A stretch of DNA of 38,896 nt from Oscillospiraceae bacterium (lineage in GTDB: Bacteria > Bacillota > Clostridia > Christensenellales > Aristaeellaceae), in NCBI GenBank assembly GCA_031280145.1, contig JAITHB010000117.1:1-38896 (forward strand), written 5' to 3'. The position numbers were made by a program, and so were the translations under genes. Of this stretch, positions 1-38,896 are shown one piece after another. Numbering within the stretch: position 1 is the first letter of the stretch; each line of letters starts with the position of its first letter. The notes under the pieces were generated by a model. The model was not told where the DNA came from. It did not search any database and worked only from the letters and a program-made list of their open reading frames with translations.

Positions 1-380
1 TGGCTTTTCAGAATTGCGGACAGCCTGTCGATATCCTCCAGAATTATCCCGCAGGCTTGGTTCAGAACGGACGACAGTGCGGTATCCACTACGTCCGTTG
101 ACGTAAGCCCGAAGTGCAGAAACTTGGACTCCGAGCCCAGCGATTCCGCTACACAGCGCGTGAAAGCGACTACGTCGTGGCGCGTCGAACGCTCTATCTC
201 CTCTATCCTCTCGACGGAGAACTTCGCGTTGCGCCGCATGGCGCAAGCGTCCGCCTTCGGCACTACGCCCAGGATTGACCATGCGTCCGTCGCGGCAAGC
301 TCCACGTCGAGCCACGTCCGGAAGCGGTGTTCCTTCGTAAACAACGCGGACATTGAGGGGCGTGTATATCTGTCTATCAT
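1..380 (-). CDS. purB: Adenylosuccinate lyase, N-terminal part (cut by window edge)
   Basis: The 126 visible codons match the N-terminus of bacterial adenylosuccinate lyase, which cleaves SAICAR to AICAR plus fumarate and adenylosuccinate to AMP plus fumarate in the cytoplasm. The start reads MIDRYTRPSMSALF, followed by a Trp-containing helix, the stretch RHDVVAFTR, and the family signature GLTSTDVVDTALS. This part carries the first of the three conserved active-site regions; the catalytic Ser loop lies beyond the window. The ATG at 380 is preceded by GAGGT five bases upstream. It follows hisF by 34 nt on the same strand, so it is probably co-transcribed with hisHF, whose product also yields AICAR. 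The family call is firm; whether the rest of the gene is intact cannot be seen. Confidence 0.93.
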   Translation of the reverse strand, partial: MIDRYTRPSMSALFTKEHRFRTWLDVELAATDAWSILGVVPKADACAMRRNAKFSVERIEEIERSTRHDVVAFTRCVAESLGSESKFLHFGLTSTDVVDTALSSVLNQACGIILEDIDRLSAILKS

Positions 381-414
381 GTTACCTCACAGGATGAGTA
401 ATTTGCCAATAGAG

Positions 415-1179
415 TTACAGAATCCTCACGGGAATGTTATTTTGACTTAGGTATTCCTTAACCTGCCGAACGGTCATAACTTTATCGTGGAACAGCGATG
501 CCGCGAGCGCCGCGTCCGCGCGCCCGTCTGTCAGCGCTTCCGCGAAGTGACGAAGCTTGCCCGCGCCGCCCGAGGCTATTATGGGTATCGGCACCGCGTC
601 CGCAATCTTGCGCGTTATCGGAATATCGTAGCCCGTCTGCGCTCCGTCTGTGTTCATGCTGGTGAGCAGTATCTCGCCCGCGCCAAGCTCCGCCGCGCGG
701 ACCGCCCAGCGCACCGCGTCCATACCCGTGTCCACGCGCCCGCCGTTGACGAACACAGACCAATCGTCCGTGCCTTCCACGCGCCGCACGTCCATAGCGA
801 CGACGACGCACTGGCTGCCAAACTTGTCCGCCGCGCGGCTGATTATCGAAGGATCGCGGACGGCGGGAGAGTTTACGGAAATCTTGTCCGCGCCAAGGCG
901 CAGCAGTTCCTTCATCGTATCAAGCGAAGATATCCCGCCGCCGACCGTGAACGGAATGAACACCTGTTCCGCCACGCTTGAGACGACGTCGAAGATGGTC
1001 TTGCGCCCCTCGTGCGACGCAAGAATATCCAGCAGAACAAGCTCGTCCGCGCCGGCTTCGTTGTACATTACCGCGGCTTCGACAGGGTCGCCCGCGTCGC
1101 GTATACCGACGAAGTTCACGCCCTTCACCACGCGTCCGTCCTTTATGTCGAGGCAGGGGATGATGCGTTTCGTCAGCAT
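415..1179 (-). CDS. hisF: Imidazole glycerol phosphate synthase, cyclase subunit HisF
   Basis: A 254-residue (beta/alpha)8-barrel cyclase, the usual HisF length. With HisH it converts PRFAR and ammonia to imidazole glycerol phosphate and AICAR in histidine biosynthesis. Both catalytic aspartates are visible: Asp11 in [15 protein letters not shown] and Asp130 in VVVAMDVRR. The phosphate-binding glycine-rich turns ([14 protein letters not shown]) are present. A longer open frame exists upstream, but MLTKRIIP is the family start and has GGAGGGGAG just upstream. The start codon overlaps the end of hisH by 7 nt, which suggests translational coupling of the two subunits. No other his genes occur in the window. 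Confidence 0.97.
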
Positions 1180-1811
1180 AGTCTCCCCTCCGATATCGCG
1201 ATGAAATTCCGCAGAATTTGAAGCCCGACCTCGCCGCTCTTTTCGGGATGGAACTGCGTTCCGAACAGGTTCCCGCGCCACACCGCCGCCGTGAATTCCT
1301 CGCCGTATTCGCATGTCGCCGCCGACCATTCATGCGCGCCCTTCACGCAGAACGAATGCACGAAGTAGACGAACGGCACGTCGGGCAGTCCGTTAAACAG
1401 CGGGCATTTGGGATTCAGTTTGATTGAATTCCAGCCCATATGCGGAATCTTAAGCGCAGACCAATCCACCGCCGAGTTTTCCGTAAAGCGCGTGATAGAC
1501 GCGGGAAACAGACACAGCCCCTCATGCAGACCGTGCTCCGTGCTGTCCTTCATCAGTAGCTGCATACCGAGGCAGATGCCCAGCACAGGCTTTCCCGCGC
1601 CGACGGCGCAACGCAGCGCAGGCTCAAGCCCGCTTTGACGGAACGATTCGCAAGCGTCGCGGAACGCGCCTACGCCAGGCAGAATCAGCGCGTCGGCGGC
1701 GCTTGCCTCATCGGGATTCTTCGTTATTACGGTCCGCGCGCCGACATACTCCAACGCTTTGGAGACGGAGCGCAGGTTGCCGACGTCGTAGTCAAGTATC
1801 GCGATTTTCAT
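1173..1811 (-). CDS. hisH: Imidazole glycerol phosphate synthase, glutamine amidotransferase subunit HisH
   Basis: A 212-residue class I glutaminase that feeds ammonia to HisF. The catalytic triad is intact: Cys80 in the nucleophile elbow GICLGMQLL, and His188 and Glu190 in [10 protein letters not shown]. The N-terminus [16 protein letters not shown] is the standard HisH start. It begins 5 nt after the uxaC stop with no clear Shine-Dalgarno sequence, so translation probably depends on ribosomes finishing uxaC. It overlaps hisF by 7 nt. Normal length and motifs leave little doubt about the function. Confidence 0.97.
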
Positions 1812-1816
1812 ATCGG

Positions 1817-3214
1817 TTATTGGAATATCCGAAGCGCGTTCTCGCAGGAAACCTTGCGCACAATCTCGGAAAGCGCCGCCGCGTCATACGGGTACTCGCC
1901 GTTTTCCACCCACTGCCCCAATTGCTCACAGAAGATTCTGCGGAAATATTCGTGCCTGGGGTATGAAAGGAAACTGCGCGAGTCGGTCGTCATGCCCACA
2001 AACTCGGACAAAACTGAAACCGCCGCCAGTTCCTTCATGTGTTTGCGCATTCCCTCAAGCTGGTCGTGGTACCACCACGCGGGACCGACGCCGACGTTGC
2101 TCGCCGCGCCGTCCTTCTGCAGTGCGCCCGCGATGACCGCAAGGCTGTAGTTTTCTTTGTCGTTCAGGCTGAACAGAAGCGTGCGCGGAAGCTCCGTCAC
2201 GCTCGCCATATCGGAGAGAATCGCGGCGAGCTGCGATGAAACCGACAAGTCGCCCATAACGTCGCTGCCCGCGTCCGCGCCGATGCTTTTGAACAGAGTC
2301 GGATTTATGTTCCGCACCGCGCCGATATGCAGGCACATTGTCCAGCCGTGTTTCTGATATTGCGCCGCGAGGAACGCCAGCAGCGTGTTGTAAAACGCCA
2401 CATACTGCTCTTCCGCAACGGGTTTGCCCGCGAGCGCAGCCTTCAAGGCCTCGTCCGCCTTGACGCAGCTTATCGGCGCGTGCTTGATGAATGCGGGTCC
2501 GTGGTCGGAGACGCGGCAACCGCGCTCGCTGAAGTAATCTATGCGGCTCGCAAGCGCTTCACACAGCGTGGAGAAGCTGTCTATCTCAATATCCGCGGCT
2601 TCGCCAAGCAGCGCTGTATATTCCCTAAAACCATTTGCGAGAATATTCATCGCGCGGTCGGGGCGGAACGACGGAACGATTCTGGCGCCTGATTCGTTAA
2701 TGCGAGAGTCCGCGAGAATGTCGTGCCACTTGAGGTCGTCTGTCGGGTCGTCCGTCGTGCCTACTATCGCTACGTTGCTTCGCGCGATTATCTCCTGCGG
2801 GCGCATCCCTTCCGTCAAAAGGTCGTTGCACTTCTCATATATCTCGACCGCGTTCCGCGCGGTCAGCGGCTCGTATATGCCGAAGAACCGCTGAAGCTCC
2901 AGATGGGTCCAGTGGTAGAGAGGGTTGCCTACCGCAAACTGTAACGCTCCCGCGTACGCCTTGAACTTCTCAAGGTCGGATGCGTCGCCCGTTATGTAGC
3001 GTTCGGGTACGCCCGCGATGCGCATCATGCGCCACTTATAGTGGTCGCCGCCGAGCCACGCCGCGGTAATCGAGCGGAACGGCTTGTTTTCCGCAACCTC
3101 TTTGGGCGATATGTGGCAATGGAAATCGCATATCGGAAGCGGTTGAGCGATCGCGAACAGTTCTCTCGCGGTTTCTGTCGTGAGGAGGAAATTGTCGTCC
3201 ATGAAAGGCTTCAT
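1817..3214 (-). CDS. uxaC: Glucuronate (uronate) isomerase
   Basis: A 465-residue member of the UxaC family, which interconverts D-glucuronate and D-fructuronate, or D-galacturonate and D-tagaturonate, the first step of the cytoplasmic hexuronate pathway. The N-terminal metal site DFHCH (His32, His34) is present, as are the WLGGDHYKWR region, the VVGTTDDPTDDL-type stretch near the middle, and the C-terminal GMTTDSRSFLSYPRHEYFRR block that is diagnostic of the family. The start at 3214 has AAAGGAGAG at a good distance; a second Met four residues in is less likely. No other hexuronate pathway genes (uxaA, uxaB, uxuA) are nearby. It sits in a minus-strand run between a solute-binding protein and hisH. 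Galacturonate from pectin would fit the arabinanase locus across the divergent promoter region. Confidence 0.96.
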   Translation of the reverse strand: MKPFMDDNFLLTTETARELFAIAQPLPICDFHCHISPKEVAENKPFRSITAAWLGGDHYKWRMMRIAGVPERYITGDASDLEKFKAYAGALQFAVGNPLYHWTHLELQRFFGIYEPLTARNAVEIYEKCNDLLTEGMRPQEIIARSNVAIVGTTDDPTDDLKWHDILADSRINESGARIVPSFRPDRAMNILANGFREYTALLGEAADIEIDSFSTLCEALASRIDYFSERGCRVSDHGPAFIKHAPISCVKADEALKAALAGKPVAEEQYVAFYNTLLAFLAAQYQKHGWTMCLHIGAVRNINPTLFKSIGADAGSDVMGDLSVSSQLAAILSDMASVTELPRTLLFSLNDKENYSLAVIAGALQKDGAASNVGVGPAWWYHDQLEGMRKHMKELAAVSVLSEFVGMTTDSRSFLSYPRHEYFRRIFCEQLGQWVENGEYPYDAAALSEIVRKVSCENALRIFQ

Positions 3215-3241
3215 TCGGAACTCTCCTTTATTGTTAACCTC

Positions 3242-4975
3242 TTATTGCTCCACGCCAAGGCTTGTGGTGACTATCATTCGGTAAGCGTCGGAGGTTATCT
3301 CGTGACCTGTTGAAATGTAGAAGTTGCGCACGCGAGCGTTAACCATAAGATACTCGAAGCGGCGGTAAATGGGAATAACCGAAAGCTCAAGATATAGCTG
3401 CTGATACAGCCCTTCATACACAATAGACTGTCTGGTTCTGTCGGTCTCAAGGTTCGCCCAGTTTATGAACCGTTCCGCCGAGCCGCTGTCGAAGCCTTCG
3501 TCGTTCAACTGCGAATCGAGGGCGAACGTGTTCGCCGCAAGCGCGGGCGACACGGGAATTCTGCGGGCCGCGACATACGCGTCGGCTTCGCCGCTTGTCA
3601 CGCGGGCCAGCCATTCCTCAAACGGAAGCTTATCAACGGTGAGCTTGATTGTCAGGCTGTCCGCCATCTTATACAGTTCCGTTTCTATAACGGTCGCCAT
3701 CGGGCTTTCTTGCGGAATTACTATCGAGAATTCGAGCGGCACACCGTTCTTCGCGCGCGTCGTTCCGTCCGAAGCCCAGCCCGCTTCGTCCAGAAGCGCC
3801 GCAGCCGATTCCGTGCTGAACGGATAAAGCTCGCCCAGAACGTCCGCGGATTTGCTGAACGTATCGAACAGCGTCATACCCGGCAAGCGCGCCCAGCTAT
3901 CGAGCGTCGCCTTGATTATCTCCGCGCGGTTAAGCCCGCGCGCTATCGCTTGGCGCACGGCGAAGTCCGCGAATATCGGGTTGCCGTAGTTGAAACCGAT
4001 GTAGCCCGTCACGTCGCCCAGCCACGAATACATGCTGACGAAGCCTTGTCCGTTCTGCCACAGTTCGTTTATCTCGTCTACCAACGGATAGCACAGCGCG
4101 ATATCCACCGTGCCTTCCGCAATCGCCTTGTATTCTTCACCGACCGGCACGACGAGCAGCTCGAACGTGCCTGTGGAAGGCTTCGCGCGCCAGTAGTCCT
4201 GATTCGCCGCAAACACCGCGCGGCCGCCCTTCTCAAGCGAAACCAAGTCATACTGCCCGTAAGCCGCCAGGTTCGCCTCAGATTCCTTTATCTCGCGAAG
4301 CCGCCCCTCATACCAAAGCCGTGTCGCGGTTTCGTCTTCCTTTATTTCTATGGGGCGAATCGCGCTTCCGAAGTGTTCGACGCGCATCGCGGGAATCGCG
4401 AACAAATCCAACGCGTCTGCAAGCTTTCTTGTGAGCGTGACGGAAAAACGGTTGTCGTCCAGCCTGTTAAGCCCCAGTATGGAATCGGTCGTGCCCGCGA
4501 GATACGGTTCTGCGCCGAGTATCGGAAGGCGCGATATGTCGAAGCTTCCGTCGTAGCCGGGCATAAGCAGTATATAGATTGTGTTTATGAAGTCGTCGGA
4601 TTTCACAAGCGCCAAGTCGGAATACCGCGCGTTCTTCAGCAGAAACGTGTATGTCAGCCCGTCCTCGGAAACCGTGACGTCCGCGAGACCGTTGCCCGGC
4701 AGACCGTATTCGTCGAAGAACACAAGCTCGTCGAACATCAGCGACGTCATATACGAATCGCCCTGCGTGTTCGCCCACAGCGGGTTCGTTACGCCGCGCA
4801 GGTCAGGCACGGCGATGACGATTGAATCCGTCCTCTCGCGCGATTTCTCGGGTACGCCTTCCAGCGAACCCGCGATTGACTTCGCCATGTTCATATTGAG
4901 CGGAGAATCCGCAAGCGCGCTCACGCATAGCATGAGCGCCAGAATAAACGATATAACTTGAATAGTTCTACGCAT
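3242..4975 (-). CDS. Orphan family-5 (peptide/oligosaccharide type) solute-binding protein
   Basis: A 577-residue secreted protein with a cleavable signal peptide (residues 1-22, hydrophobic core then SALADS) and no convincing lipobox. The body resembles ABC solute-binding family 5 (OppA/DppA type): a start like DLRGVTNPLWANT, a region of the type LADVTVSEDGLTYTFLLK near residue 110, and IGFNYGNPIFADFAVRQAIARGLNR near residue 320. Such proteins capture peptides or oligosaccharides outside the cell and hand them to permeases. No permease or ATPase of that class is in the window, so either it is served in trans or it has another role. Its ATG overlaps the end of yhaM by 8 nt, with GGAGGAAG upstream, indicating co-transcription with yhaM and glgP. 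The family call is good; the ligand is unknown. Confidence 0.85.
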   Translation of the reverse strand: MRRTIQVISFILALMLCVSALADSPLNMNMAKSIAGSLEGVPEKSRERTDSIVIAVPDLRGVTNPLWANTQGDSYMTSLMFDELVFFDEYGLPGNGLADVTVSEDGLTYTFLLKNARYSDLALVKSDDFINTIYILLMPGYDGSFDISRLPILGAEPYLAGTTDSILGLNRLDDNRFSVTLTRKLADALDLFAIPAMRVEHFGSAIRPIEIKEDETATRLWYEGRLREIKESEANLAAYGQYDLVSLEKGGRAVFAANQDYWRAKPSTGTFELLVVPVGEEYKAIAEGTVDIALCYPLVDEINELWQNGQGFVSMYSWLGDVTGYIGFNYGNPIFADFAVRQAIARGLNRAEIIKATLDSWARLPGMTLFDTFSKSADVLGELYPFSTESAAALLDEAGWASDGTTRAKNGVPLEFSIVIPQESPMATVIETELYKMADSLTIKLTVDKLPFEEWLARVTSGEADAYVAARRIPVSPALAANTFALDSQLNDEGFDSGSAERFINWANLETDRTRQSIVYEGLYQQLYLELSVIPIYRRFEYLMVNARVRNFYISTGHEITSDAYRMIVTTSLGVEQ

Positions 4976-6023
4976 TTACTTCCTCCGATTTTTGGTCGTC
5001 CAACTCCACCTTGTAGAGCCGCCTGTCGAGCGACCAAAGTCTGTCCGAGAACGCGCCGCCCTTTATGCCGATAAGCGTGTTCGCCATCTCGTCTATCCGC
5101 GCGTCGGCGTTGTCGATTATGTTAAGTATTTCAGCTTCGGGGAACATCGGCTTCTTGGGGCTGCCGAACTCCGCCACGCCGTGGTGCGCGAGTACCATAT
5201 GCTGAAGAAGAAGACACGCGGTACCCTCCGCTTGGACCTTCTTCGCGGCAAGCTCGATATTCACAACGCCGCGCACCAGATGCCCGATAAGCTGACCCTC
5301 CACCGTATATTCTTTAACAAGCCCCAGCTTGCCGCATTCAAGCTCGCTTATTTTGGCGAGGTCGTGCGCGATAACTCCCGCGCGAAGCAGATCCGCGTTC
5401 AGCACGGGATACAGGCGGATGAACGTTTCCGCGATACGCAGCATCGACACCGTGTGGTAGAGCAAGCCCGATCGCTCCGCGTGGTGAAGCTTAAGCGCGG
5501 CGGGGAATGTCAGCAGCTTGTCGCCCGTTTGCGCGATGAGTTCCGTCACGATATCGCGCAGCTCCTTGTTGGCGATGGATTCGACGGCAAGCTCAAGCTC
5601 CGCCATGAGGTCCTCCGCTTTCTCCGGAGCGGACGGAACAAGGCTGTCCATGTTCTCCACCTCTTCGGGCTGAACTTCCTTCATGCGCTCTATCTTAAGC
5701 TGAAGCTTTCCGTTCCACTCGATAACGCTTCCGCGCACCTTAAGCAGACTGCCGACCTCGGGAACAGGCGCGTTTCCGTCCCACACCTTCGCGTTTATTT
5801 CGCCCGTCTTGTCCGCCAGCGTGAGATCCAAAAACTTTGAGCCGTTGGAGGACGTGCGCTGTTCCGACTGCCTTACCAATAAGACGCCCGTCCAGCGCAT
5901 ATCCTTCTCTAACTTTGAAATCGGTTCGGTAGATTCGGGAGTCTGCGGAATCGGCGCGGGACGCTGCTGCCCGAGTAACGGGCGGTCGCCTTGACGCGGA
6001 GTGTATCCGCTGTTGTTGTACAT
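4968..6023 (-). CDS. yhaM: 3'-5' exoribonuclease, YhaM-like (OB fold plus HD domain)
   Basis: A 351-residue protein with a Pro/Gln-rich N-terminal extension (about residues 1-35), an OB-fold nucleic-acid-binding domain (about 40-125, with LTLADKTGEINAKVWDG), and an HD phosphohydrolase domain (about 150-330). Likely metal ligands are visible: His190 in LLYHTVSM, His220-Asp221 in GVIAHDLAKI, and His280-His281 in MVLAHHG. This architecture is that of Bacillus subtilis YhaM (314 residues), a 3'-5' exonuclease acting on RNA and single-stranded DNA. The ribosome site TAGGAGAA overlaps the glgP stop. Its place in a carbohydrate operon is unusual. The domain call is firm; the exact substrate preference is inferred from the family. 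Confidence 0.9.
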   Translation of the reverse strand: MYNNSGYTPRQGDRPLLGQQRPAPIPQTPESTEPISKLEKDMRWTGVLLVRQSEQRTSSNGSKFLDLTLADKTGEINAKVWDGNAPVPEVGSLLKVRGSVIEWNGKLQLKIERMKEVQPEEVENMDSLVPSAPEKAEDLMAELELAVESIANKELRDIVTELIAQTGDKLLTFPAALKLHHAERSGLLYHTVSMLRIAETFIRLYPVLNADLLRAGVIAHDLAKISELECGKLGLVKEYTVEGQLIGHLVRGVVNIELAAKKVQAEGTACLLLQHMVLAHHGVAEFGSPKKPMFPEAEILNIIDNADARIDEMANTLIGIKGGAFSDRLWSLDRRLYKVELDDQKSEEVNA

Positions 6024-6032
6024 GTATTTCTC

Positions 6033-8414
6033 CTATCGCCGTGATTCTTGAGGCTGCTCGCGCGCGCTTGAAATTCCCCAAATGTCCGTCGCGTAGCCCA
6101 TAATAGTATTGTCGGAACTGAACAGCCCCGCCGCGCACATATTCATATATGCCTTGCGCGTGAACTCGGGCGTGCCGTATTCGCTGAAAGCGAGCTTTCG
6201 CGCGGCGTCGTATGCCGCAAGGTCGCCAAGCACGTAATAGTGGTCGGGCTTGTGCCACGACGCGCCGACCGTCAGCGCGTCATACAGGTCGCGGAATACT
6301 CCGCTTCCGCCGTCGCTGAACCTGCCCGAGATAAGCTCGTCCAGCGCGCGCTTTATCTTCGGACTCGCGTCCAGAACATCGCGCGGGTTATATGTCGGAA
6401 GAATATCGTCAAGCTCCTTCACGGTCGCGCCGAAGATGTAGTTGTATCCGGCGCCCGCGGCTTCGACTATCTCGATGTTCGCGCCGTCGTATGTGCCTAT
6501 CGTCGGCGTACCGTTCATCATAAATTTCATGTTGCCCGTTCCCGAGGCTTCCGTTCCCGCCATCGAGATCTGTTCCGACAGGTCGGCGGCGCAGACGAGC
6601 TTCTCCGCGTATGAAACGTTATAGTTGGTCACAAAAACCACAGCAAGCTTTTCAGACAGCGGCTTGCTTCTATCTATAACACTCGCGATTTCGTTTATCA
6701 GCTTGATTATTCCCTTCGCGCGGGCGTAACCCGGCGCGGCTTTCGCACCGAAGATGAACGTGACGGGCGGCATGTTTGCGGGATAAACGCCGTCCTCGAT
6801 TTCGTGCATCAGCATGATTATGTGGAGCGCGTTCATCAGTTGGCGCTTGTATTCGTGCAGGCGCTTTATCTGTATATCAAACAGACCATGGGGGTTAATC
6901 GCCCTGCCTTCTTTTTCTAATATAAAGGAAGCGAGCGAGCGCTTGTTGGCGTTCTTGATGGCCGTAAACGCGGCAAGCACATCCTCGTTATGCTGATGCT
7001 CATACATATCCGCCAGCTTGTCGCCGTTCAGCAGAACGTCTCCGCCCGTCAGCTCGTTCACCAACGCGGTCAGGCGCGGATTCGCGAGACCCAGCCAGCG
7101 GCGCTGCGTGACGCCGTTCGTCATGTTGCAGAAGCGCGCGGGATAAGCGTCGTTCCAGTGCGCAAGCTCGCGGAACTTGAGTATGTCCGTGTGTACGCGC
7201 GAAACGCCGTTGGTGTGGCTCGTGGCGTAGATTGCAAGCCTTGCCATGTGAATCTGTTTGTCCGCGATCAGCTTGAACTTATCCTGCGCCAAAGCGGAGA
7301 GCATCTCGCCGTCGCGCTCGTTCTTGAAGCGTTTCTCCATCGTTTGAATGATTGCGAATATGCGCGGCAAAATAGAGCGCATGAGCGCCGCGTCCCACTT
7401 TTCCAACGCTTCCGCCATTATCGTGTGGTTGGTATAGTGGAACGTGCGAAGCGCGATATCAAACGCGTCGTCAAAAGCAATGCCGACTTCGTCCGCAAGA
7501 ACGCGGATGAGTTCGGGAATCGCGATAACGGGGTGCGTATCGTTAAGCTGTATCGCGAACTTATCGGGAAGGCGACTGAAGTCCGTATCAGTCAGAAGGA
7601 AGCGGCGCACGACGTCGCGGACGCTCGCAGCGGAGAAGAAGTATTCCTGCCGCAGCCGAAGCTTCTTGCCGTCCTTGGTGTTATCGTTGGGATACAGAAT
7701 GCGCGAGACGTCCTCCGCGCGGTTCTTGCCGCGCACCGCAGCGTCATATTTGCCGTTGTTGAATTCTATGTAGTCAAACTCCAGAAGCGGCTCGGCCTGC
7801 CACAGTCGCAGAGTGCCCGCCGTCGCGCTCTTGTAGCCGAATATCGGCATATCGTAGGGTATCGCGCGAAGCGCCATGTCGGCGAACCGAATCGTCTGCG
7901 CGAGGTCCTCGCGGCGCACGGACCACGGGTCGCCCGTATAGTCCCAGCCGTCGGCGGACTCAATCTGGAAGCCATCCTTGAAGGATTGGCGGAACAAGCC
8001 GTAAGCGTAGCGGATGCCATAGCCGACCATCGGAACGCCGAGCGTCGCCGCGCTGTCGAGGAAGCACGCCGCCAGTCTGCCCAGCCCGCCGTTGCCGAGC
8101 GACGGGTCGCCTATTTCCTCCAGCTTGTCAAGGCTGAAGCCCGCTTCGCCGAGCCACTCGCGCGCGTCTTCCAATATGCCCAAGTTCAGCAGATTGTTAA
8201 ACACCAACCGCCCCGGCAGAAACTCCGCGGAAAGGTAGCAGGCTTGCTTGCCCGTGACGCTGTCCGTCCAACGTTCCGAAACGATTCCGACTGCCGTTTT
8301 GGCAATCGCCTGATGAATCTCGTTCGCGGAAGCGCCCGCTGTATCGTTTATACCATGCGCGCGAAGGTGCGCGGTCATATCCTTCATGAATTGCTCACGA
8401 TTTATCGGCTGCAT
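6033..8414 (-). CDS. glgP: Glycogen/maltodextrin phosphorylase
   Basis: A 793-residue alpha-glucan phosphorylase that releases glucose 1-phosphate from alpha-1,4-glucans using phosphate and pyridoxal phosphate. The cofactor lysine is Lys630 in EASGTGNMKFMMNG, followed by the conserved TIGTYDGANIEI. Other family blocks are ACYLSAEFLPGR near residue 60, LGNGGLGRLAACFLDS near 110, and IKRLHEYKRQLMN near 520. The length is typical for bacterial GlgP/MalP. The start at 8414 is preceded by AGGAGAT. It follows malQ by 38 nt and precedes yhaM by 9 nt. The malQ-glgP pairing indicates breakdown of glycogen or imported maltodextrin; no glycogen synthesis genes are in view. Confidence 0.97.
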   Translation of the reverse strand: MQPINREQFMKDMTAHLRAHGINDTAGASANEIHQAIAKTAVGIVSERWTDSVTGKQACYLSAEFLPGRLVFNNLLNLGILEDAREWLGEAGFSLDKLEEIGDPSLGNGGLGRLAACFLDSAATLGVPMVGYGIRYAYGLFRQSFKDGFQIESADGWDYTGDPWSVRREDLAQTIRFADMALRAIPYDMPIFGYKSATAGTLRLWQAEPLLEFDYIEFNNGKYDAAVRGKNRAEDVSRILYPNDNTKDGKKLRLRQEYFFSAASVRDVVRRFLLTDTDFSRLPDKFAIQLNDTHPVIAIPELIRVLADEVGIAFDDAFDIALRTFHYTNHTIMAEALEKWDAALMRSILPRIFAIIQTMEKRFKNERDGEMLSALAQDKFKLIADKQIHMARLAIYATSHTNGVSRVHTDILKFRELAHWNDAYPARFCNMTNGVTQRRWLGLANPRLTALVNELTGGDVLLNGDKLADMYEHQHNEDVLAAFTAIKNANKRSLASFILEKEGRAINPHGLFDIQIKRLHEYKRQLMNALHIIMLMHEIEDGVYPANMPPVTFIFGAKAAPGYARAKGIIKLINEIASVIDRSKPLSEKLAVVFVTNYNVSYAEKLVCAADLSEQISMAGTEASGTGNMKFMMNGTPTIGTYDGANIEIVEAAGAGYNYIFGATVKELDDILPTYNPRDVLDASPKIKRALDELISGRFSDGGSGVFRDLYDALTVGASWHKPDHYYVLGDLAAYDAARKLAFSEYGTPEFTRKAYMNMCAAGLFSSDNTIMGYATDIWGISSAREQPQESRR

Positions 8415-8452
8415 TGCGTATCTCCTAAATCAGGTTTGTGAAGGCGGATAAA

Positions 8453-9943
8453 TTATCTGGCGTACAGCTTGGTAAGTTCGGAAAGGCGTTTCGCCAGCTT
8501 GTCCGTCAGAAGCCCGTCCTCCATCTGCCAGCCCCAGTTTCCATACGCGACGCCGGGCATGTTCACGCGCGCCGAAGTCGGAAGCTCAAGCAGGTCCTGC
8601 ATTTGCGTTACCGCCGTGTCCGCCGCGCTTGCCCACGCAAGGCGAAGCAGCGCCCACGCGGGCGACTCGCCGCGCTTCATCGCCGCGTATTCTTTGAAGA
8701 ACTTCCTGTCCTTCCTGTTAAGCGAATCAAACCAGCCCATCGTGGTGTCGTTGTCGTGCGTCCCCGTGTAAACAACCGCATTCTTCACATAGTTATGCGG
8801 AAGATACGTGCTGTCGCCGTAAGCGTCGAACGCAAACTGCAGCACCTTCATGCCGGGATAATCGCATCGGCGCAGGAGAACGGCGACGTCGTCGGTTGGA
8901 AACCCCAAGTCTTCCGCGATGAAGCGCGGTTTCTTCAGAACCTTATTCGCGGTCTTGAAGAAGTCGTAGCCGGGTCCCGTCTTCCATTCTCCGCGGCGCG
9001 CGGTCTTTTCGCCCGCGGGTATGGCGTAATATCCCGCGAAGCCGCGGAAGTGGTCGATGCGCGTTATGTCGAACGCGCTGATTGCCGCGCCCAATCGCTT
9101 CATCCACCACGCGTAATTGTCCTTTTTCAAAGCGTCCCAGTCATAGAGCGGGTTTTCCCAAAGCTGACCGTCTTCGCTGAAATAATCGGGCGGACAGCCT
9201 GAAACCTCGATCGGCGCGAGGTCTTCATCCAGGTGGAAAAACTCGGGCGAAGCCCAAACGTCCGCGCTGTCGAGCGCGCAATATATAGGAAGGTCGCCGA
9301 CAATCGATATGCCCTTGTCGTTCGCGTAAGCCTTGACGCTGTTCCACTGCCTGAAGAACAAATACTGCTGAAACTTTATGTACTCTATCTCGTCCGCGTA
9401 TTCGGCGGAAGCTTTGGCGAGAGCGGCGGGCTCGCGGCGCTTGAGACCCTCTTCCCACTCGTACCAATGAATCTTTTCAGTCACGTTCCTTATCGCCGTA
9501 TAAAGAGCGAAATCATCGAGCCAATCGTTCTTTTCCGCAAACGCGTCTATCTCTTTTTTCATATGAGGAGTGACGCGAGAGAACGCGATGCGAAGGAACG
9601 AGTCGCTGCGCTTGAAAGCGGTGTCGTAGTCGATGCGACCGACGGCAGCCGAGCGTCCTTTATCGTTCGCTGTCACAACAACATCGTCCGCCTTGAGCAA
9701 TCCGGTTGGCTCAAGCTCGTCCAAATCAATAAACAGCGGATTCCCCGCGAATGAAGACGTGGAAGAATAAGGCGAATTGCCCTTGCCGACAGGGTTGATC
9801 GGCAGAACCTGCCATACGGACTGACCCGCCGCGTGCAGGAAGTCGACGAATTCATACGCCGCGCGCCCAAGCGTACCTATACCGTTCGGGCTCGGCAGAG
9901 AGAACACCGGCAGAAGCACGCCGGACATGCGCCGCTTATTCAT
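8453..9943 (-). CDS. malQ: 4-alpha-glucanotransferase (amylomaltase, GH77)
   Basis: A 496-residue GH77 disproportionating enzyme that transfers alpha-1,4-glucan segments between maltodextrins and frees glucose, working with GlgP. The catalytic residues are visible: nucleophile Asp297 in DITRIDHFRGF, acid/base Glu344 in FIAEDLGF, and the third carboxylate Asp397 in GTHDNDTTMGW. The N-terminal block RRMSGVLLPVFSLPSPNGIG is typical. The open frame extends 18 codons further upstream, but the start at 9943 is preferred because GGGAGG lies ten bases before it and the upstream part overlaps the candidate promoter. It is the first gene of the minus-strand run and is divergent from the regulator at 10136. 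Confidence 0.96.
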   Translation of the reverse strand: MNKRRMSGVLLPVFSLPSPNGIGTLGRAAYEFVDFLHAAGQSVWQVLPINPVGKGNSPYSSTSSFAGNPLFIDLDELEPTGLLKADDVVVTANDKGRSAAVGRIDYDTAFKRSDSFLRIAFSRVTPHMKKEIDAFAEKNDWLDDFALYTAIRNVTEKIHWYEWEEGLKRREPAALAKASAEYADEIEYIKFQQYLFFRQWNSVKAYANDKGISIVGDLPIYCALDSADVWASPEFFHLDEDLAPIEVSGCPPDYFSEDGQLWENPLYDWDALKKDNYAWWMKRLGAAISAFDITRIDHFRGFAGYYAIPAGEKTARRGEWKTGPGYDFFKTANKVLKKPRFIAEDLGFPTDDVAVLLRRCDYPGMKVLQFAFDAYGDSTYLPHNYVKNAVVYTGTHDNDTTMGWFDSLNRKDRKFFKEYAAMKRGESPAWALLRLAWASAADTAVTQMQDLLELPTSARVNMPGVAYGNWGWQMEDGLLTDKLAKRLSELTKLYAR

Positions 9944-9977
9944 TATGATAAACCTCCCCAAATCAGGCTGGTTTTCT

Positions 9978-10005
9978 TTTATACTAGGATAGCTCAATCG
10001 GGCAA
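9978..10005 (-). promoter_or_regulatory. Candidate sigma-A promoter for malQ operon
   Basis: On the minus strand TTGCCC (10005-10000) and TATAAA (9983-9978) are separated by 16 nt. This would start transcription about 25 nt before the malQ ATG and drive the eight-gene minus-strand run. Confidence 0.6.
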
Positions 10006-10019
10006 AAAAAACAAGCCGT

Positions 10020-10049
10020 ACAAACTTCTTAAGGTCGATATCAGTTTGT
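10020..10049. promoter_or_regulatory. Inverted repeat ACAAACT-N16-AGTTTGT, possible operator
   Basis: Perfect 7-bp arms (10020-10026 and 10043-10049) lie between the divergent malQ and regulator promoters. It could bind a dimeric regulator controlling either side. No bound protein can be named. Confidence 0.35.
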
Positions 10050-10072
10050 TATAGACAAATCAAAAGTAAATC

Positions 10073-10101
10073 TTTTCATTCGGAGTTTTCTATGTTATTA
10101 T
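10073..10101 (+). promoter_or_regulatory. Candidate promoter for the winged-helix regulator
   Basis: TTTTCA (10073-10078) and TATTAT (10096-10101) are spaced by 17 nt, 34 nt upstream of the ATG at 10136. The -35 box is a weak match. Confidence 0.45.
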
Positions 10102-10135
10102 ACATACCATCAGTAAAACAAACAGAGGAACAGCA

Positions 10136-11059
10136 ATGATTCACGTTCACGACCTTGAGTCCGGTCTGCCTATATTCAAATGCTTAAGCTCGCAGCTTCG
10201 CATCGACATCATAAACATGCTGCAGGAAAACGGCGCGCTCAGCATGAGTGATATCGCGGACAGGCTGAACATAACAAGCGGCGCGCTTACGCCGCACATC
10301 AAGCAGTTGACCGACTGCGGGTTTATTTCAGTCACCTTAAGCACGGGCAAACGCGGGCTTCAGCGCATTTGTTCGGTTAACGAACTGCATATATTGGTCG
10401 ACCCCGTGCGTTCGGGATGCAACCCGAATGTGTACGAGAGCGAAATCAGCGTGGGTCAATACATCGGCTATGAGGTTTTCCCGACATGCGGATTGGCGAC
10501 GCCCGAACACATAATAGGTATGGAGGACGACCCGCGCTTCTTTGCGTCGCCCGAACGAATCAACGCGGGCATCGTTTGGATAGGTCAGGGCTATTTTGAA
10601 TACATGCTGCCAAACTTCCTCCAGCCGGGACAACAGTTGATTGAGATGCAGATCTCGATGGAGCTGTCCAGCGAAGCGCCGGGCTTCTCGGAGGATTGGC
10701 CGAGCGACCTGTGTTTCTATCTGAATAATCATGAGCTGTGCACCTGGACCAGCCCGGGCGACTTCGGCAAGATGCGCGGCATTTATACGCCCTCGTGGTG
10801 GGACCGCAACTGGAATCAGCACGGATTGTTCAAACTGTTGTCGATTGACAACGACGGCACATACATCGACGGATTGAAACGATCCGACGTGTCGCTCGGC
10901 GACCTCAACATTACCAACGGGTCGTCGCTGATACTGAAGATCAGCGCGCCGAAAGACGCAGCCAATGTCGGAGGACTTACGATATACGGGCGTTCGTTCG
11001 GCAATTACGATCAGGGCATCAGGATTCGTATGCATTATAGAAACGCGAAATCCGCATAG
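10136..11059 (+). CDS. ArsR-like winged-helix regulator with C-terminal sensor domain
   Basis: A 307-residue protein. Residues about 14-80 form an ArsR-type winged helix (LRIDIINMLQENGALSMSDI, then TSGALTPHIKQLTDCGFISV, with the wing near STGKRGLQ). The remaining 220 residues form a conserved beta-rich domain with blocks such as CGLATPEHIIGMEDDPRFF, SEDWPSDLCFYLNNHELC and PSWWDRNWNQHGLFK. From memory this architecture occurs in Paenibacillus and Clostridia next to arabinan or arabinofuranoside genes, where the C-terminal part is presumed to sense a sugar. It lacks the ArsR metal-binding cysteine motif. The ribosome site AGAGGA precedes the ATG. Its position directly before the GH43 arabinanase operon suggests it controls that operon; the ligand is inferred. 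Confidence 0.8.
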   Translation: MIHVHDLESGLPIFKCLSSQLRIDIINMLQENGALSMSDIADRLNITSGALTPHIKQLTDCGFISVTLSTGKRGLQRICSVNELHILVDPVRSGCNPNVYESEISVGQYIGYEVFPTCGLATPEHIIGMEDDPRFFASPERINAGIVWIGQGYFEYMLPNFLQPGQQLIEMQISMELSSEAPGFSEDWPSDLCFYLNNHELCTWTSPGDFGKMRGIYTPSWWDRNWNQHGLFKLLSIDNDGTYIDGLKRSDVSLGDLNITNGSSLILKISAPKDAANVGGLTIYGRSFGNYDQGIRIRMHYRNAKSA

Positions 11060-11073
11060 ATACACTCATACTA

Positions 11074-11119
11074 TAGTACCATAGTCAATAATCATCATTT
11101 TTATGGTGCTATTGACTAT
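11074..11119. promoter_or_regulatory. Two overlapping, mutually exclusive inverted repeats (operator and/or terminator)
   Basis: Pair one is ATAGTCAATA (11081-11090) with TATTGACTAT (11110-11119), a perfect 10-bp match. Pair two is TAGTACCATA (11074-11083) with TATGGTGCTA (11102-11111), one mismatch. The pairs have different centres and overlap, so only one can form at a time. The second pair is followed by TTTATTTTCATTTTTT, so it may terminate the regulator transcript; placed just before the GH43 promoter it may also be an operator. Confidence 0.5.
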
Positions 11120-11147
11120 TTTATTTTCATTTTTTGTGATATTTTGC

Positions 11148-11176
11148 TTGACAATTTTAGCATGATGCCATATGAT
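11148..11176 (+). promoter_or_regulatory. Strong sigma-A promoter of the arabinan operon
   Basis: TTGACA (11148-11153, perfect) and TATGAT (11171-11176) with exactly 17 nt between them. Transcription would begin near 11183, leaving a leader of about 43 nt before the GH43 ATG at 11226. Confidence 0.85.
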
Positions 11177-11225
11177 TTATATAAATCTAAATCAAATGAT
11201 TCTCCTATGCAGGAAAGGCGGAAAT

Positions 11226-12665
11226 ATGAACTGTTCACGCGGCTTACGCATATTCACACGGGCGCTGATGCTTTCGCTGCTTTTGACGGGCAGAGAGGCT
11301 TTTGCGGAAGAAACGCCGAGTTTCCGCGACGTAAGCGTACACGACCCGTCGATAATCCGCGCGGAAGACGGAACCTTCTACATATACGGAAGCCACATGG
11401 CGGCCGCGAAAAGCACGGATTTGATCGCGTGGGACCTCATATCGAAGGACGCAACCAACGAAGGCTGCACATTGTTTGACGACGTGCAGACGGAGCTTTC
11501 GGAAGCGCTTGCGTTTTCGCGGACAAATACGTTTTGGGCGCCCGATGTGCAGCGGCTTCGCGACGGACGGTACTACTACTATTACTGCACGTGCATAGGC
11601 AACGCGCCGCTGTCTACGCTCGGAGTCGCCGTCGCGGACAGCCCCGAGGGACCTTATACAGACCTTGGAATCATACTGAAATCGGGCTTGCCGGGTTACG
11701 ACGCAACCGTTCTGCCCAACGTGATCGACCCGAACGTGTTCTTTGACAACGACGGCCGCCTGTGGATGCTTTACGGCTCGTATTCAGGCGGTATATACAT
11801 ATTGGAAATGAACCCCGACACAGGCTTCCCGCTGGAAGGGCAGCCCAAGTACGGCAAGAAGCTGCTCGGCAAAAACCACAGCAGGATTGAGGGACCGTAT
11901 ATTATCTACAGCCCCGATACCGAATATTACTATCTGTTCCTCTCGTTCGGCGGCCTTAACGCGAACGACGGATACAATATCCGCGTATGCCGCAGCAAAA
12001 ACCCCGACGGTCCGTATGAAGACGCTCTGGGGCAGCAGATGATAAACTGCGGCGGGCGCGCCGGCACCTTCTTCAACGACGCTGATATCGAAGGCTACGG
12101 CGTGAAGCTTATGGGCGGATATCAGTTCCGCGCGCTGCCCGAGGAATCAAACAAGATGAGCGTGGCGTACCGTTCGCCGGGACACAATTCCGCATACTAC
12201 GACGCGGAAACGGGGCGGTATTTCCTCATATTCCACACGCGCTTCGCGAACGCGGGCGAATCGCACACGGTGCGCGTGCATCAGATGTACATGAACGGCG
12301 AGGGCTGGCCCGTCGTATCGCCTCAGCGCTACGCGGGCGAGACGAACGCCGTTGTTGATATTGATCGGCAGAGCGGCGTATATAAAGTCGTCGCGCACGG
12401 CCGCGACATAAACACCAAGCATCATGTTTCGGAACGCGTGGAGCTGCTTGCGGACGGCGCCGTTTCAGGCGCGTACGCAGGAACATGGTCAAGCAGCGAC
12501 GGCGCGAACCAAACGAGCATCTCGTTGGTTCTGGACGGCGTCGGCTACAGCGGTGTGTTCGCGAAGGTATACGACAGCGCGCAAGGCGTTTGGACAATCG
12601 GGTTTACCGCTTTGTCCGCGGACGGCGCGGCATTATGGGGAAGCGCAAGCACTGCGAAGGAGTAA
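11226..12665 (+). CDS. abn2: Secreted GH43 endo-1,5-alpha-L-arabinanase (Abn2 type)
   Basis: A 479-residue protein with a signal peptide (about 1-27) and a five-bladed propeller GH43 domain. It closely resembles Bacillus subtilis Abn2, which cuts alpha-1,5-arabinan outside the cell. The three catalytic carboxylates are present: Asp40 in VSVHDPSII (base), Asp168 in NVIDPNVFF (pKa modulator) and Glu222 in HSRIEGPYI (acid). Characteristic blocks include LWMLYGSYSGGIYILEMNPD and SPGHNSAYYDAETGRYFLIF. The last 70 residues form a small beta domain as in the Abn2 group. An open frame runs 18 codons further upstream, but the ATG at 11226 gives a proper signal peptide and follows GAAAGGCGG. It is the first gene of a nine-gene operon and ends 3 nt before the next gene. 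Confidence 0.93.
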   Translation: MNCSRGLRIFTRALMLSLLLTGREAFAEETPSFRDVSVHDPSIIRAEDGTFYIYGSHMAAAKSTDLIAWDLISKDATNEGCTLFDDVQTELSEALAFSRTNTFWAPDVQRLRDGRYYYYYCTCIGNAPLSTLGVAVADSPEGPYTDLGIILKSGLPGYDATVLPNVIDPNVFFDNDGRLWMLYGSYSGGIYILEMNPDTGFPLEGQPKYGKKLLGKNHSRIEGPYIIYSPDTEYYYLFLSFGGLNANDGYNIRVCRSKNPDGPYEDALGQQMINCGGRAGTFFNDADIEGYGVKLMGGYQFRALPEESNKMSVAYRSPGHNSAYYDAETGRYFLIFHTRFANAGESHTVRVHQMYMNGEGWPVVSPQRYAGETNAVVDIDRQSGVYKVVAHGRDINTKHHVSERVELLADGAVSGAYAGTWSSSDGANQTSISLVLDGVGYSGVFAKVYDSAQGVWTIGFTALSADGAALWGSASTAKE

Positions 12666-12668
12666 CCG

Positions 12669-15520
12669 ATGGCGCGAAGGGTTATCGCGGTTTTTTCGGC
12701 GTTCTTGCTGCTGTGCGCGGGATTTGCCGCACACGCGGAAGAAGCGTACGATTGGATGGTTTTAAGCCTCCTGACGGAGCCGCCGTATACGCAAGTATCC
12801 GCGGCATACACGCTGCCCGCGTACGGCGGCGCGGCGGTAGTATTTCCCGCAGACATAGATTTTACGGTCGGGCAAAGCGCGGCGGTAAGCTTTACCGCGC
12901 CTGAAAGCGCGCTGTATACGGTATGGCTGACATATGAGAATACGGCGGGTTCCATACTTCCGACGGAGCTTACCGCAACGCTTGACGGCGCTCTGCCGTT
13001 CTTTGAAATGCGCCGCATAAGCTTAGGGGATATTTGGGCGGACGACGGAACGATTCCGCTTGACAGATACGGCAACGAGCTTGCGCCTGAGCTTCACGCG
13101 AAGGGCGGTCTTGCGGAAACGGGGCTTTCCGATTCGGCGGGGCGCACAGCGGAACCGTTCCTGTTCAGCTTGGATGAAGGAGAGCATACTCTGTCGCTGA
13201 CGGTCAACGACGGCGCGGCTCGCGTAACCGCGTTGTCGCTGAAAGCGCCGGAAACGACCTCGGCATATCAGAAGAATGAAGCCACGGGAAGCGCTCTCAT
13301 TATCATCGAGGGCGAACGCATAGCGTCGCGCAGCAGCAGCGACATCCGCGCGGCAAGCGAATTCAACGCAAGCATAACTCCTTACAGCACGGACAAGCGC
13401 GTGCTGAACCATCTGGCGGACGCGTCCTTCAACAAGGCGGGGGACAGCGTGACATATACGTTTGACGCCGCGGAAGCGGGCTTCTATAATATGGGCTTGA
13501 ACTACCGCCAGCAAGGCAAGGCCGACTTCCCCGTATTCCTCGACATACGCATAGACGGCGCGTTCGCGAGCGGCGCGGCGAAGCAGGTGAAGTTCCCCTA
13601 CACGCGCGAATTCAAAGATATTACGGTATCTCAAGACGGTTCGCCTCAAACGTTTTATCTGGCAAAGGGAACGCATACGCTGACCTTTACGATTAACGCG
13701 GAGCCGCTTACGCCCATCTATGAGGAAATAGAAGCGCTCATCCGCAGTATTAACAGCTTGGCTTTGGAGATTACGCGCCTGACTGGCGGCGATCGCAGCG
13801 ATATATACCGCGATTACAGCTTGGAGACATACATACCCGGTCTGCCCGCGCTGCTTATCGGTTGGGCGGAGCGCTGCGACGCTATCGCGGATTCCATGCG
13901 TCCGCTCTCCGAAAACAACAGCGACGCGGCGTTTTCGCAGATCGTGCTTTGCGCTTCGCAGCTTCGCGCGCTGTCGAAAAAGCCTGAGGAATTGCCGCGC
14001 AGGCTCTCGGAACTCAACTCGGGAGCGACCTCCGTAACGCGTATGCTTGCGCAGCAATTGCAAGACTTGGCGGATAACGCGCTGGGCATTGACCAAATAT
14101 ACTTTTACCAAGAGGACGCACGGCTTCCCGAACGCGTAGGCGCTCTTACGTCCGTGGTGGGCGGCGCGGCGCGTTTCATCCGCTCGTTCGGCGCGCAGGA
14201 ATACGCCGCGGAGAACAAGAGCGAACGCCTGCAGGTTTGGATGGCGCGCCCCAGGCAGTATGTCGAGCTTCTGCAGAACCTTATAGACACAGACTTCACG
14301 CCCCAAACGGGCATAGAAGTAGACCTGAGCATAATGCCCGACGCGGGCAAGCTGGTGCTTGCGAACGCCGCGGGTACTGGGCCCGACGCCGTGCTTTCGG
14401 TGCAATATGTTCTGCCGTCTTATTTGGATATTCGCGGCGCGCTGTATGACCTCACGCAATTCGACGACTTCGGTGAAATCGCGGCGCGGTTCCCGACAGG
14501 CATGTTCACTCCTTACATATTGGAAGGCGGAGTGTACGCGCTGCCCGAAACGGTTAACTTTTGGGTTATGTTCTACCGAAAGGACATATTCGACGCGCTG
14601 TCCATTCCGCTCCCCAACACGATGGACGACGTGAAGGCGATACTGCCCGAGCTTCAGCGCCGCAGCATGAACTTCTTCTATCCGACGGCGGGCATGGTGG
14701 GGCTTAAGGTGTTCCCCGGCACGCTTCCTTTGATATTGCAGAGCGGCGGCGGCATCTACGGCGAAACGGCGGACGACACCACGCTGGACAGCGAAGCCTC
14801 GCTCGCGGGCTTCCGCGAACTCACCGACCTGTTCACAGTGTATAACCTTCCCGCGGACGTTCCCGCGCCGGGGTTCTATCAGCAATTCCGCGACGGAACT
14901 CTGCCGATCGGCATATCCGACTTAGCCACATATAATCTTCTGCTGAACGCCGCTCCTGAGCTTGAGGGCTTGTGGGATATCGCGGTATTCCCCGGTTTGA
15001 CCGATGAATCCGGAGAAGTGCAGCGCTGGACGACAGGCGGCGCGGAGACGATGGGGATATTCTCCACGACGAAGCGGGCGGACGAGAGCTGGACTTTCCT
15101 CAAGTGGTGGTCGAGCGCGGCGGTGCAGGGCAGGTTTGGCAGTTTGCTTCAATCCACATACGGCGAGGAATATATCTGGCCGACCGCGAACATCGAAGCT
15201 TTCGCCAAGCTTCCGCTTAAGTCCTCGCATAAGGCCGTGATAACGGAGCAGATGTCATGGATGACTGAAGCGCCGTGGGTCTTGGGAACGTATATGCTGG
15301 AGCGCGAGCTGTCCAACGCGTACCTTTCGGTTATCGTGGACGGCGTGGACGCGCGGCGCGCGCTCGACACCGCAATCAAGCGCATCAACCGCGAGACATA
15401 CAGGAAGCTTGAGGAATTCGGCTATTATAAGGGCGGCGTGATGGTGCGGCAGTTTATCACGCCTAACGCCGATGTTGTGCGAAAATATATTAATGACGCG
15501 AATATGGATGGAGGGTCTGA

Positions 15521-15524
<4 letters not shown>
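12669..15524 (+). CDS. Large solute-binding protein with carbohydrate-binding-like N-terminal domains
   Basis: A 951-residue secreted protein with a signal peptide (about 1-24, ending AAHAEE, no lipobox). Residues about 40-195 and 205-355 each read as a beta-sandwich of the galactose-binding/CBM type: repeated patterns such as [20 protein letters not shown] followed by [14 protein letters not shown]. Residues about 360-480 are helical. From about 490 to the end it is a family-1 sugar-binding protein ([20 protein letters not shown], later [30 protein letters not shown] and [11 protein letters not shown]). Typical family-1 proteins have about 420 residues, so this one is doubled. AAGGAG precedes the ATG. 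It overlaps the next permease by 4 nt. It probably captures arabino-oligosaccharides or longer chains for the first permease pair. Confidence 0.85.
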
Positions 15525-16408
<884 letters not shown>

Positions 16409-16410
16409 AC

Positions 16411-17295
16411 GTGGCGTCAGGCGGCGTGAAGATGAACCCCCGAAGGTTCAGCAGGAACCAGATTCCGATATATCTGTATATCATTCCGATCGCGGTGTTT
16501 ATGGGCTTGCCGATAGTATACATAATAAACCACGCGCTGAAGCCGATGGACGAGCTGTTCGCGTTCCCGCCGCGTTTCTTTGCCGCGCACCCTACGTTCA
16601 ATAACTTCTACAATCTGTTCGCGTCCGCCTCGAACTCAAGCATTCCCGTATCGCGCTATGCGTTTAATTCTATTATAGTGACAATCGCGGTTGTGTTTCT
16701 GTCGGTGTTCTTCAGCACGCTCGCGGGCTTCGCGCTGTCCAAAATGCGCTTCAAGCTTAAGTTCATGCTGTTTGAGGTGAACAACGCCGCGCTGATGTTC
16801 GTCGCGGTCGCGGTGTCCATCCCGCGCTATCTCACCATTGCGCGGATAGGCATACTGGATACGTATCTGGCGCACATTCTGCCGCTCATAGCGATGCCCG
16901 TCGCGCTTTTCCTGATAAAGCAGTTTATCGACCAGGTGCCCGACGCGCTGCTCGAAGCCGCGCAGATAGAAGGCGCGGGACCGTTCACCGTATACCGCCG
17001 CGTAATTATTCCGCTTATCAAGCCCGCAATCGCGACGGGCGCTATTCTGACATTCCAGCAGGTGTGGAACAACGTCGAGACCTCCAACCTGTTCACAAGT
17101 TCCGAGAGTATCCGCACGCTCGCGTTCTATCTGAATACGTTCAGCGCGGGCGGCGCGACAGGTTCGGCGAACGCGGTGCAGGGGCAGGGAATCGCGGCCG
17201 CGGCTTCCGTGGTGATGTTTATTCCGAATCTGCTGTTGTTCATCAACATGCAGTCAAGCGTAATGAACACGATGGCGCACAGCGGACTTAAGTAG
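16411..17295 (+). CDS. Sugar ABC transporter permease (MalG/UgpE type), pair 1
   Basis: A 294-residue permease with six predicted helices and the EAA loop ALLEAAQIEGAGPFTVYRRV followed by IIPLIKPAI. The preferred start is GTG at 16411, six bases after the ribosome site AAGGAGGG. An in-frame ATG at 16405 overlaps the previous stop but sits directly against that ribosome site, which is too close, and MNPRRFS at 16432 is a third option. It is the partner of the permease at 15521. It shows an unusually long stretch between helices five and six (ESIRTLAFYLNTFSAGGATG), as is common in LplC/YtcP-like permeases. Confidence 0.9.
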   Translation: MASGGVKMNPRRFSRNQIPIYLYIIPIAVFMGLPIVYIINHALKPMDELFAFPPRFFAAHPTFNNFYNLFASASNSSIPVSRYAFNSIIVTIAVVFLSVFFSTLAGFALSKMRFKLKFMLFEVNNAALMFVAVAVSIPRYLTIARIGILDTYLAHILPLIAMPVALFLIKQFIDQVPDALLEAAQIEGAGPFTVYRRVIIPLIKPAIATGAILTFQQVWNNVETSNLFTSSESIRTLAFYLNTFSAGGATGSANAVQGQGIAAAASVVMFIPNLLLFINMQSSVMNTMAHSGLK

Positions 17296-17306
17296 GAGGA
17301 ACGACG

Positions 17307-19346
17307 ATGAGGAAGATTCGGATTGCCGTCCTTCTGCTGTTGCTGCTGGCGCTGCCCGCGCCCGCAGCGTTTGCGCAGACGCCTTATCTGACATACACGC
17401 GAAGCGGCGACGGCAGAATGTCGCGCACACAGACGGCATATGAACCGATTCGCACGATGGTGAAGTTCGGCGGCGAGTCGCTGAAGATGCCTTCCGATAT
17501 TCGATTGGGGTTCGACGGAAACCTCTACATATGCGACAGCGGCAACAAGCGCGTTCTGGTTGTGACCCGCGAAGGCGAATTGGTGCGCGAGATAGGCGGC
17601 AGTAAGACGCTCAAGTCGCCGACCGGCGTATTCGTGACGAACGACGGGAACGTATACGTCGCGGACGAGAACGGACGCGCTGTCGTCGTGTTCGACGCGC
17701 AGGGCGAGGTTATCGCGGAATACGGGAAGCCGACGCATCCCCTGTTCGGCGCGACCGCTCCGTATAAGCCCGTCAAGGTCGTCGTGGACCGCAGGGGGAA
17801 CCTTTATGTGAACTCGACGGGCAACACTAACGGCTTGGTTCAAATTGCGCCCGGAGCGGACGGCGGGGCGTTCCTGGGATACTTCGGCGCAAACACCACC
17901 AAGGTTTCGTTTATCACGCGGATTCGCAAGGCGATATTCTCCGACGAACAGCTCTCGCGGACTGCGGGCATCGTTCCGACCTCCGTCGTGAATATGAGCA
18001 TAGACGCCAAAGGCATGATATTCACCGTCAGCCGAACGGGCGACGTCAACATGCTCCGCAAGCTCAACGTCGCGGGCAAGAACATTCTTCAGCCTGATTG
18101 GTACGACAACTATCCCGCGGCCGTCGCCACGGCGCAGAACGGAAACATATATGTCGCGAGCCAAAACGGCTACATAAACGAGTATACGTCGGAAGGCGAA
18201 ATTCTGTTTGTGTTCGGCGCGTACGACGACGGACAGCAGCGCACGGGGCTGTTTAAGAGCGTATCGGGAATCGCGGTGGACGAAACCGATACCCTCTATG
18301 TTCTCGACGAGCAGAGCGGCGCGGTTGAAGTCTTCGCGCCGACGGAATTCTGCAATCGAGTGCACGACGCGTTCCAACTGTTTAACGACGGCAAGTACGC
18401 GGAAAGTAAAGCGTACTGGACTGACATACTGCGCATGAACAGCATGTTTTCCCACGCCGGCGTGGGTCTTGGCGAAGCGCTGTACCGCGAGGGGGATTAC
18501 GCGGGCGCGATGACGGCTTTCCGCAACGGCGGCGCGGCGGAGGGCTATTCCGACGCGTTCTGGGAGATTCGCAGCGACTGGCTTCATAAACACATGGGGA
18601 CTATCCTGATTGCCGCGGCTTCGCTTATCGTGTGCGCCGCGCTGCTCAAGCGCTTGAATCATCGCGTCAGGTTCACGCGTTTTATTCAGCCCGCGCTCGC
18701 AGCCGTTGCGGACGTGCCGATCGTGCGGAAGACGTCTTACGGATTCACGGTTATCAAGAATCCTTTCGACGCGGCTTACGGAATTTTGCGCGAGAGGAAA
18801 TCGGGCTATGCCGCGGCCGCGGTTCTGATGGCGCTGTATTACGCGCTGTACGTGATGCGCAAGTACTTCTCGGGATTCCTGTTTAAAACGGTGCCTGACG
18901 GAGTTTACAACCTCGCGGGCGACTTCGCGGCGATTGCAGTCGTATATCTGCTGTTCGTCACATGCTGTTATTTGGTTTCGACGATTACCGAAGGCGAGGC
19001 GACTTTCCAAAGCCTGTGCGTCGGCACGGCGTTCGCGCTGATTCCCGTTCTGTTCGGAACGGCGATTCAGTTGGCGCTGACGAACGTGCTGACATATAAC
19101 GAATCGTTCTTCATAACGCTGGTGGACGTCGTCGCTTACGGCTGGTCGGGACTGCTTCTGTTCCTGATGATACTTTACTTGAACGATTTCACGATAAAGA
19201 AAACCATCGCCACGGTATTGCTCACCGCGTTTACCGCGCTCGTGTTCGCCGCGCTGGCCTTCGTTGTATATATGTTAGTATCCCAATTGATTGACTTTGT
19301 GGTTTCCGTATACGGAGAGGTGGTGTATCGCTTTGTCAGGACGTAG
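17307..19346 (+). CDS. Membrane NHL-repeat / TPR-like / YIP1-domain protein
   Basis: A 679-residue protein with a signal peptide or anchor (about 1-23, ending AAFAQ). Residues about 50-345 contain NHL-type beta-propeller repeats; the pattern recurs as SDIRLGFDGNLYICDSGN, TGVFVTNDGNVYVADENG, VKVVVDRRGNLYVNSTGN and SGIAVDETDTLYVLDEQSG. Residues about 355-415 look like TPR helices (DAFQLFNDGKYAESKAYW, then YREGDYAGAMTAFRNGG). A membrane helix near 432-450 is followed by a YIP1-type domain (about 485-679) with about five helices. The propeller would be outside the cell and the YIP1 part in the membrane. The gene lies between permease pair 1 and a DUF5696 protein, 11 nt after the permease, with GGAGGA at the junction. 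Its function is not established; it may assist assembly or sensing for the transporters. Confidence 0.8.
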   Translation: MRKIRIAVLLLLLLALPAPAAFAQTPYLTYTRSGDGRMSRTQTAYEPIRTMVKFGGESLKMPSDIRLGFDGNLYICDSGNKRVLVVTREGELVREIGGSKTLKSPTGVFVTNDGNVYVADENGRAVVVFDAQGEVIAEYGKPTHPLFGATAPYKPVKVVVDRRGNLYVNSTGNTNGLVQIAPGADGGAFLGYFGANTTKVSFITRIRKAIFSDEQLSRTAGIVPTSVVNMSIDAKGMIFTVSRTGDVNMLRKLNVAGKNILQPDWYDNYPAAVATAQNGNIYVASQNGYINEYTSEGEILFVFGAYDDGQQRTGLFKSVSGIAVDETDTLYVLDEQSGAVEVFAPTEFCNRVHDAFQLFNDGKYAESKAYWTDILRMNSMFSHAGVGLGEALYREGDYAGAMTAFRNGGAAEGYSDAFWEIRSDWLHKHMGTILIAAASLIVCAALLKRLNHRVRFTRFIQPALAAVADVPIVRKTSYGFTVIKNPFDAAYGILRERKSGYAAAAVLMALYYALYVMRKYFSGFLFKTVPDGVYNLAGDFAAIAVVYLLFVTCCYLVSTITEGEATFQSLCVGTAFALIPVLFGTAIQLALTNVLTYNESFFITLVDVVAYGWSGLLLFLMILYLNDFTIKKTIATVLLTAFTALVFAALAFVVYMLVSQLIDFVVSVYGEVVYRFVRT

Positions 19347-21564
19347 GTTTGCGGCGCTGCTCGCGTTGTTCTGCGTAATCTGCGGCGCGCTTGGCGTATC
19401 CGCCGCCGCTGAACCCGAAGCGTCGGAAAAGTCGTCGGAAGAAGCGTCGGCGAAAGCGCCTGAAGGATATGAAATCGCGGCGCGAAGCGACGAGTGGACG
19501 CTGTATCTGAGGCGCGACACGCTCGCTTTAATAATGGAAAACAACGCGACGGGCGCGAGGATGCGTTCCACCGTGCCTGACGACGACCAAACCAAAGCCA
19601 ACGCGAAGTGGAAGGCGTTCTATCGGTCAGGCATCGTGATGGAATATATCCAAGGCACTGTTATGGATTACCCGCAGGTGAACCTTGTCGATACGCCGAA
19701 CGAGAAGGTGTTTGACTTTTTCGACGGGGGATTCTCGTGCGAGGTATATTATCCGACGCTCGGCATCGCGTATCAGGCGACCGTCACTTTGGACGGGAAC
19801 GACGTTTGCGTATATATTCCGCAATCGGGCATAAGGGAGGAGCGTCCGAGCGAATACACGGTAAGCTCGTTCTATGTGTATCCGTTTATGGGTTACTCAT
19901 ACCTGGGCGAAAACGGCGGATACATGTTCATCCCCGACGGGCAAGGCGCGATTGTGGAACTCGAAGACAACGAGGGACGCTATCTCTCGCCGTATACCGC
20001 GACGGTTTACGGACCTAATGTCGGCATTGTTACAACCACGTCGGATACGCTGCTCGGCGACTTCGTGATGAACCAGAGCGCGGAACGGGCGATGATTCCC
20101 GTGTACGGCATGGCCCATGCGGACAGCCGAATGGCGTACGCGAGCGTAATAGAGGAAGGCGACGTATCCGCGGCGATTCAGGCGTCGTTCAACGGCGTAT
20201 CCAACCTTCCGTTCGACTGGATAACCGCGAAGTATACATACCGCATGATGTATTCCCAGCAGACGGGGCCTTCTTCAGGCACCGTCAACCTTAGGACACA
20301 GCGCGCGAAACGCTTCGATATCCGCCAGCATTTCTTCTTCCTCAGCGGGGACGACGCGAACTACGCGGGTATGGCGAACGCTTACGGAAAGTTTCTGGAC
20401 GAGCAGGGCGTGTTCGACCGCGCGGACGCGGCGCGCGCTTTTGACGTTGAAATCGACTTCGTGGGCGAAGAGCGAAAGAACGGTCTGATTGGCACTGCGG
20501 CGGTCGCGATGACTACGTTCGAGCAAGCGGAGAGTATCATAAGCGCTCTCAACGCGGACGGCGTCGCGCAAATACTCGGCGTATACAAAGGCTGGAACGA
20601 AAACGGAATCACTGGAGGCCGGCCGACGGTTTCTTATGATCCGAGCGGCGCGCTTGGCGGGAAGCGCGGACTCTCGCAGTTCATCGAGACCGCGAACGCG
20701 CTTAACACCGTTGTCTGCTTGGACACAAACCTGTCGGAGCTGGTGCCTGACACGCATCGTATGCTCGCGTACAGCGCGCTGAAGAAGATTGACACCGGCA
20801 CATACCGCCGACCGCTGTACGGCAAGGTATACGAAGGAACGCAGCTTCTTCTCACGCCGCAAAAGTCGCTTGAGCTCGCAGCGTCGCTTGACAAAGACTA
20901 CGCGGCAAACGGCGTGCGAAGCGTATCGCTGTCAGGCGTGACGGAATTGGTGACGGATTACTCTTTCCAAAACACATACTACGACAGCGGAGACAGCGCG
21001 CGGTTCTACGGCGAGACCGCTGAGTTACTCGGCGAAGAGCGCACGCTTGCGCTGAACAAGCCCAACGCGTACCTCTGGCGCTATGCCGATATGCTTGTCG
21101 ATATGCCGATCGGCAGCTCAAGCTACAGATACACTACGCGCGAAGTTCCGTTTCTGGCGATAACGCTGGCGGGGCGAATGCCGTTCTACGCGGAATATGT
21201 GAACGATCAGGCGAATTCGCGCCGCTTCTTCCTGCAACTGGTGGAGCAAGGCGCAAGGCCCGCGTTCCTGATAAGCGACGAAGACCCCGTCGCGCTGATG
21301 GACACGGACGCGCTTGACATATATTCGTCGCGGTTTGAGCTGTACCGCGAGATGATCGTGTCGTGGTATAAGGAATTATTTGTTGTGCATGAGGCGACGC
21401 AAGGCGGCGCGATTACGCGCCACGCGCGCGAAGGCGATTGCGCGACGGTTAAGTATGAGAACGGAACGACGATCTATATCAATTTCGGACAGACGACTTC
21501 GTATGTCGGAGGTTTTGCGCTGGATGCGCTCTCATATAAGGTGGTGGCGGCGAATGGCAAGTAA
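19333..21564 (+). CDS. DUF5696-type secreted protein, possibly glycosidase-like
   Basis: A 743-residue protein from a TTG start at 19333, chosen because GGAGAGGTGG ends nine bases upstream and the result is a clean signal peptide (SGRRFAALLALFCVICGALG, cleaved near SAAAEP). It overlaps the previous gene by 14 nt. The N-terminal half is beta-rich (YPTLGIAYQATVTLDGNDVC, VSSFYVYPFMGYSYLGENGG). The C-terminal half, from about residue 370, alternates strands and helices and includes blocks such as GVAQILGVYKGWNENGITGG and NALNTVVCLDTNLSEL that resemble a TIM barrel. I assign it to the DUF5696 group from memory of such proteins in similar transport loci. Catalytic residues are not established. Another start (TTG 19291) lacks a ribosome site. 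Confidence 0.75.
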   Translation: MSGRRFAALLALFCVICGALGVSAAAEPEASEKSSEEASAKAPEGYEIAARSDEWTLYLRRDTLALIMENNATGARMRSTVPDDDQTKANAKWKAFYRSGIVMEYIQGTVMDYPQVNLVDTPNEKVFDFFDGGFSCEVYYPTLGIAYQATVTLDGNDVCVYIPQSGIREERPSEYTVSSFYVYPFMGYSYLGENGGYMFIPDGQGAIVELEDNEGRYLSPYTATVYGPNVGIVTTTSDTLLGDFVMNQSAERAMIPVYGMAHADSRMAYASVIEEGDVSAAIQASFNGVSNLPFDWITAKYTYRMMYSQQTGPSSGTVNLRTQRAKRFDIRQHFFFLSGDDANYAGMANAYGKFLDEQGVFDRADAARAFDVEIDFVGEERKNGLIGTAAVAMTTFEQAESIISALNADGVAQILGVYKGWNENGITGGRPTVSYDPSGALGGKRGLSQFIETANALNTVVCLDTNLSELVPDTHRMLAYSALKKIDTGTYRRPLYGKVYEGTQLLLTPQKSLELAASLDKDYAANGVRSVSLSGVTELVTDYSFQNTYYDSGDSARFYGETAELLGEERTLALNKPNAYLWRYADMLVDMPIGSSSYRYTTREVPFLAITLAGRMPFYAEYVNDQANSRRFFLQLVEQGARPAFLISDEDPVALMDTDALDIYSSRFELYREMIVSWYKELFVVHEATQGGAITRHAREGDCATVKYENGTTIYINFGQTTSYVGGFALDALSYKVVAANGK

Positions 21565-22513
21565 GAAGCGCGCGCGGAACCCGCACGATAAGCATCGTCT
21601 GTCGGGGCGCAGACTGCGCGAATGGGGCTACGGATACGTGTTCATACTGCCGTGGGCCGTCGGTATATCGGTGTTCTTTCTGTACGCGTGCGCACGGTCG
21701 ATACAATACGCACTGAGCGACGTTCGTCTGACAAACGGGCTTTCGATAACGTACCAAGGCTTCGCGAACTTCGTGAACATATTCACGACCGACAATACGT
21801 TCCCCGTCGCGCTTATGTCGTTCGCCACGGGCTTGATTCTGCGGGTGCCGATAATCGTCGCGTTCGCGCTGATAATGGCGCTGCTGCTGAACAGCAAGAT
21901 ACGCGCGCGGGCGCTGTTCCGCGTCGTCTTCTTCCTTCCCGTAATCATCGCCACGGGGCCTGTTATGGATGAACTTACAAGGCAAGGCGTAGCGAGCGTT
22001 CCCATGGTAAATCAGGCGACGATAGGCGCGCTGCTGGGCACTCTGCCGCAGTGGATAGGCGAACCGATTCAGGAGCTGTTCTCGTCGCTGATACTTATCC
22101 TGTGGTATTCGGGCGTTCAGATTCTGATATTCATCGCTGGCTTGCAGAAGGTGCCTAAGGATGTTTACGAGGCGGCGCGGATAGACGGCGCGTCCGCGTG
22201 GGAATCGTTCTGGAAGGTGACGCTGCCTACGGTGAAGCCGATGATTCTGCTGAACGCGGTGTACACGATAGTCGCGCTGGCGACCTCGGGGCAGAACGAA
22301 ATAATAACGATGATATACGATAATATGTTCAACTCCGCGGTAAGGCGCGGATACGGCTATGCCGCGGCGATGGCTTGGGCGTACGCGCTGGTGGTAAGCG
22401 CGGCGCTCGCGGTCGCGTTCCTGCTGCTGCGCGACAAGTCCGACAGAAAAGTTGTATACGAGCAGCGGCGAATCGTCATGAAGGGCGGGTATTATAATGA
22501 CGGCAAGCAATAA
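21554..22513 (+). CDS. Sugar ABC transporter permease (MalF/LplB type), pair 2
   Basis: A 319-residue permease. The ATG at 21554 overlaps the previous stop by 11 nt and has AAGGTGG upstream; the open frame upstream of it is an artefact of the overlapping gene. A basic N-terminal tail (MASKKRARNPHDKHRLSGRR) is followed by the first helix (GYVFILPWAVGISVFFLYAC). The EAA loop is DVYEAARIDGASAWESFWKV followed by TLPTVKPMI. It resembles LplB-like permeases with an extended loop before the last helices. It overlaps its partner at 22497 by 17 nt. Confidence 0.92.
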   Translation: MASKKRARNPHDKHRLSGRRLREWGYGYVFILPWAVGISVFFLYACARSIQYALSDVRLTNGLSITYQGFANFVNIFTTDNTFPVALMSFATGLILRVPIIVAFALIMALLLNSKIRARALFRVVFFLPVIIATGPVMDELTRQGVASVPMVNQATIGALLGTLPQWIGEPIQELFSSLILILWYSGVQILIFIAGLQKVPKDVYEAARIDGASAWESFWKVTLPTVKPMILLNAVYTIVALATSGQNEIITMIYDNMFNSAVRRGYGYAAAMAWAYALVVSAALAVAFLLLRDKSDRKVVYEQRRIVMKGGYYNDGKQ

Positions 22514-23444
22514 AGCGCTGCGCGCGAAGCGGATACTGCTCGGCGGAAACGAGCGGCGCGGCTTGCTGCTCAATATCGCGGTGTACGCGCTGCTGATACC
22601 GATAGCGTTTATATTCATATATCCCATTTTGTATATGCTGACGACAAGCCTTATGCCCAAGGAAGATTTGCTGGACAGCTACACAAAGTGGATTCCTTCA
22701 TCCGTTTATCTGAAGAATTACACGGACGCAACGCTCACGCTTGATTACTGGAAGTCGCTGTTTAAGAACCTTCAGATAGCGATACTGCCGACTATCGCGC
22801 AGACGCTCATCTGCTCGATGGCGGGCTACGGCTTCGCGCGGTACAAGTTCCCGCTGAAGACTATGTGGATGGGCGTACTCCTGCTGTCGTTCCTGCTTCC
22901 GCCTCAGCTTACGATTATGCCCAACTATGTGCTGTTCGGCAGGCTTCAGCTTACGGGAAAGATATGGGCGTTCATCGTGCCCGCGCTGCTTGGCGTGGGA
23001 TTCAAGGCCGCGCTGTGCGTCCTCATATTCTACAACTTTCATCGGCAGATTCCCTCTTCGCTGATTGAAGCCGCGGAGATTGACGGCGCGACGAACCTGG
23101 GCGCGTATTTCAGAATCGCGCTGCCGCTTTCCGCGCCCGCCGTCGTCGTCGTCGTGCTGTTCTCGTTCGTGTGGTATTGGAACGAAACATACCTGACGCA
23201 GGTTTATTTGGGCTACGCCAGCTCGCGCGTGGGCGGGCTTACTACGCTTATGCTGGAGCTTGGCAAATTCCAAGCCAGCTATGAGTCAATATATTCTGTG
23301 CTGGAAGCCTCTCCGAACAGGCTGAACGACGCCATCCGAATGGCGGGCACGATGATTTCCATTGTGCCGCTGCTGCTGGTATACCTCGTTTTGCAGCGTC
23401 AGTTCATTGAAAGCGTGGACAAAGCGGGAATAACGGGAGAGTAA
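22497..23444 (+). CDS. Sugar ABC transporter permease (MalG/LplC type), pair 2
   Basis: A 315-residue permease with six predicted helices. The N-terminus is basic, and the first helix is followed by TTSLMPKEDLLDSYTKWIPS, the usual form in LplC/YtcP-like subunits. The EAA loop is SSLIEAAEIDGATNLGAYFR followed by IALPLSAPAV. The weak ribosome site AAGGGCGG and the 17-nt overlap with the preceding gene suggest coupled translation. The next gene, a solute-binding protein, follows after 43 nt. Confidence 0.92.
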   Translation: MTASNKALRAKRILLGGNERRGLLLNIAVYALLIPIAFIFIYPILYMLTTSLMPKEDLLDSYTKWIPSSVYLKNYTDATLTLDYWKSLFKNLQIAILPTIAQTLICSMAGYGFARYKFPLKTMWMGVLLLSFLLPPQLTIMPNYVLFGRLQLTGKIWAFIVPALLGVGFKAALCVLIFYNFHRQIPSSLIEAAEIDGATNLGAYFRIALPLSAPAVVVVVLFSFVWYWNETYLTQVYLGYASSRVGGLTTLMLELGKFQASYESIYSVLEASPNRLNDAIRMAGTMISIVPLLLVYLVLQRQFIESVDKAGITGE

Positions 23445-23487
23445 CGACCGTTATTATATATACGTAACAATATTAAGGAGGACTATC

Positions 23488-24876
23488 ATGAAAAAGGTTT
23501 CACTGGTTCTGGTTCTGCTGATGCTGACCGCTATGATGCCGGGTTTCGCAGGCGCGGCCGAGCTGAACACGACCGACCCCATCACGCTGACTTATTCGGT
23601 GTGGGACAGCTACGAGATGTACGAATTCCTGGCGCAGAAGTTTGAGGAGCTGCATCCCAATATCGACGTGCAGATACTCCAGCTCGGCGGCACGGACGTG
23701 TACATGTCCAACCTCACCAACCTCGCGGCGGAAGGGAAGTTCCCCGACGTATTCCAGCACCTCAATCTGGATTCCTGCATCATCAACGGCTGGTTCGCGG
23801 ACATCACGGAGTATGTCGAGGCTGACGAGGAATACCAAAACGGTTACTATAAGTCATTGCAGGACATAGGATATTTGGACGGCGAGCGCTGCTTCTTCAT
23901 CGCCAACAAATATCTGCCTATCACCGTTTATCTTGACGAAGCGGTATTTGAAAAAGAAAACGTACCCATGCCCGAACCCGACTGGTCGTGGGAGCAGATG
24001 ATTGAACTGATGGAAACGATGACGCGTCCCGACCTGGAAATCTGGGCGTACAACTCGTTCCTCGGCATTCTTTCCATCGGACCTGTCGCGCTGACTGACG
24101 GCGCGCTGGCGGAATTCGGCTGGGACGGAGAAGCTTATCACTTTGAGGAAGGCTGGGCGGAATCGATTGCGCAGGAAGCGGATTTCCGCCGCATGAACTA
24201 CCGCGCGGACAGCGACCCCAACTATGCGGCGCTGATGGGCGACGTATGGGCGGGACAGTCGGGACATGTCGCGATTCAGCATGACGCGTGGTGGACAATG
24301 AACAACATATACACCCAGTCGGACGCGCTTGAGCGCGGACTGCGCATGGTTCCCTACGCGCCGCCCGCAAGCGAAACCGTCGAGGACTCAAACGCGCTGG
24401 CGTTCGTCGACTTCGGCGCGGTGTCTTCTTCATGCAAAAACCCGCGCGAAGCGTTTGAGCTTCTCAAATTCATGAGCTACGGCAAAGACGGCTGGTTCGC
24501 TGAAATCGAAGGCTTCGCGACGCTGGTAAACGAAGCGGGCGAAAAAATCTACCGCCTGCCCGACTGCGTTCCGCTTACCGAGGATGAGGAAGTTTGGGCG
24601 GCGTTCCGCACGCTGTTCGACGACAGCCCCTATTGGGACGGTTACTTCGCGGGACTGCACCGCCCCGTTTCGCTCGGCGGCGTAGCTATCCCGGGCTTCA
24701 ACACGTTCCTTTCCGAAGTGTACAACGGAAGCGACTACAACGGCGTGATAGGAATCGAAGCCGCGGTGTTTGAAGGCGTCGCCGATCCGTACGATTACGC
24801 GGATACGCTGAACGCCAAGGGGCGCGAATACTACGACGCCGTTATGGATGAATTCTACGCGGTGTACGGCAAGTAA
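23488..24876 (+). CDS. Family-1 sugar-binding protein, pair 2
   Basis: A 462-residue secreted binding protein with a signal peptide (about 1-23: MKKVSLVLVLLMLTAMMPGF then AGAAE). It lacks a clear lipobox cysteine. Family-1 features are LTYSVWDSYEMYEFLAQKFE at the start of the mature protein, HPNIDVQILQLGGTDVYMSN, and FELLKFMSYGKDGWF near the C-terminus; SNALAFVDFGAVSSSC fits the ligand cleft. It has a strong ribosome site (AAGGAGG) seven bases from the ATG and a 43-nt AT-rich spacer before it, longer than any other gap in the operon, which could allow separate processing so that the binding protein is made in excess. It serves the permease pair just upstream. A strong hairpin follows 15 nt after the stop. 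Confidence 0.9.
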   Translation: MKKVSLVLVLLMLTAMMPGFAGAAELNTTDPITLTYSVWDSYEMYEFLAQKFEELHPNIDVQILQLGGTDVYMSNLTNLAAEGKFPDVFQHLNLDSCIINGWFADITEYVEADEEYQNGYYKSLQDIGYLDGERCFFIANKYLPITVYLDEAVFEKENVPMPEPDWSWEQMIELMETMTRPDLEIWAYNSFLGILSIGPVALTDGALAEFGWDGEAYHFEEGWAESIAQEADFRRMNYRADSDPNYAALMGDVWAGQSGHVAIQHDAWWTMNNIYTQSDALERGLRMVPYAPPASETVEDSNALAFVDFGAVSSSCKNPREAFELLKFMSYGKDGWFAEIEGFATLVNEAGEKIYRLPDCVPLTEDEEVWAAFRTLFDDSPYWDGYFAGLHRPVSLGGVAIPGFNTFLSEVYNGSDYNGVIGIEAAVFEGVADPYDYADTLNAKGREYYDAVMDEFYAVYGK

Positions 24877-24891
24877 CACATAAGGCATACC

Positions 24892-24920
24892 TGAGCGCAG
24901 AGGCGGTGCTTCTGCGCTCA
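24892..24920 (+). terminator. Strong hairpin at the end of the arabinan operon
   Basis: TGAGCGCAGA (24892-24901) pairs perfectly with TCTGCGCTCA (24911-24920) around an 8-9 nt loop, 15 nt after the last stop. No T-run follows, because the sequence passes straight into a repeat element. It may be a terminator or an mRNA 3'-end stabiliser. Related hairpins lie at 25121 and 26585. Confidence 0.5.
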
Positions 24921-25114
24921 GGCTGTCGACAAAAGCACATAGTGTTGTAAAGGGCGGGCGACCGAATCCCACCCCGCCAAATCTGCGGATTTGGCGGGGA
25001 CCCCGAAGGCGGTCGCCCCTACATGATGTTGGCTATCGGCATACAGGAATACAATATGCTGTAGGGGCGAGCCCCCGGCTCGCCCGCATACAAAACAATC
25101 GTTTGTCGATAGCC
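24921..25114. repeat. Nested-palindrome repeat element, copy A (MITE-like)
   Basis: Bounded by GGCTGTCGACAAA (24921-24933) and its near-inverse TTTGTCGATAGCC (25102-25114). Inside, GGGCGACC (24956-24963) pairs with GGTCGCCC (25011-25018) and encloses a 12-bp hairpin (24972-24983 with 24988-24999, loop TGCG). A second module, GGGCGAGCC with GGCTCGCCC (25065-25085), follows after the conserved linker TATCGGCATACAGGAAT. Further copies are at 31932 and 35620. It contains no coding region, so together with the two flanking hairpins it accounts for the gap 24877-25211. Confidence 0.75.
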
Positions 25115-25120
25115 CGAACC

Positions 25121-25159
25121 GAGCGCAGAAGCGGTGCTTCTGCGCTCATTGTTTGTTAA
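25121..25159 (+). terminator. Perfect 12-bp hairpin with T-rich tail
   Basis: GAGCGCAGAAGC (25121-25132) and GCTTCTGCGCTC (25136-25147) form a perfect stem with a 3-nt loop, followed by ATTGTTTGTTAA. It could terminate read-through from the arabinan operon. The last 25 bases (25135-25159) are identical to 26600-26624. Confidence 0.6.
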
Positions 25160-25211
25160 CGAGGCGGCGTAAATGCTCCGCACAATGACAGTTCAAGATT
25201 TGATGCGCAGT

Positions 25212-26465
25212 TTATTTGAAACGCGTAATCTTGGTTACGCTTTCATCAAAAGCGCCCTCTTCGACTTCCGTCGCCTCCGGAATCCGAATGTTACTTAGTC
25301 TGGCGCATTTTATAAATGCGCCTTTTTGAATATAAGCGACCGAACTTGGTATACTTACTGTTATCAAATTGTTGCAGCCGCCAAACGCATTCTCTCCTAT
25401 GCTCTTAACTGAATCGGGTATTATTACTTCGGCAAGCTTCGAGCAATTGGCGAAAGTGTTCTGCCAAATATGTTCCACACGGTCCGAGATAGTTATTTGG
25501 GTCAAACCGCGGCAAGCTTGGAATGCGTACTCTCCAATGCTTACAACCGAATCGGGTATAACTATGCTCGTGAGGCTGCTGCAGTCACTGAATGCGAATG
25601 CTCCTATATTTGTTACGCTTTCAGGTATTGTTATGCCGCTCAAGCTGCCGCAATTATAGAACGCCGCGCGTCCGACGTTTTCGAGCGAATCAGGGAGGGT
25701 TATGCTTTTCAGACCGGTACAGTTGCTGAACGCGTAAACTCCGATATAGGTAACTGAAGCAGGGATAGTTACAGCGGTTAAACCGCTGCAATGAGAGAAT
25801 GTTTGCTCTTCTATGGACGTAATCGAATTGGGGAGGGTTATGCTTGTCAGGCCGGTGCAGCCGTAGAACGCGCTCGGCCCGATATAGGTCACGGAATTCG
25901 GAATAGTTATGTTGGCTAAACTGACACAATCATAGAACGCTAGCTCTCCGACGGTATTGATTGAATTTGGCAAAGTAATATTGGATAATTCGCCGCAATG
26001 CTCGAACGCCCGTTTTCCGATACTTACGACGGTTCTGCCGTCAAGTGTCGCGGGTATATCCAACGATTTCGCCGAACCTGTATACTTTGTGATTTCAACA
26101 GTGCCGTCGCTATTGACGGAATATTCTAAACCGATACTCTTGGCGTCCACTGATTGAGGGGTTGGGGTGGGTACAGACGATGATATGGCTATCACATCAG
26201 ACGTTGAAGGATGCGGTCTCTCGCCGAATAGCAGAAAACAAAATACACCTATGAACGCAATGGAGCCTATTCCGATCAGCAATTGACGCATGTGCTGCTT
26301 AAAAAAAGACGCATGTCTTGATCCTAAGAACAGAATCAGCACGAATATGCAGATTGCTAAAATAGTCGAAATTATTATAAATCCATTGCGGTCATGCTGC
26401 CACAACTGCCTGAAGTTGAGGAGAGCGTCAACTATATTTTTGATGGTAGCAAAGAAAGCATCCAT
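25212..26465 (-). CDS. Two-pass membrane protein with BspA-type leucine-rich repeats
   Basis: A 417-residue protein. Two membrane helices (about 28-48 and 61-81) are joined by a basic loop (GSRHASFFKQHMR), which predicts a cytoplasmic loop and both termini outside. From about residue 130 come eleven clear 23-residue BspA-type (LRR_5) repeats plus a degenerate last one, of the form IPDSVVSIGEYAFQACRGLT. Such repeats often mediate binding to surfaces or host matrix. The frame opens 8 codons earlier at 26489, but the ATG at 26465 is preferred: GAGGT lies eight bases upstream and the promoter predicts a transcript starting near 26496, almost at the earlier codon. The gene is convergent with the arabinan operon and has lower GC than its neighbours, consistent with an accessory gene. 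The ligand is unknown. Confidence 0.82.
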   Translation of the reverse strand: MDAFFATIKNIVDALLNFRQLWQHDRNGFIIISTILAICIFVLILFLGSRHASFFKQHMRQLLIGIGSIAFIGVFCFLLFGERPHPSTSDVIAISSSVPTPTPQSVDAKSIGLEYSVNSDGTVEITKYTGSAKSLDIPATLDGRTVVSIGKRAFEHCGELSNITLPNSINTVGELAFYDCVSLANITIPNSVTYIGPSAFYGCTGLTSITLPNSITSIEEQTFSHCSGLTAVTIPASVTYIGVYAFSNCTGLKSITLPDSLENVGRAAFYNCGSLSGITIPESVTNIGAFAFSDCSSLTSIVIPDSVVSIGEYAFQACRGLTQITISDRVEHIWQNTFANCSKLAEVIIPDSVKSIGENAFGGCNNLITVSIPSSVAYIQKGAFIKCARLSNIRIPEATEVEEGAFDESVTKITRFK

Positions 26466-26502
26466 ATGTTTGAACCTCATCAAGCGCATTTTACATACAT
26501 AA

Positions 26503-26531
26503 ATTCTACAGGAATGCTGTTAATCTGTCAA
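26503..26531 (-). promoter_or_regulatory. Sigma-A promoter of the LRR gene
   Basis: On the minus strand TTGACA (26531-26526, perfect) and TAGAAT (26508-26503) are separated by 17 nt. The predicted start near 26496 supports the ATG at 26465. Confidence 0.8.
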
Positions 26532-26584
26532 CAAATCAATTCACACCTTTGCGAATCAGGCAAGCCCCCACATTATTGCAGGGC

Positions 26585-26624
26585 TGAACGCAGAGATAGT
26601 GCTTCTGCGCTCATTGTTTGTTAT
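26585..26624 (+). repeat. Third copy of the GCTTCTGCGCTCA hairpin
   Basis: TGAACGCAGA pairs with TCTGCGCTCA with one mismatch (26585-26613). The 3' part, GTGCTTCTGCGCTCATTGTT plus GTTA (26600-26624 in full), is identical to 25135-25159. The LRR gene therefore lies between two copies in the same orientation. Confidence 0.6.
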
Positions 26625-26627
26625 AAT
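26619..26627 (+). promoter_or_regulatory. Extended -10 promoter for the first GNAT gene
   Basis: TGTTATAAT contains a perfect TATAAT with the upstream TG of extended -10 promoters. No good -35 box is seen at the usual distance. It overlaps the end of the hairpin repeat and lies about 50 nt before the ATG at 26676. Confidence 0.5.
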
Positions 26628-26675
26628 ATGCGTGAATCGGAACATCACAATCGTTCGCAGAAAAGGAGGCGCGTC

Positions 26676-27209
26676 ATGTCGGAAAAACTGTCGCTCGTAA
26701 AGCCCCGAGAGGAATTCATTGAGGAAATACGCGCATTCCGCCAAGAAGTAATCGATGTCGATGACGGGCTTTTTCATGGCGTGAGCGCTTTGGATGATTT
26801 TGAAGATATAAGCGCTTGGATACGTCAGTGCCGTTTAATGGAGAGCAGCGAAACCTTGCCCAATCCTGATTGGGTTGACGCGGATGAGTTTATGCTGGTC
26901 CGTGAAGCCGACAGCCGCATACTCGGCATGATAAATTTGCGGCATCGCCTTAACGAGTATCTGGCCGAGATCGGCGGGCATATCGGATATATGGTGCGTC
27001 CGTCGGAACGCCGAAAAGGATATGGCAAAGCCATGCTCGCGCTTTGCCTCGACGAGTGCCGCGAACGCGGTCTTGATCGTGTTATGATTTCGTGCGACGC
27101 GGATAACGAGGGAAGCAGACGCACAATTCTCTCATGCGGCGGTGTTTTCGAGCGAAGCGCGGTTGTTGATGGCGGTGTCATTGAACGATACTGGATTAGC
27201 TTGCGCTAA
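26676..27209 (+). CDS. GNAT-family N-acetyltransferase
   Basis: A 177-residue cytoplasmic acetyltransferase. The acetyl-CoA-binding motif is GYMVRPSERRKGYGKAMLAL (residues about 103-122), followed by VMISCDADNEGSRRTILSCG, the usual motif B region of the RimJ/L-like branch. Its shape fits enzymes that acetylate small amines or antibiotics, but the substrate cannot be told. The open frame is much longer upstream; the ATG at 26676 is chosen because AAAGGAGG lies just before it and the protein then has normal GNAT length. A second GNAT gene follows after 45 nt. Confidence 0.88.
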   Translation: MSEKLSLVKPREEFIEEIRAFRQEVIDVDDGLFHGVSALDDFEDISAWIRQCRLMESSETLPNPDWVDADEFMLVREADSRILGMINLRHRLNEYLAEIGGHIGYMVRPSERRKGYGKAMLALCLDECRERGLDRVMISCDADNEGSRRTILSCGGVFERSAVVDGGVIERYWISLR

Positions 27210-27254
27210 CCCATCATTGCTTGGGTGTTTTCCGGGAAGTTGGAGGTAATCGGT

Positions 27255-27725
27255 ATGCGGTTGATTCTTGCCAATGAATCTCACATTTTTGGAATTAAGT
27301 GTCTGCTAACCCGCAACTTTGACGAAGTATTATCAAAGGCGCATTCACCTGAAATTGTTAAGAAATTTAAGGAAGAGCTTTCGACTGAAAATTTAACGCT
27401 TCAGCTTTCCCGTAAGAAAGTATATGTTATGGTAGATGACGCAACCGTTATCGGAACCGGCGCGTTTGCCAATTTCGGAACAAGGGAACAGCCTAAATGG
27501 TCAGTTTCCAATTTGTATGTTTTACCTGAAAATCATCGTCAAGGAATTGGAAAACAACTCATTGAGCGGCTGATACAAGACGCGCAATATGAATCCGCGA
27601 AAGAATTGCATGTTCCGTCAAGCAGAAACGCGGTTGGGTTTTATCAAAAGATGGGATTTGTGATTGATTCCGCGCAGCCGGATTTTGCTGATGAAATCAC
27701 ATGGATGACATTGGCGCTCGGGTGA
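27255..27725 (+). CDS. GNAT-family N-acetyltransferase, second gene
   Basis: A 156-residue acetyltransferase with the acetyl-CoA loop NLYVLPENHRQGIGKQLIER and the C-terminal pattern SSRNAVGFYQKMGFV. The start at 27255 follows GGAGG by eight bases; an earlier in-frame codon at 27225 lacks a ribosome site. The coding sequence is clearly richer in A and T than most of the window, pointing to a separate origin from the GC-rich metabolic genes. It may share a transcript with the preceding GNAT. The substrate is unknown. Confidence 0.87.
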   Translation: MRLILANESHIFGIKCLLTRNFDEVLSKAHSPEIVKKFKEELSTENLTLQLSRKKVYVMVDDATVIGTGAFANFGTREQPKWSVSNLYVLPENHRQGIGKQLIERLIQDAQYESAKELHVPSSRNAVGFYQKMGFVIDSAQPDFADEITWMTLALG

Positions 27726-27898
27726 ATATCACTGTTTCCGCTGAGAGCGTCCTGATTTCTTTCTTTTGAAAAATTAACAATTAACGTGAGAATTTCCATA
27801 ATCTGACCATATAACGCGGCTGAAATGCCCTCCCTTCCAACGCGTGGAAATATTGTAAGACGCTCCTTAAGCCGCCTTCATACGACGATCCCGCGCGC

Positions 27899-27927
27899 TT
27901 GCCATAACACTCCGCTTTTGATATACT
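27899..27927 (+). promoter_or_regulatory. Sigma-A promoter of the Rpn-type gene
   Basis: TTGCCA (27899-27904) and TATACT (27922-27927) are separated by 17 nt, about 20 nt before the ATG at 27948. The preceding 150 nt hold nothing recognisable. Confidence 0.75.
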
Positions 27928-27947
27928 GGTCTTAATAAGGAGGCGGC

Positions 27948-28868
27948 ATGCTGAAGAAAAACACAAAGTCTGCTATCCGCGCAAAAGCGAACCGCCGATA
28001 TAAAAGCAGCGTATTTGCCTCCTACTTCTCGGAGACGAACGAACGTCTCATTGAGGTATACAATGCCTTCTCGAAAGTCGCGTATCCGACGAGCACGCCT
28101 ATAGAGATAAACACAATAGACAACGCACTGTTCTACGGGTTCATCAATGATGTTTCGTTCGTCCTGAACGACCTGCTGATTGTCATGATAGAACATCAGA
28201 GTACGTGGAATCCCAATATGCCGTTCCGTATTCTGCTTTATCTTGCGGAGATTTTGAAACGATTGTATCACGACCCGAAGCCGTTCTATAAGTCGACGCT
28301 GCAAAAGATTGATAAGGTGCGCTGCTTCGTTCTATATAATGGAACGGAGGATCGACCCGATGTAAGCAAGCTTCGATTATCTGACGCTTTCAAAGAAGTG
28401 ATCGAGGACATTGACGATCCGGAGTTGGATATACAGTTAGAGTTGGTTGTTCCTGTCTATAATATCAGCGCGGGCAGAAACTTGAAAATTCTGGCGAAGA
28501 GTAAGTCGCTGCAGGAGTATTCATTGTTTACCGCCAAAGTTAACGAGGAGAAAGAAAGCGGAAAAGAATTGACCGACGCCGTTGAGGCGGCCATAAAATA
28601 CTGTATCGCGCATAATATAATGTCGGACTACTTATCTGTACACGGAACGGAGGTGCGAAGCGTGTTGATGCAGGAGATGTCTATTAAGGATATTGCTGAC
28701 GTAAAGTTTAACGAAGGCGTTGAAGTTGGCGAGGCAAGGGGCGTAGCTATGGGCATGATTAATGAGCGCAGGAAAATGGCAATCACGATGATTCAGCGCA
28801 ACTTCCCTGACGAGCTTGTTGCTGATTTGACGAATCTTCCAATTGCAGAGGTTCGACAGCTTAAATGA
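27948..28868 (+). CDS. Rpn-family PD-(D/E)XK nuclease / transposase-like protein
   Basis: A 306-residue member of the Rpn (recombination-promoting nuclease, also annotated as PD-(D/E)XK family transposase) group. The active-site region is visible at about residues 63-85: FINDVSFVLNDLLIVMIEHQ, with the typical Asp and the Glu-x-Gln signature, followed by MPFRILLYLAEILKRL. The C-terminal 60 residues contain the short repeats common in this family (EGVEVGEARGVAMGMINERR). TAAGGAGG precedes the ATG. These genes are usually single, present in many copies and mobile, with a role in RecA-independent recombination reported for E. coli RpnA. No inverted repeats flank it here. Confidence 0.88.
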   Translation: MLKKNTKSAIRAKANRRYKSSVFASYFSETNERLIEVYNAFSKVAYPTSTPIEINTIDNALFYGFINDVSFVLNDLLIVMIEHQSTWNPNMPFRILLYLAEILKRLYHDPKPFYKSTLQKIDKVRCFVLYNGTEDRPDVSKLRLSDAFKEVIEDIDDPELDIQLELVVPVYNISAGRNLKILAKSKSLQEYSLFTAKVNEEKESGKELTDAVEAAIKYCIAHNIMSDYLSVHGTEVRSVLMQEMSIKDIADVKFNEGVEVGEARGVAMGMINERRKMAITMIQRNFPDELVADLTNLPIAEVRQLK

Positions 28869-28994
28869 TTCGCAATCCGCAAATCAATCGGCAATCACAT
28901 GATAATTCCGCTTGGTTTAGCTGAAACGCAGGATTCTCATTCCATAGCTCATTATGTCAACTCACCAAGCCTTAGGAAGATGCAGGTATAGCAA

Positions 28995-29921
28995 GTGAGG
29001 TACGCAATGCTATCCGATATTCACGGGAATCTGCCGGCGCTCGAAGCGGCGCTGACGGATGCCCGCTCCTGCCAACCTGATATGTACCTGTTTCTTGGTG
29101 ATTATATCCGCGACTGTCCTTGGCCAAACGAGGTTGCGCGGTTGATTCGCGGTTTGCCTAACGCTGTCGTCATTCGCGGCAACAACGAGGGCTATTTGCG
29201 TTCTATGCGCCATGAGGATCAAGCGACATGGGTGCATGACCAATATTCACTTATATACTGGAACTACAGAGCCTTAACTTCCGAAAATCTTGAATACCTC
29301 GCTGCGCTGCCTGAGACCGCGCAAATTGAGGATTCAGGCGAAACGATACGCCTTTCGCATACCTCTTCGATTTTTCACAGGAAACCGAAGCTCCGACTCT
29401 TTCATACAAGCGGGTATCGCGCTTTGCGCGAAACAAAACCTTTTTCGCATGAAGAGTATTTGAAAATCGCCCGCGCGGCGGTTATTGAATGCGAGAACGC
29501 ATATAATGAGATGCTTGCGCTGCCAAAGGGTGTCTATTTGTTTGGTCATAGTCACTTGCAATTCCATATGGAAATGGACGGGCGTTGGTTCATCAATCCC
29601 GGCTCCTGCGGTATTTCTCTGGATTTTGATAACACGGCGGCGTATGCGATACTGGAACGTACATCCGGCGGCTGGCGGGTTGAAGAGCGTCGGGTGACGT
29701 ATGATGTTGACGGCACTGTGCGCCGCCTTCGCGCGTCAGGGCTGCATACCGACGCACCGGCGTGGTGTCGGATAATCGAACAGCAGTTATTAACCGCTAA
29801 AGAATATATGAGTCCGTTCCTTATGCATGTGGAGGAAACGGCCCGACGGCTTGGTGAACAGAAGCGGCCTGTGAGCAATGAGGTTTGGTCGGAAGCTGTG
29901 AAGAATTGGCGTATGGACTAA
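28995..29921 (+). CDS. Calcineurin-like metallophosphoesterase
   Basis: A 308-residue metallophosphoesterase. The metal-binding motifs appear in order: Asp8 and His10 in MLSDIHGNLPALEAAL, Asp36 in LFLGDYI, Asn63 region in VIRGNNEGYL, then FGHSHLQF and the NPGSCG turn typical of YfcE/MJ0936-like enzymes. The start is GTG at 28995, giving MRYAMLSDIHGN as in related proteins; an ATG four codons in has a ribosome site but would remove the first beta strand. It is about 60 residues longer than typical YfcE enzymes, with the extra part at the C-terminus. The substrate is unknown; the family includes phosphodiesterases and nucleotide phosphatases. Confidence 0.88.
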   Translation: MRYAMLSDIHGNLPALEAALTDARSCQPDMYLFLGDYIRDCPWPNEVARLIRGLPNAVVIRGNNEGYLRSMRHEDQATWVHDQYSLIYWNYRALTSENLEYLAALPETAQIEDSGETIRLSHTSSIFHRKPKLRLFHTSGYRALRETKPFSHEEYLKIARAAVIECENAYNEMLALPKGVYLFGHSHLQFHMEMDGRWFINPGSCGISLDFDNTAAYAILERTSGGWRVEERRVTYDVDGTVRRLRASGLHTDAPAWCRIIEQQLLTAKEYMSPFLMHVEETARRLGEQKRPVSNEVWSEAVKNWRMD

Positions 29922-30131
29922 TTACGATTCATGCTTCAGAATTGCGGTTTCCTTAATATATTAGCAGCCGCGCTCTTGCGCATTATGTTCGTCGCTTGAT
30001 GCCCGTTTGGATTCAATATACGGAAATCGTCTTCTCAAGACGGATTATCACGCCCGCCCGCAGATGCATATACTGATTGCAAGCGGCGTCTGAAGCTATC
30101 CGTGATAATAAATTAATCGGAGATAAACGAC

Positions 30132-31550
30132 ATGTACTACCAACCATGGTGCGCATATGACAATTACAACTATAATTATTGCGGGTGGAGCTGCTGCGGC
30201 GAATATAACTACTGCATCACGCCTTACTGCTGCGACAGCCGCAACGGAAACAACAGCGGCGGTGGGGGCGGCGGCGGAACTAACCCGACGGGGCTTCCGC
30301 CGAACATCGTTATCGGATACTGGGAGAACTGGCCAAGCACACCGAACCTGCGGCTGCGAAACGTCAGCGATAAATGGGACGTAGTCGTCGTTTCCTTCGC
30401 GCTTGCAAATGGCAGCGCCGCGGAATTCACACCCGACCCTTCGCTTTACGCGAACGAGCAGCAATTCATCGACGACGTAAAGTTTCTTCAAGCAAGAGGG
30501 CAGAAGGTTATCATCTCGCTGGGCGGCGCGACAGACAACACGTTCACCATAACGAACACTGCGCAGCGCGACTCTTTCGCAAACAGTCTTATCAGCATAA
30601 TCAACAGATACGGCTTCGACGGTCTGGATATAGACATCGAACACAACGCGGCGACGGGGCAAGACCCGATGCTGGTCGACGGCGAAACCTCCATCACATC
30701 GCCGACCAAGCCGTTCAACCAATATATAATAAACATTCTGCGCACCGTGAAAGCCGCGATGAGCAGCGGCTTCATTTTGTCTGTCACGCCGGAATTCCCA
30801 TATGTGCAAGGCGGCGCGCAAACATGGGGCTCGTACAACACTCCGGGGCAAGGTATATACGGCGGCTATCTCGCGCTGCTGAACGGTATCCGAGACATTA
30901 TAACATATATCGCGCCGCAGTATTACAACAACGATTTGGAAGACTACGCGGCATTGGGCATTGACAACAGGTACGACGCCGATATGCTTGTTCGCATGAC
31001 AAAAGCGCTTATAGACGGGTTCCATGTGAAAGACCACGGATTCTTCCAAGGCTTCCCGCCAAGCCGGGTCGTGTTCACCGTTCTGCAAAAACAAGCGGGC
31101 AGAAATTGCAGCTTCCTTGCGTCTGTGCCCGGCGGGCAGGATTGCGGCGCGATGCCCGTCTCAACATACGAAACAGCGCTCGCAACGCTTCTTGCGGAAT
31201 ATCCGGACTTCCGCGGCATAGGCACGTGGTCGATAAACATTCCGCTTCGCGAAGGCGGCGCGGACGATTTCGCGGACAAAATTCACGCGGACGTTATAGA
31301 CCCGCTTGCTCGCGGCGCCGCGCCTGAAATATCTTCTTCCGAGGAATACCAAACGCGCCACGCCGCACGTACCGCGCAGGCTCCCGCAGCCGCAAAGCTC
31401 GTTGACGATTTCCCTCAAACATATACCGCCAGACATGCCAAGTTGAAGTATAATGTTTATGCGCGGAAGGTCGGGTACTGGAGGAGACGAGAGAATAGTT
31501 CGTTGTATCTTGCACCGCAATCGGGTATACTGTATCCGAAAGGTGATTGA
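30132..31550 (+). CDS. GH18 chitinase-like protein with Cys/Tyr-rich N-terminus and no signal peptide
   Basis: A 472-residue protein. Residues about 57-420 form a GH18 barrel: IGYWENWPS at strand one, KVIISLGGATDN, and the catalytic signature FDGLDIDIEH with Glu170 as proton donor. Residues 1-34 contain seven cysteines and nine tyrosines (MYYQPWCAYDNYNYNYCGWS is the start), then a Gly run (43-49). No signal peptide or membrane helix is present. The C-terminal 60 residues are basic and low in structure. Cys/Tyr-rich heads without export signals are seen in spore coat and exosporium proteins, and GH18 domains occur in coat or cortex proteins such as Clostridioides difficile CotE and Bacillus YaaH, so a spore-surface role is a reasonable inference. 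GGAGAT precedes the ATG. The 210 nt upstream hold no clear sigma-A promoter. Confidence 0.88.
   Translation: MYYQPWCAYDNYNYNYCGWSCCGEYNYCITPYCCDSRNGNNSGGGGGGGTNPTGLPPNIVIGYWENWPSTPNLRLRNVSDKWDVVVVSFALANGSAAEFTPDPSLYANEQQFIDDVKFLQARGQKVIISLGGATDNTFTITNTAQRDSFANSLISIINRYGFDGLDIDIEHNAATGQDPMLVDGETSITSPTKPFNQYIINILRTVKAAMSSGFILSVTPEFPYVQGGAQTWGSYNTPGQGIYGGYLALLNGIRDIITYIAPQYYNNDLEDYAALGIDNRYDADMLVRMTKALIDGFHVKDHGFFQGFPPSRVVFTVLQKQAGRNCSFLASVPGGQDCGAMPVSTYETALATLLAEYPDFRGIGTWSINIPLREGGADDFADKIHADVIDPLARGAAPEISSSEEYQTRHAARTAQAPAAAKLVDDFPQTYTARHAKLKYNVYARKVGYWRRRENSSLYLAPQSGILYPKGD
31503..31531 (+). promoter_or_regulatory. Sigma-A promoter inside the 3' end of the GH18 gene
   Basis: TTGTAT (31503-31508) and TATACT (31526-31531) are separated by 17 nt and lie 23 nt before the MNT start at 31554, so the last 15 codons of the GH18 gene double as promoter. 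Confidence 0.65.
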
Positions 31551-31553
31551 TAA

Positions 31554-31847
31554 ATGACGCACACCATTGAGACCATTCGCCGCCTCAGTATACCCGTCGC
31601 GCAGGATTACGGCGTAAAAAAGCTGGCGCTGTTTGGTTCATATGCATCTGATAAAAATCGAAGCGACAGCGACGTCGACTTGCTTATCGAAAAAGGAAAA
31701 ATAACAGGGCTGTGGGAATACGCTGCGTTTGTGTCGAAACTTGAGCAGGTTTTGGGCACGCATGTTGACGTGCTGACTTACGATTCCGTTGCGGACGCTT
31801 TCGCGGGGGAATCCGTCGGAAACGAGGTGGTTCTTTATGAAGAGTAG
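31554..31847 (+). CDS. Minimal nucleotidyltransferase (MNT, MntA-like antitoxin)
   Basis: A 97-residue single-domain nucleotidyltransferase. The signature is KLALFGSYASDKNRSDSDVD (GS motif followed by DxD), with a third acidic position in THVDVLTYDS. Such proteins usually form a two-gene toxin-antitoxin module with a HEPN ribonuclease, which they silence by adding nucleotides. The ribosome site AAAGGTGAT precedes the ATG, and the gene starts 3 nt after the GH18 stop. The downstream HEPN partner is reduced to a remnant (31837-31878), leaving this antitoxin alone. Confidence 0.88.
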   Translation: MTHTIETIRRLSIPVAQDYGVKKLALFGSYASDKNRSDSDVDLLIEKGKITGLWEYAAFVSKLEQVLGTHVDVLTYDSVADAFAGESVGNEVVLYEE

Positions 31848-31878
31848 GCTAACATTTAATTGTGCAGCATGTTACTAA
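31837..31878 (+). pseudogene. Remnant start of a HEPN-type partner gene
   Basis: Inside the end of the MNT gene, ATG at 31837 is preceded by GAGGTGG at an ideal distance of six bases and overlaps the MNT stop, exactly as HEPN genes do in MNT/HEPN modules. The frame reads MKSRLTFNCAACY and then stops. About 30 nt later a hairpin and a repeat element begin. I read this as a toxin gene lost by insertion or deletion; the identity as HEPN rests on position alone. Confidence 0.45.
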
Positions 31879-31907
31879 TCATCTGAAGCGAATTAATGAG
31901 AAACCAC

Positions 31908-31929
31908 GGGCGACCGTCCTCGGTCGCCC
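31908..31929. repeat. Isolated 9-bp hairpin GGGCGACCG / CGGTCGCCC
   Basis: A perfect stem with loop TCCT, of the same GGGCGA...TCGCCC type as the modules in the nested repeat elements. It lies directly before copy B and may be a separate insertion. Confidence 0.6.
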
Positions 31930-31931
31930 CA

Positions 31932-32130
31932 GGCTGTCGACAAACGATTGTTTTGTATGCGTGCGGGCGAGCCGGGGGCTCGCCCCTACAGCATATTGAG
32001 TTCCTGTATACCGATAGCATACACCCTGTAGGGGCGATTTCCCGGGGTCCCCGCCAAATTTGCGAATTTGTCGGGGTGGGTCCAATCGCCCGCCTTACGA
32101 TCGTACGACCCGCCATAACGTAGGTTGCAT
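31932..32130. repeat. Nested-palindrome repeat element, copy B (inverted relative to A)
   Basis: Begins with GGCTGTCGACAAAC (31932-31945), then carries the module GGGCGAGCC/GGCTCGCCC (31965-31985), the linker containing TTCCTGTATACCGATAGCAT, and GGGCGATT (32032-32039) paired with AATCGCCC (32084-32091) around an inner hairpin (32049-32060 with 32065-32076, one mismatch). The opposite terminal repeat is missing; instead it ends with GATCGTACGACCCGCCATAA, a sequence shared with the element at 38813. The right end is therefore approximate. Confidence 0.7.
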
Positions 32131-32242
32131 GCAATATTACATGTAACGCACAATCATCCGCGATGAAACGGGTCATACGCGTAACAGGCGGGCAATTGGA
32201 TACATATTGCGCCCTTCCAAATATATCTTCCTTGAATACAGA

Positions 32243-32297
32243 CAGATTAACGCTTGTGAATCGTTTTATTACGTATGAACTCCATTGCGTTAATCTG
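32243..32297. promoter_or_regulatory. 11-bp perfect inverted repeat in the leader of the acidic membrane protein
   Basis: CAGATTAACGC (32243-32253) and GCGTTAATCTG (32287-32297) flank 33 nt and lie just before the ribosome site at 32306. It could be an operator or an RNA stem hiding the start region. No convincing promoter was found nearby; the sequence between copy B and this repeat shows nothing else. Confidence 0.45.
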
Positions 32298-32318
32298 CTT
32301 ATTCTGAAGGTGATTATA

Positions 32319-33182
32319 TTGGATAACCTCTCCGACCTGTTCTTCGCCGCGCTGCGCAACTGGTTTCGCTCGCTCACCGATTCCGTCTGGCAAGCCGTAA
32401 AGGGCGGCGGCGTAAACGCGGGCTTTCCCATATCAAGGCTCGTCACCGCGATAATCATCATCGCGGCGGTCTGCGTCGCGCTCGACTGGCTGTTCTACAT
32501 CCTGCGCTGGCGTCCGCACCGCGTATGGATTTCCAACATGCGCCGCAGGCGGCGCGGCGGCGGGCTGTCCGTCGAAACCGCGCCCGCGATGGCTTACGCG
32601 GAAGACGCGGCGGAAAACGACGCGCAGTTTGAATATGAACCGCGGCAGTATTTCGACGATATGGACGGATTGGAAGACCTTGCGGAGCCCGAAATCGATA
32701 CGGACGAGCTTATGTTCGCGAGCGACGCGGATTATTCCGCGGAAGAGTATGAAGTGCCGCAGAGCGGAGAATACCAAACGGGCGGCGCGCAGGACTATGG
32801 CTATCCCGTTCAGGTGGAGGAAGTCGCGCCTGTTTCTTCTTATGTAAGCGAACCTGTATATGAAGAAGAGGCGGCGCGGCAGGAAGACGCGTACGGCGGG
32901 AATCTGCGCCCGCGTTTCTTCCCGTTCAGACAGCGCAGACAGCAAGGCGAGATACTTACGGTCACAGGCAAGCCCGCCAAGCGGCGCGGTTTGTTCAACC
33001 TGGTCGACGACCCCGACGAAGCGATATCGGGATTGCCGCCGCTCGCGGAATCCGACGGGTTCTATCAGCCGGCCATGCCCGCCGCGGAATATGATGAAGA
33101 TGAGTATGACTTTGTGGCGGAACCGCTGACAGACGATATAATTGATGAAGAACCGGGCGAGGACAATGTGTTTCCGTTATGA
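32319..33182 (+). CDS. Uncharacterised single-pass membrane protein with acidic disordered tail
   Basis: I do not recognise this 287-residue protein. From the TTG at 32319 it has an amphipathic start (LSDLFFAALRNWFRSL), one membrane helix (about 41-63), a strongly basic stop-transfer patch (NMRRRRRGGG), and then about 200 residues rich in Glu, Asp, Tyr and Ala, predicted disordered and cytoplasmic, with a second basic island (RPRFFPFRQRRQQ). TTG is preferred because GAAGGTGA lies five bases upstream; the frame is open 52 codons further back but that part runs through leader sequence. It shares an ATGA junction with the MinD-like ATPase that follows, so the two products probably act together, perhaps with the tail recruiting the ATPase to the membrane. 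Confidence 0.65.
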   Translation: MDNLSDLFFAALRNWFRSLTDSVWQAVKGGGVNAGFPISRLVTAIIIIAAVCVALDWLFYILRWRPHRVWISNMRRRRRGGGLSVETAPAMAYAEDAAENDAQFEYEPRQYFDDMDGLEDLAEPEIDTDELMFASDADYSAEEYEVPQSGEYQTGGAQDYGYPVQVEEVAPVSSYVSEPVYEEEAARQEDAYGGNLRPRFFPFRQRRQQGEILTVTGKPAKRRGLFNLVDDPDEAISGLPPLAESDGFYQPAMPAAEYDEDEYDFVAEPLTDDIIDEEPGEDNVFPL

Positions 33183-33868
33183 CAAACTATTTGGATGAGC
33201 TGGGCGGCGCACGAATAAATGTATACCTCGGCGGATACGGCTGCGGCAAGACGGAGCTTGCGCTTGACGCGGCGCTGCGGATTGCCGCGCCGGGACGTAA
33301 GGTTGCGCTGATAGACGTGGACATCGTGAACCCGTACTTCCGTTCGAGCGATAAACGAGTGTGGCTTGAGTCGCAAGGAGTGCGCGTTATCGCGCCTGTT
33401 TACGCGATGACGAGCGTCGACACACCGGTGCTGTCGCCCGCAATCAAGTCCGTGTTCGACGGGCGGGACGAGCGCGCCGTGTTCGACGTAGGCGGCGACA
33501 CGGCGGGCAGCGCGGTGATCGGCGGCTATGCGGAACGCATCCGCGAAAGCGAGTCGCGCGTGTGGTATGTAATCAACACGAGCCGTCCGCTTTCTGAAAC
33601 CGCGGAAGACAACGTCGCGCGCATAAATGAGATTTGCCTGCGCTCGCGCCTGCGGCCCGACGGACTCATCCACAACACAAACCTGCAACACGAGACCGCG
33701 CCGGAGGTTCTGATTGATTCATTCCGAATAATCGAACAAATCAGCGAACGGACGGGCATACCCGTCGCCGCCGTAACGGGCGAGGCGCGGCTGGCCGCGC
33801 GGCTGCCGAACGGTATGCGTGGGTTATTTGTCGGGATTGGCAGGAGGACTGTGTATTCGTTTATATAA
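33179..33868 (+). CDS. MinD/ParA-like (SIMIBI) P-loop ATPase
   Basis: A 229-residue cytoplasmic ATPase. The Walker A loop is GGYGCGKTE (residues 18-26), and KVALIDVDIVNPYFRSS just after it is typical of MinD/CobQ-related proteins, as is the Walker B-like AVFDVGGDTAGS. VIHNTNLQ-type residues (LIHNTNLQHETAPEVLIDS) fit the base-recognition Asn. It lacks the deviant KGGxGKT form of true MinD/ParA. Related ATPases are widespread in Clostridia, often near 2-oxoacid oxidoreductase genes, with no settled role. Translation is coupled to the upstream membrane protein through ATGA. It converges with the MNT gene on the other strand, overlapping it by 8 nt. Confidence 0.8.
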   Translation: MTNYLDELGGARINVYLGGYGCGKTELALDAALRIAAPGRKVALIDVDIVNPYFRSSDKRVWLESQGVRVIAPVYAMTSVDTPVLSPAIKSVFDGRDERAVFDVGGDTAGSAVIGGYAERIRESESRVWYVINTSRPLSETAEDNVARINEICLRSRLRPDGLIHNTNLQHETAPEVLIDSFRIIEQISERTGIPVAAVTGEARLAARLPNGMRGLFVGIGRRTVYSFI

Positions 33869-34166
33869 TAATCGGTTGTCCCGTTCGCAGAACTTCGCTG
33901 ATAAACCCGCCGCTTTCCTTTGCGCGGTCAAGCAGAATCGGTTCGATGTATGTGCTTATTTTCCAGGTAAGCCCCGCCAAACGCGTGTATGTTTGAAACC
34001 AGTCCTGTTCCAGCCCATTAAAAATTACGGCGATGTCAATATCGCTGTCCGCCCTCGCGTTGCCTTTTGCATACGAACCGTACAGCACGACTTGCTCCGG
34101 ATTCATTTCTTTATAAACCGCGCGGGCGTACTCACGCGCATACGCTAAAGCCTGCTCTTTATCCAT
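33861..34166 (-). CDS. MNT-domain nucleotidyltransferase of a HEPN/MNT pair
   Basis: A 101-residue nucleotidyltransferase. The active-site pattern is VVLYGSYAKGNARADSDIDI (GS followed by two acidic residues). The preferred start is the ATG at 34166, ten bases after GGAGG; the frame continues 13 codons upstream within the HEPN gene. It overlaps the HEPN gene by 22 nt and follows it. In such modules the MNT protein acts as antitoxin, modifying the HEPN partner. Order here (HEPN first) is the reverse of that inferred for the module at 31554. Confidence 0.87.
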   Translation of the reverse strand: MDKEQALAYAREYARAVYKEMNPEQVVLYGSYAKGNARADSDIDIAVIFNGLEQDWFQTYTRLAGLTWKISTYIEPILLDRAKESGGFISEVLRTGQPIII

Positions 34167-34531
34167 TTGAACAAATCCTCCGTTCTGGTAAGAAGCGATT
34201 TGCAATAAGACTCTTTCATCATATGAGACATCTCGAACTGCTCAGAAGGATAACGCGCTTCAAGATTCATCGGAAACAGCTCGTTTAGAATAGCTAGTTG
34301 CTCATCTGACAGTGAACCTTCAAGCCCGCCCAACTCTGCTAACCGCATAAGATTATGTATTCGCGGCGGGATTTCTCCCGGTTTGGCAATCAATGCTTTT
34401 AGGCTTTTCTCAATTACCAAGTGGCAGAAAAACGCCATATGCAAATATCGACCGCCCTTGAAAAGCCAATTGGCAGTTTGGATATCGTCTTCAGCAGAAA
34501 CGATCCAATATGATGGATTATCAGCGTTCAA
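34145..34531 (-). CDS. HEPN-domain protein (probable toxin of a HEPN/MNT pair)
   Basis: A 128-residue helical protein of the HEPN group. The first helices read YWIVSAEDDIQTANWLFKGG, then FFCHLVIEKSLKALIAKPGE and PPRIHNLMRLAELGGL, matching the common HEPN pattern of a clustered E-K-lKAL helix followed by HNL. It starts at TTG (34531), with GGGAG about ten bases upstream and an extended -10 promoter 33 nt before. HEPN proteins of this class are often ribonucleases. A classical RxxxxH site is not obvious, so its activity is uncertain. Confidence 0.85.
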   Translation of the reverse strand: MNADNPSYWIVSAEDDIQTANWLFKGGRYLHMAFFCHLVIEKSLKALIAKPGEIPPRIHNLMRLAELGGLEGSLSDEQLAILNELFPMNLEARYPSEQFEMSHMMKESYCKSLLTRTEDLFKWIKSRL

Positions 34532-34563
34532 TCACTTATTTCTCCCAACATTATTTCAATACT

Positions 34564-34592
34564 ATTATACCAAAATGTGTTTATAAAAACAA
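34564..34592 (-). promoter_or_regulatory. Promoter of the HEPN/MNT pair
   Basis: On the minus strand TTGTTT (34592-34587) and a perfect TATAAT (34569-34564) are separated by 17 nt; the -10 is also preceded by TGG, giving an extended -10. It sits directly after the nupQ stop codon. Confidence 0.75.
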
Positions 34593-34593
34593 C

Positions 34594-35565
34594 CTACCTC
34601 TCCCCCTTATCATAAGGCACGCCGCTCGCCCGCGGCGCATGGCTGCTGCGGCTTGAGAACGCCAGCACGATAAGCGTCATTATGTAGGGTATCATCTTGT
34701 AGATGTCGCTCGGGATGGGCAGGCTCTTCAGGAACGGGATGCCCGAATACGCAGACGCGAGCGTCTTCATTATGCTGAAGAAGAGCGCGGCGACGAATAT
34801 GCGCATCGGCTTCCACTGCCCGAATATCAGTACCGCGACCGCGAGAAAGCCGTAGCCCGACACGGTGGCGTTGAAATCCGTCGAGGTGGGTATCACGAAC
34901 ACCAATCCGCCAAGCCCCGCGAGCGCGCCTGAGATGAGTACGCCCGCGTAGCGAATCTTGTACACGTTTACGCCGACGGAGTCCGCCGCCTGCGGGTGTT
35001 CGCCGCAAGCGCGAAGGCGCAAGCCGAACCTTGTTTTGTAGAGGACGACCCACGCGGCGGCGAGTATGGCGAAGCCGATGAACGTCGTTATATATGTGTT
35101 CTGGAACAGGAGCGGTCCGATTACGGGAATATCCGCGAGATACGGCACGGCGCGGATGCGGAACGTATTGTTGAACTGCACCTGCTGCACGTGGTTGCTC
35201 TGCGCCATTCTGGCGATGTAGATGGCCAGCGCGGGCGCCGCCATGTTGAGCGCGGTTCCCGATATGGTTTGGTCGGAACGAAGGCGGATGGACGCGTAGG
35301 CGTGAGGCAGCGAGAACAGCATTCCCGCGGCGATTGAGATGAGTATCGCAAGCAGAAGCAAGCCCTGCCCGCTCATCACGTTCTGGAGCGTGTTAATGAA
35401 GAAGATTGCGCAGAACGCGCCGATAACCATTATGCCCTCCAGCGCGATGTTCACGACGCCGCTGCGCTCGGAGAACATTCCGCCGAGCGCGACAATAAGA
35501 AGCGGCACCGCGAATATCCACATCTGCTGAATCAAGAACGAGAACGTTTGCATGAAGGAATTCAT
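34594..35565 (-). CDS. nupQ: Nucleoside ABC transporter permease (NupQ/YufQ type)
   Basis: A 323-residue membrane protein of the branched BPD_transp_2 family with eight or more helices. The signature GGMFSERSGVVNIALEGIMV (residues about 28-47) is typical of the NupQ/BmpA-associated permeases that import guanosine and other nucleosides, and FGLRLRACGEHPQAADSVGV is the conserved cytoplasmic loop. AAGGAG precedes the ATG. It is the last gene of nupO-nupP-nupQ but is separated from nupP by 251 nt occupied by a repeat element. The lipoprotein partner (NupN/BmpA) is not in the window. Confidence 0.9.
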   Translation of the reverse strand: MNSFMQTFSFLIQQMWIFAVPLLIVALGGMFSERSGVVNIALEGIMVIGAFCAIFFINTLQNVMSGQGLLLLAILISIAAGMLFSLPHAYASIRLRSDQTISGTALNMAAPALAIYIARMAQSNHVQQVQFNNTFRIRAVPYLADIPVIGPLLFQNTYITTFIGFAILAAAWVVLYKTRFGLRLRACGEHPQAADSVGVNVYKIRYAGVLISGALAGLGGLVFVIPTSTDFNATVSGYGFLAVAVLIFGQWKPMRIFVAALFFSIMKTLASAYSGIPFLKSLPIPSDIYKMIPYIMTLIVLAFSSRSSHAPRASGVPYDKGER

Positions 35566-35619
35566 TGTAATGTCTCCTTAGTCTCAAAGATTAACGGCGG
35601 GCGACCTCCGATCGCCATA

Positions 35620-35797
35620 GGCTGTCGACAAAAGCCCTTTGCGTTGTAAACCGCGGGCGAGCCGGGGGCTCGCCCCTACATGGGGTAATCTATCGGTATA
35701 CAGGAATGCAATATGCTGTAGGGGCGAGCCCCCGGCTCGCCCGCGGTTATCAATACATCGTCCGCCATCATACAAAACAATCGTTTGCCGACAGTCC
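35620..35797. repeat. Nested-palindrome repeat element, copy C, inside the nup operon
   Basis: Ends are GGCTGTCGACAAAA (35620-35633) and TTTGCCGACAGTCC (35784-35797). Its core is a perfect 30-bp inverted repeat, 35651-35680 and 35717-35746, around a 36-nt spacer with the linker TATCGGTATACAGGAATGCA. Each arm is itself a palindrome of the GGGCGAGCC/GGCTCGCCC type (35655-35675 and 35722-35742). It lies between nupP and nupQ. Weak GGGCGA-type flanks occur on both sides (35599-35615 and 35798-35818). Confidence 0.78.
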
Positions 35798-35816
35798 GGG
35801 CGACCTCCGACAGCCC

Positions 35817-36923
35817 CTACTTTTTTGCCGAAACCAATCCCGCCATAACCTGCTTCATCATCAGCGCGAACGCGGAGAAGTAGATTATCACGGCGATAAT
35901 TATGTCGATGATTTCCGACATGTAGTTGAGCCGTTGCAGATAGTACCCGCCCTGCGTTATATACGCCACGAACAGCCCCGAGAAGATTATCCCTATCGGG
36001 TTTGACAGACCGAGCAGCGCGACGGGGATTCCGTTGAACCCCTGCGCGGACAGCACCTCGATTACGTGGATGTGCAGACCGCTTGCGGGGGCGAGATACA
36101 TAAGCGCGCCCGCGCCCGCGGCAAGAGCGCCCGCGACTGTCATAGACAGCATTATCCCGCGCTTTTCCTTTATGCCCGCGTAGCGGCTCGCGTCCTTGTT
36201 GAAGCCGCAGGCACGAAGCTCGTAGCCGAGCACCGTTTTGTTCAGCAGAACATATATGACTATTGCGAGAATGACTGCGATGAGTATTCCGCCGTTCACG
36301 CTTGAGATATCCATATATCTTCCCTTGAGGTTGTAGAACACCTTGTCCAAGCCGAGCTTGGGAATCGCCGCCTGCCCGATGTTCACGGTCTGGTTCTTCA
36401 GTTGGTCGTAGGTGTTCGTGTTCTTTATCGTGAAGTTGACGAGATACATCCCTATATAGTTGCACATTATGCACGCGATAACCTCGTGCACGTTGAACAG
36501 CGCCTTGAACAGCCCCGGGATCGCGCCCCACACCGCGCCCGCCAGCATTGCCGCGATAAAGCAGACCACCCACAGAATCGGCTGCGGAACGAACGCGCAG
36601 TTGACGGCGGTCCATATTCCGACGAACGCGCCGACGATAAGCTGACCCGGCGCGCCGATGTTGAACAAGCCCGTCTTGAACGCGAACCCGACGGACAGAC
36701 CCGTCATGATAAGCGGCGTGGCGTAATAAAGAACGTTGCCGATTCCCTTGAAGCCGTCGGAGAATCCGCCCTTCATGATTGTCCATATGCCCGCGAACGC
36801 CTGCGACGGGTTGCTGACAAGCAGGATGAAGAACCCGAACAGCAGACCCACCGCTATCGCGGCGAGGGACGACATTACGCTGGCGAACGCGGGAGCGGAC
36901 AGTATGCGCGTTATTTTCTTCAT
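35817..36923 (-). CDS. nupP: Nucleoside ABC transporter permease (NupP/YufP type)
   Basis: A 368-residue permease of the BPD_transp_2 family. The first helix (SSLAAIAVGLLFGFFILLVS) is followed by the diagnostic FNIGAPGQLIVGAFVGIW near residue 90 and the loop YELRACGFNKDASRYAGI near 230. It pairs with NupQ to form the channel of a nucleoside importer. AGGAG lies six bases before the ATG. Between it and nupO is a 20-bp AT-rich inverted repeat that also contains the nupO stop codon. Substrate class is inferred from the family. Confidence 0.9.
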   Translation of the reverse strand: MKKITRILSAPAFASVMSSLAAIAVGLLFGFFILLVSNPSQAFAGIWTIMKGGFSDGFKGIGNVLYYATPLIMTGLSVGFAFKTGLFNIGAPGQLIVGAFVGIWTAVNCAFVPQPILWVVCFIAAMLAGAVWGAIPGLFKALFNVHEVIACIMCNYIGMYLVNFTIKNTNTYDQLKNQTVNIGQAAIPKLGLDKVFYNLKGRYMDISSVNGGILIAVILAIVIYVLLNKTVLGYELRACGFNKDASRYAGIKEKRGIMLSMTVAGALAAGAGALMYLAPASGLHIHVIEVLSAQGFNGIPVALLGLSNPIGIIFSGLFVAYITQGGYYLQRLNYMSEIIDIIIAVIIYFSAFALMMKQVMAGLVSAKK

Positions 36924-36940
36924 AGAAACTCCTATAAATA

Positions 36941-37020
36941 AAAAATTAACAATGAAAAATGAAAAATTAATGGTTATAAGCTTTAGATTACAGACACTTA
37001 ATTTTTCATTGTTAATTTTT
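36941..37020. repeat. 20-bp perfect AT-rich inverted repeat at the nupO-nupP junction
   Basis: The arms AAAAATTAACAATGAAAAAT (36941-36960) and its exact reverse complement (37001-37020) flank 40 nt. The nupO stop lies at its inner edge, and the last residues of NupO are read from the arm. The nupP ribosome site follows 10 nt beyond, so the stem could affect its translation. Confidence 0.7.
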
Positions 37021-38548
37021 CATTGTTCATTCTCTTGCTCCCCGCCATATACAGCCCCAGTTCCTGCGCGGTCGCGTCCTTCGCCTGCAAATCCGCCACG
37101 ATTTCACCCTCGTACATCACAAGGATTCTGTCGGACAGGTTCAGCACCTCGTCCAGTTCGAGCGAAACCAGCAGGACCGCTCGACCCGCGTCGCGCGCGT
37201 CCAATATGCGGTGGTGTATGTATTCTATCGCGCCGACGTCCAATCCGCGCGTCGGCTGAACCGCAATAAGAACGCTCGGCTCTTCGCCCATCTCGCGCGC
37301 GATTATCGCCTTTTGCTGGTTGCCGCCCGACAGGCTTCTCGCAATCGTTCTGCCGCCCTGTCCGCTGCGCACGTCGAAGTCGCGGCAAAGCCTGTCCGCG
37401 TGTCCGCGGAACACCGTGCGCGAGAGGAAGCCGCGCCGCTGGAACGGATGCCTCCAATAACTCTTGAGGGCCATGTTGTCTTCAAGCGTGTAATCCAAAA
37501 CAAGACCGTGCTTGTGCCTGTCCTCGGGAATGTGCGACAGACCGAGCGCGTTGCGCGCCCGAACGTTCGCGCGGCTTATATCCTTGCCGTTCATCGTGAC
37601 CGCGCCGTGTTCAAGCGGAAGAAGACCCGTCAGCGCGTAGACCAATTCCGTCTGTCCGTTGCCGTCTATTCCCGCGACGCAGACTATCTCGCCGCGGCGC
37701 ACGTCGAAGCTTACGTCCTTCACCTTGGGCTTGTGCCCGCGCTTCGTTCCCGCGGTCAAGCCGCGCACGGAGAGCGCGCTTTCCCGGGAAGGCTTCGCCG
37801 CGTTCTTGTCGAGGGTAAACTCCACCTTGCGCCCGACCATCATCTCGCTCATCTGTTCCATGGAAGTTTCCGCCACGTTCACCGTGCCGATATACTTTCC
37901 CTTGCGCAGAACCGTGCAGCGGTCCGCGACCTGCTTTATTTCAGCCAGCTTGTGAGTGATGAAGAGGATGGACTTGCCTTCCGCCGTGAGGTTCTTCATG
38001 ATGTGCATGAGTTCCATTATCTCTTGCGGGGTGAGAACCGCCGTGGGTTCGTCGAAGATGAGTATCTCGTTCTCGCGGTAGAGCATCTTCAGAATCTCGA
38101 CGCGCTGCTGCATTCCGACAGTTATATCGGAGATGAGCTTGTCGGGGTCTACGGCGAGACCGTACGCTTCCGACTGCCGAACAATCTTCTTTCTCGCGTC
38201 GTCCATCGACAGCAGACCGCGCTTCGTCGTTTCGACGCCAAGACAGATGTTCTCCAGCACCGTGAAGTTGTGCACCAGCTTGAAGTGCTGATGGACCATG
38301 CCTATGCCAAGCTCGTTCGCGTCGCCGGGGTTGTTAATCTTAACAGGATTGCCGTTCTTCTTGATCGTGCCGCCGTCCGGCTGATACAGACCGAACAGCA
38401 CGCTCATCAGCGTGGACTTGCCCGCGCCGTTCTCGCCGAGCAGCGCGTGAATTTCGCCGCGGCGCAGCGTCAGGCTTACATTGTCGTTCGCTCGTATGCC
38501 CGGGAAGTCCTTGGTTATGCCCTCAAGCTCGATTACATAATCTTCCAT
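36998..38548 (-). CDS. nupO: Nucleoside ABC transporter ATPase, tandem domains (NupO/YufO type)
   Basis: A 516-residue ATPase with two ABC domains. Domain one has Walker [10 protein letters not shown] (38-46), Q-loop region VHQHFKL, signature-like [14 protein letters not shown] and Walker [16 protein letters not shown]. Domain two has the degenerate Walker [10 protein letters not shown], signature [15 protein letters not shown] and [14 protein letters not shown], as in other importers of the sugar/nucleoside (RbsA-like) class. GGAGGT precedes the ATG. The C-terminal tail ([13 protein letters not shown]) is encoded by an AT-rich inverted repeat and is unlikely to be part of the ancestral protein. 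It heads the nupO-nupP-nupQ operon. Confidence 0.94.
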
Positions 38549-38590
38549 ACGACCTCCGCATTGGTCCGGTTTTCCGCAATTTGTATGATA

Positions 38591-38619
38591 AATATAACAT
38601 AATTTGGGGGGAACCGCAA
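38591..38619 (-). promoter_or_regulatory. Promoter of the nup operon
   Basis: On the minus strand TTGCGG (38619-38614) and TATATT (38596-38591) are separated by 17 nt, giving a leader of about 35-40 nt before nupO. No purine riboswitch fits in that short leader. Confidence 0.65.
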
Positions 38620-38675
38620 GTAAATGAATAACGGTTTATTACGATGGATGGATAAAGAAAATTTGCCGCGAGGTA

Positions 38676-38704
38676 TTGATATTTGCGCGTGAATTGCGTA
38701 TAAT
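38676..38704 (+). promoter_or_regulatory. Near-consensus promoter of a small transcription unit
   Basis: TTGATA (38676-38681) and a perfect TATAAT (38699-38704) are separated by exactly 17 nt, reading away from nupO. Confidence 0.8.
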
Positions 38705-38710
38705 AGTGGC

Positions 38711-38790
38711 AGAGGTTGCCTTTCTGGGCGGATATGTTTCCCCCGTGCGAGTTCTGATGAGATCGCCGTAGTGTCAGCTACGGCGGTTTT
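38711..38790 (+). ncRNA. Candidate small RNA of about 80 nt
   Basis: The promoter at 38676 would start a transcript near 38711 that ends at the terminator at 38764-38790. There is no reading frame of note with a ribosome site. The body contains GGGCGGATATGTTTCCCCC, able to form an imperfect hairpin and offering a C-run that could pair with ribosome sites, and GTTCTGATGAG before the terminator. I could not match it to 6S RNA, SRP RNA or a riboswitch class known to me. Confidence 0.5.
38764..38790 (+). terminator. Intrinsic terminator
   Basis: CGCCGTAG (38764-38771) pairs perfectly with CTACGGCG (38778-38785), loop TGTCAG, followed by GTTTTGCG. A classic Rho-independent terminator with a short T-run. 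Confidence 0.8.
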
Positions 38791-38812
38791 GCGTTATCAA
38801 CCATTATTGTAG

Positions 38813-38896
38813 GGGCGATTTCCAATCGCCCGCCCGATGGTCGTACGACCCGTTATTCCGTAGGCGATTGTATGTCATCTGCGGCATAACGGGTCG
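38813..38896. repeat. Nested-palindrome repeat family, copy D (cut by window edge)
   Basis: GGGCGATT (38813-38820) pairs with AATCGCCC (38824-38831). It is followed by GGTCGTACGACC, then CGACCCGTTAT (38847-38857), which is the exact reverse complement of ATAACGGGTCG (38886-38896). The first two parts match the right part of copy B; the element continues beyond the window. Confidence 0.6.

What the first reader, a model, noticed from the sequence alone, without database searches (positions are those of the whole stretch)
38676..38790. Promoter-to-terminator unit for a possible new small RNA
TTGATA-17-TATAAT followed about 60 nt later by an intrinsic terminator gives a transcript of about 80 nt with no protein. 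A C-rich stretch (TTTCCCCC) could target ribosome sites, as seen for C-rich Gram-positive sRNAs. It is divergent from nupO.
Basis: partly seen in the sequence, partly recalled or inferred. Interest (0 to 1): 0.6.

Follow-up and report, generated by a model that had tools for sequence, protein, structure and literature searches.

The report
Toxin-less RNA antitoxin, type I system
The small RNA gene looks real and is best read as the RNA half of a known kind of bacterial toxin-antitoxin pair; five complete pairs lie elsewhere in the same genome, while this copy has no visible toxin gene beside it, so it is a mostly ordinary find with one curious feature.

Summary
Promoter (38676-38704) and strong hairpin (38759-38790) are there, and the body between them is conserved. 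A covariance model finds six such RNA genes in this genome. At the other five places the RNA is convergent with a 28-30 aa single-helix peptide whose stop codon lies just beyond the shared hairpin: the layout of a type I toxin-antitoxin pair. Related toxins occur in 50 of 308 genomes of the family; some relatives match Pfam Hol_Tox (TxpA/BsrG type). In the window the toxin is absent: homology stops at its stop codon (38796), followed by 11 bases and a dispersed repeat in which the contig ends. So this is a solitary antitoxin RNA, or one cut from its toxin by an insertion. The C-rich stretch corresponds to the anti-SD strand of the toxin mRNA's own leader; its pairing with the nearest toxins' ribosome sites is no better than shuffled, so a FsrA-like role is not supported. 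Across 72 pairs antitoxin body and cognate toxin leader are near-copies, pair by pair, as in bsrG/SR4. Expression, toxicity and function are untested. New member of a known kind.

The parts
38676..38704 (+). sigma-70 type promoter TTGATA-17-TATAAT of the antitoxin RNA
   Evidence: hexamers kept in the C9, C67 and C120 copies (-10 6/6 in all three; -35 6/6, 5/6, 5/6)
38708..38791 (+). predicted antitoxin RNA, about 80-85 nt (start inferred from the promoter and from the leader shared by the copies, not measured)
   Evidence: covariance model R1, E=2.9e-22 at this place, one of six full-length copies (this copy is one of the six rows of the model)
38705..38719 (+). 5' leader AGTGGCAGAGGTTGC; its counterparts in the paired loci are also the 5' leader of the toxin mRNA
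38732..38754 (+). conserved block with the C-rich stretch 38737-38744 (TTTCCCCC), counterpart of the toxin leader's own anti-SD strand
38759..38790 (+). terminator hairpin, shared with the convergent toxin gene in the five paired copies
38794..38796 (-). TTA in the position of the toxin's stop codon (TAA); homology to the paired copies ends here
38797..38896 (.). where the toxin ORF would lie: 11 bases without homology, then a dispersed repeat (from about 38808) in which the contig ends; no toxin

Best explanation
[quoted passage not shown] In the intact copies a short single-helix membrane peptide is encoded convergently and both genes end at one hairpin. Most likely mode of action (inferred): the RNA is made constitutively from a strong promoter, pairs with the toxin mRNA through the complementary terminator hairpin, and blocks translation or triggers RNase III decay. 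Its body is a near-copy of the toxin mRNA's own 5' leader, so leader and antitoxin would compete for the same complementary 3' arm of the toxin transcript, as the bsrG leader (helix P1) and SR4 appear to do; this needs the toxin transcript to run past the shared hairpin, which is not shown. The window copy has lost its toxin (deletion, or insertion of a dispersed repeat). It is either a recent relic or still acts in trans on sister toxins, with which it shares identical terminator arms. Shown by sequence: copies, layout, conservation, leader identity. Inferred: transcription, toxicity, mechanism, action in trans.
For: Three more copies in the own genome by blastn (87, 84, 76% identity) and six in all by covariance model (E 6e-25 to 1.4e-15; next full-length match E 0.96). 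Five of the six have a convergent ORF of 28-30 aa with a strong RBS, an invariant E5, a hydrophobic core and a charged tail. Toxin profile: 50 of 308 family genomes at E<=0.01. 81 distinct toxin loci: antitoxin-strand promoter of 13 bits or more in 75 of 81, against 0 of 400 shuffles. From the RNA side: a model of 13 antitoxin RNAs (rows taken from toxin-bearing loci, no toxin letters in it) gave 36 examined hits in two genera, 31 with a convergent toxin. R1 found two tandem copies in G027 that the toxin profile had missed, with a longer M-T-G-Y-E peptide in the expected place. Hol_Tox matches 10 of 23 aligned peptides at E<=1, best 3.6e-12. Leader identity: cognate 10.9 against 8.5 permuted within clusters (0 of 5000); toxin leader against the strand opposite the antitoxin -51.3 against -39.5 (0 of 5000).
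Against: No transcript or toxicity data. The own genome's toxins reach no Pfam or NCBIfam model and the genome has no PF16935 match at E<=1; the link is through relatives. The window RNA pairs with the C9/C67 ribosome sites no better than shuffles, and cognate RBS pairing over the 72 pairs is only moderately better than permuted (16 of 5000 within clusters; median rank 26 of 72). The U-tract is short. The contig ends 100 bases past the homology, so a displaced toxin cannot be excluded; the genome is 93% complete. Permutation tests do not remove all relatedness (one cluster holds 56 of 72 pairs).
Confidence: 0.85

Rival explanations
1. A sub-case of the best explanation: it is a decaying relic. 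After toxin loss the antitoxin gene has no function and is merely not yet eroded.
For: In relatives three RNA hits with E 2e-7 or better lack a toxin (L249, L260, L256). Two of them (G011, G222) lie at the 3' end of a UvrA-like reading frame, and in one of these the leader is already lost. The solitary copy has no cognate target in cis.
Against: In the window promoter, leader, C-rich block and both hairpin arms are as well kept as in the paired copies.
Confidence: 0.45
2. The toxin is still present: a dispersed repeat was inserted between the toxin's stop codon and its body, and the assembly broke there.
For: TTA of the stop codon is kept; the repeat has about 60 matches in the genome and the contig ends inside it.
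Against: No further toxin ORF in the assembly: five matches at E<=10, each with its own RNA.
Confidence: 0.2
3. It is a trans-acting C-rich sRNA (FsrA-like) that blocks GGGGGA-type ribosome sites of many genes.
For: TTTCCCCC at 38737-38744, matched by TCTCCCCC in the C9 and C67 copies.
Against: Five of six copies sit opposite a toxin gene; the stretch is largely paired in the predicted fold; no excess pairing with the closest ribosome sites; no Rfam match.
Confidence: 0.05
4. On the mode of action: the leader copy acts as a direct anti-SD that covers the toxin's ribosome site, as DRa/DRb do in the par locus of pAD1, rather than competing for a 3' arm.
For: Cognate RBS duplexes are somewhat better than permuted; in a 13-sequence subset an anti-SD-like motif (CACCTG) lies in a hairpin, four of whose seven pairs show changes on both sides.
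Against: The effect is modest and absent for several own-genome pairs (C120 rank 69 of 72); it does not explain the pair-specific identity of the 5'-most 11-14 nt.
Confidence: 0.3

Closest known systems
bsrG/SR4 and txpA/RatA of Bacillus subtilis (Hol_Tox, PF16935)
   Same: Convergent antisense RNA overlapping the toxin mRNA's 3' side; toxin with M-x-x-Y-E start and one hydrophobic helix (BsrG read); toxin leader repeated on the antitoxin side: bsrG leader against its own 3'UTR -53.8 against -32.5 (sd 4.5), 0 of 300 shuffles, which fits the main helix P1 named in PMC6562991 (passages).
   Different: Peptides mostly 24-33 aa against 38 (BsrG) and 59 (TxpA, PMC8167048 passage); overlap little more than the shared hairpin against a 100-140 bp stretch (PMC6562991 passage); antitoxin about 85 nt against 180 nt for SR4 (PMC7430163 passage); own-genome peptides are below Pfam thresholds.
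par locus of pAD1, Fst/RNAII (PMC7472228, passages)
   Same: Convergent promoters, shared bidirectional hairpin, short antitoxin RNA, toxin 5' stem-loop over the SD (predicted here), GUG start in three own-genome copies.
   Different: Toxin has Y/F-E near the N-terminus and no PxxxG motif; no proven direct repeats; the leader copy is an inverted repeat in the DNA.
FsrA, a C-rich B. subtilis sRNA (named in PMC7430163, passage)
   Same: A C-rich stretch.
   Different: The gene sits opposite a toxin gene in five of six copies and the stretch is largely paired in the fold.

Membership tests
type I antitoxin RNA | small RNA gene with own promoter and terminator | tested here: met
   (by sequence only; no transcript data)
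type I antitoxin RNA | antisense/convergent to a gene for a small hydrophobic peptide | tested here: met
   met for five of six copies in the genome; not met in cis for the window copy itself
type I antitoxin RNA | RNA prevents toxicity of the peptide | not testable with these tools
   needs expression experiments
Hol_Tox (PF16935) toxin family | match over the Pfam cut-off | tested here: not met
   three own-genome peptides scanned: none at E<=10; own genome none at E<=1. Over the cut-off only in three loci of G033; 10 of 23 aligned members match at E<=1
Hol_Tox (PF16935) toxin family | M-x-x-[YF]-E start, hydrophobic core, charged tail (definition recalled) | tested here: met
Fst/RNAII (par) | convergent promoters and shared bidirectional terminator | tested here: met
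   four or more T in nine after the hairpin: antitoxin side 61 of 72, toxin side 53 of 72
Fst/RNAII (par) | PxxxG/C motif in the toxin | tested here: not met
   no proline in the five own-genome peptides
Fst/RNAII (par) | direct repeats that pair antitoxin with SD and start codon | tested here: inconclusive
   modest cognate excess over 72 pairs, none for the window copy
Rfam families | match to a curated RNA family | tested here: not met
   none in the window at gathering score, none at E<=10 for 38600-38896

The most novel reading that the evidence does not exclude
In this lineage the antitoxin is a portable copy of the toxin mRNA's own leader, and the toxin-less copy in the window is kept as a free-standing antidote that protects in trans against sister toxins (an anti-addiction RNA), letting toxin-bearing cassettes come and go.
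Probability: 0.15. Interest if true: 0.6.

Novelty: new member of a known kind. Interest (0 to 1): 0.33.

Why it matters
It turns an anonymous intergenic RNA into a member of a set of type I toxin-antitoxin pairs that is common in one clostridial family. The pair-specific identity of toxin leader and antitoxin body gives a simple sequence signature for finding such pairs without relying on the tiny peptide, and solitary antitoxins make it testable whether an RNA antidote alone is kept by selection.

Tried and rejected
Rejected: a coding reading (31-codon TTG ORF that starts in the promoter); a known Rfam RNA; plasmid-borne relatives of the C9 toxin (none). The idea that the rest of the antitoxin pairs with the toxin's 5'-most leader had no cognate signal (-11.00 against -10.98 permuted). 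No partner of the leader inside the toxin mRNA was found; cognate values were weaker than permuted for CDS and 3' region (the UTR value of that call is spoiled by empty strings and is not used).

R1 hits in the 100 family genomes: several coincide with toxin loci (G033:C29, G033:C17, G060:C50, G226:C331). Of nine fetched loci outside the own genome that were read (L119, L120, L122-L128) only L119 shows a toxin; the L120 stretch shows only a hairpin. The remaining R1 hits were not read; most are probably chance hairpins.

Counts: 81 toxin loci; 7 dropped for weak or missing promoter calls, 2 more for an odd body length, leaving 72. In some searches, 36 of 37 sense-strand RNA hits were examined (L264 left out; it is locus L091, which has a toxin); opposite-strand hits of the palindromic hairpin were left out. 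One search prints 31 of 45 because nine R1 loci were run with them; all nine were negative there, L119 included, whose peptide the profile misses. One search looked at one strand only and was replaced.

Not achieved: naming the organism. An exact pattern gave 0 places and the ABC ATPase gave relatives at 61-70% identity only, so it is left as an unnamed clostridial genome.

Full report
Observation. The promoter TTGATA-17-TATAAT (38676-38704) and the hairpin 38759-38790 are present. An 11-of-12 promoter match is expected 0.0075 times per shuffle of 38558-38896. The RNA 38711-38796 folds better than 200 shuffles (z -3.95). The U-tract is short and the simple terminator scan did not list the hairpin. 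No Rfam family matches.

Copies. A 297-base query finds three further copies in the own genome (C9, C67, C120; 87, 84, 76% identity), each match ending at query base 197 = window 38796. The same DNA is in none of the 59 other genomes searched. Reading the copies shows, convergent with each, an ORF of 29-30 codons (VTDYELIMIMFTAIGLFIVFFKLGKDRKD in C9 and C67) preceded by AGGAGGGATTGCTT or AAAGGGGGATTGATT, its stop codon lying a few bases beyond the shared hairpin. A protein search adds C177 and C141. A covariance model of the six RNAs (R1) finds these six full-length copies (E 6e-25 to 1.4e-15), which it must, being built from them; the point is that there is no seventh (next full-length match E 0.96). 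So five copies are paired and the window copy is not.

Conservation of the window copy. Against C9: -35 6/6, -10 6/6, spacer 16/17, leader 15/18, C-rich block 21/23, 5' stem arm 11/11, loop 4/8, 3' arm with tail 19/19, upstream region 23/36.

The missing toxin. In the window the homology stops at the stop codon TTA (38794-38796). Bases 38797-38807 have no counterpart, and from about 38808 a dispersed repeat follows, in which the contig ends. All five toxin matches of the genome at E<=10 have their own RNA. Deletion, insertion or a gap of the assembly cannot be told apart.

The family. The 13-row toxin profile A2 matches 50 of 308 genomes of the family, 14 of 50 genera, at E<=0.01. Own-genome peptides match no Pfam or NCBIfam model, but 10 of 23 aligned relatives match Hol_Tox at E<=1, best 3.6e-12 (this set includes one peptide of G033 and one of a Brevibacillus phage), and three loci of G033 exceed the Hol_Tox cut-off. 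From the fetched loci 81 distinct toxin genes were taken; a convergent promoter of 13 bits or more lies on the antitoxin strand in 75 of 81, against 0 of 400 shuffled stretches, with the -10 box a median 99.5 bases from the toxin's stop codon. After the hairpin there are four or more T in nine on the antitoxin side in 61 of 72 and on the toxin side in 53 of 72.

Control from the RNA side. Model R2, built from 13 antitoxin RNAs of other genera, was run on two genera (29 and 11 genomes). Of 36 examined hits 31 have a convergent toxin. The five without are L231, L249, L250, L256 and L260. L249 and L260 are strong RNA matches; L260 and L256 lie at the 3' end of a UvrA-like frame (recognised by eye from its peptide, not by a search), and L256 has lost the leader. 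Solitary copies therefore occur elsewhere, and at least one looks like a relic. R1 also found two tandem RNA copies in G027 that the toxin profile had missed; a 38-40 aa M-T-G-Y-E peptide lies in the expected place.

Toxin leader and antitoxin body. In the paired loci the toxin mRNA and the antitoxin RNA begin with the same stretch, mostly 11-14 nt, and this differs from pair to pair (GGCAGAGAGTAC, GTAGTCAAGAGG, GCAGGAAAGTATC and others). Best ungapped identity score over 72 pairs: cognate 10.9, permuted within clusters 8.5, 0 of 5000; with one representative of each of 11 clusters 10.2 against 7.2, 0 of 10000. Seen as complementarity of the toxin leader to the strand opposite the antitoxin: -51.3 against -39.5 kcal/mol, 0 of 5000, median rank 2.5 of 72, cognate best in 26 of 72. 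One cluster holds 56 of the 72 pairs, so relatedness is not fully removed. A few pairs lack the signal (for example L055, rank 66). Hol_Tox loci of G033 show comparable shared blocks with other sequences (two of three scored from strings picked by eye), and Brevibacillus phage loci L105 and L106 reach scores met by 6 and 3 of 200 shuffles. In bsrG of phage SPBc2 the leader pairs with the mRNA's own 3'UTR at -53.8 against -32.5 (sd 4.5), 0 of 300. [quoted passage not shown] I infer that the computed pairing is P1 and that the antitoxin resembles the leader because both pair with the same 3' arm. For the short-overlap loci here this requires toxin transcripts that pass the shared hairpin; that is not shown.

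The C-rich stretch. TTTCCCCC corresponds to the leader's anti-SD strand (C9 toxin leader GTTCCTCC, which pairs with its own SD in the predicted fold). Cognate antitoxin:RBS duplexes are better than permuted by a modest margin (-16.7 against -16.0 within clusters, 16 of 5000; against -15.5 over all). For the window RNA against C9 and C67 the value is -15.9 against -15.5 for shuffles (130 of 300), against C120 56 of 300, C177 118 of 300 and C141 18 of 300, unremarkable among these tests. In the window RNA's own fold the stretch is largely paired.

What is known. The layout matches Fst/RNAII (convergent promoters, bidirectional terminator; PMC7472228 passages; PMC8167048 passages) and the peptide type matches TxpA/BsrG. 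A review of clostridial type I systems (PMC6563280, passages) reports that an in silico search found few homologues of known type I toxins there. I searched for Hol-Tox and holin-like toxin with antitoxin, T1TAdb, orphan antitoxin and bsrG/SR4 with long-distance. In these listings I saw no paper on this family's pairs or on solitary type I antitoxin RNAs, but only open-licence papers are held and I read passages of seven papers, none in full.

Verdict. A small-RNA gene that looks real, best explained as a toxin-less type I antitoxin RNA: a new member of a known kind, with the leader-copy signature and the solitary state as the points worth a test.

Noticed in passing
window 33861-34531 (-): MntA-like nucleotidyltransferase (NCBIfam MntA_antitoxin 46.7 bits, below its cut-off of 60; Pfam Polbeta) next to a HEPN-domain protein (PF05168): a probable type VII toxin-antitoxin pair.
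   Followed up: partly
window 38808-38896 and about 60 other places in G000: Dispersed repeat (TGTAGGGGCGATTTCCAATCGCCCGC...), often in inverted pairs; this contig ends in it.
   Followed up: partly
L260 and L256 (G011:C99, G222:C6): Antitoxin RNA without toxin at the 3' end of a UvrA-like frame in two species; leader kept in one, lost in the other.
   Followed up: partly
L017 (G024:C1:62226-62997): Three tandem toxin-antitoxin units with a period of 344 bases and identical peptides.
   Followed up: no
window 34594-38548 (-): ABC importer of the sugar/nucleoside type: one double ATPase and two BPD_transp_2 permeases; 'nupO' not confirmed by curated models.
   Followed up: no
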